DNA of 64,000 nt from Natronorubrum thiooxidans (GTDB taxonomy: Archaea > Halobacteriota > Halobacteria > Halobacteriales > Natrialbaceae), in contig NZ_FTNR01000009.1 in assembly GCF_900156475.1 (NCBI RefSeq), positions 124,001-188,000 of the forward strand, given 5' to 3'. A program made the position numbers and the translations under genes. The notes beneath the pieces were generated by a model. That model did not search any database and was not told the DNA's origin. It worked only from the letters and a program-made list of their open reading frames with translations. Shown one piece after another: positions 1 through 64,000 of the stretch (its first letter is position 1; the number at the start of each line of letters is the position of its first letter).

Positions 1-131
1 AGTCGGCGACGCTGCCGTCGGACGAGGAGTGGACCGATCGATCAGTCGAAGAAGTTGGCGACGACTGAGTCGCTCGACGGTCGACAGCTGACGACCGAGG
101 ATTGATACGTCACTCGGCCGACCGATGGCAT

Positions 132-1031
132 ATGAACACGACTCGAGTCTTGCAGGTCGACGCTTTCACAGACGAACCGCTGACCGGTAACCCGGCTGGT
201 GTCGTCCCGGATGCAGACGGGCTCTCGGACGCACAGATGCAATCGATCGCCGCCGAAATTGCCGTCAGCGAGACGGCGTTCCTGCGCTCGAGCGAGCGCG
301 CCGACCGGCGGATTCGCTACTTCACGCCGACCCAGGAGGTCGATCTCTGCGGGCACGCGACCATCGGCTCCTTTGCCTATCTCTACGACGAGGGTCTCGA
401 TCCCGGCACGACCACCCTCGAGACGAACGTCGGCGACCTCGAGATCGAACTCGAGGACGACGGCACGGTCTGGATGACACAGGATCGACCGCAGGTGCGC
501 GAGGTCGACATCGGCTACGACCGCGTTGCCGATGCGCTCGGTGTCGAACAGGCCGCCCTCGAGGGCGCAAGCGACGACATTCCGCTCGCAGTGTCCTCGA
601 CCGGCCTGCCGTTTCTGGTCGTCCCCATTACGTACCTCTCCGACGTCGGGAGCGCCGAGCCGGACATGACGGCCGTCGAAGCGCTGACCGACGCGCTTGA
701 CGTGACTGGTGTCTATCTCTTCACGTTCGATGCACTCGCACGCGAGTCGACGCTGCACGGGCGGATGTTCGCGCCGGGGGCTGGCGTGCCGGAAGATCCA
801 GTCACGGGGACCGCAAGCGGTGCCGTCGGCGCGTACCTCGATCACTTCGGCGCGTTCGACGACGACTTCCCCGACGAACTCCGCCTCGAGCAGGGTCACT
901 ACGTCGACCGCCCGGGACTGGTTCGCGTTCGCGTCGATGGCGATGTCCGGGTCGGCGGTCGCGGCGTAACCGTTCTGGACGGCTCGCTCGTGGTTCCGGC
1001 GGACGACGAGGAGGAGATTCTCGAGGCCTGA
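132..1031 (+). CDS. PhzF-family isomerase/epimerase
   Basis: A 299-residue PhzF-family protein, related to the trans-2,3-dihydro-3-hydroxyanthranilate isomerase of phenazine synthesis and to diaminopimelate-epimerase-fold enzymes. Visible family motifs are GNPAGVV near residue 18, the catalytic-glutamate segment VSETAFL near residue 46, the CGHATIGS loop near residue 75, and EDPVTGTASG near the C-terminus. I chose the ATG at 132 because homologues begin just before the first beta strand; an ATG 30 bases upstream is in frame. No phenazine genes are nearby, so the substrate is unknown and a housekeeping small-molecule isomerase is likelier. The stop codon is the first three bases of a dispersed repeat. 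Confidence 0.9.
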   Translation: MNTTRVLQVDAFTDEPLTGNPAGVVPDADGLSDAQMQSIAAEIAVSETAFLRSSERADRRIRYFTPTQEVDLCGHATIGSFAYLYDEGLDPGTTTLETNVGDLEIELEDDGTVWMTQDRPQVREVDIGYDRVADALGVEQAALEGASDDIPLAVSSTGLPFLVVPITYLSDVGSAEPDMTAVEALTDALDVTGVYLFTFDALARESTLHGRMFAPGAGVPEDPVTGTASGAVGAYLDHFGAFDDDFPDELRLEQGHYVDRPGLVRVRVDGDVRVGGRGVTVLDGSLVVPADDEEEILEA

Positions 1032-1044
1032 TACGGTCTGCTGT
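1029..1044 (+). repeat. Dispersed repeat end, copy A (TGATACGGTCTGCTGT)
   Basis: These 16 bases are identical to the left end of the palindromic element at 31050 and match 14 of 16 at 40975. The first three bases are the stop codon of the PhzF-like gene. No right arm is evident before the convergent regulator gene, so this looks like a partial copy. Confidence 0.6.
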
Positions 1045-1117
1045 CCCGAGTTACCTATCCCTAAAGAACGGTTTCGGGTGACGGAACCGGAAACGACTGC
1101 GAACCGTCGTCTCGGAA

Positions 1118-1828
1118 CTATCGCGTTCCGTCCATGTTCTCGAGCGCCGAGAGAGCAGCTTTCAGGACCTTTCGCTCGCCCCGGCGCAGGTTCATCGAGA
1201 CGGCCGTCTTCGAGACGTCGAAGTGGTCCGATAATTCGTCGAGCGTCGTCTCGCGTGGCGTCTCGTAGTAGCCGTTTCGGGAGGCGACCTCGAACGTCTC
1301 GCGTTCGGTCTCGGTGAGCGATCGACAGCCCTCGAGCATCCGAAGCGCGCTGTCGGAGTTTTCGAGGAGGTCGAACAGTGCCGTCGGGCCGACCTGGTCG
1401 CGATCCTCGACGGTGAACTCGTTGTGTCGCTCGAGTTCGGCGAGCGCGTGATCCTCGTCGCGGTCGTCGTCGAAACCGACGTGCCAGCGTTCCTGCCCGT
1501 CCTCGATCTGGAAGGGGCCGGTGATGTAGCCACCGTTTTGCTGGATCGTCCGCATCGCGTTCGTCTCCTCGATCGTCGTGCCGATCTCGGCGACGTTGTC
1601 GCGTTTCGAGAGAATGTAACACTCTCGCATATTCGGGTGCTCGCGAAGCTCGTGCAGGCCGGCCTCGAGCGAACTCGTCGACTCTCCTCTCGCGATCAGC
1701 CGCGTCTCGAGTTGTGCATCGTCGGTATCAAGTTGCCACTGGACGGCCGAGAAGGCGATATCGACGTCGTCGGTCGTATCGATAAACGGACAGTCGTACT
1801 GCCGCATATCGATGTCGAGGTCGATCAT
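1118..1828 (-). CDS. BAT-type (bacterio-opsin activator) HTH-10 transcriptional regulator
   Basis: A 236-residue regulator with the haloarchaeal layout of an N-terminal bacterio-opsin-activator-like sensing domain (about residues 1-150) followed by an HTH-10 DNA-binding domain at the C-terminus. The helix-turn-helix is seen as SRNGYYETPRETTLDELSDH followed by FDVSKTAVSMNLRRGE. It is convergent with the PhzF-like gene and stands alone. The promoter carries a near-perfect inverted repeat over the TATA-like sequence at 1848-1866, which suggests autoregulation. No heme or PAS/GAF ligand can be assigned, and the target genes are unknown. Confidence 0.9.
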   Translation of the reverse strand: MIDLDIDMRQYDCPFIDTTDDVDIAFSAVQWQLDTDDAQLETRLIARGESTSSLEAGLHELREHPNMRECYILSKRDNVAEIGTTIEETNAMRTIQQNGGYITGPFQIEDGQERWHVGFDDDRDEDHALAELERHNEFTVEDRDQVGPTALFDLLENSDSALRMLEGCRSLTETERETFEVASRNGYYETPRETTLDELSDHFDVSKTAVSMNLRRGERKVLKAALSALENMDGTR

Positions 1829-1847
1829 ACTAGGGATCAGGACTCAT

Positions 1848-1866
1848 ACAAGGTATTAATACTTGT
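1848..1866 (-). promoter_or_regulatory. Inverted repeat over the promoter of the BAT-type regulator
   Basis: The sequence ACAAGGTATTAATACTTGT is an inverted repeat (ACAAG-TATT / AATACTTGT) with one extra G in the left arm. Its TATTAATA centre resembles an archaeal TATA box, and it lies about 20 bases before the start codon at 1828. Binding of a dimeric regulator here would block transcription; that role is inferred. Confidence 0.45.
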
Positions 1867-2007
1867 TACTAATTGTCGTGGTATCGGCCGGAAGTAGTTG
1901 GTAACGCGACCAGTAGCCACTGGGGACACACGAAGACCAGACGCCGTTTGATATGTTAACGGCTGTGTTTTAGCGTGTCTCGGGAGAACGTACAGTCAGT
2001 ACAACAG

Positions 2008-2865
2008 ATGTCCGAAACAGCAGTCGAACCACCGACAGTGACTCATGACGATATTCAGTCGATCGACGACGACTCGTTTACCGACCGCAACGTCTGTCTC
2101 GTGACGGGGGCCGGCTCCGGCATCGGCCGTGCGACCGCGCTCGCCGCCGCCGGAAACGGCCTCACCGTCGCCGCGACGGATATCGACGCCGACGGCCTCG
2201 AGGGAACGATCGACCGCGGCGACGAACTCGGTCTCGAGGGCGACATCGAGTCGATCGTCGGCGATCTGACCAGCGACGACGACCTCGAGCGAATCGTCGA
2301 GGAGGCAGCGCAGCTTGGTGATCTCAAGTATCTCGCGAACATCGCCGGGATGCAACACATCGACTCGATCGAGGACTTTCCCATGGAAACCTACGATCGC
2401 ATGCACCAGGTCATGCTCCGCGCGCCGCTGTATCTCTCGAAGCTGTGCATTCCACACTTTCGCGAGACGGCGGATGGAGAGGGCTGTGTGGGGAACATGG
2501 GCTCGGTCCACGGCCACTACGTCACCAGCGACAAGGTTGGCTACAACGTCTCGAAGTTCGGGCTGCGCGGGCTTACCCAGTCGATCGCGGCCGAAGGCGA
2601 CGGCGAGACCCGTGCGTACTCGGTCAGCACCGGCTACGTGAAGACGCCGCTGGTGATGAACCAGCTCAAAGACACTGCCGAACAACGCGGCATCGCCGTC
2701 GACGAGGTGATCGAAGACGTCATGCTGGGCCAATCCCGCGTCACGGAGATGATGGAACCCATCGATGTCGCCAATCTCTTCCTGTTCGGCTTTTCGGATC
2801 TCGGCCGACACCTCGATGGCGGCGACCTGTTGTTTGATGGGGGCATGACGCTAACCTACGAGTGA
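2008..2865 (+). CDS. Short-chain dehydrogenase, 3-hydroxybutyrate-dehydrogenase-like
   Basis: A 285-residue classical SDR that probably oxidises 3-hydroxybutyrate or a related hydroxy acid with NAD(H). It shows the cofactor motif TGAGSGIGRA near residue 35, NIAGMQ (NNAG equivalent), a catalytic serine in MGSVHG, and the YNVSK catalytic Tyr-Lys pair. I prefer the ATG at 2008; an in-frame GTG lies 33 bases upstream. The next gene, an acyl-CoA synthetase, starts two bases after this stop codon, so the pair is co-transcribed. A route from hydroxybutyrate to acetoacetate to acetoacetyl-CoA would make sense in a polyhydroxyalkanoate-storing haloarchaeon, but substrate assignment is inference. Confidence 0.85.
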   Translation: MSETAVEPPTVTHDDIQSIDDDSFTDRNVCLVTGAGSGIGRATALAAAGNGLTVAATDIDADGLEGTIDRGDELGLEGDIESIVGDLTSDDDLERIVEEAAQLGDLKYLANIAGMQHIDSIEDFPMETYDRMHQVMLRAPLYLSKLCIPHFRETADGEGCVGNMGSVHGHYVTSDKVGYNVSKFGLRGLTQSIAAEGDGETRAYSVSTGYVKTPLVMNQLKDTAEQRGIAVDEVIEDVMLGQSRVTEMMEPIDVANLFLFGFSDLGRHLDGGDLLFDGGMTLTYE

Positions 2866-2867
2866 CA

Positions 2868-4895
2868 ATGGCTGAAAACACAACCGATCCGAGTCTCGAG
2901 GACGTCGACAAGATCGTTCACGAACCCAGCGAGACGTTCGTCGACTCGACCAACGTCGCCGCGTTCATGGAGACGTATGGGATCGACGATTATGACGAAC
3001 TCATTGAACGCACGACGACCGACCTCGAGGGAGTCGAGGAATCGGGCGTCGACTGGTTCTGGGACGAACTCGTCGACTACCTCGGCATCGAGTTCTATGA
3101 GGAGTACGACACGGTGCGAGACGACAGCGAGGGGCCGCAGTTCACCGACTGGTATCCAGGCGGTGAACTCAACATTTCCCACAACACCGTAGACCGTCAC
3201 GCCGCCCTCGACAACGAGCGGCGAAACAAAGTGGCGACGATCTGGGAGGGCGAGAACGGCGAGATCCGAGAGATAACCTACCACGAACTCCATCGCCAGT
3301 CGAATCAGGTCGCAAACGCGCTCGAGGAACGCGGCATCGAGACGGGCGATACGGTCGGCCTCTACATGCCGATGGTGCCCGAGGTCGTCTCGATTCTCTA
3401 CGGCTGTTTCAAAGTCGGCGCGATCGCCGTGCCCATCTTCTCGGGCTTCGGCGTCGACGCGGCCGCGACCCGGATCTCGGATTCGGAGTGTTCGGTGCTC
3501 TTTACCGGCGACGGCTTTTATCGCCGCGGCAGTCCGGTCTATCTCAAGGGCGCTGCTGACGAGGCGATCGAGGAAGCCGGCTACGTCGAGGAGACGATCG
3601 TTTTCGACAGGCTCGGGGCGAGCGACGCTGGCTCGGAGCACGACGTGCCGTGGGACGACGACCGCGACGAGTGGTGGGCCGACGCCGTCGAGACACAAGA
3701 CGACGACTACGAGAGCAAATCGCTCGACTCGAGTCAGGAGTCGATGCTGCTGTACTCGTCGGGGACCACGGGCAAACCGAAGGGGATCGTCCACACCCAC
3801 GCGGGCGTGCAGATGCAGTGTGCTAAAGAGCTGCATTTCGGCTTCGATCTCAAGCCATCGGATCGGTTCTTTTGGGTCTCCGACATCGGCTGGATGATGG
3901 GGCCGTGGACGCTCATCGGCACCCACAGCTTCGGCGGCACCGTCTTCATGTACGAGGGCGCACCCGACCATCCCGAGCCGGATCGATTCTGGGAGATCAT
4001 CGACCGCCACAAGCTCACCCAGTTTGGTATCTCGCCAACCGCGATCCGGGCGCTGCGAAAACACGGTGACGACTGGCTCGACGGCCATGACCTCTCCTCA
4101 CTTCGGCTGCTCGGCTCGACGGGCGAGCCGTGGGACCCCGAATCGTGGCAGTGGTTCTACGAGAACGTCGGAAACGGCGAGGCCCCGATCATCAACATCT
4201 CCGGCGGCACCGAGATCTGTGGCTGTTTCCTGATGCCGATGCCGACCGAGCCGCTGAAACCATGTACGCTCGGCGGCCCCGGTCTCGGGATGGATATCGA
4301 CATCGTCGACGCGTCGGGTGAGTCGGTCAGAAAGGACCACGAGCGCGGCTACCTCGTCGCACGTGACTCCTGTCCCTCGATGACCAAGTCGCTGTGGTCG
4401 GGCGACGAACGCTATCTCGATGAGTACTGGTCGCGGTTCGAGGATCTGTGGAACCACGGCGACTGGGCCCAGAAAGACGAGGACGGCTTCTGGTTCCTCC
4501 ACGGTCGGGCCGACGACGCCTTGAACGTGGCGGGCCGAAAAGTCGGTCCGGCGGAGGTCGAAGGCGCACTCATCGACCACGAGTCGGTCAACCAGGCCGC
4601 CGCGATCGGCGCTCCCGACGACACCACCGGCACCGCCGTCGTCACCTACGTCGTCCTCGAGGACGGCGTCGAGGAAACGGACGACCTCCGGAGCGAACTG
4701 CGCGCACAGGTCGGCGAGGAACTCGGAAAGCCGTTCCGGCCACGCGAGGTGCTGTTCGTCGACGAATTCCCCAAGACCCAGTCGGGCAAGATCATCCGCC
4801 GCGCCATCGAGGCGACCTACACCGGCGAAGATCTCGGTGATATGAGCAGTATCGAGAACCCTGACGTCCTCGAGGACCTCGAGGACGCCCGATAG
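2868..4895 (+). CDS. AMP-forming acyl-CoA synthetase (acetyl-/acetoacetyl-CoA synthetase family)
   Basis: A 675-residue adenylate-forming ligase that activates a short carboxylic acid with ATP and CoA. The P-loop-like motif LLYSSGTTGKPKG lies near residue 290, the GGTE loop in ISGGTEICG, and the C-terminal catalytic-lysine motif PKTQSGKIIRRA. The length and the N-terminal extension match acetyl- and acetoacetyl-CoA synthetases rather than fatty-acyl ligases. The ATG at 2868, two bases after the SDR stop, is preferred over an overlapping GTG at 2862. The context with a hydroxybutyrate-dehydrogenase-like SDR favours acetoacetate as substrate, but acetate or propionate cannot be excluded. Confidence 0.88.
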   Translation: MAENTTDPSLEDVDKIVHEPSETFVDSTNVAAFMETYGIDDYDELIERTTTDLEGVEESGVDWFWDELVDYLGIEFYEEYDTVRDDSEGPQFTDWYPGGELNISHNTVDRHAALDNERRNKVATIWEGENGEIREITYHELHRQSNQVANALEERGIETGDTVGLYMPMVPEVVSILYGCFKVGAIAVPIFSGFGVDAAATRISDSECSVLFTGDGFYRRGSPVYLKGAADEAIEEAGYVEETIVFDRLGASDAGSEHDVPWDDDRDEWWADAVETQDDDYESKSLDSSQESMLLYSSGTTGKPKGIVHTHAGVQMQCAKELHFGFDLKPSDRFFWVSDIGWMMGPWTLIGTHSFGGTVFMYEGAPDHPEPDRFWEIIDRHKLTQFGISPTAIRALRKHGDDWLDGHDLSSLRLLGSTGEPWDPESWQWFYENVGNGEAPIINISGGTEICGCFLMPMPTEPLKPCTLGGPGLGMDIDIVDASGESVRKDHERGYLVARDSCPSMTKSLWSGDERYLDEYWSRFEDLWNHGDWAQKDEDGFWFLHGRADDALNVAGRKVGPAEVEGALIDHESVNQAAAIGAPDDTTGTAVVTYVVLEDGVEETDDLRSELRAQVGEELGKPFRPREVLFVDEFPKTQSGKIIRRAIEATYTGEDLGDMSSIENPDVLEDLEDAR

Positions 4896-5002
4896 GCGAC
4901 TCGAGGTGCGGTTGCGGTGGTCGATTTCTCGGCAAGCGGTAGCTTCCCACACGCCACGATCGATCCCGAGCAATTCAAACCCCTGCTCGGGTAGCTAGGG
5001 AT

Positions 5003-5974
5003 ATGACCGACGACGAATCCCACGAGCACGTCGTCCCGGGCAGCGACGAGGCGCTGTCGACGGATGACGTTCGTGGCTACGATTTCCGCGGCGAGTTCGA
5101 TTTCGGTGAGTTACTCGACTCGTATGCAACGACCGGCTTTCAGGCCACACAGCTCGCGGAGGCGATCGACATCGCCGAGCGGATGCAAGACGAAGACGCG
5201 ACGATCTATCTGACGTGTACGTCGAACATCATCTCCTCGGGGCTGCGCGAGGTCGTCGCCGCCCTCATCCGGAAGGGGTACGTCGACGTGTTGATCACGA
5301 CCTCCGGCTCGCTGACCGAGGACGTCATCAAGACCGAAAAACCGTTCAAGATGGGCGAGTGGGACGCGGACGAGTCCGCGCTTCGCGAACGCGGCATCAA
5401 CCGACTCGGAAACATTTTCGTCCCCTCCGACCGGTACGTCTGGCTCGAGGAGTACCTGTACGACTTCTTCGATGACTTCTTCGCGGAAGAGAAGATCCGG
5501 ACGCCGACGGCGTTCGCCAGCGAACTCGGCGAAACGCTCGACGACGAGGATTCGGTCCTCAAACAGGCCGCGGACAACGACGTGCCGGTGTACTGTCCGG
5601 CGCTGACCGACGCCGAAGTCGGGAACTTCCTCTACTACTACCGACAGGGGTACGACTCGGAGGTCGGCATCGAGATCTTAGACGACTACGACTCGCTGAT
5701 CGAAGACGGCCTGCTCTCCGATACGACCGGCCTCATCGCTGTCGGCGGCGGCGTCCCGAAACATCACGCGATCATGACGAACCTGTTCCGTGGCGGCGCG
5801 GACTACGTCGTCTACATCTCGACGGGGATGGAGGGCGACGGCTCGCTGTCGGGTGCCCCGCCGAACGAGGCCGTCTCGTGGGGCAAGATCAAGGAGGCCG
5901 AAAAGAACTACACCCAGATCGAAGCCGAAGCGACGCTGGTCTTCCCGCTGCTCGTGGCGGCTGCGTTCGACTAA
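5003..5974 (+). CDS. dhs: Deoxyhypusine synthase
   Basis: A 323-residue enzyme that transfers an aminobutyl group from spermidine (or agmatine, as proposed in some archaea) onto a lysine of translation factor aIF5A, the first step of hypusine formation. The hallmark is the C-terminal PNEAVSWGKIK segment with the active-site lysine; the NAD-binding pieces LTCTSNIISSGLREV and ISTGMEGDGSLSGA are also clear. The length is normal for archaeal DHS. It stands alone, and the start at 5003 has a clear ATG about 100 bases after the synthetase. It is an essential translation-related gene, which supports a chromosomal location. Confidence 0.95.
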   Translation: MTDDESHEHVVPGSDEALSTDDVRGYDFRGEFDFGELLDSYATTGFQATQLAEAIDIAERMQDEDATIYLTCTSNIISSGLREVVAALIRKGYVDVLITTSGSLTEDVIKTEKPFKMGEWDADESALRERGINRLGNIFVPSDRYVWLEEYLYDFFDDFFAEEKIRTPTAFASELGETLDDEDSVLKQAADNDVPVYCPALTDAEVGNFLYYYRQGYDSEVGIEILDDYDSLIEDGLLSDTTGLIAVGGGVPKHHAIMTNLFRGGADYVVYISTGMEGDGSLSGAPPNEAVSWGKIKEAEKNYTQIEAEATLVFPLLVAAAFD

Positions 5975-6374
5975 ACAGTAGATCGTAGCACGAGTTCGTT
6001 ATGCAGAACCGTTTCTGGTGGTTCGGTAGCTGCACACGCGAATGTCGCACGAGATCAGGGCCCGATTTGCGAAGGCAGTGATCGCTCAGTCTAGGGCAAG
6101 CAGTTACCGGGCCGGCTATTGATCTGTCCGAAATATGCCGGTCTCAGTACGGAGAAGCTTTTCATCGCCACGTGCTGGCGACTGAAGTAAGTGAAAAGAC
6201 GACTTTCACGGAACTCCTCCCGTTTGCACCGGTTGCGTAGAAGTCAGTCGCTGCAAAATTTTCATAAAGTAGCTTTCTTACCCTCGCTGTGGTAGTTGTA
6301 CCGGCCTGGTATCACGTGTAGTGGTATCAAGGAACAAATCCGTTCTTCAGACGGGAGAACGGGAGGGAAAACCC
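5975..6374. other. Gene-free stretch of about 400 bases upstream of DUF1059/OsmC
   Basis: No convincing coding region is seen. The right half is more AT-rich and holds a promoter-like TTTTCATAAAG near 6260. A short stem (GTTCT/AGAAC) sits at about 6342-6360, just before the DUF1059 start. The left half has mixed composition and resembles neither coding sequence nor any RNA gene I recognise. Confidence 0.4.
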
Positions 6375-6548
6375 ATGGCAGACGCACACAAACTCGATTG
6401 TGAATCAGTATCGGACACGTGCCGGTTCATTATTCAATCGGAAAACGAAGAAGAGGCAGTTGAATTGGCTAAGAAACACATGAAAGAGGTTCACGGGCAG
6501 GAGGTCGCAGACGATGAACTCCGAGAGGAGCATCTCCAAATCGTCTAA
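6375..6548 (+). CDS. Small DUF1059-family protein
   Basis: A 57-residue protein with the DUF1059 pattern: a cysteine pair in DCESVSDTC near the start, an amphipathic helix EEEAVELAKKHMKEVHG, and an acidic end. The function of the family is unknown. The ATG at 6375 starts directly at the conserved domain and is preceded by the purine-rich GGGAGGGAAAA; an upstream in-frame start would add 18 non-conserved residues. It is followed after 18 bases by an OsmC-family gene, so the two probably form a small stress-response operon. Confidence 0.85.
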   Translation: MADAHKLDCESVSDTCRFIIQSENEEEAVELAKKHMKEVHGQEVADDELREEHLQIV

Positions 6549-6566
6549 CGAATAGAGGCTCACACT

Positions 6567-7124
6567 ATGGCAACGAAGACTGCGAAAAACGGGGTCGACG
6601 TAGAACAACTCACTGAAGCGATAGAGGCAATTTCCGAAGATCCAGACGTGGGGGAGTTCCGCTTTCAGGCGGAGACCAAGTGGACGGACGCGCTAAAGTC
6701 CACTACCACGATAGACGAGTTCGATCAAGCGGGTGAGCAGATCCGAACACAAGAGTTCCACATCGAGGGCGACGAACCCGAGCAGATCCTCGGCGAGCGT
6801 ACCGCACCGAACGCCGTCGAACTTCTGCTCGCGGCTCTTGGATCCTGTCTAAGCGTCGGCTACGCGGCCAACGCCGCGGCGATGGACATTGAAATCCACG
6901 ACCTCCGGTTCGAACTGGAGGGTGACGTCGATCTCCGGGGCTTCCTTGGCATCTCCGAAGATGTTCGACCCGGATACGACGCCCTAACCTGCAGCACATA
7001 TGTCGATGCAGACGCCTCCGAGGAGGAACTCGAGGAATTGAGAGCGCGCGTCGAGGCCACCTCACCGCTGGTCGACAACATCACGAACGAGGTCTCACTC
7101 GAGACTGAATTTGTCGTGGAGTGA
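6567..7124 (+). CDS. OsmC/Ohr-family peroxiredoxin-like protein
   Basis: A 185-residue OsmC-family protein, expected to reduce organic peroxides through two cysteines. The two cysteines are seen in ALGSCLSVGYAAN and ALTCSTYVDAD, spaced as in the family. The N-terminal region of about 60 residues containing WTDALKS matches the long OsmC variants. It lies 18 bases after a DUF1059 gene. A GNRA-looped hairpin about 50 bases downstream may mark the transcript end. Whether the substrate is an organic peroxide or something else is not known. Confidence 0.9.
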   Translation: MATKTAKNGVDVEQLTEAIEAISEDPDVGEFRFQAETKWTDALKSTTTIDEFDQAGEQIRTQEFHIEGDEPEQILGERTAPNAVELLLAALGSCLSVGYAANAAAMDIEIHDLRFELEGDVDLRGFLGISEDVRPGYDALTCSTYVDADASEEELEELRARVEATSPLVDNITNEVSLETEFVVE

Positions 7125-7176
7125 TCGGGATAAGTGAATTACCCGATATCGAAAAGAATCGTCAGCAGCCGAAAAA

Positions 7177-7203
7177 ATCCCTGGGAGCGATCCCAGTTCG
7201 GAT
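7177..7203 (+). terminator. GNRA-tetraloop hairpin downstream of osmC
   Basis: The sequence CTGGGAGCGATCCCAG forms a perfect 6-bp stem with a GCGA loop. Outer arms ATCC and GGAT extend it to 10 bp with a three-base bulge. There is no U-tract after it, so it may be an RNA-stabilising 3' structure rather than a terminator. Confidence 0.4.
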
Positions 7204-7563
7204 TCATTTCACCCCTCTTTAGCGATTCGGTAGTGTCGATCTGGAATGCATAGTCGGTGCTGTATACGCACCCTGGGGCTTGTTTAGACGCCACCATTCC
7301 AGTCCCTGAGCATCCACATTCCGGCGGTAGGTTCGTGCGAACTGGAATTGGAACTGCTGTTCGAGTGTACATATATACGACTTCCACAGCTCAGCCGTTC
7401 TACTGGAACGTTGGACTTCCCTCACCACGAACCCTGGCCGCCACTCTCAACGAGTCGTCTGCGGTACCGATTGCCCGGCGCGATCGCGGCCCGTCTGCGG
7501 GTGTAGCGAGACTGATAGATGGCAGTCTGTATAACGCAGCCTTCGAGAGGCGGACCGGTGCGG
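7204..7563. other. Non-coding stretch between osmC and the lut genes
   Basis: No supported gene is seen. Possible reading frames here have poor haloarchaeal composition (few acidic residues). It contains an 8-bp inverted repeat, ATTCCAGT (7296-7303) and ACTGGAAT (7341-7348), enclosing the short palindrome GTTCGTGCGAAC (7331-7342), and a TATA-like ACATATATAC at about 7370. It could be decayed sequence; I cannot name its origin. Confidence 0.35.
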
Positions 7564-9792
7564 TCAGTGAAGCCGCGAGCGCGGATCGAGCACCTCGACC
7601 GGATGGGCCGCATCGCGCTCGAGTAAGTCCTCGAGTTGGTCCTCACACGAGGTGCCGCTGGCGACGACCAGTCGGTTCTTGGCCTCGGGTGCGGTGAACT
7701 GGTCGGCGAGTCGATCGCCGACGTCCATGCTCAGTTCGTAGTACTCCTGTTTATATCCGAATGAGCCGGCCATCCCACAGCACTCGACGTCGCTCTCGAG
7801 AACGTCGTAGTCGAGAGTCTCGAAGACGACCCGCGTGTAGCGGTCGACGCCCAGCGTCCGCTGCTGGCAGTGGGAGTGGTAGGCGATTGCCGGCCCGTTG
7901 TCGCCGGTTCGTAGTCGGGCCCCGTTGGCTCCGTTCTCGAGGCAGCCGTAGACGTACTCGAGGACCTCGTAGCTCCCGTCTCGGAGTCGCTCGAACGAGG
8001 CCTCGGGAAGGAACTTCTCGTACTCGCGGTGGAACATCGCCAGATCGGAGGGTTCGATGACGACGACGTCGCGGCCGGCATCGAGATGTTCGGCCAGCGC
8101 GGCGTAGACGCGGCTGGCCTTCTCGTCGGCGGTCGCGATCATCCCCTGTGAGAGCGGTGCGCGGCCGCTTTCGCCGACCGTCGGAATCCGGACGTGGACG
8201 TCCATGGCCTCGAGGACGCGAATGGCCGCCTTCCCGCGGTCGACGTCGACGTAGTTCGTGTAGGTGTCGGGATAGAGGACGGCTTCACGCTCGGCATCGG
8301 CGGCGGACACGCGCGGGCCGCGCGCCTCGAACCAGTCGACGAGCGTCTCGCGTTCGAAGGCGGGCAGCGCGCGGCGACGGTCGATGCCGGCGGTTCGCTC
8401 GAGGAGGGCTCTGACGGGCTCGAGGCCGGCGGTCCAGTTCGACAGCGGCGCGGTCGCCGAGCCCAGTTTCGCCAGCGTCTCGTAGTTGCCAAAGAGCCGT
8501 TTCTGGAGGTCGATGGTTCCCGTCTCTTCTTCGTCGGGAACCAGTTCGTCGTAGACGAACTCGAAGCGGCCGTCGTCGCCCTCGCGGTTGATGCGGTCCC
8601 TGACGACAGTGTTGATCCACGGGATATCGATCTCGACCGGACAGGCCTCGACACAGCGCGAACAGCCCGTACAGAGGTCGTTGAACTCGGCGGCGCTCTC
8701 CTGACCGTGGACGCCGGCCTCCCAGCCAGTCGCGATGCCGCCCGTGTAGGTCTCGCCGCCGAAGGCGTGGCCGCCGACGGACTGGAAGTTTCCACAGGTA
8801 TTTGCACACGCCGAACAGCGGATGCAGTACAGCGTCTCCTTGAGCTGGTCGTCCTCGCGCATCGCCATGCGGCCGTTGTCGATCAGGACGAGGTGGAAGT
8901 CGCGGTCGTCGTCGCGGTCGGCGAAGGCGATGTCCGGCTCGTCGGGATCGACGACCGGCGAGTCGACCGGCGGCGTCAGCAACGAAATGTAGGAGGTAAT
9001 GTCCTGGCCCGTTCCCGAGCGGCCGATCAGTTCGATGAAGGGCGCGAGGTCTTCGACCGACGGCACGATCTTCTCGACGCCCGCGACCGCGACGTGCGTA
9101 TCGGGGACGACGGCCGACTTTCGGGCGTTGCCCTCGCTCGTCACGAGCATGAGCGAGCCCGAGTCGGCCGTAATGAAGTTCGCACCGGTCATTCCCATAT
9201 CGGCGTCGGCGATCAACTCGCCGAGCCGGTCGCGAGCGAACATCGTTAGCTCCTCGGCGGTCTCGAGTGGCTCCTCGGGGTCGAACTGCTCGTTGAACAG
9301 TCGGGCGATCTCGTCTTTGGATTTGTGGATCGCCGGCGCGACGATATGAGAGGGCGCTTCGTCCGCGACCTGCAGGACCCACTCACCGAGGTCGGTTTCG
9401 ACGACGTCGACGCCATCGGCCTCGAGTGCCTCGTTGACCTCGAGTTCCTCGCTGGTCATCGACTTCGATTTGACGAGTCGCTCGGCCTCTTTCTCGCCGG
9501 CGACCTCGCGGATGTATCGGTTGGCGTCGGCGGCGTCGTCGGCGAGATACACCGTGCCACCGTTTGCCTCGACGGTTTCGGTAACCTCGTCGATCAGCGC
9601 CGGCAGTCGCTCGATGGCGTCTTCTTTGATCGCGCGGGCCTCACTTTTTAACCCCTCGTAATCCTCGAGGTCCGCGACCGACTCGTAGCGACCGTCGTTG
9701 AACCCGAGCGTGTTCGCCTCGACGGCGTCACCTTCGGTCTCGAGGAGACGGCGGATGTGGTCGGCTTTCTGTTCGCGTGTGCCACCGCTCAT
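7564..9792 (-). CDS. LutB-LutA fusion: LUD domain, two Fe-S clusters, cysteine-rich CCG domain
   Basis: A 742-residue protein combining the parts of the bacterial lactate-oxidising LutABC complex that are usually separate. Residues 1 to about 300 form the LUD domain of LutB. Two ferredoxin-like clusters follow, with cysteines at 323/326/329/333 and 374/377/380/384, then a LutA/GlpC-like cysteine-rich domain whose signature includes YHSHCQQRT and CCGMAGSFGY. It should pass electrons from L-lactate oxidation to the respiratory chain at the membrane. The four bases at its start overlap the end of lutC, so the two are translationally coupled. Fused LutBA proteins are known in haloarchaea. Confidence 0.92.
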   Translation of the reverse strand: MSGGTREQKADHIRRLLETEGDAVEANTLGFNDGRYESVADLEDYEGLKSEARAIKEDAIERLPALIDEVTETVEANGGTVYLADDAADANRYIREVAGEKEAERLVKSKSMTSEELEVNEALEADGVDVVETDLGEWVLQVADEAPSHIVAPAIHKSKDEIARLFNEQFDPEEPLETAEELTMFARDRLGELIADADMGMTGANFITADSGSLMLVTSEGNARKSAVVPDTHVAVAGVEKIVPSVEDLAPFIELIGRSGTGQDITSYISLLTPPVDSPVVDPDEPDIAFADRDDDRDFHLVLIDNGRMAMREDDQLKETLYCIRCSACANTCGNFQSVGGHAFGGETYTGGIATGWEAGVHGQESAAEFNDLCTGCSRCVEACPVEIDIPWINTVVRDRINREGDDGRFEFVYDELVPDEEETGTIDLQKRLFGNYETLAKLGSATAPLSNWTAGLEPVRALLERTAGIDRRRALPAFERETLVDWFEARGPRVSAADAEREAVLYPDTYTNYVDVDRGKAAIRVLEAMDVHVRIPTVGESGRAPLSQGMIATADEKASRVYAALAEHLDAGRDVVVIEPSDLAMFHREYEKFLPEASFERLRDGSYEVLEYVYGCLENGANGARLRTGDNGPAIAYHSHCQQRTLGVDRYTRVVFETLDYDVLESDVECCGMAGSFGYKQEYYELSMDVGDRLADQFTAPEAKNRLVVASGTSCEDQLEDLLERDAAHPVEVLDPRSRLH

Positions 9793-10313
9793 TCGGCATC
9801 ACCTTCGGTCTCGAGGACGAGGACGTGGACGTCTTTCGGCCCGTGAGCACCCTTGACGAGTGCGCCCATGTCGGCGGTCGCACTCGGGCCAGTCGCGACG
9901 ATAGCGCTCCCGCCATCGCGGAGTTGGGGGCCGAGCCGTTCGATCGCCGTCGGCATATCCGCGACGAGATCCGCTGCCCGGAGCACGGGAACGTGGAGGT
10001 CCGGAAAGAGACTCACCTGCTCGCTGCCGTCGGGCGTCGACGGCAACACGACGCTGCCGTAGTCTGCGATCCCCAGCGAGGCCGCGGTGACACTCGTCGT
10101 CGCCGCCTCGAGCGTCGCCGGGGTTGGTTCGTCGTCGACCCACTCGGGCAGCGACACGCCCTCGAACGGCAGTGACGTGCCGACGACGGGGTCGGAGACG
10201 ATCTCCTCGAGTGTCGACTCGAACGCGGTTGGAGTCGTCCTGGTTACGGGGACGTCGAGGTCGGCAAGGGATGCTTCGAACCGGTTTCGGATCGAACCTA
10301 TCTCGGCGCTCAT
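9789..10313 (-). CDS. lutC: LutC-like LUD-domain protein
   Basis: A 174-residue LUD-domain protein, the LutC part of the L-lactate oxidation complex. The conserved LUD segments are present: an early TTSVTAASLGIADYGSVVL strand region, LFPDLHVPVL, and the ATGPSATADMGALVKGAHGP nucleotide-binding-like stretch. It is the first gene of a two-gene operon with the LutB-LutA fusion, with a 4-base overlap at 9789-9792. The promoter lies in the 680-base divergent region shared with the first LctP permease; the start codon is close to a CAAATAG TATA-like box, suggesting a short leader. Confidence 0.9.
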   Translation of the reverse strand: MSAEIGSIRNRFEASLADLDVPVTRTTPTAFESTLEEIVSDPVVGTSLPFEGVSLPEWVDDEPTPATLEAATTSVTAASLGIADYGSVVLPSTPDGSEQVSLFPDLHVPVLRAADLVADMPTAIERLGPQLRDGGSAIVATGPSATADMGALVKGAHGPKDVHVLVLETEGDAE

Positions 10314-10992
10314 GGGACGTTTCTTTGACCGTGCCTATTTGATTGTTCTGTTCGTTCACACAGGCCGACCGACACGTCGTAGAACGACCGATGCCAGTCG
10401 CAGACGGAAGCGGTGCGTACAGCCGGTTTCGGACTGATATCGGACATGAAAGAGCGACTCGCGGTAACTCTTTGTGAAACGACAGGTTCGGCGTCGAGGC
10501 GTGTGCCGTGGAAGCGCGTGCCAGCCACCGTCGCCATCGTAGTCAACTGTACTGGCCTCTATACACGTGTGTATTCACTATGCACACGAATATACAGGAG
10601 GTCGCCGGTCCCTTCCTCTACCCTCCAAATGGTGGGTGACGGTGAGTGTCAGATCTGATATACTGTACAAAGTGTTTCGATAATCAGCAGACGTAGCCGA
10701 GATACACAACTGTACAGGTCGAATACGCCGCCAGCTGAACGCCCACCACCGCATGAGATTCCGGCCGATCGTGGCGTAGTCAGGCGTTTCTACCATTATT
10801 TTCTAGTTTTTTTGGTGTGAAGTATCTGGAGAGACGTCTCGAACACCGATTTTATCGGACGTCCAACTCAAACGGTCGAAGATTATATATACCGTTTCAA
10901 CAGTTCTGCCTCCATGCCAGATACGATTCCACATGGCATCGGCACTGATCGCTCGGCACCGACTCAGCGGCGAGACCGCCGAGGTGAGTTAC
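10314..10992. promoter_or_regulatory. Divergent lutC / lctP control region
   Basis: About 680 non-coding bases between the lut operon and the first permease. A strong TATA-like GATTATATATACC at 10881-10893 serves the permease. The word ACTGTAC occurs three times, inside AACTGTACTGG (10545-10555), ACTGTACA (10662-10669) and AACTGTACAGG (10708-10718), and the same word lies in the palindrome at the promoter of the winged-helix regulator at 13861. An ACACGTGT palindrome sits near 10566. The long, motif-rich spacer fits substrate-dependent regulation; this is inferred. Confidence 0.5.
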
Positions 10993-12780
10993 ATGGTTAG
11001 CACGCTCGAGATACTGCTCGCGGCGATACCGCTCGTACTCGCGGGCGTCTTGCTCGTCGGGTTCTTGTGGCCCGCGACGCGGGCGATGCCGATTGCCTGG
11101 GTCGTCGCCGTCCTGGTCGGCTTTTTCGTCTGGGGGATGCCGGCCGACTGGATCGCCGCGGCGTCGATCGTCGGCGTCATGACCGCGATCCAGATCCTCT
11201 GGATCGTCTTCGGCGCGCTGTTACTCCTGTACACGCTGATGCAGGCCGGCGCGTTCGATCGCATCAACGAAGGGTTCGCGAAGATCAGCGACGACCGGCG
11301 CGTACAGGTGATCCTGCTTGGCTTCTTCCTCGCGACGTTCATCGAGGGGGCAGCCGGGTTCGGAACACCCGCTGCCGTCGTCGCCCCGCTGTTGCTTGCA
11401 CTCGGATTCCCAGCGCTTGCGGCGGTGATCGCCGGGCTAGTTGGCCACATCATTGCCGTCACCTACGGCGCGGTCGGGACACCAATCATCATCGGGATCG
11501 AGAACCCGCTCGCGACGACGGAATCGACCAATGCGGCGATCACGGACGCCGGGTTTACCGTCCAGGCGTACTCGGTCGAAGTCGCAGTCTGGGCAGCGAC
11601 CTACCATGCCCTCATCGGATTCGTCATGCCGCTGTTCGCCGTCGGAATGATCGTCTACTTCTTTGGCGATCAGGACGAGCGCAGCCTCCAGCCGGCGTGG
11701 GACGTCGCGCCGCTGGCGCTGTTCTCGGGGATCGCGTTCGTGGTTCCCTACTGGCTGTCGGCACAGATCAGTGCCGAGTTCCCCGCCCTCGTGGGCGCGA
11801 TGGTCGGCGGCGCGATCGTCGTCGGCGCGCTCAAAGCGGGCTACTTCGTCCCCGACGAGGAGTGGGACTTCCCGGACCAGGAGGAGTGGCCGGCCCACTG
11901 GGTCGGAACGATCGAGCCCGGTCAGGCCAGTGCACCGGGCGTCGAGCAGGGAGCCAGTGACGGTGCGACGAGCGCCGATGGCGGACTCGTCGCCAGTCAG
12001 ATGTCGCTGCTTCGTGCGTGGACGCCGTACATTCTGCTGGTCGCCTTGCTCGTCATCACGCGAGTCGTCGAGCCGCTTCCAGCGTTCTTGCAGGGAGAGG
12101 CCGTCGAGGTCGCCGGGACCACGATCACGGCCCACCAACTGCTGTTTACCACGACGTGGGAGGGGATTTTCGGGACTGGTCTCAGCGGCGGCATCGACTG
12201 GGTGTACGTCCCCGGCTTCTGGCTGGTTCTCTGTGCACTGATCGCGATCCCGCTGTACGGAATGTCCGGCACGCAGGTGAAAGCCGCCTGGGCTGAAGCC
12301 GGCGAGAAGCTCGTCGCGCCGTTCATCGCGCTGGTGTTCGTCATCGCGATGGTGCAGGTAATGCTCCAGTCCGGCGCACACGCCGAGGGCGTCGAAAGCA
12401 TGATCTTCGTCCTCGCACAGGCGACCGCAAACGCCGTCGGGCCTGCCTATCCGTTCGTCGCCGCGCTCATCGGCGCGCTCGGGGCCGCGATGGCCGGCTC
12501 GAACACGGTGTCGAACATCACCTTCGGCGGGTTCCAGTTCGAGGCCGCCTCGCAGCTCGGGTTGCCGACCCAGCTCATCGTCGGCGCACAGGCCGTCGGT
12601 GGTGCAATCGGGAACCTCGTCGCGATCCACAACGTGGTTGCCGCGCTCGCAACTGTCGGCCTCGTTGGGCAGGAAGGGCGTGTGATGCGGCTGAACCTGA
12701 TCCCGCTCGTCTACTACGCAGTCGGGGTCGGAATCGTCGCAACGGTGTTCAGCTACGTCTTCTTCTCGGGCCTCTTCTAG
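10993..12780 (+). CDS. LctP-family lactate/glycolate permease, paralogue 1
   Basis: A 595-residue, multi-spanning (about 12-14 segments) permease of the LctP family, importing L-lactate, D-lactate or glycolate by proton or cation symport. Family motifs include GFLWPATRAMPIAW near the N-terminus, the [15 protein letters not shown] re-entrant motif, AGSNTVSNITFG, and GAIGNLVAIHNVVAA. The ATG at 10993 is preferred because GAGGTGA sits six bases before it and paralogues 2 and 3 start at the same point; an upstream ATG at 10933 would add 20 non-conserved residues. It diverges from lutC and precedes a HalOD1 gene. Confidence 0.93.
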   Translation: MVSTLEILLAAIPLVLAGVLLVGFLWPATRAMPIAWVVAVLVGFFVWGMPADWIAAASIVGVMTAIQILWIVFGALLLLYTLMQAGAFDRINEGFAKISDDRRVQVILLGFFLATFIEGAAGFGTPAAVVAPLLLALGFPALAAVIAGLVGHIIAVTYGAVGTPIIIGIENPLATTESTNAAITDAGFTVQAYSVEVAVWAATYHALIGFVMPLFAVGMIVYFFGDQDERSLQPAWDVAPLALFSGIAFVVPYWLSAQISAEFPALVGAMVGGAIVVGALKAGYFVPDEEWDFPDQEEWPAHWVGTIEPGQASAPGVEQGASDGATSADGGLVASQMSLLRAWTPYILLVALLVITRVVEPLPAFLQGEAVEVAGTTITAHQLLFTTTWEGIFGTGLSGGIDWVYVPGFWLVLCALIAIPLYGMSGTQVKAAWAEAGEKLVAPFIALVFVIAMVQVMLQSGAHAEGVESMIFVLAQATANAVGPAYPFVAALIGALGAAMAGSNTVSNITFGGFQFEAASQLGLPTQLIVGAQAVGGAIGNLVAIHNVVAALATVGLVGQEGRVMRLNLIPLVYYAVGVGIVATVFSYVFFSGLF

Positions 12781-12847
12781 GGCCTCGTATCGACGTCCGG
12801 TCGCCGTCCCTGTGATGGTCGGCGGCCCAACTCATTTGATTACACCA

Positions 12848-13135
12848 ATGTCAACCGAAAACGACTCAATCGAACGACAGTACGGCGACGAGAGATCAGC
12901 CGTTGTCGCAATCGTCGACGGAATCAGTACGCTCGAGGAGACCGACCAAACAGCGAATCTGGACGAATTCAGTGGGCCGTTGTACGAGTCCATCAACCCC
13001 AAAGCGATCAACGCGATCATGGGGGACGGAACCGGTTCCGGCGATATCGTCGTCTCGTTCACGGTCGATGCGTACCAGGTTTCCGTGGCAGATTCGGGGC
13101 GCGTTCGCGTCCGTCCTCGAGAGACGGACCGGTAG
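12848..13135 (+). CDS. HalOD1 output-domain protein
   Basis: A 95-residue protein that matches the halobacterial output domain 1 pattern: an N-terminal strand AVVAIVDGISTLEE, LDEFSGPLYESINPKAINAIM, and the strand pair DIVVSFTVDAYQVSVADSGRVRV. HalOD1 proteins are found as stand-alone or C-terminal output modules in haloarchaeal signalling; no biochemical role is established. It begins 67 bases after the first permease, and the ATG at 12848 gives a domain-length protein, so a 12-residue upstream extension is dropped. Co-transcription with the permease is likely, which would tie it to lactate sensing. Confidence 0.8.
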   Translation: MSTENDSIERQYGDERSAVVAIVDGISTLEETDQTANLDEFSGPLYESINPKAINAIMGDGTGSGDIVVSFTVDAYQVSVADSGRVRVRPRETDR

Positions 13136-13243
13136 CGCGGCTCCCGGTTGTGCAGCGGAGGACAGTCGGTATCGATCGGAAACGTGTCGGGCAGAAACCG
13201 CAATCGCGGCGATCGAGCGACCACGCGTTTTAAACGATTGTGT

Positions 13244-13861
13244 TCACCCAAGCGTCGGCGTAAACCGATCGTCCCCGAGGAAGTTCCAGATGTGGCCCCG
13301 CTCTTCGGGCGGGTCGACGGCGGGCAACTCCTTGAGCGCGGGTTGAATCGCGTTCCACCACCCGTCTGGCGTCTCGAACTCGGCGGGGTGGTTGGGATAG
13401 ACGTGCTCGAGGAACTCCGACTTGGTCGCACTCGGGTGATCGACGATATACTCGTAGGCCGCCCGTAATGCGTCGCGGCGCGCCTCGAGCGTCGGCCCGG
13501 ACCCTGGGAGGTCGGCAGCACGGATCGCCGTCTCGATGGCGGCGGGCGACTCGTCACCCTCGGCTCGTTCTTCCGCTGCCGACGCCACCTCGGACCGTCC
13601 TCGTTCCGGCGGCGTTTCGATCGGCACCCACCAGACCCGTCCGCGAGCACCCACCTTGCGTGTCTCGAGGGTCCCGCGGTCGACGAGATCGTTCAGTTTG
13701 TTGTGAGCGGTTCGGCGGGAACACTCGAGGGCGTCCATGACGTCGGCAGCAGTCAGCGGCCGCCCGTAATCGGACCGATCCTCGAAGACGTCGAGGGCGG
13801 CCTCCGGGGGGATTCGATCGGCGTACTGCCCGTGTTCGTTCCGGTCTCGATCAGCACCCAT
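13244..13861 (-). CDS. Winged-helix transcriptional regulator inside the lactate island
   Basis: A 205-residue protein with an N-terminal winged helix (about residues 25-85: PLTAADVMDALECSRRTAHN, then a wing GRVWWVP) and an uncharacterised C-terminal half ending in EERGHIWNFLGDDRF. The start at 13861 is chosen because it begins the conserved part; 54 more residues upstream in frame are basic and unlike the rest. A perfect 12-bp palindrome lies 14 bases upstream of the start, a good autoregulatory operator. Its position between permeases 1 and 2, and the motif shared with the lutC/lctP region, make it the best candidate lactate regulator. Confidence 0.75.
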   Translation of the reverse strand: MGADRDRNEHGQYADRIPPEAALDVFEDRSDYGRPLTAADVMDALECSRRTAHNKLNDLVDRGTLETRKVGARGRVWWVPIETPPERGRSEVASAAEERAEGDESPAAIETAIRAADLPGSGPTLEARRDALRAAYEYIVDHPSATKSEFLEHVYPNHPAEFETPDGWWNAIQPALKELPAVDPPEERGHIWNFLGDDRFTPTLG

Positions 13862-13871
13862 ACGCGCTACC

Positions 13872-13886
13872 AGTACAGTCGACTGT
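13872..13886 (-). promoter_or_regulatory. Palindrome ACAGTCGACTGT at the regulator promoter
   Basis: The 12-bp perfect palindrome occupies 13875-13886. With three flanking bases (AGT) it contains the word ACTGTACT on the minus strand, which also occurs at 10546-10553. It lies 14 bases upstream of the winged-helix regulator start and next to TTTTTG, so a bound protein would interfere with that promoter. Confidence 0.5.
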
Positions 13887-14132
13887 AAATGTTTTTGCCC
13901 CGTCAAACCGGGTCGGAACTGGAAATGATTCCGAATGCGGGCGGATACTCGCGTGAGGAGTACACGTTTGTGGCCCCGATTTATATTATCGAGCGATACC
14001 TGTGAGGGAATCTGATCCGACAACTATAATTAGGACTTGTACACAGATACCACACAGCATGATGACAGGGGAACGCCAGCAGCGAGACACTGCAGGAGTC
14101 GTCTGTGAGACCGGTGTGACGAACTGACGAGT

Positions 14133-15911
14133 ATGGTATCAGAACTAGACGTACTGTTCGCCGCCTTCCCCCTGCTCGTCGTCGGCGTTCTGCTCGTTGG
14201 ATTGCTGTGGCCGGCGACGCGGGCGATGCCGATTGCGTGGCTCGCCGCCGTCGGCATCGCCGCCGTTGTCTGGAACATGCCGCCGGCGTGGCTCGCCGCG
14301 GCGACGGTCGAAGGCATCCTCACCGCGATACAGATCCTGTGGATCGTCTTCGGTGCCCTCGTGCTCCTGTATACGATGATGCTGGCGGGAGCGTTCGACG
14401 CCCTCAACCGGAGTTTCGCGACGGTCAGCGAGGACCGCCGCGTCCAGGTAATTCTGGTCGCCTTTTTTCTCGCGACGTTTCTCGAGGGCGTCGCTGGCTT
14501 CGGGACGCCCGCGGCCGTGGTCGCGCCGCTGTTGTTAGGACTCGGCTTCCCGGCGCTTGCGGCAGTGATCGCGGCGCTGATCGGCCACATCATCGCCGTC
14601 ACCTACGGGGCGGTCGGGACGCCGATCATCGTCGGCATCCGGGAACCGATGGACAGCGTCTTCCGGATCAGAACGGCCCTCGAAAACGAGGGGGTGACCG
14701 CGGCGGAGTTCGCGGTCAACGTCGCGGCGTGGGCGGCGACCTACCACCTGCTCGTCGGCGTCTTGATGCCGTTTATCGCGGTCACGATGGTCGTCTACTT
14801 TTTCGGCGAGCGTCGATCGATCAGGCCCGCACTCGAGGTCGCGCCGCTGTGTCTGTTCGCGGGCGTCGCGTTCGGCGTTCCGTACTGGTTTGCGGCCTGG
14901 TACGTCACGCCGGAGTTTCCGAGTCTGATCGGATCGATGGTCGGCGCGACGGTCGTCGTCGGCGCACTGCGGGCGGGGTACTTCGTTCCCGAGGAAGACT
15001 GGGAGTTTCCCGATCAGTCGGAGTGGCCCGACCACTGGCTGGGCGACATCCAACCCGGCGACCGCGGCTCGGTGTTGTCCAGCGAGCCACAGATGTCGCT
15101 CGTTCGTGCGTGGACACCGTACCTCCTGTTGCTCGTGTTGCTCGTCGTCACTCGGCTTGTGGAACCGCTGTCGGCACTGTTACAGGGAGAGACGGTGACG
15201 ATCCTCGGACGGGAGCTGTCGTTGACGCTCTGGTCGATCAGTACCGGCGTGGGCCAGTTTACGATCGGCCTCGTCTCCCTCGAGTGGGCCGACATATTCG
15301 GGACGCGGATCAGCAACGAGATCGACTTCGGCTATGTCCCCGGCATGTGGCTGCTGGGCAGCGCGCTCGCAGCGATGGTGCTGTTCGATATGGAACGATC
15401 GGACGCGACGACCGCCTGCCTCGAGGCCGCCAGAAAGCTCGTGACGCCGCTGATCGCGCTGGTGTTCGTCCTCGCGATGGCACAGGTCATGCTCCAGTCG
15501 GCCGCCCATCCGGATGCACCGCCCCAGAGCATGATCGTCGTCCTCGCGATGGCGACCGCGACCGTCTTTGGGCCCGCCTACCCGTTCGTCGCTGCGCTCA
15601 TCGGCGCGCTCGGAGCCACACTCGTGGGATCGAACACCGTCAGCAACATTACGTTCGGCCCGCTGCAGTTCATCGCCGCGGAGAACCTCGGCATCTCGCG
15701 GGAACTCACCGTTGGCTCACAAGCCGTCGGCGGTGCGATCGGGAACCTCGTTGCGATTCACAACGTCGTCGCTGCGCTCGCGACCGTCGGCCTCGTCGGC
15801 GAAGAGGGGCGCGTGATCCGGGTGAACCTCGTTCCGCTCGTCTATTATACCGTCTTTGTCGGGGTCTGGACCGTCCTTTTCGTCTACGTCCTCTTCCCGG
15901 ACATCTTCTGA
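14133..15911 (+). CDS. LctP-family lactate/glycolate permease, paralogue 2
   Basis: A 592-residue LctP-family permease, co-linear with paralogues 1 and 3. It retains [27 protein letters not shown] and GAIGNLVAIHNVVAA. Its loop after about residue 300 (LQGETVTILGRELSLTLWS) differs in length and sequence from the other two, as does the periplasmic stretch with RIRTALENEGV, which suggests a different substrate preference or kinetics. It has its own upstream region with a TATA-like ATTTATATTATC near 13979-13990 and ACTATAATTAG near 14023. It lies divergent to the winged-helix regulator. Confidence 0.92.
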   Translation: MVSELDVLFAAFPLLVVGVLLVGLLWPATRAMPIAWLAAVGIAAVVWNMPPAWLAAATVEGILTAIQILWIVFGALVLLYTMMLAGAFDALNRSFATVSEDRRVQVILVAFFLATFLEGVAGFGTPAAVVAPLLLGLGFPALAAVIAALIGHIIAVTYGAVGTPIIVGIREPMDSVFRIRTALENEGVTAAEFAVNVAAWAATYHLLVGVLMPFIAVTMVVYFFGERRSIRPALEVAPLCLFAGVAFGVPYWFAAWYVTPEFPSLIGSMVGATVVVGALRAGYFVPEEDWEFPDQSEWPDHWLGDIQPGDRGSVLSSEPQMSLVRAWTPYLLLLVLLVVTRLVEPLSALLQGETVTILGRELSLTLWSISTGVGQFTIGLVSLEWADIFGTRISNEIDFGYVPGMWLLGSALAAMVLFDMERSDATTACLEAARKLVTPLIALVFVLAMAQVMLQSAAHPDAPPQSMIVVLAMATATVFGPAYPFVAALIGALGATLVGSNTVSNITFGPLQFIAAENLGISRELTVGSQAVGGAIGNLVAIHNVVAALATVGLVGEEGRVIRVNLVPLVYYTVFVGVWTVLFVYVLFPDIF

Positions 15912-16124
15912 CCTGCGGTTCCGATCTTCACCGCGCTCCGCTGGATGTATGGCCAGTAATTCTGGTATACGTTCATTACATATACAACAATCATTGAGGT
16001 ACTCGACAATTCCGATAAATATACATGGTGATCCCCTCGAGACTCGACCGATGCGGCCATCTCATATTCGATGGGACGACGGGAGAACAATTCAGTGGAT
16101 TGAACATTCTGGAATGGGTCTATT
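15912..16124. promoter_or_regulatory. Promoter region of the third LctP permease
   Basis: An AT-richer spacer with candidate TATA sequences ATTACATATACAAC (about 15975) and GATAAATATAC (about 16014). The word TATACGT occurs here (near 15967) and again upstream of the D-lactate dehydrogenase gene (near 17874). No ACTGTAC word is present, so this promoter may be controlled differently from the lut operon. Confidence 0.4.
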
Positions 16125-17858
16125 ATGACCGGTCTGATCGAAGTCGGAGCGGCACTGGCACCGCTCGTTGTCGTCGCCGTCTTGCTCGTTGCCCTGCTGT
16201 GGCCCGCTGCTCGAGCAATGCCAGCCGCCTGGCTCGTCGCCGTCGGCGTCAGTTACGTCGCCTGGGAGATGCCCCTCGAGTGGATCGCGGCCGCCACGAT
16301 CAGCGGCCTGATGACTGCCCTCGAGATCCTCTGGATCGTCTTCGGGGCGCTCGTGCTGTTGTATACGCTGATGCGCTCCGGGGCGGTCGACCGGATCAAC
16401 GACGGCTTCGCCTCGATCAGCGAGGATCGACGCGTGCAGGTCGTCCTGCTCGCCTTCTTCCTCGCGACGTTCATCGAGGGTGTCGCCGGCTTCGGGACGC
16501 CGGCTGCCGTCGTCGCACCGCTGATGCTCGCGCTCGGCTTCCCGGCGCTTGCGGCGGTCGTCGCCGCGCTGGTCGGCCACGCGGTCGCGACGGTGTTCGG
16601 TGCGGTCGGCACGCCGATCATCGTCGGCTTCGAAGCACCGCTTGTGAGCGTCGAGTCGGTGATCGCCGGAGAAGGACTCTCCGTCGGCGCGTACGCCACC
16701 GCCGCTGGCGGCTGGGCGGCACTGTTAAACGGGCTGCTCGGCGTGTTGATGCCGACGTTCGCCGTCGGGATGGTCGTCTACTTCTTTGGCGACACCGAGG
16801 AGCGATCGCTCGCCCCGCTGTGGGAGGTCGCGCCGCTGTGTCTGTTCGCCGGCGTCGCCTTTTCGGTTCCCTACTGGGCGTCGGCGTGGTTCATCGGCCC
16901 CGAGCTGCCGTCGCTCGTCGGCGCGATGGTCGGTGGCGCACTCGTCGTCGGGGCGCTCAACGCCGGCTACCTCGAGCCGGAGTCTACCTGGGAGTTCCCA
17001 CCACAAGAGACGTGGCCCGACCACTGGGTCGGATCCATCGAACCGGGCAGTAGCGAGGTCGACGCGAACATCGACGAAACAACACAGTCGATGTCGCTGC
17101 TGCGTGCATGGTCGCCGTACCTGATCCTCGTCGTGTTGCTGATCGGGACGCGCGTGGTCGAGCCGATCGCGGTGTTCCTGCAGAACGGCCCCGGCATGGC
17201 GATCGAGTGGTCTGCAATCTTCGGCACTGAAATCGGCCAATCGATCGGCTGGGCGTACGTCCCCGGCACGTGGCTCGTGCTTAGCGCGCTGATTGCCATC
17301 CCGCTGTTCGGAATGCGGACCGACGATGTCGTCGGCGCGTGGCGTGAAGCCGGCAGTAAGATCGTTTCGCCGCTGGTCGCGCTCGTGTTCGTCATCGCGA
17401 TGGTCGAAATCATGCTCAAGACCGACGCTCCCGTCGAGGCCGACGTCGTCTCGGCGGCGGCGGTCCCCGACGGGAGCATGATCGTCGTCCTCGCGGATGC
17501 GACCGCAGCAGCGATCGGGCCCGCCTATCCGATGTTCGCACCGGCCGTCGGCACACTCGGTGCGTTCATCGCTGGCTCGATCACGGTCAGTAACATCACG
17601 TTCAGCGCGTTCCAGTTCGAGGTCGCCCAGAGTCTCGGGCTGCCGACCCAGTTGATGCTCGGCGCACAGGCCGCCGGCGCAGCGATCGGGAACGTGATCG
17701 CGATTCACAACGTCATCGCCGCCCTCGCGACGGTCGGACTCGTCGGCAAGACCGGCCGCGTCGTTCGACTTAATCTTATCCCAGTCACCTACTATCTGGT
17801 CGTCGGCGGTCTCCTGACGACGGTTGCCGCCTACGTCGTCTTTCCGACGGTGTTCTGA
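16125..17858 (+). CDS. LctP-family lactate/glycolate permease, paralogue 3
   Basis: A 577-residue LctP-family permease, the shortest of the three. The signature [15 protein letters not shown] is kept, but the second motif has changed from NTVSNITFG to SITVSNITF, and GHIIAVTYGAVG has become [12 protein letters not shown], so it is the most divergent copy. It lies directly upstream of the FAD/Fe-S lactate dehydrogenase (87 bases apart), which fits a D-lactate or glycolate uptake role; that assignment is inference. Start at the ATG 16125, aligned with the other paralogues. Confidence 0.92.
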
Positions 17859-17945
17859 ACCGTCGCTGGCAGTATACGTATCGACCTCTAATACCCCTCT
17901 CACGAAGCGTTCGACTGACGCTAACGGACGCCTGATACAAATCCA

Positions 17946-20900
17946 ATGACGATAACACCACCAAACCGACTCGACCCAGCAGACGATCCCGAAGCGAACT
18001 ACAACTACCAGAGCGACGACATCGAACGGCCCGATCTGCTCGCGGCCCTCGAGGCCCGCGTCGATGGCGACGTTCGCTTCGATAGCTACTCGAGGCGGCT
18101 GTACGCGACCGACGCGAGCATCTACGACGTGACGCCGGTCGGTGTCGTCTTCCCGACGTCGACCGACGACGTCGCGAGCGTCGTCGCCTACTGCGCCGAG
18201 CAGGGAATTCCCGTTCTCCCACGCGGCGGTGGGACGAGCCTCGCCGGGCAGACGGTCAACGAGGCCGTCGTCCTCGATTTCACGACGTACATGGACGGCG
18301 TCGTAAACATCGACCCCGACGAGCGGCGGGCGACCGCCCAGTCGGGAATCTACCTCGGGAACCTGAACGAGACACTTGTCCCCCACGACCTGAAGTTCGC
18401 ACCTGACCCCGCCTGGGGTGACAAGAGCGCACTCGGCGGCGCGATCGGCAACAACTCCACGGGCGCACACTCACTGCAGTACGGCAAAACCGACGCCTAC
18501 GTCGAGGACGTCGAGGTCGTCCTCGCGGACGGCACCGTCACCACCTTCGGCGACGTCGCCCTCGAGGACCTGCCCGACCTCGCCGACGGCGACGACCTCG
18601 AGTCGGCGATCTACGCCGAGGTCGCACGCATTCTCGACGAACAGGGCGAGTTGATCGACGAGCAGTACCCCGACCTGAAGCGGAACGTCTCCGGCTACAA
18701 CCTCGACTGGCTCGTCGAGGACGCCTACGGCGGCGAGCGCGGCATCGGCGAACCCGACGCCGAGGGCGGGACGATCAACCTCGCGAAACTGCTCTGTGGC
18801 AGCGAGGGGACGCTCGCGATCGTCACCGAAGCGACCGTCTCGCTCGAGCCCATCCCCGAGGAAAAGAGCATGACGCTGCTCGCCTACGACAGCGTCCTCG
18901 AGGCAATGGACGACGTCGAGCCGATCGTCGAACACGACCCCGCCGCGGTCGAGGTGCTTGACGACGTGATGATCGACCTCGCCCGGGACACCCCCGAGTT
19001 CGCACCCGTCACCGAGCTGCTTCCGGACGGGACGGCCGCAGTGTTGATCGTCGAGTTCTACGCCGACGACGTCGCCGACGGCAAACGGAAGGTGGCGAAC
19101 CTGCTCGCAGATCGCTGTCCGAGCGTCGAGTCGGAGGGCGAGGCCGACGACGAGGACGAGCGAACGACCACTGCGAGTGACGTGCTCGCGTTCGACGCCA
19201 TCGAGGCCTACGACGCCGACAGTCGCGCGAAGATCTGGAAGCTGCGCAAGTCCGGCCTCCCGATCTTGCTCTCGCGGACGACCGACGAGAAACACGTCGC
19301 CTTCATCGAGGACACTGGCATCCCGCCAGCAAACCTTCGCGCGTTCGTCGCCGACTTCCAGGAGGTCCTCGAGGACCACGACACCTACGCCAGCTTCTAC
19401 GCCCACGCCGGGCCGGGCGTCCTCCACATCCGCCCGCTCGTGAACACGAAGACCGAAGCGGGTCTCGAGGACATGGAATCGATCACCGACGCCGTCACCG
19501 ATCTCGTCGTCGAGTACGACGGCTCCGTGTCGGGCGAACACGGCGACGGGCGCGCTCGCACCCAGTGGAACCGCAAACTCTACGGCGAGGAACTCTGGGA
19601 GACGTTCCAGGAGCTCAAAACGGCGTTCGACCCCGACTGGCTGCTCAATCCGGGCCAGGTCGTCTTCCGCGACGACAACCCGACGGATATGACCGAAAAT
19701 CACCGCTTCGGTCCCGAGTACGAGTTCAATGCCGGTTTCGAGCCCGTCCTCGAGTGGGACAACGACCAGGGCTTTCAGGGGATGGCCGAACTCTGTCACG
19801 GCTGTGGGGGCTGTCGCGGCGAGCAGTCCACGACCGGCGGCGTGATGTGTCCGACGTTCCGGGCCGAAGACGAGGAGATCCTCTCGACGCGTGGTCGGGC
19901 CAACATGCTCCGACAGGCGATGAGCGGCGAGTTGGATCCCGACGAACAGTTCGACGACGAGTTCGTCGAGGAGGTGCTCGACCTCTGTATCGGCTGCAAG
20001 GGCTGTAAACACGACTGCCCGAGCGGGGTCGATATGGCCAAAATGAAGGCCGAACTCACCTACGAACACCACAAGCGCAACGGGACGTCGCTTCGCGATC
20101 GGTTCTTTACGAACTTCGACACCCTCGCGAAAGTCGGTTCCGCCACCGCCCCCGTCTCGAACTGGGCGGCGAATCTGCCCGGCAGCGGTCTGCTCACCGA
20201 AAAACTGCTGGGGATCTCCCGCGAGCGCGACCTGCCGACGTTCCAGCGCAACACGTTCGCGAAACGCGTCGCGGATCACCGACCCGTCGTAGCCGACCGC
20301 GAGGCCGACCGTCGGGTCGTCCTCGTCCCCGACATCTACACCAACCACGAGTACCCCGAGGCCGGGGAAGCCGCCCTCGCAGTGCTCGAGGCCGCGGGCG
20401 TCCACGTCGAGATTGCCGACTCGCGAGACGTTGGTCGACCGGCGTACTCGAAAGGGCTGCTCGATCAGGCCGCCGAAAACGCGACCAACACCGTCCACGA
20501 ACTCCTGCCGTACGTCGAGGACGGCTACGACGTCGTCCTGATCGAGCCCTCCGACGCCGTCATGGTCCAATCTGACTATCTCGACCTGTTCGACCATCCG
20601 GAGGTCGAGGCGGTCGCCGAGAATACCTACGGCGTCTGTGAGTACATTGACCGATTCGATCTCGACCGCGAGATCGCCTTCGACGCGCCCAACGAACACC
20701 TCGCCTACCACGGCCACTGCCACCAGAAGGCCCACGCGAAAGACCACCACGCCGTCGGCGTCCTTCGACGCGCGGGCTATGCGGTCGATCCGCTCGACTC
20801 GACGTGCTGTGGGATGGCCGGCAGTTTCGGCTACGAGGTCGAACACTACTCGATGAGCAAGGCCATCGGCGAGGTCCTCTACGAGCAAGTCGACGACAGC

Positions 20901-21026
20901 ACGGGCGAGCGCGTCGTCGCGCCCGGTGCCTCCTGTCGCACCCAACTCGAGGATCGTCCCGGCGCGACTGAGGAACCGCCGACGCCGATCGAGGTCGTCG
21001 CCGCAGCGCTCGCCGAACAGCAGTAG
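17946..21026 (+). CDS. FAD/Fe-S D-lactate dehydrogenase (GlcD-GlcF type fusion)
   Basis: A 1026-residue fusion oxidising D-lactate or glycolate at the membrane. An FAD-binding domain of the vanillyl-alcohol-oxidase type occupies residues about 60-240 (LPRGGGTSLAGQT at 91), followed by its cap domain to about 560 with HAGPGVLHIRP and SGEHGDGRART. Two Fe-S motifs follow, CHGCGGC near 617 and CIGCKGCKHDC near 681, and a GlpC/LutA-like cysteine-rich domain with YHGHCHQKAH and CCGMAGSFGYE. An identical architecture sits beside lctP in other haloarchaea. An inverted repeat AGCGT-N7-ACGCT lies about 25-40 bases before the start codon. Confidence 0.92.
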   Translation: MTITPPNRLDPADDPEANYNYQSDDIERPDLLAALEARVDGDVRFDSYSRRLYATDASIYDVTPVGVVFPTSTDDVASVVAYCAEQGIPVLPRGGGTSLAGQTVNEAVVLDFTTYMDGVVNIDPDERRATAQSGIYLGNLNETLVPHDLKFAPDPAWGDKSALGGAIGNNSTGAHSLQYGKTDAYVEDVEVVLADGTVTTFGDVALEDLPDLADGDDLESAIYAEVARILDEQGELIDEQYPDLKRNVSGYNLDWLVEDAYGGERGIGEPDAEGGTINLAKLLCGSEGTLAIVTEATVSLEPIPEEKSMTLLAYDSVLEAMDDVEPIVEHDPAAVEVLDDVMIDLARDTPEFAPVTELLPDGTAAVLIVEFYADDVADGKRKVANLLADRCPSVESEGEADDEDERTTTASDVLAFDAIEAYDADSRAKIWKLRKSGLPILLSRTTDEKHVAFIEDTGIPPANLRAFVADFQEVLEDHDTYASFYAHAGPGVLHIRPLVNTKTEAGLEDMESITDAVTDLVVEYDGSVSGEHGDGRARTQWNRKLYGEELWETFQELKTAFDPDWLLNPGQVVFRDDNPTDMTENHRFGPEYEFNAGFEPVLEWDNDQGFQGMAELCHGCGGCRGEQSTTGGVMCPTFRAEDEEILSTRGRANMLRQAMSGELDPDEQFDDEFVEEVLDLCIGCKGCKHDCPSGVDMAKMKAELTYEHHKRNGTSLRDRFFTNFDTLAKVGSATAPVSNWAANLPGSGLLTEKLLGISRERDLPTFQRNTFAKRVADHRPVVADREADRRVVLVPDIYTNHEYPEAGEAALAVLEAAGVHVEIADSRDVGRPAYSKGLLDQAAENATNTVHELLPYVEDGYDVVLIEPSDAVMVQSDYLDLFDHPEVEAVAENTYGVCEYIDRFDLDREIAFDAPNEHLAYHGHCHQKAHAKDHHAVGVLRRAGYAVDPLDSTCCGMAGSFGYEVEHYSMSKAIGEVLYEQVDDSTGERVVAPGASCRTQLEDRPGATEEPPTPIEVVAAALAEQQ

Positions 21027-21098
21027 GCAGCGCTGACGCGAGTTTCGTCGCCGTCTTCATCCGTAGTTTTATTTGCGTGATCAGTCTGGTTTGTATGT

Positions 21099-21776
21099 AT
21101 GTCTTCACGCCGTATTTCCGCCCAGGCACTCCTCGGCGGGTTCATCGTACTGCTGGGTCTCCTCCTGTTGCTCGACACCACTGGCGTGTACGATACGACA
21201 CAGCTCCTCCAGTTCGTCCCGTCACTGTTCGTGGTTGCCGGCGTCTACGCGCTCGTCTCGAGTCGCCTCCGGAACGTCGCCGGCCCGCTGGTCGTCATCG
21301 TCGTCGCTGGCGGCTGGCAACTCGCCACGCTCGGAGTCGTCGAATGGCGTGACTTCGAGGCGTTCTGGCCCCTGCTTATCGTCTTGCTCGGCCTCTCCGT
21401 GATCCTCGGCCGGTACCGGGCGCGGGCGTACGAGGTCAGCGACGCGTTCGTGACGGCGGTCGGGCTGTTCGGTGGAGCCGACCGCCGGGTGACGACTGCC
21501 GGATTCGCCGGTGGCGAACTGACGGCCGTGTTCGGCGGCGTCGATCTCGACCTTCGTGATGCAACCGTCTCCGATCGGCCGGCTCGAGTCAATGCGACGG
21601 CCGTGTTCGGCGGCGTCGACGTCCGCGTTCCGACTGACTGGAACGTCCAGGTCGATGTCCTCCCGATCTTTGGCGGTGCAGAGGACGAACGGCCACGCCG
21701 GGCCGAAGAACACGATTCGGTTGATCTCGTCGTCACCGGGTTCGCTGCGTTCGGTGGCATCACCGTCGTCGATTGA
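21099..21776 (+). CDS. LiaF-like membrane protein
   Basis: A 225-residue protein with four N-terminal membrane segments (about residues 9-30, 36-52, 60-80 and 88-105) and a C-terminal beta-rich domain with repeated FGG(V/A)D-type turns: AVFGGVDLDLRDA, AVFGGVDVRVP, PIFGGAED and AFGGITVVD. This is the LiaF-type cell-wall-active antibiotics response domain, a ligand-type beta-helix. In bacteria such proteins modulate envelope-stress kinases; in archaea the partner is unknown. A TATA-like AGTTTTATTTG sits about 33 bases before the ATG, suggesting a nearly leaderless transcript. Confidence 0.8.
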   Translation: MSSRRISAQALLGGFIVLLGLLLLLDTTGVYDTTQLLQFVPSLFVVAGVYALVSSRLRNVAGPLVVIVVAGGWQLATLGVVEWRDFEAFWPLLIVLLGLSVILGRYRARAYEVSDAFVTAVGLFGGADRRVTTAGFAGGELTAVFGGVDLDLRDATVSDRPARVNATAVFGGVDVRVPTDWNVQVDVLPIFGGAEDERPRRAEEHDSVDLVVTGFAAFGGITVVD

Positions 21777-21843
21777 GACTGACGGACAGCCCCTCGAGTC
21801 CGTCCCGTTACGTTTTACCCGGCCCGGCCCGAATCGTGGCGCA

Positions 21844-23340
21844 ATGACTGCCCAGACCGTCCAGCAGGGCGACCTCGTGACCGTCATCGGCCTTGAGGTC
21901 CACGTTCAGCTGGAGACCGACACGAAGATCTTCTGTGGGTGTTCGACCGACCAGACCGACGAACCGAACGAGAACGTCTGTCCGGTCTGTCTCGGCCTGC
22001 CGGGGGCGTTGCCGGTGCTCAACGAGGCCGCCGTCGAAGCCGCCGTCAAGATCGGCAAGGCGATCGACGCCGACATCCCCGAGGAGACCCGCTTCCACCG
22101 GAAAAACTACTACTACCCCGACCTGCCCAAGAACTTCCAGATCACCCAGTACGACGAGCCGATCTGTCAGGACGGCGACCTCGAGATCAGCGTCGAAGGC
22201 CAGCGCCGAACCGTCACGATCGAACGCGCCCATCTCGAGGAGGACCCGGGCAGCCTCCAGCACGTCGGCGGCGGTGGCGGCATCGACTCCGCTGACTACA
22301 CGCTCGTCGACTACAACCGTGCCGGCACGCCGCTGATGGAGATCGTCACGGCCCCCGACTTCCGCAGTCCGGGCGAGGTGCGGGCCTTCCTGGCCGAACT
22401 CGAGGAAGTGCTCGAGTATCTGGGCGTCTTCGACGCCGAACGCGACGGCAGCCTGCGGATCGACGCCAACCTGTCGATTATCCCCGAAGATGAGATCGAA
22501 AGCGACGACATCACCCAGATCGGCGACAAGGCACTCGCTGCGGCGAACCGCACCGAAGTGAAGAACATCTCGAGTCACAAGGGCGCAGAGAAGGCCTTAG
22601 CCTACGAGGAGACCCGCCAGAAAAACGCGATCCAGCGCGGGCGCGCGGTCGAACAGGAGACCCGCCACTGGGACGAATCGCGGGGAATTACGGTCTCGAT
22701 GCGCTCGAAAGAAGAGGAGAAAGACTACCGCTACTTCGAAGAGGCCGACCTGCCGCCACTGCGCGTCTCGGGCTGGAAAGACGAGATTTCGATCCCCGAA
22801 CTCCCATCCGCGCGACGCGAGCGATTCCAGGTCGAGTACGGGCTGAGCGAGGAGGCTGCCTCGAAACTCACCTCGACGAAACAGGTCGCGGACTTCTACG
22901 AGGACGTCGCCGGCGAGTTCGACCCCGATCTGGCAGCGACGTGGGTCGCGGACAACCTGCTGGGCGAACTCAACTACCGCGATATGGCAATTACGGACCT
23001 CGAGGGCCGCCTTGAGGACGTGAACCGACTCGTCGAACTCGTCGCTGACGACGAAATCACGGCGAAAAACGCCCACGAGACGGTGTTGCGGTCGATGCTC
23101 GACGATGGGGACGCCCCCGACGAGATCGTCGACCGGGAAGGACTGGGCAAGACCGGCGAGGACGAGGTCCAGCAAGCCGTCGTCGAGGCGATCGACGAGA
23201 ACCCCGACGCCGTCGACGACTACGAATCGGGCGACGAGGGTGCAATCAACTTCCTCGTCGGCCAAGTGATGCAAAAGACCGGCGGTAGCGCCGACCCCGG
23301 CGACGTCAACCAGTTGCTGCGAGCCGAACTCGAGGCGTAA
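21844..23340 (+). CDS. gatB: Aspartyl/glutamyl-tRNA amidotransferase subunit B
   Basis: A 498-residue GatB, the tRNA-binding and kinase subunit of GatCAB that converts Glu-tRNA(Gln) and Asp-tRNA(Asn) to amidated forms. The start GLEVHVQLET, zinc-binding cysteines in FCGCSTD and CPVCLGLPGALPVLN, and the KNYYYPDLPKNFQITQYD signature are typical, and the C-terminal YqeY-like domain ends in GQVMQKTGGSADPGDVNQLL. The ATG at 21844 matches homologues; a longer in-frame extension upstream overlaps the LiaF-like gene and is not used. It is transcribed in the same direction 67 bases after that gene. Confidence 0.96.
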   Translation: MTAQTVQQGDLVTVIGLEVHVQLETDTKIFCGCSTDQTDEPNENVCPVCLGLPGALPVLNEAAVEAAVKIGKAIDADIPEETRFHRKNYYYPDLPKNFQITQYDEPICQDGDLEISVEGQRRTVTIERAHLEEDPGSLQHVGGGGGIDSADYTLVDYNRAGTPLMEIVTAPDFRSPGEVRAFLAELEEVLEYLGVFDAERDGSLRIDANLSIIPEDEIESDDITQIGDKALAAANRTEVKNISSHKGAEKALAYEETRQKNAIQRGRAVEQETRHWDESRGITVSMRSKEEEKDYRYFEEADLPPLRVSGWKDEISIPELPSARRERFQVEYGLSEEAASKLTSTKQVADFYEDVAGEFDPDLAATWVADNLLGELNYRDMAITDLEGRLEDVNRLVELVADDEITAKNAHETVLRSMLDDGDAPDEIVDREGLGKTGEDEVQQAVVEAIDENPDAVDDYESGDEGAINFLVGQVMQKTGGSADPGDVNQLLRAELEA

Positions 23341-23386
23341 CGACCCGACTGGCGAGCGATTCCTCGAGGCAAGTGGTCTGTTTTGT

Positions 23387-23404
23387 GCCCGTAGAGCGGG
23401 CTTT
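23387..23404 (+). terminator. Hairpin after gatB
   Basis: GCCCG-TAGAG-CGGGC forms a perfect 5-bp stem with a five-base loop, followed by TTTC. It lies 46 bases after the gatB stop and is a plausible transcription end. Confidence 0.4.
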
Positions 23405-23524
23405 CAATTCAGTATTTGAGAGTGCCAGCCAAACGAGTCGCGGTTGCGTAGTTCTGGACGCGAGACGCCACCGCGGCCGATTGGACATACATGATGGTCG
23501 TTCACGTATCTCTTGCTAACGTCC

Positions 23525-23557
23525 CTCATCTTTATTATGAATGGATAAGAAGATGAG
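23525..23557 (+). promoter_or_regulatory. Liv operon promoter with flanking inverted repeat
   Basis: An 8-bp perfect inverted repeat, CTCATCTT at 23525-23532 and AAGATGAG at 23550-23557, flanks the TATA-like TTTATTATG. The first gene of the transporter begins 30 bases downstream. A dimeric regulator bound here would span the TATA box. Confidence 0.45.
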
Positions 23558-23586
23558 AATGAGAATCGGTAACTCAATGACTTATA

Positions 23587-24936
23587 ATGACTAACGAAGA
23601 TAATAATACTGCGGGATCAAATAGAACTGGTAAAGAAATTGTTGGTCGTCGAACATTTCTGGGTGCGACGGGGGCCGCTGCGGTAACGACGTCACTGGCC
23701 GGCTGTCTCGGCGGCATCAGCGGCGGTGACGACGACGTGTTTCGGATCGGGCATCTCGGTCCAACGGAACTGGAGATGGGACTCGGTGCCGAGCGAAGTG
23801 CACAGCTCGCGGTCGATGAACTGAACGAAAACGGTGGCGTGCTCGGCCGGGACGTCGAACTGCTCTCGGAAGATACCGGCGGCTCACCGACCGAAGGGGA
23901 GCGGGTCACCGAGAATCTGATCCAGCAGGACAACGTCGACTTGCTCGTCGGGACGTTCGTCAGCGAGGTCACACAGGGAATCATCGATTTCGTCGCAGAG
24001 ATGGACGTCCCGTTCCTGATCACCGGCTCTGCCGATCCGGACACGGTGACCGAGAATCACGGCAAGGAGTACGACCACTACAAGAATGTCTTCCGGACTG
24101 GCCCGATCAACTCCGATCTGCAGGCCGAGGGAATGGCCGGCTACGCGGCCTATCTCAACGAGGAATACGGGTGGGAGAACTTCTCGATTCTGGCGGACGA
24201 TGCCGCCTGGACCACGTCGTTCCGAGACATTCTCCCGACCCAGATCGAAGCGACAGACGGGCTCTCGGTCGTTCACGAGGACCGGATGTCGGTCGAGACG
24301 GACAACTTCACACCGTTTCTTGACGACGCCGACGATGCGGATGCCGACGTCGTCTTCCGATTCATCGCACACGGCGGTGCAGCAGCCTTCACCAGCACCT
24401 GGGCCCAAAACGAGTACCCGTTCGCACTCGAGGGCGTCAGCGTGCCGGGAATGTCCCCCGAGTTCTGGGACGCAACTGAGGGTGCCTGTCTGTACGAAAC
24501 GACGTCCCAGTCCGGGGCCGGCGGTGTTGCCCCCCTGACCGATCGATCGATGGACTTCGTCGACGCCTACGAAGCCGAATACGGCGATGAGGGGCCGCCA
24601 AGCAAGCCAATGTACATGGGATTCAACTCCTACGACGCGGTCCTGTTCTACGCCGAGGCGGCCGCAACCGCCGACACGGTCGACTACGAGAGCAATCTCG
24701 ATGCCATCGTCGACGCGATACTCGACCTCGAGTTCACCGGCGCTGCTGGTGAGGTGTCGCTCTACGGGCCGGATTCGGACTACCCACACGACGTTATGGA
24801 GACCAGAACCGAGGACGGGATTATCTCGAACTTCCCGATCACGCAGTGGCAACCCGACGGGGACGACGGCGTCGTCGAATGCGTCTACCCGCAAGCGGAC
24901 GCGACTGCAGACCACGTCGAACCCGAGTGGCTCTAA
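23587..24936 (+). CDS. Liv-type ABC transporter substrate-binding lipoprotein
   Basis: A 449-residue periplasmic-binding protein of the branched-chain amino acid/amide type. The N-terminus has a twin-arginine motif GRRTFLG at about residue 21 and a lipobox with SLAGC ending near residue 39, so it is exported folded through Tat and lipid-anchored. The family-typical FRIGHLGPTELEMG and DLLVGTFVSE segments follow. It is the first gene of a five-gene importer operon with its own TATA box. Ligands of this family include branched-chain amino acids, urea and short amides; the sequence does not tell which. Confidence 0.9.
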   Translation: MTNEDNNTAGSNRTGKEIVGRRTFLGATGAAAVTTSLAGCLGGISGGDDDVFRIGHLGPTELEMGLGAERSAQLAVDELNENGGVLGRDVELLSEDTGGSPTEGERVTENLIQQDNVDLLVGTFVSEVTQGIIDFVAEMDVPFLITGSADPDTVTENHGKEYDHYKNVFRTGPINSDLQAEGMAGYAAYLNEEYGWENFSILADDAAWTTSFRDILPTQIEATDGLSVVHEDRMSVETDNFTPFLDDADDADADVVFRFIAHGGAAAFTSTWAQNEYPFALEGVSVPGMSPEFWDATEGACLYETTSQSGAGGVAPLTDRSMDFVDAYEAEYGDEGPPSKPMYMGFNSYDAVLFYAEAAATADTVDYESNLDAIVDAILDLEFTGAAGEVSLYGPDSDYPHDVMETRTEDGIISNFPITQWQPDGDDGVVECVYPQADATADHVEPEWL

Positions 24937-24951
24937 CCACCGCAGGAACGA

Positions 24952-25836
24952 ATGATAGGACAATTACTCTCGATACTGGTGTTAGGAGCCATGATCAGCG
25001 CCGTCTACGCGCTGATTGCCATCGGTTTTACCATGATCTTCGGCGTCGGCGGCGTGTTGAACCTCGCCCACGGTGCATTGATCATGGTCGGTGCCTTCGC
25101 CTACCTCGCACTCACATCGACTGCCGGGATGCTCTCGCTGCCGCCGGTCGTCGGCTTCGTCCTCGCGGTCGCGATTACGGCTGGGGCGTCGTACGTGCTG
25201 TATGCGGGGCTGGTCTCGTACATCGAAGACAACATCGTGATCACGTTTCTCGCGACGGTCGTCGTCGCGCTCTTGCTGACCGAGGTAATCATCATCCGCT
25301 TTGGGGCCTCCCCATCACAGCTGGTTCCGATCGTGTCCGGCTCGATCACCCTCGAGGCCGTCGGCACCCGGATCCGGTACGTGGAACTGGTCGCGTTCGT
25401 CGTCTCGTGGATCGCGATCGGCCTGCTCTGGTACTACGTGACCAAAACCGACGAAGGGCGGTCGATCCTCGCCACGTCGATGAGCACGCGCGGGGCGGAA
25501 CTCACCGGCGTCGACCTCGAGACGGTCAAATCCCGAACCTGGCTGATCGCTGGCGCGTTCGCCGGGATCGCAGGCGTCTTTATTGGGACGTTGCAGTCGA
25601 CGACCCCCGAGATGTGGCTCAATCCGCTGGCACTCGCGTTCATCATCGTCGTGATCGGCGGCATCGGCAGCATCAAGGGTTCGGTCGTCGCCGCGTACCT
25701 GATCGGCTACCTCGAGACGGCATCGATCGAGATCCTCGGCCCGAGCTTTCAGGGAGTCTTATCGCTGATCGTCCTCGCCGCCGTCTTGCTCGTTTTACCA
25801 CACGGTCTCTACGGGAGGGAGCTCGTCCATGAGTAG
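24952..25836 (+). CDS. Liv-type ABC transporter permease, LivH-like
   Basis: A 294-residue inner-membrane permease with about eight hydrophobic segments. The LivH signature GVGGVLNLAHGALIMVGAF lies near residue 28, and the cytoplasmic coupling segment with STRGAELTGVDLETVKSR near 185. The ATG at 24952 is preceded by AGGA at a ribosome-binding distance. It begins 15 bases after the binding protein and overlaps the next permease by eight bases. Confidence 0.92.
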   Translation: MIGQLLSILVLGAMISAVYALIAIGFTMIFGVGGVLNLAHGALIMVGAFAYLALTSTAGMLSLPPVVGFVLAVAITAGASYVLYAGLVSYIEDNIVITFLATVVVALLLTEVIIIRFGASPSQLVPIVSGSITLEAVGTRIRYVELVAFVVSWIAIGLLWYYVTKTDEGRSILATSMSTRGAELTGVDLETVKSRTWLIAGAFAGIAGVFIGTLQSTTPEMWLNPLALAFIIVVIGGIGSIKGSVVAAYLIGYLETASIEILGPSFQGVLSLIVLAAVLLVLPHGLYGRELVHE

Positions 25837-26887
25837 CGCAACGGATCGCCTCAGTACGGTGACGGGCCGTCTCGATCAGTCACTCCAGCCGCTTGCGGAC
25901 GGCTTCAATCGGCTCTTTGGTGACTACGTCGGAGAGCTCAACGGGCTGCAGTTCGTGCTCGTCTTCGGCTCGCTCGCCGCCGTGTTGACGGCCCCATTTT
26001 GGGGAACCTTCGGGCTCGTCAGAGCGATGACCGTCGCAGCGATCTGGGCAATCTTCGCGATGAGCTGGGACATCCAGAGCGGCTACACCGGCTACATCAG
26101 CTTCGGTCACTCGGTGCTCTCCGGGGCAGCAGCGTACACGACGGCGATGTTGATTCACAACGTCGATCCGGGACTGTCGATGGCGGTCACGATTCCGGTG
26201 TCGATTCTGGCCGCACTCGTAGTGGGGCTGCTCATCGCCCTGCCATCGCTTCGACTCTCCGGGCCGTACTTCTCGTTGATCACGTTCGTTGCCGTGTTGA
26301 TCTTCTATCGGCTGATCCCCTCGTTCAGTGCCTACACCGGCGGTGAAACGGGGATCCAGTCCGTCGAGGTCTTCACCTACGACCCGATTGCCCGATACTA
26401 CTACATGATCGTGCCGATGCTCGTGGTCGCGGTCGCGCTCACGTTCATCGCTCGCTCGAACATCGGCTTGATTCTCGTCTCGATCCGTGAGAACGAAGCC
26501 GCAGTCAACGCGGCCGGCATCGATGCGACGAAATTCAAAATCTTTTCGTTCGCGCTGAGTTCGATTCCGATGGGGATCGGTGGCGTCTTGCTGGTTCACT
26601 TCACCGGCGGTGTCGACCCGACGACGTTCATTGCCGTCGACCGCAGTATCGAGATGATCGCGATGGCCGTCCTCGGCGGGATGAGTTCGATCCTCGGCCC
26701 GCTCGGCGGCGCATTCTTCCTTATTGTGTTGCGAGACTACATCCTCACCGACCTCGCCAACCTCTCGTCGCCAGCCCGGTGGACGATCTTCTGGGCACTC
26801 GTGTTGGCCGTGTTGGTGTTCGTCCGCGATGGCCTGTTCCGAAAGCTCTGGCACGGCCTCGAGCGCTATGGAAGGGGGCGGACATGA
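25829..26887 (+). CDS. Liv-type ABC transporter permease, LivM-like
   Basis: A 352-residue permease, the LivM partner of the preceding gene. The family segment [20 protein letters not shown] is near residue 88, and the coupling helix with [20 protein letters not shown] near 220. A strong Shine-Dalgarno-like GGGAGGGAG sits eight bases before the ATG, within the end of livH, so re-initiation is likely. The stop overlaps the start of the next gene in ATGA (26884-26887). Confidence 0.92.
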
Positions 26888-27615
26888 GCGTGCTCGAGAT
26901 CGACAGCGTCACGAAGCGCTTCGGCGGACTCCTCGCAGTCAACGATGTCTCCTTCGAGGTCGACCGCGGCGAGATCGTCGGCCTGATCGGGCCGAACGGC
27001 TCGGGCAAGTCGACGGTGTTCAACTGCATCATGAGCATCTACGACGTCACCGAGGGATCGATCACCTTCGACGGGACCGACATCACCGACCACCGAACAC
27101 ACGAGGTGGTCAACAGCGGTGTCTCGCGCGTCTCACAGGAATCGAACCCGATCGAGTCGATGCCCGTCGGGGGCAACATTCAGCTGTTTACCCTGCCCAA
27201 CAGCATCGTCTCGTTCGGCGGCGGTGCAAGCGACGCCGAGATCTACGAGTACGCGGCCCGTGTCGACATCGAGGATAAACTCGAGGAGATGCCGGACGAA
27301 CTCCCACACGCCGACATCCGCCGGCTCGAGATCGCGAAAGCGCTCGCGACCGAGCCGGAGCTGTTGTTGCTCGACGAGCCCTTCGCCGGAATGAATCAGG
27401 CTGAAATCACCGAACTTGCGGCGACGTTCGAACGGTTCCGCGAGAACGGCATGACGATTGTCATCGTCGACCACAATATGGGTGGGCTGATGGAGTTGGT
27501 CGACCGGGCAGTCGTCCTCAACAACGGCGACAAACTCATGGAAGGCACACCGACACAGGTCACAGAAGACCCGCGCGTGCAAAAAGCGTACCTCGGAACC
27601 GCGGAGGAAGCGTAG
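26884..27615 (+). CDS. Liv-type ABC transporter ATPase, LivG-like
   Basis: A 243-residue ATPase with Walker [10 protein letters not shown] at residues 36-44, a Q-loop near 85, and Walker B LLLLDEP at 160-166. The ABC signature, usually LSGGQ or LPYGQ in LivG, reads LPHAD at 140-144, an unusual loss of the glycine and glutamine. The start at 26884 uses the ATGA overlap with livM; a longer upstream frame inside livM is rejected. The partner ATPase LivF keeps a normal signature, so one of the two composite ATP sites may be degenerate. Confidence 0.9.
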
Positions 27616-28326
27616 ATGGCACACCTCGAACTCCAGGACGTCCACGTCCGGTATGGCAAATCCCACGCGCTGAAAGGCATCTCGCTATCGGTCGAGGAAG
27701 GCGAAATCTACGGCGTCATCGGCCCCAACGGGGCCGGCAAGACGACCATGCTGAACGCGATCGCCGGCTTCGTCGACTACGAGGGACAGATTACCTACGA
27801 CGGCACCGATCTGGCCGCGGTCTCCTCACAGCAGATCGTCCGAGACGGACTGGTGTACTGCACCGAAGATCGGGATCTGTTCCCGTTTTTTTCGGTCCAC
27901 GAGAACCTGCTGATGGGGGCGCAGTTCCGCAACGACCGCAGTGCGGTTGAGGACGACCTCGAGATGGTGTACGACCTGTTCCCGCGGCTGGATGAACGTC
28001 GCGAGCAGGAAGCCGAGACCATGAGCGGCGGCGAACAGCAGATGCTCGCCATCGGCCGCGCGCTGATGAGCGATCCCGACATGCTGATGCTCGACGAGCC
28101 GACGATCGGCCTCGCGCCGGTCATCATTCAGGACATCAGCGCGGCGATCGAACGGCTCCAGGATGAGGGGCTGACGATCCTGCTGGCCGAACAGAACTCC
28201 ACGTTCGCCTTGCGCCACGCCGAACGGCTCTCGCTGATCGAAACCGGCGAGCTCGAACTCGAGGGGACATCCGAGGAGTTCCACGACAACGAGTACGTTC
28301 GCGAGGCGTACGTCGGCGTGCACTAA
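27616..28326 (+). CDS. Liv-type ABC transporter ATPase, LivF-like
   Basis: A 236-residue ATPase with Walker A GPNGAGKTT, signature MSGGEQQ and Walker B LMLDEPTIGLAP, all intact. Its ATG follows the livG stop codon with no gap (TAGATG), showing translational coupling. With the two permeases, LivG-like ATPase and lipoprotein it completes one importer. The run GGGTTTTTC about 10 bases after the stop may be the transcript end. Confidence 0.93.
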   Translation: MAHLELQDVHVRYGKSHALKGISLSVEEGEIYGVIGPNGAGKTTMLNAIAGFVDYEGQITYDGTDLAAVSSQQIVRDGLVYCTEDRDLFPFFSVHENLLMGAQFRNDRSAVEDDLEMVYDLFPRLDERREQEAETMSGGEQQMLAIGRALMSDPDMLMLDEPTIGLAPVIIQDISAAIERLQDEGLTILLAEQNSTFALRHAERLSLIETGELELEGTSEEFHDNEYVREAYVGVH

Positions 28327-28391
28327 GCGGACCGAACGGGTTTTTCAGGACTTCGAGACGGATTGTGCCGTGTTGTTTTTATTCCGCGGCC

Positions 28392-28847
28392 TCAGCTGTC
28401 GGGAAGGCCACCCTGAAACGCTGCGACACCCTCCCGGAACGCGTCGGGGATGCGGGTCGGCGATTCGGTCTCGAGGTCGACGGCCACTTGCGTAACGCTC
28501 CCGTCGACGAGCAGTTGGCCGTCGGCCGCTCGTTTCGCCCGGTACTCGACGGTGAAACTCGCCGTGCCGATCTCGGCGACGCGGAGTTCGTTGACGATGA
28601 CGTCGCCGAACTCGGCCGCGCTTCGGTAGTTCAGTTCCGTGTTGGCGACGTGAACCTGCCAGCCGTTCTCGTGCATCCGATCGTAGTCGTAACCGATATC
28701 TCGGAACAGTTGAGAGACGGCTTCGTCCTGAAACGTAAAGTACTCGCCATAGAAGACGATCCCCTGCTGGTCGGTTTCGGCGAAGCGGACGCGGTTCTCG
28801 AAGACGGGTTGAAACTCCGGCTGTCCGGTATTGTCAGTCGCTCCCAT
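28392..28847 (-). CDS. YbgC/4-hydroxybenzoyl-CoA thioesterase-like hotdog protein
   Basis: A 151-residue hotdog-fold acyl-CoA thioesterase. The catalytic aspartate segment ETDQQGIVFYGEYFTFQDEA is near residue 25, followed by VHVANTELNYRSAAEFGD and the central FTVEYRA strand. It should hydrolyse short or aromatic acyl-CoAs in the cytoplasm. The ATG at 28847 is preferred over one eight codons upstream. It is convergent with the Liv operon and divergent from the next genes; no operon partner. Confidence 0.88.
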   Translation of the reverse strand: MGATDNTGQPEFQPVFENRVRFAETDQQGIVFYGEYFTFQDEAVSQLFRDIGYDYDRMHENGWQVHVANTELNYRSAAEFGDVIVNELRVAEIGTASFTVEYRAKRAADGQLLVDGSVTQVAVDLETESPTRIPDAFREGVAAFQGGLPDS

Positions 28848-28980
28848 AGAACATAGCGCCGTTGCGATCATTAAAGCCGTACCGGCCTCGGCAACCAGTC
28901 GAACGTGTCTCGAGTTGGGTTTTTTGTGACGCTGTCAATGCTGGCCACAACGCTACCTCTCGTCATCCCGACACTGTTGT

Positions 28981-29115
28981 ATGGTCAAAATCTCGACGAT
29001 CGTGATCCTCGCCGGTATCGTGTTACTGTTCGTTCCAATCCCACCAGTTGCGACGATTCTTGGGGTTCTCGTGATTCTTCTTGGAGTCGCTCTGAGACTG
29101 CTCGCGGGCCTCTGA
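28981..29115 (+). CDS. Tiny single/double-span membrane protein (44 residues)
   Basis: A 44-residue reading frame with ATG at 28981 and TGA at 29113. It starts MVKIS and is almost wholly hydrophobic: a first segment of about 17 residues, a VPIPP turn, a second segment, then ARG-containing end RLLAGL. Haloarchaeal genomes carry similar short membrane proteins of unknown role. Codon third positions are less GC-rich than in neighbouring genes. It lies between the thioesterase and the flavin oxidase in the same direction as the latter. Confidence 0.55.
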
Positions 29116-29215
29116 CAGCCCGTCGTTCGGCGGCTCGAGGTCGGCACCTGAGATCGGAAACCGCCAGTCTCCGTTTGGCCCTACGCCTTTGTGCGTTCCT
29201 GTCCACCGTTCGAGC

Positions 29216-30505
29216 ATGCAGTCGACTCCACAGGTCGTCGTTGTTGGTGGTGGGCTCGCCGGGCTGGTTGCGACACGCCGGCTTGCCGACCGCGGTGTTG
29301 ATGTAGCGTTGCTCGAACGTCGTGACACCGTCGGTGGTCGTGTTCGAACGCACGAACAGGACGGGTATCGGTTCGACCGCGGGTTTCAGGTCCTCTTTCC
29401 AGCCTATCCCGCGGTCCAGCGTGAACTGGACCTTGAGGCCCTCGACCTGCGCCGATTCACGTCGGGAGCGACCATCGTCGGAACGGACCACCGCACGGTG
29501 CTTGCCGACCCGCGCCAGAAGCCCGGGCTGCTCCCGAAAACGCTGGGCAATAGCGACGTGACGATGGCCGATCGGCTCCGCGTCGCCCGCCTCTGGTGGG
29601 AACTACGCCGAACCGACCCGGACGCGTTTTTCGACGGCGAGTACAGAGCGGACGCGTCGATCGAACGCTACCTTCGCGGGCGAGGGTTTTCCGACGGGTT
29701 CATCGAGCGCTTCATCGCCCCGTTCTACGGCGGGATCACCCTCGACCGGTCGCTGTCGACCTCGAGTCGCGTCTTCGAGTATACGTTCCGGACCCTCGCG
29801 GCGGGTGGGGCCGCGGTCCCGGCCGCGGGCATGGGCGCGATTCCGGCCCAGCTTGCAGACCGCGTCCGAGACGCCGGCGGGCGACTTGAGGCCGGGATCG
29901 AGGTCGAAGCTGTCTCGAGTGCGGACAACTCGGCGATGATGACGACGGCCGATGGGGAGACAGTCGAGGCCGACGCGGTCGTCGTCGCGACCGACCCGCC
30001 GACGGCGCGCGAGCTCACCGACCTTGAGTCGATCCCGACCGACGCGCGAGCCTGCGTGACACAGTACTACGCGCTGCCGGACGAGGTGGACCTCGAGACG
30101 GGCAAGCGACTGCTACTCAATGCGGTCGACGACGACGCGCCGAACCACATCGTTCCCTACAGCGCAGTCGTCCCGGAGTACGCTCCCGACGACACGACGC
30201 TGATCAGCGCGACCTACCTCGGCGAGCCCGACCACAGCGAGTCGGAGCTGGCCGACCGGACACGACTGGCGCTCGAGACGTGGTATCCCGACCAGCGCTT
30301 CGAGGGCCTCGAGACGCTGCGAACCGATCGAATCGAGTTCGCTCAGTTCGACCAGCCGCCAGGGATTCACGACCGGCTCCCCGAGACGCGGGAGCCAGCA
30401 GGGAACGTCTACCTGGCCGGCGACTACACCCGCTGGTCGTCGATTCAGGGCGCGATGGCAAGCGGGCAAGACGCAGCACAAGCGGTGCTCGAGGACGTTT
30501 CGTAG
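29216..30505 (+). CDS. FAD-dependent amine-oxidase/phytoene-desaturase-like oxidoreductase
   Basis: A 429-residue flavoprotein of the protoporphyrinogen oxidase / phytoene desaturase group. The dinucleotide-binding motif [21 protein letters not shown] starts at residue 7, and a second FAD segment near the C-terminus reads [21 protein letters not shown]. The substrate is probably a hydrophobic isoprenoid, porphyrin or amine; no carotenoid genes are nearby to decide. The ATG at 29216 leads directly into the first strand, so nine upstream residues are dropped. Confidence 0.85.
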
Positions 30506-30572
30506 TACGACCCAAGCTGGGACCCAGCGTTATCAGACCAACTAATATGGTCGTTGGTTGAGAAGAATCACC

Positions 30573-31052
30573 ATGGGTGTCGTAAACGAGGCTGACCTCG
30601 AGTGGACGGAGCTGGAACACGACGAAATGAACGTTCGACGAAAGCAGTTGGGTGAGCAGACGGACGGTGAGCAACTGGGCTGTAGCCTCTATGAACTCCC
30701 GGCAGGACACGAATCGTGGCCGTATCACTACCACACGGCGAACGAGGAAGCGATGTACGTACTCGCCGGCACGGGGACGCTTCGGCTGGCCGATGAAACC
30801 TATCCGCTTACCGACGGCGACTACGTTTCCTTTCCGGCCGACGAGACGGGCGGCCACAAAGTGATCAACGACTCGGAAACGCCGCTTCGCTATCTCGTGG
30901 TCTCGACGATGAACGACCCAGACGTCACGGTCTACCCCGATTCGGAGAAACTGGGCGTGTTTGTCGGCGCACCGCCTGGCGGTCGAGATGACCGATCACT
31001 CCACGGGTATTATCCCATCGACGGCGACGTCGATTACTGGGACGGGGAGTGA
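30573..31052 (+). CDS. Cupin-domain protein
   Basis: A 159-residue single-domain cupin. Motif 1 is PYHYHTANEEAMYVLAGTG with the HxH and glutamate metal ligands, and motif 2 is GDYVSFPADETGGHKVIN with the third histidine. Such proteins bind a divalent metal and act as isomerases, epimerases or sensors; no substrate is assigned. The ATG at 30573 is preceded by GAGAAG-like purines; a TTG five codons upstream is possible. Its stop codon is the first three bases of a palindromic dispersed repeat. Confidence 0.88.
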   Translation: MGVVNEADLEWTELEHDEMNVRRKQLGEQTDGEQLGCSLYELPAGHESWPYHYHTANEEAMYVLAGTGTLRLADETYPLTDGDYVSFPADETGGHKVINDSETPLRYLVVSTMNDPDVTVYPDSEKLGVFVGAPPGGRDDRSLHGYYPIDGDVDYWDGE

Positions 31053-31134
31053 TACGGTCTGCTGTAACGATGTACCGGTGCGACCGCAGGGCGGTCGCGG
31101 GTGCACCGGAAATGACTTACAGGAATCCGTATGA
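31050..31134 (+). repeat. Palindromic dispersed element, complete copy B
   Basis: An 85-bp imperfect palindrome. The left arm TGATACGGTCTGCTGTAAC (31050-31068) is matched by the reverse complement TCATACGGATTCCTGTAAG of the right arm (31116-31134). Inside is a second nested inverted repeat, CCGGTG...CACCGG, with the perfect core GCGACCGC-AGG-GCGGTCGC. Its first three bases are the stop codon of the cupin gene. Partial copies lie at 1029 and 40975. Confidence 0.7.
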
Positions 31135-31167
31135 AACGCTCGTTCCGGTATCGCGCCAGCACGGCCG

Positions 31168-31878
31168 CTACAGCAGTCGCCGACACTCTCCCAGCGGCGG
31201 AAACCACAGCAGTTCCTCGCTCGAGTCGTCCCAGACGCCCGGCTGAAACGCATCCACGTCGGTGATCAGCGGCGACTGGAACGCTCGAGTCCGCATCCCG
31301 TTGACGGTCACACCGGCCGCAAGCGGCGAGAACGCGGGACAGACGGTCACGTCGGCACCCTCGTAGACGGTCGGCCCGTACAGAAAACAGGGCCGTTTGC
31401 GCCCGTCGACGGAAAGTGCGGGATGGTCGTGGCCGATGACGTACCGCGTCGCGTCCGTTTGTGGAGGTTCGTGACCGTGACAGACGACCGTCTCGCCGTC
31501 CGCAAGCCGATACTCGATCGGCGTGGGCCCGTCGAACACCGTCTCGAGCATCGTGTCGTGGTTCCCGGGCGTGACGACGAGCGATGCATCGGCGTCGGCG
31601 ACACACTCCTCGAGGGCGGTCAGATCGCGTTCGAGGCCGCGAGGAATCCCATCGAAGGCGTGTAACAGATCGCCGGCAACGACGACCGTCGCCGGGTCGG
31701 TGCGAGCGAGGAGTGACTCGAGGCGGTCGCGGACGTCCCCGCCGTCGTCGATGGGTGCGTCGACGCTCGAGTCGGCCCCACGGCCGAGGTGGACGTCGGC
31801 GACGACGAGAGCGTCGGCTGCAGGGACGAAGAGTGCGCGTTCGACCGGCAAGACGGGGAGGTCGACGGCGGGAGTCAC
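31168..31878 (-). CDS. Metallophosphoesterase (calcineurin-like)
   Basis: A 236-residue calcineurin-fold phosphoesterase. The metal-binding motifs are VADVHLG (DxH), VVVAGDLLHAF (GDxxH), GNHDTM (GNHD) and GHDHPAL near the C-terminal half. It starts with GTG at 31878 and is only three bases after archaeosortase A, so the two are one transcript. Haloarchaeal genomes often place similar proteins beside DNA or surface functions; no substrate can be stated. It is likely cytoplasmic, as no signal peptide is seen. Confidence 0.88.
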   Translation of the reverse strand: MTPAVDLPVLPVERALFVPAADALVVADVHLGRGADSSVDAPIDDGGDVRDRLESLLARTDPATVVVAGDLLHAFDGIPRGLERDLTALEECVADADASLVVTPGNHDTMLETVFDGPTPIEYRLADGETVVCHGHEPPQTDATRYVIGHDHPALSVDGRKRPCFLYGPTVYEGADVTVCPAFSPLAAGVTVNGMRTRAFQSPLITDVDAFQPGVWDDSSEELLWFPPLGECRRLL

Positions 31879-31881
31879 AGC

Positions 31882-32898
31882 TTACTCGTCGTGGTCCGGA
31901 CCGCCGTCAGCGCGGACGTGTTCTTTGCCGAGCGCGTCGAAGAGGTCGTACTCGTTGCCGGTGAAAATGAAGAGGACGTCCTCTAACGGCTTGAGGATCT
32001 CCGGAACGATCTTGACCACGAGGTAGGTAATCCCGACGAGGGCGACGACCGACAGCGACTGGGCGATGTAGTTGTGGGCGACGAGGAAGGAGACGCGGTT
32101 CGCTTCGGCACCCATGTACGTGGTCATGATCGACACAAGCCAATCCTGCTGGAACCAGCCCCACGGGGAGGCCAGGCCGATGAAGACGTTCCGAACGAGA
32201 TTGAGAAACCAGATAACGCCGATTGCCAGCGCGAAGGCCGTAGCCTTCCGCTTGAACGGGGCCTTCACGGCAGCGATCAGGCCGCCGAAGATGGCCATGC
32301 TCCCGATGCCAGTACAGGCGAGGATGATGTAGGTCGTCCGTCCCGTCACCGTCTCCTCGGGATCGAAGTCGAACTTGCTCTGGTAGCCGTTGCTCCCCTC
32401 GACGAGGCCGGGGCTGTGACCCAGCACCTCCATCCCGTAGTGGGTCTGGGCCGCGGTCGTCTCGATCAGCCACGTCCGGACGACGGGAATCGTCTCGACC
32501 GGGAGGTAAATCAACCCCATCAACGCGATGGCTTTGGTGAGCAAGAACAGGGAGTCACGGCCGCCCCACAGGAGATAGCCGGTGTAGGCACACAGCGGCA
32601 GCGCAACGAGCGCCAGCAGGGTTTGCAAGGGGCTCTGGACCTCATAGTAGTAGTAGGGCACCATCGTCACCCAGAAACTCCCGAACGCGATCCACGCACC
32701 CGTCGCGAGAGACCGTGCCGGCTCGAGTGCGCCCTGCCACCGGAGGACCAATGCCAGGAAAAACGCCGCGATCGAGATCCATGCTAACAGGTCTGTCAGT
32801 TGGATCGAGCCGAGAATCGACGGTGTCAGTGCGGTCGCGCCTGCACGCTCGAGGCCGACGACCGACACCGTGTCGATCCCAGCAGGTAGAGACGGCAT
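31882..32898 (-). CDS. artA: Archaeosortase A
   Basis: A 338-residue polytopic membrane transpeptidase-like enzyme that processes the C-terminal PGF-CTERM signal of secreted proteins such as the S-layer glycoprotein and attaches them to a lipid. About eight membrane segments are visible. The catalytic cysteine is in ACTGIGS (C195), the arginine in LNLVRNVFIG (R236), and further conserved residues are near NRVSFLVAHNYIAQ (R268, H275). The start at 32898 is chosen since it leads into the family N-terminus; a 136-residue upstream extension of the frame overlaps a divergent regulator. It is the first gene of an operon with a phosphoesterase. Confidence 0.9.
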   Translation of the reverse strand: MPSLPAGIDTVSVVGLERAGATALTPSILGSIQLTDLLAWISIAAFFLALVLRWQGALEPARSLATGAWIAFGSFWVTMVPYYYYEVQSPLQTLLALVALPLCAYTGYLLWGGRDSLFLLTKAIALMGLIYLPVETIPVVRTWLIETTAAQTHYGMEVLGHSPGLVEGSNGYQSKFDFDPEETVTGRTTYIILACTGIGSMAIFGGLIAAVKAPFKRKATAFALAIGVIWFLNLVRNVFIGLASPWGWFQQDWLVSIMTTYMGAEANRVSFLVAHNYIAQSLSVVALVGITYLVVKIVPEILKPLEDVLFIFTGNEYDLFDALGKEHVRADGGPDHDE

Positions 32899-33045
32899 AT
32901 TCGTGAAAGAATGAAGGACGCGTTCGCTATCAACTTGACGCCTTCTGTCTGACCGAGCAAACGGGCGAGAAACGGAAACGAGTCGGGGTCGGGCCAGCGT
33001 CGCCGACCGTGTACCTTTTTGCCGCGGTCGGAAAAGAGTAGACGT

Positions 33046-33825
33046 ATGGTCGACGTCCTCGATAACAAGCGAGCCGCGACGCGCTTTCGGATTCTCGTCC
33101 AGATCGCCGAGCGCCAGCCGGCCGTCAGCCAGGGTGAGATCGCCGAGGAAGTCGGCGTGACGAGCCAAGCCGTCAGCGAGTACATCCGCGAACTCGTCGA
33201 CGACGGACTCGTCGAAAAGGAAGGTCGCTCGCGGTATCGCGTCACGAACGAAGGTGTCGACTGGCTCTTCCGGACCGCCGACGACGTCCGGCGGTTCGCC
33301 GACCACGTCACCGGGGACATTCTGGGTGCGATGAGCGAGGCAGCCTATATTGCAACCGACGACATCGACGAAGGCGACACCGTCACGCTCTCGGTGAAAA
33401 ACGGCTTACTCCACGCGAGTCCCCACAGCAAGGGGCCGGCGACCGGTGTCGCAACGACCGACGCCGAGGCTGGTACCGACGTCGGCGTCACGAGCTTCGA
33501 GGGCGTCATGGACTTAGAGCCCGGCTCCGTCACCGTCCTGCAGGTCCCCTCGGTCCGCTCCGGCGGCAGTCGAGCGATCGATTCGGACCTCGTCGCCGAC
33601 CGCTGCGCTGATAGCGATTTAGTCGTCGCAGCCGGCGTCGAAGCCGTCGTCGCCTGTCGAGAGGCCGGCACCGAACCGGCCGTGACGTTCGCCACCGGTG
33701 ACGTCGCTGCCGAAGGGGCCGAACGGGGCCTCGAGGTAACGGCAGTTGCGACGACCAACGAGGTCGGCCGCGTCACCGACACGCTGCGCGATGCCGACGT
33801 GTCCTACGAAGTCCTCGAGAGTTGA
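33046..33825 (+). CDS. Winged-helix regulator with C-terminal effector-like domain, beside artA
   Basis: A 259-residue protein with an N-terminal winged helix (residues about 10-65: QGEIAEEVGVTSQAVSEYIR and the wing EGRSRYRVTNEG) and a 190-residue C-terminal half of alternating strands and helices (SVKNGLLHAS, GVTSFEGVMDLEPGSV, LVVAAGVEAVVACREAG). It is divergent from artA with 147 bases between starts. Similar proteins are annotated MarR-like regulators in haloarchaea. The ATG at 33046 follows a TTTTTG-containing promoter and matches the domain boundary. Whether it controls artA is unknown. Confidence 0.8.
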   Translation: MVDVLDNKRAATRFRILVQIAERQPAVSQGEIAEEVGVTSQAVSEYIRELVDDGLVEKEGRSRYRVTNEGVDWLFRTADDVRRFADHVTGDILGAMSEAAYIATDDIDEGDTVTLSVKNGLLHASPHSKGPATGVATTDAEAGTDVGVTSFEGVMDLEPGSVTVLQVPSVRSGGSRAIDSDLVADRCADSDLVVAAGVEAVVACREAGTEPAVTFATGDVAAEGAERGLEVTAVATTNEVGRVTDTLRDADVSYEVLES

Positions 33826-33892
33826 GCGCTCCGTCTCGAGGGTCGGTTCTCGTTCCCAGAACCTTACAGTGGTGGGACTGGTTCTCGTTGGT

Positions 33893-34681
33893 ATGAAATC
33901 GATTGGCACAGGACGTGCAGCGATCGACTGGCACGACCGGCGAGCGGACGTCTATCTGTCCCGGCCCGACAAGCGAAACGCGATGACCGTTCCCCTGATG
34001 AACGACCTGATCGCGGCCTTCGAACGGGTCGACGCTAACGAGGATATTCGGGCGGTGACACTGCTCGGCGAGGGACCGGTCTTTTCTGCGGGCATGGACC
34101 TCACCATGATGCGCGATCGAGTCGAACCCGACTCCGAAATCGATCGGGATGTGTTCCCGCGCCTTCTCGAGACTATCGAGGAGACCCGCCAGCCGGTCGT
34201 CGCCGGGATCAAGCGAGCCGCACCCGCAGGCGCGTTCGAACTGACGCTCCCCTGTGACTTCCGGGTAATCGGCCGCGAGGCCAAATACGGGCTGCTCGAG
34301 ACCACACTCGGCACCTTCCCACACGGCGGTGGCACGCAACGTCTGCCTCGGTTGATCGGGCTGTCGAAGGCGAAAGAGCTCGTCCTCATGGGCGAGTTCG
34401 TCGATCCCGAAGCCGCCGCCGACATGGGTCTTGTCCACGAGGTCGTCGACACTGACGCCGTCGACGAGCGAACGAAAGCCTTCGCCGACAGGCTCTGTGA
34501 GAACGCTCCGCTGGGCCTTCGAAACGCCAAGCAAGCACTCAACGCAGCCCTCGAGATGCCTCTCGAGCAGGGACTGGACTACGAACGACAACTGGGCTAC
34601 GAACTCGACGACACCCGCGACTACCGTGAGGGGTTCGAGGCGCGCCTCGAGAATCGAGAGCCGACGTTTCGCGGCGAGTAA
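33893..34681 (+). CDS. Enoyl-CoA hydratase/isomerase family protein
   Basis: A 262-residue crotonase-fold enzyme acting on acyl-CoA, probably hydrating trans-2-enoyl-CoA. The first oxyanion-hole segment is VFSAGMDL near residue 63. The two catalytic glutamates of the family are both present, in AFELTLPCDF and LLETTLGTFPHGGGTQRLP. The second oxyanion-hole glycine triad is altered (PAGAFEL instead of GGGCEL), so the specificity may differ. Other crotonase functions such as isomerase or dehalogenase cannot be excluded. Start at ATG 33893; an upstream frame overlaps the regulator and is not used. Confidence 0.88.
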   Translation: MKSIGTGRAAIDWHDRRADVYLSRPDKRNAMTVPLMNDLIAAFERVDANEDIRAVTLLGEGPVFSAGMDLTMMRDRVEPDSEIDRDVFPRLLETIEETRQPVVAGIKRAAPAGAFELTLPCDFRVIGREAKYGLLETTLGTFPHGGGTQRLPRLIGLSKAKELVLMGEFVDPEAAADMGLVHEVVDTDAVDERTKAFADRLCENAPLGLRNAKQALNAALEMPLEQGLDYERQLGYELDDTRDYREGFEARLENREPTFRGE

Positions 34682-34684
34682 GGC

Positions 34685-35584
34685 CTACCGCCGATCGTAG
34701 ACGCGAACCGCACGGTCGTGTCGGGCCGACAGTCCGTTCGGATTGCGCTGACTCGAGCGGTCGGTATAGCGAGCGTAAAGCCCGTCTCGGAGGCCACACG
34801 CGGCGTTCGTGACGACGTCAGTCCCGTCGGAGAGCCAGCCCGTCGGCGTCTCGTTGCCGGCGAGAACACCACGAACACCCGACGCACCGTCTCGAAGGGC
34901 GCTACCAATCGTCCGTGCGAGGACGGTGGGTCGCGGGCCGTAGTTTTTCGCGAGGCGATAGGACAGCGATCGATACGCCATCCCCCAGTCACGATCGTTC
35001 TGGCCGCCGTCGGTCCCGACCTCACATCTAGCGGCCATGTCTGCGTCCCAGTCGGTGTCGAATCCGAGTCCAGCCATACGATGGGCACAGTCCCGCTCGC
35101 CGCCGACCTCGAGATACTCGTCGAACCCGTCCAGTGCCTCGAGGACGGTCCGATCGAACGCAACGTTGTCGCCGTCGAAGTGGACCACGCTGCGGCCGGC
35201 GATGGTTCGTGGCGTCCGGAGATCACGGTCGGTCTCGCCACCGGTCACCGGGCCGGTAACCACGTCGATGCCATCGGTGATCGATCGCTCGATGGCGTCG
35301 TACCAGCTGTGTTCAATCGCGTACCCGCCGTCGAGGAAGGCGACGATGTCACCCGTCGCAGCCCGAAGTCCGGCGTTGCGCGAGACGTTCGAATTCCGTT
35401 CGGAGATTTCGACGAGCACGTCGACGTCGGTGCGTTCGCGGACGACACCAGTCGTCCCGTCCGAAGAGGGGCCGTTGACGACGATCAGTTCCGTCGACGG
35501 CGGCGTCCGGTCTGCGAGGGCGTCGAGAGACGATAGTAACTGCTCCCGGTCGTTGAGCGTCGATACCACTACCGAGAGCTCCAT
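34685..35584 (-). CDS. Family-2 glycosyltransferase
   Basis: A 299-residue GT-A fold glycosyltransferase. It begins SVVVSTLNDREQLLSSLDAL and shows LIVVNGPSSDGT and NVSRNAGLRAATGDIVAFLD, the typical nucleotide-sugar binding region. The usual acidic pair in the metal site reads DGG here, with a second DGD motif further on. The C-terminal part contains a hydrophilic acceptor domain without membrane segments. Likely role: glycosylation of lipid or protein at the cell envelope; acceptor and sugar are unknown. It is convergent with the hydratase, three bases apart. Confidence 0.85.
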   Translation of the reverse strand: MELSVVVSTLNDREQLLSSLDALADRTPPSTELIVVNGPSSDGTTGVVRERTDVDVLVEISERNSNVSRNAGLRAATGDIVAFLDGGYAIEHSWYDAIERSITDGIDVVTGPVTGGETDRDLRTPRTIAGRSVVHFDGDNVAFDRTVLEALDGFDEYLEVGGERDCAHRMAGLGFDTDWDADMAARCEVGTDGGQNDRDWGMAYRSLSYRLAKNYGPRPTVLARTIGSALRDGASGVRGVLAGNETPTGWLSDGTDVVTNAACGLRDGLYARYTDRSSQRNPNGLSARHDRAVRVYDRR

Positions 35585-35753
35585 ACTCCGTGATAGAATC
35601 CCGTGATAGTAAAATTAGGGGAGTTCGTCGCTGCGAGATGACTGTGCCGACGGCTCCTCATGGCAACGATCTGACCGACGACACCACAGTGGTACACGAC
35701 GGTCCCCTCGACAGGCCGATCATGACGTTCGCAGGACGTGTGACTGTCGGTCG

Positions 35754-36461
35754 TCAGCGAACTCGCGTGTTCCAGTAGGACACCGACGCCAGGTGATCGC
35801 TAACCGGGAGCGTGCCGATCGCCTTATCGACCGCTCGGATCGGTGAGGCGAGTTCGTTCGGGATCGCCCGGTAGAGCCCATACGGTGCGATGAAATCGTC
35901 CTCGACGTCGATCAGCGTCAGATTCGTCTTGGCAAGCAAGACACTCACTTCGCTCTTTGAGTAGAGTCGCGACCCCATCGGCAGTGCCCAGTTGTAGATG
36001 CTGCGGGCGCTGAACCGATTGAACGTATCAAAGACGATCTGGTCTCGAGACACCCGGCGCATCTCCTCGAGAAATGCCTCCGGATCGTCCGCGAGGTGGA
36101 AAAACCGCATCGCGATGACGGTATCGAAGTGATCGTCGGGGAACGGCAGTCGTCCCGCATCACCACGGAGGAACTCGAGCGTTCCCTCGAGTGTCTTGTT
36201 CTGTGCCTTGTTGCGACCCTGTTGTAACATCGCCGCTGAAATATCGAGTCCGACGACGTCAGCACCCTGCTCGGCAAGCATCACCGTAAATCGCCCGGTA
36301 CCACAGGCGATCTCGAGGATGTTCCGGTCCTCGACGGGCATGATAGCCTCGAGGACAGCCGTTTTTTCCCGGCGGTCGATCAGCTGGCCACCGCGGGAGA
36401 ACCGCTTGTCGTCGTATTCCTCGGCGACGTCGTCGGCTTGGTACCAGTCCTGTCCTTTCAC
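35754..36461 (-). CDS. SAM-dependent methyltransferase
   Basis: A 235-residue class I methyltransferase. Motif I is ILEIACGTGRFTVMLAEQ near residue 48, motif II follows as VVGLDISAAML, and motif IV is FDTVIAMRFFHL. It starts with GTG at 36461. The C-terminal part carries DFIAPYGLYRAIPNELASP, shared with ubiquinone/menaquinone- and lipid-type methyltransferases. Substrate is not assigned. It reads in the same direction as the upstream glycosyltransferase with a 170-base gap and is divergent from a small winged-helix gene. Confidence 0.85.
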   Translation of the reverse strand: MKGQDWYQADDVAEEYDDKRFSRGGQLIDRREKTAVLEAIMPVEDRNILEIACGTGRFTVMLAEQGADVVGLDISAAMLQQGRNKAQNKTLEGTLEFLRGDAGRLPFPDDHFDTVIAMRFFHLADDPEAFLEEMRRVSRDQIVFDTFNRFSARSIYNWALPMGSRLYSKSEVSVLLAKTNLTLIDVEDDFIAPYGLYRAIPNELASPIRAVDKAIGTLPVSDHLASVSYWNTRVR

Positions 36462-36759
36462 ACTGGGCGAAACTACAGCAGCGGGAGGATAAAACGATAC
36501 TGGAGTCTATCGGCAACCCGATCCACCAGAGGGGGAGTATCAGGTGTTGCAATATATCAACGCCAGCCACAACGGAAAACGTTGACAGTCGATCGGACAG
36601 CAGTGGTCGCATCGAACGATCGTATATAAACGCAACCGAACGACGAAGCAGTAATTCGGCGATCTGTATTAATACCCCATGAAGGTCCCTTATACAAACT
36701 GGACTGTTCGTATCCACATATAGGGAAGCTTTACCATTGGCGATTCCGGTGAGGTAGGT
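36462..36759. promoter_or_regulatory. Divergent region between methyltransferase and small winged-helix gene
   Basis: About 300 bases without a gene. The right part is AT-rich with several TATA-like sequences (GTATTAATACC near 36666, TTATACAAACTGG near 36693, CACATATAGGG near 36717). The three spaced AT-rich boxes suggest more than one promoter or an operator cluster. The 36600 area holds ATATATAAAC on the right strand, possibly the methyltransferase promoter. Confidence 0.4.
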
Positions 36760-37041
36760 ATGAGCACGACGACAGCTGAGGACCATGGCGTTGCTGGCGA
36801 GGAACCCCTTTCAGAAGACGAATACCGCGACCGACTTCGTGAACTGCCACCGAGCGCGAAACTCGTTGCAAAGGTCCTCGAAACCGATTCACCGCTTTCT
36901 CAGGGCCAACTCGCCGAGGAATCGCTGCTGCCCGACCGGACCGTTCGCTACGCGCTCAACCGCCTCGAGGACGTCGACCTGATCGGCTCCCGGTACAGCT
37001 TCCGCGATGCGCGCAAACAGGTTTACTACCTCAACCACTGA
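36760..37041 (+). CDS. Small winged-helix DNA-binding protein
   Basis: A 93-residue protein made of an acidic N-terminal tail and one winged helix (residues about 35-90: LSQGQLAEESLLPDRTVRYA, then the wing IGSRYSFRDARKQVYYL). It resembles the MarR/ArsR-like small regulators common in haloarchaea. No ligand site is visible. The start codon is preceded by the purine-rich GGTGAGGTAGGT. It stands alone; targets are unknown. Confidence 0.82.
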   Translation: MSTTTAEDHGVAGEEPLSEDEYRDRLRELPPSAKLVAKVLETDSPLSQGQLAEESLLPDRTVRYALNRLEDVDLIGSRYSFRDARKQVYYLNH

Positions 37042-37226
37042 ACGGGACAGCGGTCCCGTCCAGCAACCAGGTCCACGCGTGGAGTGGGGGTGGACTTGCA
37101 GTCTCGAGCCTGCTTCGACGCTCGTTTTTGACCGGCGAGATTCCGTTTGACGTGTCGCGTGATCGGATAGTGACCGATCGATCGAAACCGCGTCACTGAC
37201 GTGCGTTCGACGGCATACGTCGATTG

Positions 37227-38012
37227 ATGGACGTCACTCGGTGTTCGGTCCCAGTCACGACGCGTGTGCCGACCGGGACGACCAACGCCTACCTGCTTGG
37301 CTCCGATCCGGCGATTCTCGTCGATCCGGCGGCACGAACCGACGACCTCGACCGACTGGTCCGGAACCGCTCTGTCGCACACATCCTCGTTACACACACC
37401 CATCCCGACCACGTCGGCGCTGTCACCGCATACGCCGCCGACACGAACGCAACCGTCTGGGCACGATACGGTCGAACTGACCGCTTCCGGGACGTGGTCG
37501 GGTCCGAGCCCGATCGGACGTTCACGCCGGAGACGACGATTCCACTCGGCGACGACCGTGTTCGCATCCTCGAGACACCCGGCCACGCCCCCGATCACGT
37601 TGCCATCGAGGCCGGCCGTGACGGTCCGATTCTTTGTGGTGACTGTGCCGTCCGCGAAGGCAGCGTCGTCGTCGGCGCGCCAGAGGGCGATATGCGAGCG
37701 TATGTGACGAGCCTGCGGCGACTCCGGGCGATCGACCCGCCGAGGCTGTGGCCCGGCCACGGCCCCGAAATCGAGACGCCACGGGAAACCCTCGAGCGAC
37801 TCCTCGCCCACCGACGACGCCGGGAACGACGCATCCTCGAGGCGGTCGAAAACGGGGCGAGAACGCGTGAGGAGATCCTCGAGGGAGCCTACGAGAAAGA
37901 CCTCACGGGCGTACGCGACCTCGCGCAGGCGACAGTCGTCGCGCACCTCGAGAAACTCGCCGTCGAGGGACGTCTCGCGTGGGACGGCAGCCGGGTGACC
38001 GCGAGCGACTGA
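37227..38012 (+). CDS. MBL-fold metallo-hydrolase with C-terminal winged helix (LACTB2-like)
   Basis: A 261-residue metallo-beta-lactamase-fold hydrolase. The zinc motif THTHPDHVG lies near residue 57; further metal ligands are in ETPGHAPDHVAI, CGDCAV and PGHGPEI. The C-terminal part (about 195-261: RRERRILEAVENGARTREEI) looks like the winged-helix domain of LACTB2-type proteins, some of which are RNA endonucleases. The second ATG at 37227 is preferred over the adjoining TTG. It is transcribed with the YkgJ-like gene 30 bases downstream. Confidence 0.87.
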   Translation: MDVTRCSVPVTTRVPTGTTNAYLLGSDPAILVDPAARTDDLDRLVRNRSVAHILVTHTHPDHVGAVTAYAADTNATVWARYGRTDRFRDVVGSEPDRTFTPETTIPLGDDRVRILETPGHAPDHVAIEAGRDGPILCGDCAVREGSVVVGAPEGDMRAYVTSLRRLRAIDPPRLWPGHGPEIETPRETLERLLAHRRRRERRILEAVENGARTREEILEGAYEKDLTGVRDLAQATVVAHLEKLAVEGRLAWDGSRVTASD

Positions 38013-38041
38013 TTTTTCCCCATTGGGGGCTAGCTCCGGGT

Positions 38042-38749
38042 GTGCAATCACTCGAGGCCGAACTCGACACGGCGCGCCAGCTGTCGATCGCCGATCTCGC
38101 CGACGCCATCGAGTCGATCGGCTTCGAATGTACCCGCTGTGGCGCGTGCTGTACGGGCGAAGCCGAGGACGACCATACGGCGACCGTCTTTCCCGACGAG
38201 ATTCGGGATCTCGAGGCGAGCGATACGTACGACGGCGAGTACGACTGGCGAGATGTCGCTCGCCCGATGCCCTATGGCCTCTCCGAAACCGACGACGGCG
38301 ACCTCGAGGGTGAGACGTTCGAGTGGGCGCTCCAGACCGACAGCTGTGGCGACTGTGTCTTTTATGAGGAAGCCGACGGTGTCGGTGGCTGTGTCGCCCA
38401 CGACGACCGTCCGCTAATCTGTCAAACCTACCCGTTCAGCGTCGCACTCGCGGGAACCAGCCAGCCGATGGGCGAGGCTGTCGACAGCGTTGCGCTCCCG
38501 GCACAACGGGATACCGGCGACGAAGAAGGCACTCTCCGCGCCCACGAGTGTGAGGGACTGGGACGGGAGATCTCCCGCGAGGACGCCGAGGAACTCGCCG
38601 GCGCGCTCAAAGAACGCGCCGTCCGCGAACTCGAGGAAGCGATCGCCGTCCGGGACGGCTACGAGCCCGCCACGCCGGGGCCCGGCGAGGTCGTCGTCCA
38701 CGACTCTGAAGGTGCGAAGGGGCTCGACGGGACGCCGATCGAGGAGTAA
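38042..38749 (+). CDS. YkgJ-type cysteine-cluster protein
   Basis: A 235-residue protein with the cysteine pattern of the YkgJ/zinc-iron-chelating family: CTRCGACCTGEAED near residue 31, CGDCVFY, GGCVAHDDRPLICQTYPFS. These cysteines probably bind Fe-S or zinc. It is proposed to start at GTG 38042, since the longer frame would overlap the preceding gene's end and adds 21 non-conserved residues. It lies between the MBL hydrolase and GGGP synthase. Function is unknown beyond metal binding. Confidence 0.83.
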   Translation: MQSLEAELDTARQLSIADLADAIESIGFECTRCGACCTGEAEDDHTATVFPDEIRDLEASDTYDGEYDWRDVARPMPYGLSETDDGDLEGETFEWALQTDSCGDCVFYEEADGVGGCVAHDDRPLICQTYPFSVALAGTSQPMGEAVDSVALPAQRDTGDEEGTLRAHECEGLGREISREDAEELAGALKERAVRELEEAIAVRDGYEPATPGPGEVVVHDSEGAKGLDGTPIEE

Positions 38750-38813
38750 GCGATTTCAGGCCACGAATCGGTGGAACCGACAGGAAATTGGGCTGGCTCG
38801 TCGAAAGCCCAGT

Positions 38814-39539
38814 ATGGCTATCGATTGGGGCGAGATCACACACATCACGAAAGTCGATCCCGCAAAGGCATTACCGGCGGATCTTGACGTCCTCGAGGGA
38901 ACCGATCTGGTGGTCGTTGGTGGCTCCGATGGCGTCACCGCGGCCAACGCACTCGAAGCGATCCAAGCGATCAGGCGCGCGATCCCGGCGACACCCGTTC
39001 TTCAGGAGCCCTCCAGTCCAGCCCACGTCTCTCGTGCGACAGTCGACGCCGTCGACGCGATCGTGGTGCCGGCAGTCTACAACGGCGACCGCGACCATTT
39101 TGTGGGCAAACACGTCGATATCTTCACCGAGCTCGGCCGTAACGGGGCGTCGGCGGCCAGCGAGTTGACAACCGCACTCCTCGAGACGCCCATCCTCGGT
39201 GTGGGATACGTGATCCAGCATCTCGAGTCGGCGGCCGCGGCCACGTCAGGTGTCGACACAGCGTACACCCCTGACCAGGTCGCCGGTGCGGCGCTCGCGA
39301 CGGAGACGTTGTACGACTTTCCGATCTTTTATGTCGAGTACACCGGGCGCTACGGCGGCTCAGAAGACGTCGACGCCGCCGCTCGCGTGCTCGAGGAGAC
39401 GACGCTGCTGTACGGCGGCGGAATCGACAGCCGCGAGAAGGCACGCGAGATTCTTGCAGCCGGCGCGGACGCGATCGTCGTCGGTGACTGTTTTCACGAC
39501 GATCTCGAGCGGTTTCAGGCGACGATTCCGACGGCGTAG
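38814..39539 (+). CDS. Geranylgeranylglyceryl phosphate synthase-like protein
   Basis: A 241-residue TIM-barrel prenyltransferase that joins geranylgeranyl diphosphate to glycerol-1-phosphate, the first ether bond of archaeal lipids. Phosphate-binding segments are visible: HITKVDPAK near residue 10, GGSDGVT near 37, VPAVYNGD near 90, YVEYTGRYGG near 165 and LLYGGGIDS near 195. The YVEYTG form matches the group-I type of haloarchaea and bacterial PcrB. The ATG at 38814 is the family start; the longer frame upstream overlaps the YkgJ-like gene. As an essential lipid gene it supports a chromosomal location. Confidence 0.9.
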   Translation: MAIDWGEITHITKVDPAKALPADLDVLEGTDLVVVGGSDGVTAANALEAIQAIRRAIPATPVLQEPSSPAHVSRATVDAVDAIVVPAVYNGDRDHFVGKHVDIFTELGRNGASAASELTTALLETPILGVGYVIQHLESAAAATSGVDTAYTPDQVAGAALATETLYDFPIFYVEYTGRYGGSEDVDAAARVLEETTLLYGGGIDSREKAREILAAGADAIVVGDCFHDDLERFQATIPTA

Positions 39540-39557
39540 GGGTCGTTATGCTCCCGA

Positions 39558-40922
39558 CTACAGATAGCCGAACAGCGTTCCTACGAGGACGATCACCCAC
39601 AGCGCGATGCCGGCGAGCAACAGGTCGTTGAGCGGTGAGTTCCGGGTCGCGCGTTTGGCTGCCCCGCCGGCGATCAATCCGAGCGCGACCACCACCAGCA
39701 TTCGCTGGACCACGACATCGATCGGGAGCGAATGCAGATTGACGAAGCCGTAGTCGAGCCAGATCGCCACGGCAAGCGAACCCGACGCGACGACTGCGGC
39801 GTCGAGTCGACTGGTGAGCCCGCGAGCGATCAGATACGTCGAAATCGGCAACCCGAGCGCGATGAACGGATACAGCAGTGCCGCAATCATGTGGACCGAC
39901 AGGACTCCCGCGTGACGATCGAGGGCCACCCCCATGACCCGAACCCCGAGAATGATCGTGATGACCGTCCCAACGAGAACGAGGTGACCGGCTTCGATCC
40001 GGTCAGTAGCAGCTTCGATGCGCGTTCGATCGGTCTCGGTGAGCCGCTCATCGAGTTCCGACTTGGCTGGCTCGAGCAATCGGTCACGACGGGTCGCAAG
40101 GCCGAGCGTGAACAGGAGGGCTGCACTCACGAGGTCGACGTTCGTCGCCCAGCCGTTGGCATCGGAGGGCCCGCTGTTCCCGAGATTGACCCGCGTCACG
40201 TCTTCGCGTTCGTCGACTGCAGGGATCGACATGAGGTCCTTCTCGAGGCGGTACTGGGCCTGTTCGACGCCGTCGACGCGGTGTCGAAGGGTGAACCAAT
40301 CGAAATGCTCCGAGTGGGTCTGCATCACGACCCACTGATCGTCCGGGTTCGGACTCTCGTACAGCCGGATGTGGTACCGGTAGCCGTAGTACTCTCCGTC
40401 CTCCAGTTGGAGGGTTTCGGTCGTCCAGTAGGCGTCGTCACCGTTTCCTGGATCGAGGTAGGCAAGCCGGGTCGCGCCGTCGGCCGTCGACCACGGCACT
40501 TCGGTCGGGGAGAGGAACTGTTCCGTTTCCGTGTCTTCGGAGGCGAGATCCCCGCCGACGATATCGTCCTCGTCATCGCTTCCGTTGGTCGTCGAATTCA
40601 CGAGTTCCTCAGCATCGAAATGATCGTGATCGGTCTCTTTCCACTCTTTGTCACCGTGTTCTTGCAGTTGCCGGACGACTGTCTCGGCATCGCTCCGAAC
40701 AATGACGTTTAGCGGACTCCGCTTCTCGTGAGCCTCGCGGGCGTTGAGATACGGCCAAAATCCGCTCTCGCTCCCGTCCGGAGTGACGATCTCCGGATCC
40801 GACGCATCGGCTTTTTCGGGAGCAATATCGGCCGTTGACGGCGAAAACAAGAGTGACGGACCGCCGACGAAGAGAAACGCGAGGATGACGAGGACCGCCG
40901 TGACGACGATTGAGCGACGCAT
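39558..40922 (-). CDS. Haloarchaeal membrane protein with extracytoplasmic LssY-C-like domain
   Basis: A 454-residue protein starting with a signal-anchor (residues about 7-28). A large extracytoplasmic domain runs to about residue 255, with NVIVRSDAETVVRQLQE and YHIRLYESPNPDDQWVVMQT followed by FDWFTLRHRVDGVEQAQY. Five or so membrane segments then occupy the C-terminal half. The extracytoplasmic segment vaguely recalls the LssY C-terminal domain. I do not recognise a characterised family, and the neighbours (GGGP synthase and a TRAM protein) give no direct functional clue. Confidence 0.7.
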   Translation of the reverse strand: MRRSIVVTAVLVILAFLFVGGPSLLFSPSTADIAPEKADASDPEIVTPDGSESGFWPYLNAREAHEKRSPLNVIVRSDAETVVRQLQEHGDKEWKETDHDHFDAEELVNSTTNGSDDEDDIVGGDLASEDTETEQFLSPTEVPWSTADGATRLAYLDPGNGDDAYWTTETLQLEDGEYYGYRYHIRLYESPNPDDQWVVMQTHSEHFDWFTLRHRVDGVEQAQYRLEKDLMSIPAVDEREDVTRVNLGNSGPSDANGWATNVDLVSAALLFTLGLATRRDRLLEPAKSELDERLTETDRTRIEAATDRIEAGHLVLVGTVITIILGVRVMGVALDRHAGVLSVHMIAALLYPFIALGLPISTYLIARGLTSRLDAAVVASGSLAVAIWLDYGFVNLHSLPIDVVVQRMLVVVALGLIAGGAAKRATRNSPLNDLLLAGIALWVIVLVGTLFGYL

Positions 40923-40974
40923 TCCTTAAAGGCTCTTTCTTGGTCGCTTATAATTCTGCTGTCGGGACAGTGTC

Positions 40975-41090
40975 TCATACGGACTGCTGTCCGATGGACC
41001 GGGAGACTCGCCAGTCGGTCGCGGTGAGATGAGGTGCACCGGCACTGCCGGACGGGAGTTCGTGTCAGTGAGTCAGATTGTGACACACGC
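40975..41090 (+). repeat. Dispersed repeat, degenerate copy C, in an inverted-repeat-rich gap
   Basis: TCATACGGACTGCTGT (40975-40990) matches the element end at 31050 in 14 of 16 positions. As in copy B, a GACCG...CGGTC stem and the string GTGCACCGG follow. No right arm is seen, and a separate IR GTGTCA (41062-41067) / TGACAC (41081-41086) is present. A TCCGCG-GCAGA-CGCGGA hairpin lies further on at 41135-41151. The gap 40923-41211 holds no gene. Confidence 0.5.
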
Positions 41091-41211
41091 AGAGACGGGT
41101 CGCTTACGCAGTTCTAGACCGGCACAGCGAGCGCTCCGCGGCAGACGCGGAATCGATGCCGCCGACCGCCGACTGTGATGGCAGCCGATGGCCCGTCAAA
41201 ACGGTCGTTCC

Positions 41212-41616
41212 CTAGAACGTCTCTTCGATAATTTCGCCGACGGCGAAATTCGATTTGACTTCAGTGACTTCGATCTTGACGCGCTCGCCGACGTCGGCAC
41301 CGGGAACGATGATGACGTAGCCGCGTTCGACACGGGCAATGCCGTCGCCCTGTTTGCCGATGTCTTCGATTTCGACATAGCGTGTCTCGCCGACATCGAC
41401 TGGCGGTTGTGGTTCCGACGGTGCGCTCTGTGGCTGTGCCGTCGGTGTTTCGGTATCAGTTGACTCGTCGCGGGAGATGAGTGCGACACGGTAGACTTCT
41501 TCCGGGTCGATATCCCCAGTTTCGACTTCTTGGCGTGGTACTTCGATAACGTATCGGTCCTCCTCTGCCGAGACCTCCGTACTGAACAGACACAGGAGTT
41601 TTTCAGATATTTCCAC
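41212..41616 (-). CDS. TRAM-domain RNA-binding protein
   Basis: A 134-residue protein with a C-terminal TRAM domain (from about residue 75: GETRYVEIEDIGKQGDGIA, VIIVPGADVGERVKIEV and the closing FAVGEII). TRAM proteins bind RNA, and single-domain archaeal TRAM proteins act as RNA chaperones. The N-terminal half ends in a proline/glutamine-rich linker and carries a strand-like EDRYVIEVPRQEVETG. Start is GTG at 41616. It stands alone between two minus-strand genes, and its own promoter probably lies in the AT-rich 41640-41700 part. Confidence 0.88.
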   Translation of the reverse strand: MEISEKLLCLFSTEVSAEEDRYVIEVPRQEVETGDIDPEEVYRVALISRDESTDTETPTAQPQSAPSEPQPPVDVGETRYVEIEDIGKQGDGIARVERGYVIIVPGADVGERVKIEVTEVKSNFAVGEIIEETF

Positions 41617-41729
41617 AGGTAGACCCTCAGTCTCACCTCTGACGGGCCTCCATAATAGAACTACCGACTACAAATCGTTATTTTCACAGAAGACACTAGT
41701 GATTCGAGACTGAGCGACGTGAGTTCCCG

Positions 41730-43457
41730 TCAGTCGGCGTGCTCGAGCACGCGCGTCGTCATAAACTGTGCGAGATCGAACTCGGTCTCGAGGCCGGCGT
41801 CCGCGACGGAGTCGTAGGGGCGGTTGACGACGATATCGCCCGCGGTCCGATCGCCGATGCCGGGGATCGCGGTGAGTTCGTCCATCGAGGCGTCGTTGAG
41901 ATCGAGCGGGTACGGCACGCCGGTGACGGAGCGATAGCCGTGGTCGACGACGGCGACGTCGATCGTCTGGCCCAGCTCGCGTTCGCCCGGAATCCCGACC
42001 AACAACGGATAGGTGCCGAGTTGGCGGCCGAACGTCTTGCCGTCCTGGTGGTACTCGAGGTGGACATCTGGAAGGACGGTTCCCGACGGTGCGACGCGCT
42101 CGAGCATCGGCTTGTCGATCTCCTCGCGGACCTGCTGTTTGTAGCGTTTGAACAGCTTTTTGTGCTCGTTGGCGATCTCGGCACCCGTATCGGACATGTC
42201 GGTGCCGTCGAACGCCATCACCTGTCGGATATTGATACGGCGAAGCATGTACCCCTCGTCGTAGACCCGCTGGAGGAACTCGAGGTTGCGCTCGTAGGTC
42301 TCCTCGCGTTCGCCCTTGAGGCCGTGCAGGAGATTGATGCCAGGGAGCAGCTTGGGGAGCCGCCGAGGCGCGTCGTCACCGAAGGTAGGCGCGTCTGCTG
42401 GATCCTCCCCTGGACGCCAGCCCGCTTCCTCGTTGACGATCCGCACGGCTTCGAAGCACTCCTCGGCGCTGACGTTCAGGTTATTCTCCTCCTGAACCAC
42501 GGGATCGGCCGACTCGAGGCCGAACGCGGCCGTGTCGCCGGGCGTGTTGTATTTGGCGATGATCCGGATCCCCTCCCGACTCTTCTCGGGCCAGTTGACA
42601 ACCGTGATCGGATTCATATTGTCCAGGTGAAGGGTCTCGAGGTCTGGGGCGACCTCGCGGATGCCGGTGTAGAGTTGGCGGAGAGCGTCGGGGTTCGGGG
42701 CTTCGCCGTCGCCGCCGTAGGCGAGAATGTCGGCCTGTCGGCCGATCCGGAAGTGTTTCACGCCGTGATCGGAGAGCGCATCGACCTCGCCGACGACCGA
42801 CGGCGGCGGCCGAAACGTGGGGTTGCCGTAGAGTGGTTCCGTACAGAACGAACAGCGATACGCACAGCCACGGGAGGTCTCGAGTTCGGCGATGAGATGG
42901 TCGGGGTGGTTGGGATGTTGGTCGACGATGAACGCACCCTCCTGGGCCCACCGGGAAACGTCCTCGACGTCACGCATCCGGTTGGAAAAGCCCTCGAGGC
43001 CGTTGTCGACGAGGTCGTAGACGGCGGCTTCGACGTCGCCTTTGGCGACGAAATCGAAGTCCAGATCCTGGCGTTCGGTCTCGGTCGCGCCGGCGTTTTC
43101 GTCGCCGACGCCGAACTTGACGGGGCCACCCATCAGACTCGTGCCGGTGGCGGTCCAGGCGAGTTTTCGCACTTCGTCGGGTTCAGCGGGCGTGCCGCCG
43201 ACGTACTTGCCGGGCACGGTCATCCCACCGAGGTAGATCAGGAGGTCAGCCTCGTCAACGTCGCGCCACGTGTCGGGCTGGTCCCGGAGCCGGTCGATCG
43301 TGTGATACGTGATTTGTTCGCGTGGCACACCCGCATCGACGAGGGCTCCGGCCGTATACCGCGGGTACGTCGAGATGTACGGCGGCACCCCGAAGTGAGC
43401 AGGCTCGTCGACGTAGCCGTCGACGATCGTCACCGACAGCGTCTCGGGGGCAGTCAT
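41730..43457 (-). CDS. Radical SAM protein with C-terminal helix-hairpin-helix
   Basis: A 575-residue radical SAM enzyme. The cluster-binding cysteines are C198, C202 and C205 in CAYRCSFC. The N-terminal ~190 residues (PPYISTYPRYTAGAL) are of the B12-binding-like/UPF0313 type, and a glycine-rich GGTP motif follows. The C-terminus has a helix-hairpin-helix pair LNDASMDELTAIPGIGDRTA, which suggests nucleic-acid contact. The reaction is not known. It is transcribed against a small zinc-ribbon gene; the stop is 110 bases from the start of the TRAM gene. Confidence 0.9.
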   Translation of the reverse strand: MTAPETLSVTIVDGYVDEPAHFGVPPYISTYPRYTAGALVDAGVPREQITYHTIDRLRDQPDTWRDVDEADLLIYLGGMTVPGKYVGGTPAEPDEVRKLAWTATGTSLMGGPVKFGVGDENAGATETERQDLDFDFVAKGDVEAAVYDLVDNGLEGFSNRMRDVEDVSRWAQEGAFIVDQHPNHPDHLIAELETSRGCAYRCSFCTEPLYGNPTFRPPPSVVGEVDALSDHGVKHFRIGRQADILAYGGDGEAPNPDALRQLYTGIREVAPDLETLHLDNMNPITVVNWPEKSREGIRIIAKYNTPGDTAAFGLESADPVVQEENNLNVSAEECFEAVRIVNEEAGWRPGEDPADAPTFGDDAPRRLPKLLPGINLLHGLKGEREETYERNLEFLQRVYDEGYMLRRINIRQVMAFDGTDMSDTGAEIANEHKKLFKRYKQQVREEIDKPMLERVAPSGTVLPDVHLEYHQDGKTFGRQLGTYPLLVGIPGERELGQTIDVAVVDHGYRSVTGVPYPLDLNDASMDELTAIPGIGDRTAGDIVVNRPYDSVADAGLETEFDLAQFMTTRVLEHAD

Positions 43458-43572
43458 AGCTCCCGGTAGCGCCTCGAGGGGTAAAACGGTGACTACACGC
43501 TCGAGCGCAGACGACCGTGCCTGATCCGCCGAAACCCCGACGTTGATGGTCGCCGTACCCGTACTGGCGCGT

Positions 43573-43731
43573 ATGCCACTGACAGAAGAGATCGTCTGTA
43601 CTGCCGAGGACTGTTTTCTCGATCTGTTCGAGAACCACTACACGTACGACGTGCCCGACGACCTCGAGGTGATCGATCTCTCCTGTCCTGTCTGTGGAGG
43701 GACAGACTGTCTCGAGAAAGTAGAACTGTAG
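43573..43731 (+). CDS. Small zinc-ribbon-like protein (52 residues)
   Basis: A 52-residue protein with two cysteine pairs, CTAEDC near residue 9 and CPVCGGTDC near residue 38, giving a zinc-binding ribbon or knuckle. It resembles short conserved haloarchaeal proteins of unknown function. The ATG at 43573 is used; the 10 upstream residues in the same frame have no conserved character. It may share the region with hsp20 but has its own stop 170 bases earlier. Confidence 0.72.
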   Translation: MPLTEEIVCTAEDCFLDLFENHYTYDVPDDLEVIDLSCPVCGGTDCLEKVEL

Positions 43732-43778
43732 CTCGGTACGAACGTCACCGCACCATGAACGGAAAACTCGTCAGACGT

Positions 43779-43800
43779 TTCTTTTGTTCTATCAAAAGAG
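43779..43800 (+). promoter_or_regulatory. Inverted repeat upstream of hsp20
   Basis: CTTTTG-TTCTAT-CAAAAG (43781-43798), extended by near-matching flanks, lies about 105 bases before the hsp20 start and overlaps an AT-rich block that reads AGATATGAATG. It could be a heat-shock operator or the transcript end of the small zinc-ribbon gene. Confidence 0.4.
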
Positions 43801-43835
43801 ATATGAATGCGTATCATGTAACACTCTGACAAGCC

Positions 43836-43904
43836 ATGCCTTCGACGCACCTCCCGGTCCCCGATCTGGCCCCGCACGCAGTCAGCAGGGGTGAATCCCC
43901 GTGA
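43836..43904 (+). CDS. Possible 22-residue leader ORF overlapping the hsp20 start
   Basis: An ATG at 43836 opens 22 codons ending in TGA at 43902-43904. The stop overlaps the hsp20 start codon in GTGA (43901-43904). The peptide (MPSTHLPVPDLAPHAVSRGE and two more residues) resembles nothing known. The precise 4-base overlap is typical of translational coupling, but a chance frame cannot be excluded. Confidence 0.3.
   Translation: MPSTHLPVPDLAPHAVSRGESP
43886..43903 (+). promoter_or_regulatory. Hairpin that buries the hsp20 start codon
   Basis: CAGGGG (43886-43891), loop TGAAT, and CCCCGTG (43897-43903) form a six-pair stem with a single bulged G; the start codon GTG is partly paired. A short, meltable stem at a heat-shock start codon has the geometry of an RNA thermometer. 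No experimental basis is available here. Confidence 0.4.
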
Positions 43905-44356
43905 GTCTCAGTGATCTCCGCAAGTCGGTCGGTAATACCCTCTACCGACAGATCGGTCGCGCCCACAGCCAGGTCCAAGAACACCGTTCGCTTCCCGTCG
44001 ACATCCTGGAAAACGAAACCTCCTACCAGGTCGTCTTCGACGCCCCGGGTGTCGAACCCGACGACGTTCAAGTCCGATATCTCGAGGGCACCGTCAAGAT
44101 TCGACTCAATCGGTTTCGCCAGTTTCGCGACAGCTACGAGATGCGCTTTCCCGGCCGCGGGCTGGAACTCGACGGCGAAGCCGAACTCCCCGACGACGCG
44201 GTCGTCGATCCGGATGCGGGGACGGCAACGCTGACCGAAACCGGGACGCTGCGTATCGACATTCCGAAAGACGCCACGGTCGAGAACAGCAAGCCCGAAG
44301 CCACCACCAACGGCGACTCCGCAGCCGGGACGGACGAACTGACGGTCGACGACTGA
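43901..44356 (+). CDS. Hsp20/alpha-crystallin small heat-shock protein
   Basis: A 151-residue small heat-shock chaperone that holds unfolding proteins in the cytoplasm. The alpha-crystallin core runs from about residue 30 to 125, starting SLPVDILENETSYQVVFDAP, with AELPDDAVVDPDAGTATLTETG before the last strand, GTLRIDIP. The C-terminal tail is acidic and low-complexity. The GTG start at 43901 is the only start directly before the conserved part; an overlapping short upstream ORF and a hairpin lie at it. Confidence 0.9.
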   Translation: MSLSDLRKSVGNTLYRQIGRAHSQVQEHRSLPVDILENETSYQVVFDAPGVEPDDVQVRYLEGTVKIRLNRFRQFRDSYEMRFPGRGLELDGEAELPDDAVVDPDAGTATLTETGTLRIDIPKDATVENSKPEATTNGDSAAGTDELTVDD

Positions 44357-44381
44357 CGACCGCGTCCGATTTCTGCCGTTC

Positions 44382-45557
44382 TCACTCGATTGTCATCCCG
44401 TCGATGATTTCGAACGACTCGTCGCCATCGAACCGGGTCGGATCGAACGCGTCGATCCCGTCCCCACCGAGGACGGTTTCTGCGAGTCGAGCACCGATCG
44501 CCGGCGACCGCATGAAGCCGTGTCCGTGAAAGCCGGTCGCGACGTACAGTCCTGGCCGTAACTCGCCGACCAGCGGATCTCGATCCGGGGTCGCCGTACA
44601 GAGCCCGGCCCACGCTCGCTCGAGGTCGAGGTCGGCATCGGGCAGCCGATGGCGAACCCGCTCGAGTAGGTCCGCGGCGAACTCGGGGTTGGCCTCGCGG
44701 TCGTACTCGTCGGGGTCGGCCTCGACGTGTTCGGTGCCGTCGCCTGCGAGCACCCCCTCCGGATGCGGGCGCAGGTAGCACTCGTCGCTCGCATCGTACC
44801 ACATCGGCTCGTCGACGGCCCCGCTCGCGATGAGCGCCTGCACCCGGTACGGTTTCATCGCGATTGGGACGCCAGCATCGGCAAGAAGCTGCTTCGTGTG
44901 TGCACCGGCGGCGACGACCACCGCGTCGACCGCGCGTTCGGTGCCGTCCGATTCGACGACACGTGAAGGGTTGGTTCGGAGTTCGACGGCCGTGTGTGGC
45001 TCGAGGGTCGCACCAGCTCCGTCGGCCGCAGCGGCGAGACAGGCCGTGTATTTCGCGGGGTCGGTGTAGCCCGCCGCGCCAGCGATGCCGGCGACGGCGA
45101 CGTCATCGGTTCGAAGCGACGGGAACCGGTCTGTGAGGGCGTCAGCATCGGCTTCGAGGGCGATAGTGCCGTTGTCCTGCATGCGCTCGATCTGGTCTCG
45201 AATCGCATCGGCTCGGTCCGGCTCTCCCTCACGGGCGAACCAGACGTAGGGACACTCGACGAACGGGAAGGTATCATCGCCAGAAAGGGCGCGAAACCGT
45301 TCGATGGCGTCAGCCCCGAGCTCGGCATCGAGTGGGTCCGCAAATGCGTCGTAACAGACGCCTGCGGCCTGACCGCTCGCGCCGCTTGCGATCGCACCCT
45401 TGTCGTACAGCGTTACGTCTGCCCCTTCGCAGGCGAGGTCGTAGGCCGTCGTCGCGCCGATGGCACCCGCGCCGACGACGGCGACCTCGAGGCCAGCGCC
45501 GTCTCGGGCAAACGCATCCGCGCCGACGGCGAGTTCGGGTTCGTCGGGATCGGTCAT
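44382..45557 (-). CDS. FAD-dependent amino-acid-oxidase-type oxidoreductase (DAO family)
   Basis: A 391-residue flavoprotein of the D-amino-acid oxidase / sarcosine oxidase group. The dinucleotide motif VAVVGAGAIGATTAYDLA is near residue 25, and the C-terminal FAD segment YVATGFHGHGFMRSPAIGA is typical. AGVCYDAFADP and RPHPEGVLAGDG line the active site. The substrate is likely a secondary amine or amino acid. The start at 45557 removes 14 upstream residues that are not conserved. It diverges from the DUF502 gene across a region with a 26-bp perfect palindrome. Confidence 0.88.
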   Translation of the reverse strand: MTDPDEPELAVGADAFARDGAGLEVAVVGAGAIGATTAYDLACEGADVTLYDKGAIASGASGQAAGVCYDAFADPLDAELGADAIERFRALSGDDTFPFVECPYVWFAREGEPDRADAIRDQIERMQDNGTIALEADADALTDRFPSLRTDDVAVAGIAGAAGYTDPAKYTACLAAAADGAGATLEPHTAVELRTNPSRVVESDGTERAVDAVVVAAGAHTKQLLADAGVPIAMKPYRVQALIASGAVDEPMWYDASDECYLRPHPEGVLAGDGTEHVEADPDEYDREANPEFAADLLERVRHRLPDADLDLERAWAGLCTATPDRDPLVGELRPGLYVATGFHGHGFMRSPAIGARLAETVLGGDGIDAFDPTRFDGDESFEIIDGMTIE

Positions 45558-45704
45558 CGTCGACCACCAGCGGACACAGTTCGGGCCTGCGATTGGCACT
45601 GCTGTCTCGTGTCACGCACGGAAACGACAGTCCTCGTCATGAGCGCTACTGGGTGCGGGGGCCACTTACCTCTGGGTGGTTACAGTCGCCGTTCGAAACG
45701 CAGC

Positions 45705-45730
45705 CGCGAGTAGCGACGTCGCTACTCGCG
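45705..45730. promoter_or_regulatory. 26-bp perfect palindrome between divergent genes
   Basis: CGCGAGTAGCGAC followed by its exact reverse complement, no spacer. The centre is at 45717/45718, about 75 bases from the DUF502 start and 160 from the flavoprotein start. It could be a symmetric operator or a cruciform site. No second copy was seen in the window. Confidence 0.7.
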
Positions 45731-45791
45731 GGCTCGAGTCCACAATCTACTCGTAGGAGGGTCCCCAGTATCGGGCTGTGAGGCAGCTCTC

Positions 45792-46469
45792 ATGAGCTCG
45801 GTGAAAGGAGATTTCGGGCGCGGACTCGTCGTTATCGGTCCGATCCTCGTGACGCTGGTTCTCCTCTATGCGCTCTACTCGTTTCTCGCGAGTGTGACTC
45901 CAGGGATCGTCCTCAATGCCGACACACTCGAGGTCGTACTACCCGGCGTCAGTGAATACGCCCGCGAGCAACTGGCCGGTTTCCTGCGGGTGATCACGTT
46001 CATCGGGTCCGTCGGTCTCGTGATGTACGGTATCGGCCAGTTTACGGAGACGACGACCGGCGAACTGCTCGAGGCAGTCGTCGACTACGCGGCCAACCGC
46101 GTGCCCGGCGTTCGCGTGGTCTACAACGCATCGAAAACCGCCACCGAGACCACGTTCGGTTCGGAGGGCACCCTTCAGACCCCGGTCAAACTCGAAACGT
46201 GGGAAGGGTTTCGGATGACCGCGTTCAAAACGGGACGGATGACGGACGACGGTCGCGTGACGCTGTTTTTGCCGACATCGCCGAACATCACGACGGGGTT
46301 CGTCCTCGAGGTGTCGGCGGCGGAGATTACCGAACTGGACGAAACTGTCGAGGAAGCGCTCACTCGCGTCGTCAGCGCCGGCTTCGGTGACGCAGACCGC
46401 GCGGAGACGGACCTCGAGGATGCGTCACTCACTGTCGTCGGCGAGTTCGAGACGGGCCGCAAGCGATGA
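45792..46469 (+). CDS. DUF502-family membrane protein
   Basis: A 225-residue DUF502 protein with two N-terminal membrane segments (about residues 9-33 and 70-95) and a soluble C-terminal domain carrying the family pattern NRVPGVRVVYNASKTATE, ETWEGFRMTAFKTG and TLFLPTSPNITTGFVLEV. Function is unknown; members occur in bacteria, archaea and plants. The ATG at 45792 follows AGGCAGCTCTC. The next gene, a Nudix hydrolase on the opposite strand, is one base after its stop. Confidence 0.9.
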   Translation: MSSVKGDFGRGLVVIGPILVTLVLLYALYSFLASVTPGIVLNADTLEVVLPGVSEYAREQLAGFLRVITFIGSVGLVMYGIGQFTETTTGELLEAVVDYAANRVPGVRVVYNASKTATETTFGSEGTLQTPVKLETWEGFRMTAFKTGRMTDDGRVTLFLPTSPNITTGFVLEVSAAEITELDETVEEALTRVVSAGFGDADRAETDLEDASLTVVGEFETGRKR

Positions 46470-46470
46470 G

Positions 46471-47049
46471 CTAGTACTCGGAGCGCTCGACGTGCTCTGG
46501 GGCCTCAAACGATGTCGTCAACTCGAGCAACTGGACGAGAATGCGGCCGGTCGCCCCCCAGACGGTGTAGCCATCGACGTGGAAGTAGTGAATAACGATA
46601 TCGCCATAGTAGGGATGGTCACGGCGCTCGTACTCGTAGTTATCGGGGTCGAGCAGTCCCGACAGCGGGAGGACGACGATCTCTGCGACCTCGGCGGCGT
46701 CGCGTTCGTACTCCCGGTCGGGAACGCGGGCGACGAAGGGCGTGACGGCGTACTCCGTGATCGTGCGAATGTCGTCGAGTTGGCCGACGACCTCGGCTTC
46801 GTGGGCCTCGAGGCCGATCTCTTCGTATGCCTCCCGGAGCGCGGTGTCGAGGATGGTCTCGTCGATCGCTTCGGTGCCACCGCCGGGGAAACTCATTTGA
46901 CCGGGATGCTCCCCGAGATGGTCGGCTCGCCGGGTAAACAGCAGGTGATCCTCGCCGTCGCGCTCGATGATCGGTGCGAGAACGGCTGCATCGTATTCCT
47001 GGTCGTCAATCTCGAGTGGGGTGTGTGTCGCGACTGGCTCGAGGGTCAT
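46471..47049 (-). CDS. Nudix hydrolase (CoA pyrophosphatase-like)
   Basis: A 192-residue Nudix hydrolase that cleaves nucleoside diphosphates linked to another moiety; the closest group is the CoA/acyl-CoA pyrophosphatases. The Nudix box is complete (GTEAIDE and then REAYEEIGL with exact spacing), preceded by the CoA-Nudix motif LGEHPGQMSFPGG. I use the ATG at 47049; ATGs at 47064 and 47085 and a TTG at 47163 are also in frame and would lengthen the protein by 5 to 38 residues. It is convergent with the DUF502 gene, with one base between the two stop codons. Confidence 0.88.
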   Translation of the reverse strand: MTLEPVATHTPLEIDDQEYDAAVLAPIIERDGEDHLLFTRRADHLGEHPGQMSFPGGGTEAIDETILDTALREAYEEIGLEAHEAEVVGQLDDIRTITEYAVTPFVARVPDREYERDAAEVAEIVVLPLSGLLDPDNYEYERRDHPYYGDIVIHYFHVDGYTVWGATGRILVQLLELTTSFEAPEHVERSEY

Positions 47050-47176
47050 CGTCGTCTGTGGCATACAGTCACACGTCTCTCTCATACGCTGGGGATCGGG
47101 TTGTCGGTCGTCATGTCGGAACCGGGCCGTCTGGGCGTCCGGTGGCGCGTTGTGGTCGGCCAATCAGTCCACGCGC

Positions 47177-47653
47177 TCACGCTATCGCCGCCTCCAATCG
47201 GGTCCGTTCGGCCGCGAGGTCGATCGGTGCCCACGCCTCGAGGTCGTAGCTGACGTCGAATAAGTGATCGATTCGATCGGCGTCACCGGCAGCGACGGCC
47301 GCCTCGAGTTCCTCGACGAACCGTTCGCGGGCCGTCTCGCCGAGCGCGTCGCGGTCCGGCTCGCGCGGGTCGATATCGAGGATGTGCGGGACGTCCTCTG
47401 CGTGAGACGGGACCGTCGGAAACGCCGTCGGGCCCGCGACCAGCAGCGGCTGAGCGTCGTCCCGTGGTCGGTCGTATCGGACGAGGGAGAACGACTCGAG
47501 GGCGTCCTCGATCGCCGTCTCCAGAGCCCCCTCGTCGACTGATTGGCCGTCAGCCCGGAACGCGGCTTCGGAAAGCGCCCGCTCGAGCTCCGGCCGTGTC
47601 AAGCCGCCGAAGAGGTCGACCACGCCTGCCAGTTCGTCGGCGGTCGCGTCCAT
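47177..47653 (-). CDS. Conserved haloarchaeal protein of unknown function
   Basis: A 158-residue, helix-rich, strongly acidic soluble protein. It begins with VVDLFGGLTRPELERALSEA, which resembles a small helical DNA- or protein-binding module, and continues with GPTAFPTVPSHAEDVPHILD. It resembles conserved haloarchaeal proteins carrying only DUF-type names. The ATG at 47653 is favoured over one three codons earlier. It is transcribed in tandem with the next glycosyltransferase, which ends 27 bases before it starts. Confidence 0.75.
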   Translation of the reverse strand: MDATADELAGVVDLFGGLTRPELERALSEAAFRADGQSVDEGALETAIEDALESFSLVRYDRPRDDAQPLLVAGPTAFPTVPSHAEDVPHILDIDPREPDRDALGETARERFVEELEAAVAAGDADRIDHLFDVSYDLEAWAPIDLAAERTRLEAAIA

Positions 47654-47679
47654 ACTCGTCACAACGGGGGGTGGTCAGA

Positions 47680-48840
47680 TTAGTCTTGTGCGCCAGCACC
47701 GAGGGCATCCAGTACGGCTGGTCGGCTGTCCTGGGTCGAGTCGAGACAGGCCGCCTCGAGGACGTCGGCCGGCTCGAAGGGTGCATCGCTCCAGCGCGGC
47801 AGCCGACGGTCGGGGCCGGGTGGTGCGATCGAGTCGGCATAGCGGGCGAGCTGGTCGCGTTCGCCCGCTGGCTCGTACGTGAGCCCGTTGATGGCCGCGT
47901 CGGCTCGATACTGATCGATCAGGCGGTTGCCGACCGTCCGGTAGCGGTCCTGGAGAGTCGTGTAATCGAGGTCGACGCCCCGTTCCTCGACGACGCGAAG
48001 CAGTTCCCCGGCGACTGTCTGGCTCATCCCCTCGAGACCGGTCTCGCCGTCGACTGCACGGTGGTCGTGTTCGTGGCGACCGAGATCGACCTGTGCGGAG
48101 TCCTCGAAGCCGGCGTAATCGAAGGTGTCGCCGAGGGTTCCGACCTCGAGACCCCAGGCGCGTGGTGCCCGAAGCTGTCGGGCGAGGTCGGCAGTGGCGG
48201 CGAACTCGCCAGCCAGTGCATACCGGAACGCGCCGAGGTAGTCGAGAATCGGTGCGTCGGAGTCGGCTGCAAGCGCACGGATGAGTGGGGCATAAAACAG
48301 TCGGAACAGTCGCCCGTAGAGCTGCTCGTCTTCGATGCGGGCGTAGTAGCCCTTCGAGAACGCAAACCCCATCGAGAGCGGCGCGAGGAGTCGATTTACG
48401 TGTGCGGCCTCGTAGCTCCGGGCGTCAGCGTCGTGGACGACGACGTACTCGCCGGCCGCGGCGGCGGGTCCGAGTGCGAGCCAGACGTCCCGTCCCTTCC
48501 CGAAGCCGTTTGCCAGGCCGGCGCTGGTGAGGAGGTCTTCGACCGCGGGTGCGTTACACCAGAGGACACACGTCGGGAGGGCAAACGACTCGAGCCACTC
48601 CCGAAACGGGCCGATTCGGTCGGCATCGGCTCGAACCGGAACGATGACCGCGGCCGGGGCGGGATCGAGCGTCTCGAGTTCCGAGAGCACGCGCTCGGCG
48701 GCGGGACTCCCATGTTCGCGTCCAGCCATTGGCACGACGACGGTCGTCTCGGCGACCACGTCTGTGGTGGGGACAGCTGGCTCACCAGCCGTCCCGTCAA
48801 AATCGTGGAGCGTCGCGATCCGCTCCTGTACGTACTCCAT
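47680..48840 (-). CDS. Glucosyl-3-phosphoglycerate-synthase-like glycosyltransferase
   Basis: A 386-residue GT-A fold glycosyltransferase like the glucosyl- or mannosyl-3-phosphoglycerate synthases. The metal-binding DAD sits in VVVHDADARSY near residue 150; the segments NGFGKGRDVWLALGPAAA and MGFAFSKGYYARIED match the donor and acceptor pockets of the family. Such enzymes make compatible solutes or starter molecules for methylated polysaccharides. The start at 48840 begins MEYVQERIATLHDFDG; the 12 residues upstream are not conserved. No phosphatase partner is adjacent. Confidence 0.82.
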   Translation of the reverse strand: MEYVQERIATLHDFDGTAGEPAVPTTDVVAETTVVVPMAGREHGSPAAERVLSELETLDPAPAAVIVPVRADADRIGPFREWLESFALPTCVLWCNAPAVEDLLTSAGLANGFGKGRDVWLALGPAAAAGEYVVVHDADARSYEAAHVNRLLAPLSMGFAFSKGYYARIEDEQLYGRLFRLFYAPLIRALAADSDAPILDYLGAFRYALAGEFAATADLARQLRAPRAWGLEVGTLGDTFDYAGFEDSAQVDLGRHEHDHRAVDGETGLEGMSQTVAGELLRVVEERGVDLDYTTLQDRYRTVGNRLIDQYRADAAINGLTYEPAGERDQLARYADSIAPPGPDRRLPRWSDAPFEPADVLEAACLDSTQDSRPAVLDALGAGAQD

Positions 48841-49009
48841 CAGTGGAGTGTTCGGCCGGACCGATAAAACGGCCACGACTCCGGCGAGATGGACTGTCAG
48901 CGGTCACCGATCGAGACGGTGTTTGATTGTTGGCTATTGGTGTCTGAATGATAGGACGGTTCAGATGAAGCACCGGTCTTTTTCTCCCCGACGTTCGTAG
49001 TGGGTCAAC

Positions 49010-49180
49010 ATGAAATCTGTCCGGAAGGCACTCCGCGAAGGCGACCTCGAGAAAGACACGTACGATCGGCTCGTCTGTGCCGAGTGTGGCAAGCCGTTAA
49101 AGACCGAGAACGACCCGGACCAGATCAAGACCGTCCGTATCTGTCCGGACTGTGACGCGGAGTGGAAAGAGATCAGGTAA
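49010..49180 (+). CDS. Small zinc-finger protein (HVO_0758-like)
   Basis: A 56-residue protein (start MKSVRKALREGDLEKD, ending WKEIR) with a zinc ribbon formed by CAECGK near residue 23 and CPDCDAEW near residue 45. It closely resembles a short zinc-finger family conserved across haloarchaea. ATG at 49010 follows TAGTGGGTCAAC; stop TAA ends at 49180. Its neighbours are unrelated, and the fold suggests nucleic-acid or protein binding. Confidence 0.85.
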   Translation: MKSVRKALREGDLEKDTYDRLVCAECGKPLKTENDPDQIKTVRICPDCDAEWKEIR

Positions 49181-49237
49181 CGCACTCGTTTTTCGACGCG
49201 ACTCCGGACTCGAGAGGCGATTCGTGTTGGCGGCGTC

Positions 49238-49792
49238 TCATCCCAGCGTCGGCCACACGCGATCGAATACGGTTCGAATCGGCTTGAGGCCGGGATAGCC
49301 GTGGCGATGCCAGCACACGAGTGCAACGGCAGCAAAGACAAACTCCGCGAGGAAAAACGGTTGGCCCAGCGACTCCTGGAAGAGCGCGAGAATTGATGGT
49401 GCCCCCTGTTCGTACTCCTCGACGGGAACCACCGGCCAGAGGAGGTGTGTTGCGCTTTCGTTTGGTCCCCAGAGGGCTGGCAGGGCATCAACGAGCACGT
49501 GCGAGAGTGCGCCGATCGCGAACGCGATCCCGTACTCGCTTCGGTTGTAGTGACTCGAGAGGGCGAGAACGGCGAGCGTGAGCGGGACCAGCACAAGCAA
49601 CGAGTGAGCGAGTGTCCGCCCCGTCGGAATGACACCGAGATACCACGCCAGCGGCTTGTCAACGAGGTCGGGAAACTGGCTCCCGAAGACGAGCACCAAT
49701 GCCGGGACGCCTGCTGGCGGCGCGTCGAACCGGGCTCGAGTCGCGATCGTATAACAGAGGTAGGCGACGGCGACGTGTCCGAGTGGCCACAT
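49238..49792 (-). CDS. YdjM-family (DUF457-like) membrane protein
   Basis: A 184-residue membrane-bound metal-dependent hydrolase-like protein. Four to five membrane segments are seen, with the conserved histidines in MWPLGHVAVAYL near the start, GRTLAHSLLVL and GALSHVLVDALPALWGP. The family is annotated as YdjM, of uncertain enzymatic role. The start at 49792 begins at the first membrane span; a 50-residue upstream extension is unlike it. A second member of the family follows upstream on the same strand, 88 bases away. Confidence 0.85.
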   Translation of the reverse strand: MWPLGHVAVAYLCYTIATRARFDAPPAGVPALVLVFGSQFPDLVDKPLAWYLGVIPTGRTLAHSLLVLVPLTLAVLALSSHYNRSEYGIAFAIGALSHVLVDALPALWGPNESATHLLWPVVPVEEYEQGAPSILALFQESLGQPFFLAEFVFAAVALVCWHRHGYPGLKPIRTVFDRVWPTLG

Positions 49793-49880
49793 ACGTGCCA
49801 GCACAATGTGGGGACGAGGAATAACGACCGCGATTGTGCGTGGAAGACGGCCACTGACAGCCGCCGGTGGGCGGACGGCG

Positions 49881-50396
49881 TCACTCGAGTGCGTGCGAGT
49901 CCATTTCTGCCGGACGGTAGCGTCGGGCGAGCGCCCAGGCACCGATCGCAGCGAGACCGGACACGAGCGCCGGCCAGCGATCGCTGCTCAAGTAGAGCCC
50001 ACCCGCTGGCAGCCGGTACTCAGTGATCGGCCAGAACACGCCGTAGGCCTCCCCTGTCGGCGTCATGAGCAACAGATCGAGCGCGTGGTGTGACAGCGCG
50101 CCGATCACCAGCAGCGCGATTACCAGTCTCCGGCACCCGGGAGCGGCCAGAAGTGCACCGAGGCAGACGACAAGGACGGTTCCAGTCAGGGTGTGCAGCG
50201 GCGACCACGAAAACGACACGCTGAGAACCGCGGCGACGAGTCCGTCTGGCACGAACAACTGGATCTTGGCGAAATCCGGCGACAACGCGCCGATCATCAC
50301 CAGGGTGACGTGTGCCGGACGAACCCCCTCGTGTCGAACTGAGAGCAGCATCCCGATGACGTAACCGACGAGGACGTGTGTAAGCACATCAGGCAC
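49881..50396 (-). CDS. YdjM-family-like membrane protein, second copy
   Basis: A 171-residue paralogue of the preceding type with about five membrane segments. Conserved histidines lie in LTHVLVGYVIGM, SPLHTLTGTV and GALSHHALDLLLM, and a histidine-aspartate pair is kept. The start is a GTG at 50396 giving MPDVLTHVLVGYV; it overlaps the end of the next upstream gene by eight bases. Sequence differs enough from the neighbour to make recent duplication unlikely. Confidence 0.8.
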   Translation of the reverse strand: MPDVLTHVLVGYVIGMLLSVRHEGVRPAHVTLVMIGALSPDFAKIQLFVPDGLVAAVLSVSFSWSPLHTLTGTVLVVCLGALLAAPGCRRLVIALLVIGALSHHALDLLLMTPTGEAYGVFWPITEYRLPAGGLYLSSDRWPALVSGLAAIGAWALARRYRPAEMDSHALE

Positions 50397-50946
50397 GCTG
50401 CTCACCGCCGCTGTCGTCGGTCGCGTTGCTCGAGTGAGTTTCCACCGGCTCCTGCTCACGCGGGACGAACGCGAGTGTCGACCAGTCGAAGCGCCATCCC
50501 CGGATGAACCGGCCTGCGACCCAGAGCCCACCGATCGCCGAGATGACGTACATATACGCCGTTTCGGACGTCTCTCGGGTCGTCGTGCGCTCGACGACGA
50601 GCGTCGACTCGTCCTCGAGGGTGCCGAACGCGGTTACCCGATCGTCCACTGCTAACGGCCCATCGGCGTTCTGGAGGCGGTCGTCCGCGTCCACGAGCGT
50701 GAACCGGCCGTAGCCGCTGGCGCGCGTCGCGATCACGACGGGGTCAGTGTCGACGACGAACCCGCCGAGGACGACCTGTTCGCCGACGTACGCCTCCGGC
50801 GCTGGCGTCACCTCGGTTTCGTCCGGGTACTGGCTCTCGAGCGGATCGGGTGTCGTCCCCGCCCAGACCAGACAGCCGGCAAGGAGGACAACGAGGATGA
50901 GCGCGGCGAGGATCCGGCTCCGTTGGTCGGTGAGAAGCGACGGCAT
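50389..50946 (-). CDS. Membrane-anchored OB-fold-like protein
   Basis: A 185-residue protein with two membrane spans (about residues 10-30 and 132-150) around a beta-rich domain with EAYVGEQVVLGGFVVDTDPV and YGRFTLVDADDRL, which resembles an OB-fold. The first span ends in LLAGC, so a lipoprotein is possible, but a second span and an acidic tail follow. Function is unknown. It is translationally coupled to the YdjM-like gene through an eight-base overlap at 50389-50396. Confidence 0.7.
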   Translation of the reverse strand: MPSLLTDQRSRILAALILVVLLAGCLVWAGTTPDPLESQYPDETEVTPAPEAYVGEQVVLGGFVVDTDPVVIATRASGYGRFTLVDADDRLQNADGPLAVDDRVTAFGTLEDESTLVVERTTTRETSETAYMYVISAIGGLWVAGRFIRGWRFDWSTLAFVPREQEPVETHSSNATDDSGGEQRA

Positions 50947-51064
50947 GTGTTCCTCTCGAGAGAAGGGGCAAGCCGCAGGAAATGTTTTGTGTTCTCACGT
51001 GACGGTGGGCCGACGTGTACGGGAGACCAATTTGCTTTTTGTTCGTGCGATAGTAGTATGTGGT

Positions 51065-51247
51065 ATGCCAACAATGTTCGAACGAATCCGGCGACGATAC
51101 GAAACGACTGACAAGAAGTGTCCGGACTGTGGGTACGTCGACGAGGACGGAAACTGGGACAGTCGGACGGACGGCCGCCAGATCGTGTACCGCCACGTCT
51201 GTCCCAGCTGTGATGCAAGTCGTGAGCACACCTTCACCATCAAGTGA
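51065..51247 (+). CDS. Small zinc-ribbon protein (HVO_0649-like)
   Basis: A 60-residue protein with two CxxC knuckles, CPDCGYVDEDGNW near residue 19 and CPSCDASREHTF near residue 46, and an exposed basic N-terminus (FERIRRRYETT). It resembles a conserved haloarchaeal zinc-finger family. The ATG at 51065 lies close to a GTATGTGGT context; an internal ATG three codons later is also possible. The frame continues upstream with non-conserved sequence, which I leave out. Confidence 0.83.
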   Translation: MPTMFERIRRRYETTDKKCPDCGYVDEDGNWDSRTDGRQIVYRHVCPSCDASREHTFTIK

Positions 51248-51360
51248 GCGGTGTCACCGCACTGGGCGCAAGCCGGTGCCGGTCTCCGAACGGCGTCTCG
51301 CCTCGAGTCGGGTGGATAGAGCCCTTCACGCCGACCGGGCTGTCGCAGGGTCGACCTGTG

Positions 51361-52542
51361 CTACCGATCCCGGTCGACGGTCTCGCCGGGCTGTGTCGTC
51401 GCGCCCGTACTGAGTTTGAGACCGGGCGTCAGACTCGAGTTAATCCCCGTCTTGACCTCGTCGCCGGCGACGACGCCGAACTTCCGCCGGCCCGTCGAGA
51501 CGCGCTCGCCTTTCACGGTGAACTTGATGTCCGCATCGTCGTGGCGCAGATTCGCGACGTTGGTTCCCGCGCCGAGGTTGACGTCCCGGCCGAGGACACT
51601 GTCGCCGACGTAAGAGAGGTGGCTGACCGACGCGCCCGGAGAGAGCACGCTGTTTTTCACCTCGGCGCTGTGGCCGATCTTTGCCCCCTCGTCGACGAGC
51701 GTCGCCCCACGAATGTAGGCGTTCGGCCCGACGGTCGCGCCGGAGCGAATCAGCGCTGGCCCTTCGATGACGACACCGGCTTTTACCGTCGCGCCGTCCT
51801 CGACGACGACAGCTCCCTCGAGCGTCGCGTCGTCGCTGACGTCGCCGTCGATCCGGCCCTCGAGGTCGCTTATTTTCCACTCGTTGGCCTCGAGGAGTTC
51901 CCAGGGGCGGCCGACGTCGAGCCAGCGCTCGAGCGTGACGGGGGTGACGTCGAACTCGTCGATCACGGTCGCGACGACGTCGGTAATCTCGTGTTCACCG
52001 CGCTCGCTCGCGGGGACCTCGAGCCACTGGCGCGCTTTTGCGGGGAAAGCGTACGCACCAGCGTTGGCGAGGTTCGTCGGCGGCTCGGCCGGCTTCTCGA
52101 CGATGCCGGTGACCGAGCTGCCGTCGGTACTGAGCACGCCGTAGTTGCGCGGATCTGCGACTTCGATCGCACAGACGGCGGGACACTGCTCGAACAACTG
52201 GTCGATCGCTGCCGGATCGTAGAGGTTGTCACCGTTCAAGACGGCAAAGGGGCCTTCGATATGGTCTCGAGCGGCGTTGACGGCGTCTGCCGTCCCGGCT
52301 TGCTCGGTCTGGACGGCATACGAAACGGGGACGCCGCGGTACTCCGCGCCGAAGTAGTCGCGGACGGTGTCGGCCTCGTAGCCGATCACGAGGACGACTT
52401 CGTCCGCACCGGCGTCGATCGCCGCGTCGATGGTGTGGGCAACGAGCGGCCGGTCTGCGACCGGCAGCATCGGTTTCGGGACCGAGTCAGAGAGTGGTCG
52501 AATACGTGTGCCCTGGCCCGCGGCAAGGACGACTGCTTTCAT
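51361..52542 (-). CDS. Bifunctional sugar-1-phosphate nucleotidyltransferase / left-handed beta-helix acetyltransferase
   Basis: A 393-residue enzyme of the GlmU type. The N-terminal nucleotidyltransferase (residues 1-230) carries LAAGQGTRIRPLSDSVPKPM and VLNGDNLYD; the C-terminal half (about 240-393) is a left-handed beta-helix made of repeats such as GAVVVEDGATVKAGVVIEGP. It makes activated sugars such as UDP-GlcNAc for surface glycans. The start at 52542 begins exactly at the Rossmann-like motif, so 16 upstream residues are dropped. It is convergent with a zinc-ribbon gene. Confidence 0.9.
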   Translation of the reverse strand: MKAVVLAAGQGTRIRPLSDSVPKPMLPVADRPLVAHTIDAAIDAGADEVVLVIGYEADTVRDYFGAEYRGVPVSYAVQTEQAGTADAVNAARDHIEGPFAVLNGDNLYDPAAIDQLFEQCPAVCAIEVADPRNYGVLSTDGSSVTGIVEKPAEPPTNLANAGAYAFPAKARQWLEVPASERGEHEITDVVATVIDEFDVTPVTLERWLDVGRPWELLEANEWKISDLEGRIDGDVSDDATLEGAVVVEDGATVKAGVVIEGPALIRSGATVGPNAYIRGATLVDEGAKIGHSAEVKNSVLSPGASVSHLSYVGDSVLGRDVNLGAGTNVANLRHDDADIKFTVKGERVSTGRRKFGVVAGDEVKTGINSSLTPGLKLSTGATTQPGETVDRDR

Positions 52543-52711
52543 GTATATGGCCCCTTCCATGAACCATCGGATAAGCGATTCGTTCGTCACCGAGGGTCGG
52601 CTGTCACTGGTCGTGACAGTTCGAAATCGAAACCGTATCGGACGCCAATTCGCTGTCGCGACTGACCGGCATTCGAGTCCGGAGACTCGAGGGAATCAGC
52701 CTTGCTGATCG

Positions 52712-54247
52712 TCAGTCCTCGTTGGTCGTGATATCCGCCGAGAGACCCTGTGCCATCTCGATCTCTTCCGAGTTGTTCATCGTCCACGCCGTCCGTTCCG
52801 TGACGGCTTCGATCGCTTCACGCGCACTCGGATAGCCGTTGCCGGATTTCTTCACGCCGCCGAAGGGCAACTGCACCTCCGCGCCGATACACGGGAGGTT
52901 CGCATACGCCAGTCCGATCTCTGCTCGATCACGGAAGGCGTTGAGCTGGCGGTAGTCCTCCGAGACGATCGCGCCCGCGAGGCCGTATGGCGTGTCGTTG
53001 TGGATCTCGAGGGCGCGGTCGATGTCGCCGTCGTACTCGAGCAACGCAACGTGAGGGCCGAAACACTCCTCTTTCAGACAGCGCAGGTCGGTGTCGTACT
53101 CGATCTCGTAGACGAAGGGGCCGACCCAGTGACCCTCGGCGTGACCCTCGGGAATTTCGTCGGCCTCGAGTTCGAAGCGGTCGACCAGTACCTCGGCACC
53201 CTCCTCGACGGCCAGCTCGTTGTGGCTGCGAATCTTTTTGACGTGGTCGGCCTCGATCGCCGGCCCCATGAACGTCGACTCCTCGAGCGGGTCGCCGACA
53301 GCGATGTCTTCAGCGAGGTCGACAAACCGCTCTTTGAACGCGTCGTAGACGTCGGTGTGGACGATCAGGCGCTCGGAGGAGACACAGCGCTGGCCAGTCG
53401 TCTTGAAACTGGACATGATCGCCGAGTGGACGGCGATGTCGAGATCGGCTTCCTCCGTAACGATGATCCCGTTTTTACCACCCATTTCGCAGGCGGCGAG
53501 TTTGCCGGGTTCGCCACCGACCGTGCCCGCGATTTCGTGGCCGACCTCGGCGGAGCCGGTAAACAAAACGGTGTCGACGCGGCCGTCGTCGGTAATCGCC
53601 GCGCCGGCATCGCCGTAGCCCTGGACCAGGTTGAAGACGCCGTCGGGAATCCCGGCGTCTTCGAACATCTCGGCGATGATCTGGCCACACCACGAGGTTT
53701 GCTCCGCGGGCTTCCAGACGACGGTGTTACCCTCGACCAGGGCGATCGCCATATGCCAGAACGGGATCGCGACCGGGAAGTTCCAGGGTGTGATACAGCC
53801 GATCACGCCCCGGGGCTTCCGGCGCATGTATGCGTCTTTCCCCGCGACTTCGGAGGGAACGACATCGCCGTGAGGGTGGCGGGCGTTGCCCGCGGCCCAC
53901 TCGACCATGTGCCAGGCCTCGGTGACGTCTGCTTTCCCCTCAGAAATCTCTTTGCCACACTCCTTGCTGACGATCTCGCCCAGTTCCTCGTGGCGATCTC
54001 GCAGTTCGTGGTAGATCTCCCAGAGGTACTCCGCCCGATCGATGTATGACAGCGAACGCCACTTTTCGAAGGCGTTCTCGGCAGCCTCGAGGGCCGCGTC
54101 GACGTCGTCCTCGGTTCCGCGCTGGAACGTCGAAAGCGTCTCACCAGTTGCTGGGTTCTCGCTCGCAAAGGTTTCAGAGCCGCTCCCGTCGGTCCACTCG
54201 CCGCCGATGTAGTGGCCAGAGGGCTGTGCTGTCGTGTGCTGGCTCAT
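52712..54247 (-). CDS. Aldehyde dehydrogenase family protein
   Basis: A 511-residue NAD(P)-dependent aldehyde dehydrogenase. The catalytic cysteine is C288 in GQRCVSSERL, the general base E254 in CEMGGKN, N156 in PWNFPVA, and K179 in VVWKPAEQTS. The N-terminal region HYIGGEWTD is typical. The unusual CEMGGKN (most have LELGGK) recalls the aminoadipate-semialdehyde or plant-type subgroup; the substrate is uncertain. It starts with ATG at 54247 and stands next to the nucleotidyltransferase in the same direction with a 169-base gap. Confidence 0.92.
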   Translation of the reverse strand: MSQHTTAQPSGHYIGGEWTDGSGSETFASENPATGETLSTFQRGTEDDVDAALEAAENAFEKWRSLSYIDRAEYLWEIYHELRDRHEELGEIVSKECGKEISEGKADVTEAWHMVEWAAGNARHPHGDVVPSEVAGKDAYMRRKPRGVIGCITPWNFPVAIPFWHMAIALVEGNTVVWKPAEQTSWCGQIIAEMFEDAGIPDGVFNLVQGYGDAGAAITDDGRVDTVLFTGSAEVGHEIAGTVGGEPGKLAACEMGGKNGIIVTEEADLDIAVHSAIMSSFKTTGQRCVSSERLIVHTDVYDAFKERFVDLAEDIAVGDPLEESTFMGPAIEADHVKKIRSHNELAVEEGAEVLVDRFELEADEIPEGHAEGHWVGPFVYEIEYDTDLRCLKEECFGPHVALLEYDGDIDRALEIHNDTPYGLAGAIVSEDYRQLNAFRDRAEIGLAYANLPCIGAEVQLPFGGVKKSGNGYPSAREAIEAVTERTAWTMNNSEEIEMAQGLSADITTNED

Positions 54248-54312
54248 ACCAGATTCCAGGACGAGTATCGTGAAAACCCTGCTGGTGATTCACACGGAAC
54301 ACAACAACGCCG

Positions 54313-55122
54313 TCACGCCTGGCCGACGCCGGCCGCCCGCTCGAGTTCGGTTCGTAACCCGGTCGCATCGAACTCGTGGTCGGGGCGCAGTCGGACGAAA
54401 TCAAGGAACCGTCGCGCCGCGAGCAGTTCGTCGGCGGTGTAGACGTCCGCGGCTGCGCTGACGGCGTCGGGCCCACTGATCCGTGGCTCGAGGACGGCCA
54501 ACGCACAGGCGAGGTCGTAGGCGGTGGTTTCGGCGACGCGGTCGTCGTGGACGTTGGTCGCGTCGATGAAGTAAAATTCGTCGTCACACAGCAGGATATT
54601 TTCGGCCCGCAGATCGCCGTGAGCCATGCCGTGATCGCGCAACGTCGCCAGCATCTCGAATAGCTCCGTCGCCCGCTCGGCGACGAACCAGTCAGGGGCG
54701 TCGTCGAGCGTTCGAAACTCGGGCAGATACTCGAGGACGAGCACACCCAGTCCGTTGACCTCGAAGGCGTCGATTGGGCGTGGCGCGTTGATCCCGATCT
54801 CGCGCATTCGCTCGGTCGCCTCGTACTCGTGTTCGACCATCCCCCGTGGTGTGTCGAACCGACCAAAAAAGCCGCCGGTGCCCGCCGACACCGCGCCGAC
54901 GTTGCGCCCGGTTGTCAACACGGCGTGGACGAGCGCGTTCTGTCTCGAGACGACCTTGACGAACCACTTCTCGTCGATGACACAGGGCGTCGATAGCCAG
55001 TTGTCGGCCGCGAGAAACTCCACACGGACACAGTCGCGGTCGTACCGATCCGCCAGCGTCTGCATAACACGCTCGAGGCGGTCCCATTCGACGGTCCCTC
55101 GTGCGAGCCGGCGGATATCCAT
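54313..55122 (-). CDS. RIO-type serine/threonine kinase-like protein
   Basis: A 269-residue atypical kinase. The nucleotide-binding lysine is likely K56 in KWFVKVV. The catalytic loop is HGDLRAEN at 168-175, and the metal-binding aspartate lies in FIDATN at 185-190. There is no glycine-rich loop of the classic kinase. The family handles ribosome maturation in archaea and eukaryotes, and short RIO-like proteins such as this one are common in haloarchaea. It starts with ATG at 55122 and is divergent from the DUF7544-type membrane protein. Confidence 0.83.
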   Translation of the reverse strand: MDIRRLARGTVEWDRLERVMQTLADRYDRDCVRVEFLAADNWLSTPCVIDEKWFVKVVSRQNALVHAVLTTGRNVGAVSAGTGGFFGRFDTPRGMVEHEYEATERMREIGINAPRPIDAFEVNGLGVLVLEYLPEFRTLDDAPDWFVAERATELFEMLATLRDHGMAHGDLRAENILLCDDEFYFIDATNVHDDRVAETTAYDLACALAVLEPRISGPDAVSAAADVYTADELLAARRFLDFVRLRPDHEFDATGLRTELERAAGVGQA

Positions 55123-55310
55123 ACGTCGGATGTGGGTGCTTGAGGGTTAAATGCGTCCCGAACTGTCGCCACCGAGACGTATCGGCAGCGAGACTACCGA
55201 CTGTGCTTCGTGGGATCGGCCGGACGGGCCGTCCACCCCAACCCACCAGTGGTCGACTGGGTTCGAGAGCAGTATTATTATCAGCAGTGCAACGGAATAT
55301 TCGAGCACGT

Positions 55311-56477
55311 ATGGACGCGATCGACAACCTGAGTGACGCACTCGAGACGACGCGAACCCTCTTGACACCGATCCAGGTCGGGCTGTGGGTCAAGCTCGCG
55401 ATCGTCGTCTTCTTCGTGAGTTCACTCGGTCTGGGTGGCCCGACGGTGCCGGGCGGTGACGTCGGGACGTTCGCCGACGAGCCGACGATCGACGACACGG
55501 CGGAACTCGAAGACGAGATCCCGGTTGAAGAACTCGTACTTGGGCTGCTCATTATTGGGGGCCTCGCGCTGGTGTTCTGGTTGCTGTATACGGTCATCGG
55601 CGCGGTCATGGAGTTCGTCTTTATTGAATCGCTCCGCTCGAGTGAGGTTCATATCCGACGGTATTTTTCGGCGAACCTCGGTAACGGGCTCCGGCTGGTC
55701 GTCTTTCAACTGGGGGTGATACTCATCGCCGGAGCCGTAGCGAGTGCACCCGCTGCACTCGTCTTCGTGCTGGGTGATTTCGGCGATATTTCGGCCGGGC
55801 TGATCGCGTTGTATATTCTGTATGGACTCGGCGTGTTCCTCGTCTACTCGCTTATCCAGCGCTTTACCAGCGCGTTCGTCGTCCCGATCATGTTACAGGA
55901 AGACCGCGGCGTGCTCAGCGCCTGGCGTCGGTTCTGGCCGACGGTGACGGCCAATTGGACGGAGTACGTCGTCTACCTCGTGCTGGTGTGGGTCCTTTCG
56001 ATCGCGGTCGCGATCGCCGCCTGGTTCGTCATCGCATTCGGTGTTCTGGCACTGCTGATCCCGTTCGGAATCGTCATCGTCCTGTTGGTGCTCGCCGGGG
56101 AGATCGGCCTGTTTCTGGCGATCCCCGTCGGCCTGCTGGCAGTCGTGAGCATTCTACTGTTCATCTCGCTCGTCTGGACGCCGATCGCGACTTACTTCCA
56201 GTACTACGCGCTGTTGTTGTTGGGCGATACGAACGGCGAGCTGGACCTCATTCCCGAGCAGCGAGCAGCGGTGCGATCCGACGGCGGCAACCTGTCGGAC
56301 CACGATGATGGCACTGGCGACGGTGACTCCTGGGACGACACAAGTACCACGGACGACTCGTGGGATGATGAAAACGATTCGTGGGACGACGAGGACGATC
56401 CGTGGAATAGCGACTCGAGTCGGTGGGACGACACGGACGAAGAAAGCGATGATCGCGACGAGAACCGGGGCTGGTAG
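55311..56477 (+). CDS. Large haloarchaeal membrane protein with acidic tryptophan-rich tail
   Basis: A 388-residue protein with about six membrane spans and the segment FIESLRSSEVHIRRYFSANLGNGL near residue 105, which resembles the glycerophosphodiester phosphodiesterase membrane-domain-like group. The C-terminal 70 residues are low-complexity with repeated SWDDE-type units (DDSWDDE, DSWDDEDDP, RWDDTDEE). The ATG at 55311 is preceded by the AT-rich AGTATTATTATC promoter; the frame upstream is not conserved. The stop codon abuts that of the convergent lipoprotein gene with no bases between. Confidence 0.78.
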   Translation: MDAIDNLSDALETTRTLLTPIQVGLWVKLAIVVFFVSSLGLGGPTVPGGDVGTFADEPTIDDTAELEDEIPVEELVLGLLIIGGLALVFWLLYTVIGAVMEFVFIESLRSSEVHIRRYFSANLGNGLRLVVFQLGVILIAGAVASAPAALVFVLGDFGDISAGLIALYILYGLGVFLVYSLIQRFTSAFVVPIMLQEDRGVLSAWRRFWPTVTANWTEYVVYLVLVWVLSIAVAIAAWFVIAFGVLALLIPFGIVIVLLVLAGEIGLFLAIPVGLLAVVSILLFISLVWTPIATYFQYYALLLLGDTNGELDLIPEQRAAVRSDGGNLSDHDDGTGDGDSWDDTSTTDDSWDDENDSWDDEDDPWNSDSSRWDDTDEESDDRDENRGW

Positions 56478-57299
56478 CTACTCGAGGCCGCTGAGCAGGC
56501 CATCGTCACCATCGCTGTCATCGCTACCGTCACCGTCGTCGCCATCGCTGTCGTCACCGTCGTCCGTCTCGGCTCCGTCGCCGCCCTCACCGTCTTCGGT
56601 ATCGCCTCCGTCGCTGGTGTCCTCGTCGTCTTCGGCACTCGAGTCGGCGTCGTCCGCATCGATGTCCGTGGTGACGCCCTCCATCAGGTCGATGATGTTG
56701 TCTTCTTCCATACTGCGGACTCGCTGAGGGTAGACCCCGATCGTCACGAGCAAATCATCGCCCGCCTCGACGGCCTCGCTAACGTGGAGATCGACCTCGA
56801 GGGGGTGGCCGCTGAACGTCGCATCGGCGCTGAACCGCGATCGAGTCGTCGTTTGCTCGAGGATCGTGATCTCTGCGTCTTCCTCGCGGGTGATATTTGA
56901 GATGTCGTCGTAGCTGTCCTCGACGAGGTCGACGAGTTCGTCGGCGTCCATCTCTTCGACGGGATTGAAGTTCCGGCCAGCCACGCCGATCTGGGGGGTC
57001 GTCAACACCATGAAAACGGCGCTGCGATGGCGACCGAGTGGCTCTATGTCGATCGCCTTCTCGTGTTCGGTCAGCGCGTTCGTAACGACGACCGTCTCCG
57101 AGAGCGAGCTGACACCGACGTCTTCTTCGACGACGATCGGTTCGATACCGGTCTGGTCGTAGCCCGTCTCCGACCGGACGCTCGCATCGACACCGGCAGG
57201 TGACGATTCGTGTTCGGCCATGCCGACGGCACCCAAACAGCCCGAAAGGGCCGTGAGGCCGAGCCCGCCGAGTCCACCGAGCACCATTCTGCGTTTCAT
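56478..57299 (-). CDS. DUF6517-like lipoprotein with acidic low-complexity tail
   Basis: A 273-residue exported lipoprotein. The N-terminus MKRRMVLGGLGG has the paired arginines of a Tat-type signal and the lipobox ALSGC at residues 17-21. The middle segments VFMVLTTPQIGVAGRNFNPVEEM and FSADATFSGHPLEVDLHV mark the family, whose function is unknown. The C-terminal ~60 residues are nearly all Asp, Ser, Gly and Glu. Its stop codon is directly next to that of the convergent membrane gene (TAG/CTA), making a shared 6-base palindrome. Confidence 0.8.
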   Translation of the reverse strand: MKRRMVLGGLGGLGLTALSGCLGAVGMAEHESSPAGVDASVRSETGYDQTGIEPIVVEEDVGVSSLSETVVVTNALTEHEKAIDIEPLGRHRSAVFMVLTTPQIGVAGRNFNPVEEMDADELVDLVEDSYDDISNITREEDAEITILEQTTTRSRFSADATFSGHPLEVDLHVSEAVEAGDDLLVTIGVYPQRVRSMEEDNIIDLMEGVTTDIDADDADSSAEDDEDTSDGGDTEDGEGGDGAETDDGDDSDGDDGDGSDDSDGDDGLLSGLE

Positions 57300-57409
57300 T
57301 TCCGATGTGGTCGGTACTGGTTTTATAAATGTTTGTTGTTTCTGCGAGGGTGTGTTGGGTCGTCAAAACGTGTGTCACTATCACACGCTCTTCGAACACC
57401 ACCGAGCGC

Positions 57410-57910
57410 TTAGCGCCGAAAGAGACCGCGAATATCCGATTCAAGAGAAAACTCGTGGTTGCGATTGGACCGCTGGCGATACAGTTGCGTCAGGTACAAA
57501 ACGATAACATATCCGACAGCAGAGAGTCCGACAGCGAGAATGGCGTTGCCCAACAGCAGTTGTTGGATCCCAATCCGCGCAGACTCGGTCATCGTCACAT
57601 CGTGTGAGCGAACCGGGTTCGTTCCCAGCAAGAGCGCACCGACCTGAAAACTCGCGAGATAGACCGCCGGTTTGACGACGGGATTGAGGACCACGACGGC
57701 GGCGAAGATAGCTGGCTTACTGATCCACGACCACAGCGAGATGAACACGAAAAACAGACCGACACCGACACCACCGGTCGGAAGTGCAGTAATAAAGATT
57801 CCAATCGCAAAGCTCATAGCGACCTGCCGTGGCGTCCGATCCTCACGGAACGCAGCGAGGAGTTTTCGACGGACTCGATCCCGATATCGAGCAAGTCGTC
57901 TCCCTACCAT
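57410..57910 (-). CDS. DUF2062-family membrane protein
   Basis: A 166-residue protein with three to four membrane spans: a basic N-terminus, FREDRTPRQVAMSFAIGIF, the family loop LPTGGVGVGLFFVF, then KPAIFAAVVVLNPVVKPAVY and a last span near 118-140. DUF2062 proteins are often linked to glycan or lipid transfer enzymes; the activity is not known. The ATG at 57910 is directly in front of the basic segment. It stands alone on the minus strand upstream of the lipoprotein gene. Confidence 0.88.
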   Translation of the reverse strand: MVGRRLARYRDRVRRKLLAAFREDRTPRQVAMSFAIGIFITALPTGGVGVGLFFVFISLWSWISKPAIFAAVVVLNPVVKPAVYLASFQVGALLLGTNPVRSHDVTMTESARIGIQQLLLGNAILAVGLSAVGYVIVLYLTQLYRQRSNRNHEFSLESDIRGLFRR

Positions 57911-58045
57911 TCACTCTACCCGCCAACAAGCAAGGGCCGGGGAAAAAGATGTCGAGTTCTCGAGTATATTATCACTCAGCGATGATATCGACACGCGGAG
58001 ACGGCGCTGCGAATCGATACCGGTCGGCGGTGAGTCACCAGCGTA

Positions 58046-59302
58046 TCAGGGGAACGAGCCGGCTTCCTCGAAGGCGTTGGCGACTCGGCCGATCGCCACC
58101 ACGTACGCCGCGGTCCGTGGGTTGTCGATGTCGTGTGTCTCGAGCGTCTCGACGAGGGCGTCGAAGGCATCGACGATGAGCGCCTCGAGTTCCTCGTTGA
58201 CTCGCTTTTCGGTCCAAGTGAAGCGCTGGCGGTTCTGGACCCACTCGAAGTAGCTCACGGTCACGCCGCCGGCGTTAGCGAGGATGTCCGGAATCACAAA
58301 GACGTCTTTCTCCGCGAGGATCGCATCGGCATCGGGGGTCAGCGGCCCGTTTGCGGCCTCGGAGATGACGTCGGCCGTGACGTCTTCGGCGAGTTCGGCG
58401 TCGATCGCGTTCTCGAGAGCAGCGGGAATCAGCAGATCGACGTCCATCGTCAGGATATCCTCGTTGGTCACTTCCTCTGTTGCCTCTTCGTAGCCGACGA
58501 TGCTGCCGGTCTCGTTTTTGTGGTCTTTGGCCGCGACCGGATCGAACCCGTCAGGGTTGTAGATGCCACCACTCGAGTCACTGGCCGCGACGACCGTCGC
58601 GCCCATCTCGTCGATCAGTTTGGCAGCGATCCAGCCGGCGTTCCCGTAGCCCTGCACGGCGACGGTTGCCCCCTCAAGGTCTTTGTCGAGATAGTCGAAC
58701 GCCTCGCGGGCGGCGAGCACCGTCGATCGGCCGGTTGCCTCGACGCGGCCCTCACTGCCACCGCTGGCGATGTTTTTACCGGTGATGACACCCGGCTCGG
58801 TGGTGTTCTCTAAGGTCTCGTAGGTGTCTTTGATCCAGTTCATCTCCCGCTGGCCCGTGTTCACGTCGGGTGCGGGAATGTCGCGGTCCACGCCGATCAT
58901 CGGGCGCAGTTCCTTTGCGAACGCACGGGTGACACGCTCGAGTTCGGACTCGGAGTACTCGTCGGGATTGATGATGATCCCGCCTTTACCGCCACCGTAC
59001 GGAATGCCGACCGTGGCACACTTATAGACCATCCAGCCCGACAGCGCCTTCACTTCGTCACGGGAAACCTGTGGGTGGTAGCGAATACCGCCTTTATACG
59101 GGCCGCGATCCCCGTTGAACTGCGACCGGAACGCCTTGAATCGCTCGAGGTCACCGTCGTCACGCTCGATCGTAAGGTTGGTTTCGAGGACCCGTTCCGG
59201 GTGTTTGAGCCGCTCGATCACGTCGTCGCCGATCTCGAGATGGACAGCAGCCTCGTCGATCTGAGACTGGAGACTTTCGAACGGGTTTGCTTCGCCTGAC
59301 AT
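58046..59302 (-). CDS. gdhA: Glutamate dehydrogenase, copy 1
   Basis: A 418-residue glutamate dehydrogenase that interconverts glutamate and 2-oxoglutarate plus ammonium. The substrate-binding region [18 protein letters not shown] starts near residue 57, the catalytic-lysine motif [13 protein letters not shown] near 100, and the cofactor-binding [12 protein letters not shown] near 218. Length and motifs are normal. The ATG at 59302 is followed by the family N-terminus. A second, clearly different copy lies at the right end of the window; the promoter region to the right is AT-rich. Confidence 0.95.
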
Positions 59303-59554
59303 TGAGTGTCCCTTCCAAGGAAACCAAAATAAACGTGACGAATGCTATTCATAGTGCATAATATTCAATATAAGGTATCCGGATGTAATTATATTTTACC
59401 CGATCGTTGGCCAGAATTCAGCCGAGAGCGGTATCGGTGTCGCTGACCGTCACTGCACACCCATCCACGCCAGCCCTGCGATGGGTGTGTCCATCGGTTC
59501 CGCTGTTACTGTTACTCGGCTACCAATTCCAGCGACGACTCGAACTGAAATCGT
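59303..59554. promoter_or_regulatory. Gap between gdhA and the CitE-like gene
   Basis: About 250 bases, AT-rich from 59320 to 59400, then ordinary composition. The gdhA promoter (minus strand) is likely in AATAAACGTGACGAATG or TAATATTCAATATAAGG around 59330-59380. No gene is supported in the right half. Confidence 0.4.
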
Positions 59555-60433
59555 TCACTGACGATTCGCAGGCCATTGCTCCGCTGCAACAGCCCGTGAG
59601 CGGATTCGCTCGGCCTGTGCAATCAACGGCGCATCGATCATCTCACCGTCGACTTCGAAGACACCCCGTTCCTCGGCGTCCGCGCTCCGTTTGGCCTCGA
59701 GGACGGTGCGAGCCCACTCGCGGTCCTCGTCCGTCGGCGTAAACGCCTCATTGATTGGCTCGACCTGTGTCGGATGGATCGCCAGTTTGCCGTCGTAACC
59801 CAGTTGGACCGAAAACGCGGAATCTTTGCGTAGCTGGGCGTCGTCACCGAAATCAGTAACAAGCGTGTCGATCGCCGTACAGTCGTGTGCGCCAGCAGCG
59901 AGGACGATGCGTTCACGCGCGTAGAGGACTTCGGTTCCCTCGGCAGTGCGGGTTGCGCCGAGGTCCGCCGAGAGATCTTCTGCACCGAAGACGAGTGCAT
60001 CAGTCGCCGGAACGGCAGCAATCGCCGGTGCAGCGAGTACCCCTGCCGCACTCTCGAGCAGCGCGAACACGGGGAGTGAGACGTCATACCTCGCGAGTTC
60101 GTCTACGAGCCCCTCGATATCTCCGGGCGAGTCGACTTTCGGCAGCATTACGCTATCGAACCGTAGCTCGTCATGCTCGGCAGTCTGAAACAGCGCCTCG
60201 AGGTCTGCCGTCACAGCCGACTCGGTCGCGTTAACGCGGACACAGACCTCACAGTCCGGATCGAACGCCGGATCGGCGAGGACCGCTCGAACCGTTTCGC
60301 GTGCATCGGCTTTGCGCCCGGGAGCGACCGCGTCCTCGAGATCGAAGACGATCACATCTGCCCCCGCAGTGGGCGACTTGCGCAGCATTTCAGGTCGATC
60401 CCCCGGCGTGAACATGACACTTCTCCGTCCCAT
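59555..60433 (-). CDS. CitE-like lyase/thioesterase (HpcH/HpaI aldolase family)
   Basis: A 292-residue CitE-like enzyme. Metal and CoA-site segments are visible: LFTPGDRPEM-type start (VMFTPGDRPEMLRKSP), DVIVFDLEDAV, VCVRVNATES, MLPKVDSPGD, ALLESAAGVLAA and FGAEDLSADLG. In haloarchaea two such proteins act in the methylaspartate cycle as beta-methylmalyl-CoA lyase and malyl-CoA thioesterase. Its closeness to two glutamate dehydrogenases is suggestive but not proof. The start at 60433 begins MGRRSVMF; the longer frame would run through the origin repeats and is rejected. Confidence 0.85.
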   Translation of the reverse strand: MGRRSVMFTPGDRPEMLRKSPTAGADVIVFDLEDAVAPGRKADARETVRAVLADPAFDPDCEVCVRVNATESAVTADLEALFQTAEHDELRFDSVMLPKVDSPGDIEGLVDELARYDVSLPVFALLESAAGVLAAPAIAAVPATDALVFGAEDLSADLGATRTAEGTEVLYARERIVLAAGAHDCTAIDTLVTDFGDDAQLRKDSAFSVQLGYDGKLAIHPTQVEPINEAFTPTDEDREWARTVLEAKRSADAEERGVFEVDGEMIDAPLIAQAERIRSRAVAAEQWPANRQ

Positions 60434-60504
60434 ACGGTGTGTCTGTATTCCACACGCAAAGAAATATGCCCACCATCGGTCGATGAAACGCGTTTGGATG
60501 CCAG

Positions 60505-60526
60505 ACACCCCTCGTTCAGAGTGAAA
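60505..60526 (-). repeat. Origin recognition box ORB1
   Basis: On the minus strand this reads TTTCACTCTGAACGAGGGG followed by TGT, identical to ORB3 and ORB4. Haloarchaeal origin boxes carry such a dyad core followed by a G-string and are bound by Orc1/Cdc6. It is exactly 100 bases from ORB2. Confidence 0.85.
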
Positions 60527-60544
60527 GGCTGTTCGATTCAATCT

Positions 60545-60589
60545 CGTGGGTAGGCACCAGGCGTTTGATTTGGTCCCGTGGGGAGGCAC
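60545..60589 (+). repeat. 13-base direct repeats between ORB1 and ORB2
   Basis: CGTGGGTAGGCAC (60545-60557) and CGTGGGGAGGCAC (60577-60589) match in 12 of 13 bases and are 32 bases apart. A related CGTGGGGGTCG follows near 60668. The role is unknown; they are G-rich like the ORB tails. Confidence 0.5.
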
Positions 60590-60604
60590 TAATTTGACGA
60601 GGAG

Positions 60605-60626
60605 AGACCCGTCGTTCAGAGTGAAA
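60605..60626 (-). repeat. Origin recognition box ORB2 (variant)
   Basis: Same orientation as ORB1, with two changes in the G-string side (GACGGGTCT instead of GAGGGGTGT); the core TTTCACTCTGAACGA is unchanged. It is exactly 100 bases from both ORB1 and ORB3. Confidence 0.8.
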
Positions 60627-60704
60627 TAATCGTCGTGGAGCCCGTCGGACGCCGGAGCATCGATTTTCGTGGGGGTCGTACCGAGAGCTGAGTGCCGGAC
60701 CCCC

Positions 60705-60726
60705 ACACCCCTCGTTCAGAGTGAAA
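60705..60726 (-). repeat. Origin recognition box ORB3
   Basis: Identical to ORB1 over 22 bases, followed on the minus strand by GGGGG, giving a full G-string. A degenerate opposite-facing half-site with GAGGGGTGGGGGTGTGG follows at about 60737-60753. It forms the left border of the unwinding region. Confidence 0.85.
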
Positions 60727-60810
60727 GGCGCTCACAGAGGGGTGGGGGTGTGGAGCGGGATAGGGGCATCGTGACATGTGAGTCAAACAGACGTGCAGTG
60801 ACTCGAGAAC

Positions 60811-60889
60811 AATGAGCGAGCGCGGATAATCAGTTGGACGGGATTGAGAGAGAGAATGAGTGAGTGCGAACAGTCAGTTGGACTGGATT
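60811..60889 (+). repeat. Two 35-base direct repeats inside the origin
   Basis: Copies at 60811-60845 and 60855-60889 match in 29 of 35 bases, spaced 44 bases start to start. Shared blocks include AATGAG, GAG.G, CAGTTGGAC and GGATT. They lie between ORB3 and the AT-rich part. Confidence 0.7.
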
Positions 60890-60904
60890 AGTGGATTGGC
60901 TGAC

Positions 60905-61035
60905 GACAACACAGCTTCTATCTCTTTCTTCTTCTTTCTAGAAACACGTCTAGCTAGTATAGTACGATTAACTCTTTTGATAGACACATATATTCCTGGT
61001 ATCTATCCATGATGGCATTTATCATAGCTCCATTT
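60905..61035. other. Probable duplex-unwinding region of the origin
   Basis: The most AT-rich stretch of the window, with pyrimidine runs (TCTTTCTTCTTCTTTC) and TAGCTAGTATAGTACG. An inverted repeat GATAGA (60979-60984) / TCTATC (61002-61007) is present. It is flanked by oppositely oriented ORB3 and ORB4, as expected where Orc1/Cdc6 melts DNA. Confidence 0.7.
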
Positions 61036-61106
61036 GGACCGCTCAACGGCGTCGTTCACGTCCTCGAGACGGTCACCACAACTGCCGGGACCCTCTCGAA
61101 CCCCCC

Positions 61107-61128
61107 TTTCACTCTGAACGAGGGGTGT
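61107..61128 (+). repeat. Origin recognition box ORB4
   Basis: Same 22 bases as ORB1 and ORB3 in the opposite direction (plus strand), followed by GGGGG. Together with ORB3 it brackets the AT-rich region. It lies about 215 bases before the orc1/cdc6 start. Confidence 0.87.
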
Positions 61129-61343
61129 GGGGGTCGTGTGGAACGATCCGATAGGGACCCCATCGAATCACCAGTGACCTCGACCGCATACTCCTCGAGG
61201 AACGCCCAGTACAGTCTGCATCCGGGGGATTCTGTATCAACGTGAAGACGGCCGAAACACACCGTCTGAAAACGTCTCCCGGACTGTTATCAGTCTGAAC
61301 TACCTTCCATAGTTTTATTATGTGTGTCTCCAAGAACGGAGAC

Positions 61344-62627
61344 ATGGCTGAACAGGCAGGGGACCCGCTTTTCCAATCTCACGATCCGATCTTCGATCGG
61401 AAGGAACTCCTCCACGTCGGTCACGTTCCCGACGAAGACCGGATCGTTGGACGGGACGACGAGATCCAGTCCGTCGCCGCGGAGGTCGGCGCGATCACGC
61501 GTGGCGATCCGCCGAATAACGTGATGATCTACGGCAAGACCGGCACCGGAAAGAGTCTCATCTCCCGACACGTCGCCACGCGAGCACAGACGGCGGCTCG
61601 AGACAACGAGATCGACTGTGGCGTCCTCTATATCGACTGCTCTGAAGCGAACACGGAAACCCGCGCGACGCGTCAGTTGGCGCTCAGTTTGAAAGACCAG
61701 ACGGGCTATCAGGAGAACATTCCGCTCCGGGGCGTCGGGACGATGGAGTACTACCAGCACATCTGGCGAATCCTCGAGGACTGCTTCGACGCGATCGTCG
61801 TCATTTTAGACGAGATCGATAAACTGGACAACAGCAACATCCTGATGCAACTCTCGCGGGCCCGTGAAGCCCAGAAGACGGACGCCTATATTGGCGTGAT
61901 CGGCATCAGTAACAAGGTCAAATATCGAGAGACGCTTGACGAACGCATCGACAGCAGCTTTGGGCACCGAGAGCTGTTCTTTCATCCGTACGACGCCTCC
62001 CAGCTCCGGGAGATCATGCGAAATCGCGAGGACGCGTTCCAGCCCGACGTCTTAGAGGACGGCACGATCGAACTCTGTGCAGCGCTTGCCGCCAAGAAAC
62101 ACGGTGACGCCCGCAAAGCGATCGAGATTCTCAAAGAAGCCGGCGAACTCGCCCGACGCACCGGCTCGGAGACCGTCTCGGAGGGCCACATCCAGCAGGC
62201 CCAAGAGGTCGCCGAGATCAACCGCATCGAGGAACTCACCAGCGGGGCGACCGTCCACGCGAAGCTCGCCCTCTATGCGCTGGCGAGTCGGATCATCACC
62301 GGCGACCGCGAGACCCACAAGACACGGGAAATCTACGAGCGCTACGTCGACATCTGTAACATGGTCACCACCGATCCGATCACCGAAAACGGTCTCTATC
62401 GCCAGCTCAAAGAGCAGGCGTTTCTGGGCGTTATCGAGTCAGAAAAGACCGGTGGCGGCCGCTCGCAGGGGAGTTACCTCCTGCATCGTCTCGTGACTGA
62501 CCCGAAACACATCATCAAGGCAGTCCGACGGGACGATTCACTCGAGGAGCTTCCGGCGTACGACCACCTCACGGAGACGGGGCATGCAGCGAGCAACCGT
62601 GACGTCGATCTGTCCTCGTTTTCCTGA
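61344..62627 (+). CDS. Orc1/Cdc6 replication initiator
   Basis: A 427-residue AAA+ initiator that binds origin boxes and loads the MCM helicase. Walker A is GKTGTGKS at 64-71 and Walker B IVVILDEID at 151-159; the C-terminal winged helix (about 330-420: HKTREIYERYVDICNMVTTD) recognises the ORB. The ATG at 61344 is preferred over an in-frame ATG at 61320 because the latter overlaps a TATA-like TTTTATTA at 61313-61320, which puts transcription start close to 61344 (a leaderless message). It is flanked by ORB elements on both sides, the normal set-up for an origin and its cognate initiator. Confidence 0.95.
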   Translation: MAEQAGDPLFQSHDPIFDRKELLHVGHVPDEDRIVGRDDEIQSVAAEVGAITRGDPPNNVMIYGKTGTGKSLISRHVATRAQTAARDNEIDCGVLYIDCSEANTETRATRQLALSLKDQTGYQENIPLRGVGTMEYYQHIWRILEDCFDAIVVILDEIDKLDNSNILMQLSRAREAQKTDAYIGVIGISNKVKYRETLDERIDSSFGHRELFFHPYDASQLREIMRNREDAFQPDVLEDGTIELCAALAAKKHGDARKAIEILKEAGELARRTGSETVSEGHIQQAQEVAEINRIEELTSGATVHAKLALYALASRIITGDRETHKTREIYERYVDICNMVTTDPITENGLYRQLKEQAFLGVIESEKTGGGRSQGSYLLHRLVTDPKHIIKAVRRDDSLEELPAYDHLTETGHAASNRDVDLSSFS

Positions 62628-62702
62628 CGGTTCACTCGTCGACAGTACCGGGCCAACCGATGTCGAATACCTGTTCTGGACGACGGGGGGTTCACACTGT
62701 CG

Positions 62703-62724
62703 TTTCAGTCTGAACGAGGGGTGT
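62703..62724 (+). repeat. Origin recognition box ORB5, downstream of orc1/cdc6
   Basis: TTTCAGTCTGAACGAGGGG plus TGT, one base different from ORB4, followed by GGGGGA. It lies 75 bases after the orc1/cdc6 stop and outside the main cluster, between the initiator and the second glutamate dehydrogenase. Confidence 0.82.
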
Positions 62725-62769
62725 GGGGGATGAACCTGTAAAAACGCGAGTCGACAGTCTCCCTCGAGA

Positions 62770-64000
62770 CTACGGCCAGAGCCCACGCACGTCGTGAGCA
62801 TCGGCGATCCGCGAGAGCGCGACGATATAGGTCGCATCGCGCCAGGTGACGTCACGAGCGTCGTACTCCTCTCGAATGGCGTTCCAGGCCTGGAGCATCT
62901 CGTCTTCGAGTTCCTCGTGGACGCGCTCGAGGCTCCACTTGCGACGGTTGATGTCCTGGAGCCACTCGAAGTAGCTCACGGTCACACCGCCGGCGTTGGC
63001 GACGATGTCGGGGATGACGGGCACGCCCCGCTCTTCGAAGATTTGGTCAGCCGTCGAGGTCGTTGGTCCGTTCGCGCCTTCGATAATCAGATCGGCACTG
63101 ACATCGTGTGCGTTCTCGGCGGTCAGGACGTTGCCGATCGCGGCCGGAATGAGGATATCGACGTCGAGTTCGAGCAGTTCGTCGTTCGACAGCGTTTCGG
63201 GGGCGTCGTAACCCGAGACCATGCCTGGCGTCTCGTCGTGGTCTTCGACGTCGGTCGTGTCGAGCCCGTCGGGATCGTAGATCGCGCCGTCGATGTCCGA
63301 GACGGCGACGATCGACGCGCCGAGATCGTCGAGATAGCGTGCGGCGTTGGCCCCGACGCTGCCGAACCCCTGGACGGCGACGGTGGTATCCTCGATGTCC
63401 CAGTCGTAGTAGTCGATCGCCTCTCGAGCGATGATGCCGACGCTTCGACCGGGTGCTCGTTCCCGACCGTAGGAGCCGCCGATGACCGGCGGCTTGCCGG
63501 TGACGACGCCAGGCTCGGTCTCGCCCTGTTGCATCGAGTAGGCGTCCATGAACCACGCCATTTCCTGCGGGCCGGTTCCCATGTCCGGTGCTGGAATATC
63601 TTTCATCGGGCCGATCACGGGGCGCAACTCCTCCGCGAACCGGCGAGTGAGCCGCTCGGTTTCGTCCTCGCTGAGGTCTTTCGGATCGACGACGACGCCG
63701 CCTTTCGCGCCGCCGAAGGGGAGGTCCATCACGGCGCACTTCCAGGTCATCCACATCGAGAGCCCGACACACTCCTCTTCGCTCACGCCAGGGTGATAGC
63801 GCAGACCGCCTTTGTACGGGCCACGAACGCTGTCGTGGTGGGCGCGATACCCCGTGAACATCTCCCGGCTTCCGTCATCGCGCTCGAGTGGGATCGTCAC
63901 ACGGTAGACGCTCGTCGGATGTCGCAGTCGTTCGACGATCCCCGCGTCGACGTCGAGATGAGCGGCTGCTCGCTCGAGTTGGCGACGGGCTGTTTCGACG
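62770..64000 (-). CDS. Glutamate dehydrogenase, copy 2 (5' end beyond the window)
   Basis: A glutamate dehydrogenase whose 5' end is cut by the window edge: the frame continues through 63999 without a start codon, so at least 409 residues are encoded here. The visible parts include [54 protein letters not shown] and [13 protein letters not shown]. It differs from copy 1 through much of its length, so it is an old paralogue and may use a different cofactor or direction. A GTG at 63900 is inside the conserved region and is not the start. Confidence 0.93.

Follow-up and report, generated by a model that had tools for sequence, protein, structure and literature searches.

Does the intergenic region that precedes an orc1/cdc6 gene in Natronorubrum thiooxidans serve as a replication origin, and is the adjoining gene its own initiator? 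The question is raised by positions 60434-61343 of the window (the whole stretch of 64,000 nucleotides that was analysed), which a preliminary description had read as a probable chromosomal origin. An orc-adjacent origin is well supported by boxes exclusive to the locus, a conserved layout and co-occurrence with the initiator, and we put the probability that the locus is a self-contained cassette, in which a haloarchaeal orc1/cdc6-adjacent origin is joined to a cognate initiator that regulates itself, at about 0.85.

The intergenic region contained three boxes on the minus strand and one on the plus strand, of sequence TTTCACTCTGAACGAGGGG. The gene starting at 61344, directly beside these boxes, was confirmed as orc1/cdc6: its 427-aa product matched the profile TIGR02928 at 389.5 bits (cut-off 181.3) and carried AAA+, Cdc6 lid and Cdc6_C winged-helix domains. 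A longer open reading frame starting at 61320 was discarded on account of its overlap with the conserved TATA element and because the conserved ATG is that at 61344. The four boxes of the preliminary description were real, with coordinates placed about 3 bases too low, and the left boxes were exactly 100 bases apart as claimed; a fifth box at 62703, 76 bases past the orc stop codon, had been overlooked. The boxes were also said to share a core with a G-string, which held for the core; the full G-string was present on the inner-left and right boxes and missing from the two outer boxes of the left arm. The features of the locus are as follows.

60508..60526, minus strand: outer-left ORB, full core, without extended G-string
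60608..60626, minus strand: middle-left ORB, GACGGG for GAGGGG (one mismatch to the consensus), without extended G-string
60698..60726 (core 60708-60726), minus strand: inner-left ORB with extended G-string TGTGGGGG
60737..60759, plus strand: G-rich element inside the left ORBs
60886..61035, unstranded: candidate duplex-unwinding element, 63% AT over 150 bases
61101..61106, unstranded: run of C inside the right ORB, the inverted counterpart of the G-rich element on the left
61107..61135 (core 61107-61125), plus strand: right ORB with extended G-string TGTGGGGG
61210..61228, plus strand: degenerate box TACAGTCTGCATCCGGGGG, kept in most Natrialbaceae orthologues
61288..61300, plus strand: promoter-proximal ORB core without G-string, TATCAGTCTGAAC, from the alignment of upstream regions
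61313..61320, plus strand: putative orc promoter TATA element TTTTATTA, 24-31 bases before the ATG, predicted from spacing and conservation
61344..62627, plus strand: orc1/cdc6 initiator gene
62703..62729 (core 62703-62721), plus strand: downstream ORB with extended G-string TGTGGGGG

These boxes were confined to the locus. Five matches at up to 3 mismatches were found in the window, compared with 0.1 expected from dinucleotide shuffles of the window, and across the whole genome (4.2 Mb) boxes at up to 1 mismatch occurred in five places only, all within 2.2 kb at the initiator, with none scattered elsewhere. A box with 2 mismatches was seen on another contig (C30, locus L006).

Scanning one genome per species yielded 55 related loci, and the layout was counted in the window together with 35 non-redundant loci of 72-97% identity, 36 in all. 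Of these, 34 had left minus-strand boxes and 35 had the right plus-strand box, while a downstream box on the plus strand was universal (36 of 36). The middle-left form GACGGGTCTCTCC was seen again in the middle box of close relatives. The orc gene is accompanied by genes for a citE-like lyase and glutamate dehydrogenase and by gdhB, and the order gdh-citE-ori-orc-gdhB was kept in most Natrialbaceae loci. Of 125 family genomes, 60 have the initiator itself, spread over 12 of 29 genera. When genomes sampled in both the initiator and the box searches were counted, at least three box matches were found in 57/57 genomes with the initiator and in 3/64 without it (Fisher p ~2e-31); among these three exceptions, at least one (G118) shows the box of a sister clade instead. 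The orthologue was missing from about half of the sampled Natrialbaceae, indicating that the origin is dispensable. Two near-complete genomes of the same genus (G032 and G094) were among those lacking it, and they retained only 1-2 weak box matches, indicating that the whole cassette can be lost.

The sister initiator clade, at ~52% identity and with many members on plasmids, was associated with a box in which an A is changed to G, CTGGACGAGGGG; this sister-clade box, TTTCACTCTGGACGAGGGG, is one base off the box of the window. The tree separated the window clade and the sister clade with full support, in an unrooted topology whose long-branch joins are unsure. Sister-type boxes on plasmid pJ7-1 (96 kb, Natrinema sp. 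J7-2) were found only beside its orc1 gene; the plasmid is annotated with one orc1-family gene and one Cdc6/Cdc18-family gene. The box sequence is specific to the initiator family. H. volcanii orc3 and H. mediterranei cdc6M were considered as members of the sister clade, and the link was not established. Origin cassettes are held in the literature to move between plasmids and chromosomes, and the plasmid-borne boxes of the sister clade would fit such movement, with no direction claimed.

One downstream box was present in the window, two in Natrialba loci and five in a 74.5%-identical relative on a Halobellus ramosii plasmid (L280, 5314-5545), where they lie downstream of orc like iterons in 53-54-bp steps. 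In Halogeometricum pallidum (L097), three downstream boxes recurred at 58-bp steps; upstream of its orc, tandem repeats of about 90 bp containing an N replace the usual boxes, possibly as a scaffold artefact. The distance between left and right boxes reached 0.7-1.2 kb in some relatives. In Natrinema gari (L062, 3064-3798) an ORF lies between arms about 0.9 kb apart, and wide gaps were likewise found in L057, L059, L063, L064 and L066. These wide gaps, with the ORF in L062, make a shared unwinding site less clear.

Is the locus the principal origin of the genome? About 20 orc genes were found in the 4.2-Mb genome, at least nine of which, besides the window orc, have their own box type. Since many of these genes carry distinct repeat boxes, the locus is almost certainly one among about a dozen replication start sites, and it is paired with its own initiator gene. 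Identity with oriC1 was rejected: the Orc1 type that was present in 15/15 sampled genomes of the class is encoded by another gene, located here on contig C26, and the window Orc fell in a clade distinct from the universal Orc1. The designation as an origin was borne out by inverted boxes, exclusive co-localisation, co-inheritance, synteny and a family-specific box. The word chromosomal is supported by orthologues on finished or near-finished main chromosomes, namely the finished chromosome of N. zhouii and, in Haloterrigena sp. H1, a contig of 3.0 Mb, but N. bangense also has an identical copy on its megaplasmid. Around the origin, the N. bangense chromosome (NZ_CP031305.1) and its 828-kb plasmid (NZ_CP031306.1) are identical over a block of at least 22 kb, and the matching coordinates of another match suggest that the block is ~240 kb long and inverted. 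This duplicate block probably reflects a fault in the assembly, or else a large segment that was duplicated very recently.

The GC skew was uninformative. In the N. bangense chromosome the skew range was not above permutation (p 0.38), the sampled minimum (240-260 kb block) lying near the locus at 295 kb, and no contrast was detected in the N. zhouii chromosome. The N. bangense skew is unreliable because of the block common to chromosome and megaplasmid, and skews are weak where many origins coexist, so that these data speak neither for nor against an origin.

The abundance of orc genes also bears on whether the origin fires. A complete cassette could be dormant or vestigial, firing rarely or only once other origins are lost. 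Several other orc genes of this genome have boxes of their own, dormant origins next to orc genes are known from H. mediterranei and H. volcanii, and the skew is silent. Against this, selection has kept every box position, the G-strings, the promoter core and the neighbouring genes in dozens of species, and in Haloferax the active origins are the widely conserved, syntenic ones while the dormant one is sporadic. We regard dormancy as a serious though unlikely alternative, and the conservation described above suggests that the origin is probably active.

At least two inverted ORBs flank an AT-rich stretch, with 67% AT over 100 bases in the gap between left and right boxes, and most relatives also have an AT-rich core there. 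The preliminary description had called this gap the most AT-rich stretch of the window, which was true at the 200-base scale only; the gap ranked second at 100 and 150 bases, was approximately tied at 300 and came third at 400. Inside the boxes, the element at 60737..60759 showed a G excess in 31/33 loci and its inverted partner at 61101..61106 a C excess in 27/33 loci, resembling the G-rich enhancer repeat of H. hispanica oriC1.

The boxes themselves were graded. In the ten bases after the core, the mean number of G was 4.9 in inner-left, 5.2 in right and 5.5 in downstream boxes, compared with 2.9 in middle and 2.3 in outer-left boxes. In H. hispanica oriC1 both G-strings are essential (PMC3936714). 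Taken together with the graded G-string, this suggests that the inner-left and right boxes form the core pair and that the outer boxes are auxiliary. A different role had been proposed for the left arm, in which the three boxes act as a phased array and bound initiators would all lie along a single face of the helix. The two spacings of exactly 100 in the window invite this reading, but in relatives the left-arm spacings ranged from 52 to 737 bp and only 5 of 47 fell within 98-102 bp. No helical period fitted the left-arm spacings in Rayleigh tests at 10 to 11 bp (p 0.13-1.0), and 100 bp at 10.5 bp per turn corresponds to ~9.5 turns, which would put neighbouring boxes on opposite faces. A phased array is therefore very improbable, and on these data the even spacing seen in the window is no more than a local accident.

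Near the start of the orc gene, the upstream alignment of Natrialbaceae orthologues revealed the core TATCAGTCTGAAC followed at a nearly fixed distance by the TATA element. A half-box followed by a TATA-like element was present in 51 of 52 loci including sister clades, against a mean of 0.09 in shuffled sequences. The arrangement was not peculiar to this gene: all ten origin-type orc genes tested in the genome, with ten different boxes, had their own cognate core at the promoter. When the best match of each box core was taken on the coding strand between -100 and -20, mismatches amounted to 12% at a core's own promoter, 41% at other promoters and 43% on the opposite strand (permutation p 1e-5). 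The true pairing of cores and promoters ranked first of 5040 when the comparison was restricted to seven genes, without L015 (whose core was partly defined from its promoter copy) and two distant matches. The pairing was also observed in N. bangense and N. zhouii (3.25 mismatches of 13 at own and 5.49 at other promoters, p 2e-5) and in a class-wide sample of other haloarchaeal families (3.31 and 5.24, p 2e-5); in both of these the cores were picked automatically from sequence other than the promoter. These comparisons are limited in that some boxes share ancestry among the loci of a set, that some automatic cores, with two copies only, are probably wrong, and that start codons were assigned by a mechanical rule. 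We found no published report of haloarchaeal promoter boxes of this kind in the open-access literature.

The presence of a cognate core beside the TATA element of each tested orc gene implies autoregulation, and the most economical reading of these sequences is that the cognate initiator autoregulates its own gene. We infer that the sign of this regulation would be repression, because the core sits next to the TATA element. Somewhat more tentatively than for the origin itself, we favour the view that haloarchaeal cassettes in general carry their own box core, usually G-poor and on the coding strand, just upstream of the initiator TATA element as an autoregulatory module. If so, each coexisting initiator would hold its own level steady, independent of the others.

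A core that abuts the orc TATA element also raises the alternative that Orc binds the boxes mainly for transcription control or partition. The outer-left boxes precede the citE start by about 75-190 bp, and in Sulfolobus an Orc paralogue regulates transcription and binds its own promoter (PMC9738581). However, several orthologous loci keep the boxes without citE beside them, inverted boxes with G-strings on either side of an AT-rich gap are what defines the proven origins of haloarchaea, and the sister-clade boxes adjoin the sole annotated orc1-family gene of a 96-kb plasmid (which has one further Cdc6/Cdc18-like gene). A role mainly in transcription control or partition is accordingly improbable, if less so than the phased array.

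In the origin-initiator cassette that we propose, the initiator encoded from 61344 would bind the inner-left and right ORBs, which face each other and both carry extended G-strings, and the bound protein may open the AT-rich gap between them, leading to MCM loading. The outer-left boxes could supply extra binding sites and the downstream ORB probably takes up initiator, while through the G-less core by the orc TATA element the initiator would repress transcription of its own gene or adjust it in some other way. As a case of multi-origin haloarchaeal replication, the origin is ordinary and well conserved. Its value lies in its anatomy, namely the graded G-string, the downstream box in every relative and the cognate core at each tested initiator promoter, which offers a simple model, open to direct test, for the coexistence of ten or more origin-initiator pairs in one cell without interference, and bears on how the supply of initiator is controlled when an archaeon has multiple origins.

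Origins of Natrinema sp. J7 tested for autonomous replication (PMC5350488) were considered as the same locus and rejected, since the published primers mismatch the N. gari orthologue, and no experimental support was borrowed from that study. Proven haloarchaeal origins have the same layout and depend on their own adjacent cdc6 (PMC3936714; PMC3528665). The predicted origin families of 15 haloarchaea (PMC3528665) were assigned by the same prediction criteria as used here, with box type tied to initiator family. Origins of the pJ7-1 type, from the sister Orc clade, resemble the window in having inverted boxes of nearly the same core upstream of orc and a promoter-side core; they differ in the box, CTGGACGAGGGG, in an inverted arrangement that sets one distal box against several near the gene, and in being often plasmid-borne. 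Haloarcula hispanica oriC1-cdc6A (PMC3936714) likewise has two inverted ORBs with extended G-strings, an AT-rich region and an inner G-rich inverted repeat; unlike in oriC1-cdc6A, the initiator of the window belongs to another type than the universal Orc1, the box core differs and the inner G-rich repeat is imperfect. H. hispanica oriC2-cdc6E (PMC3936714), which depends on its own cdc6, has ORBs upstream and directly downstream of the initiator gene, like the window. It carries 11 downstream ORBs in 722 bp where the window has one; in oriC2 this downstream ORB cluster restrains the origin (PMC3936714).
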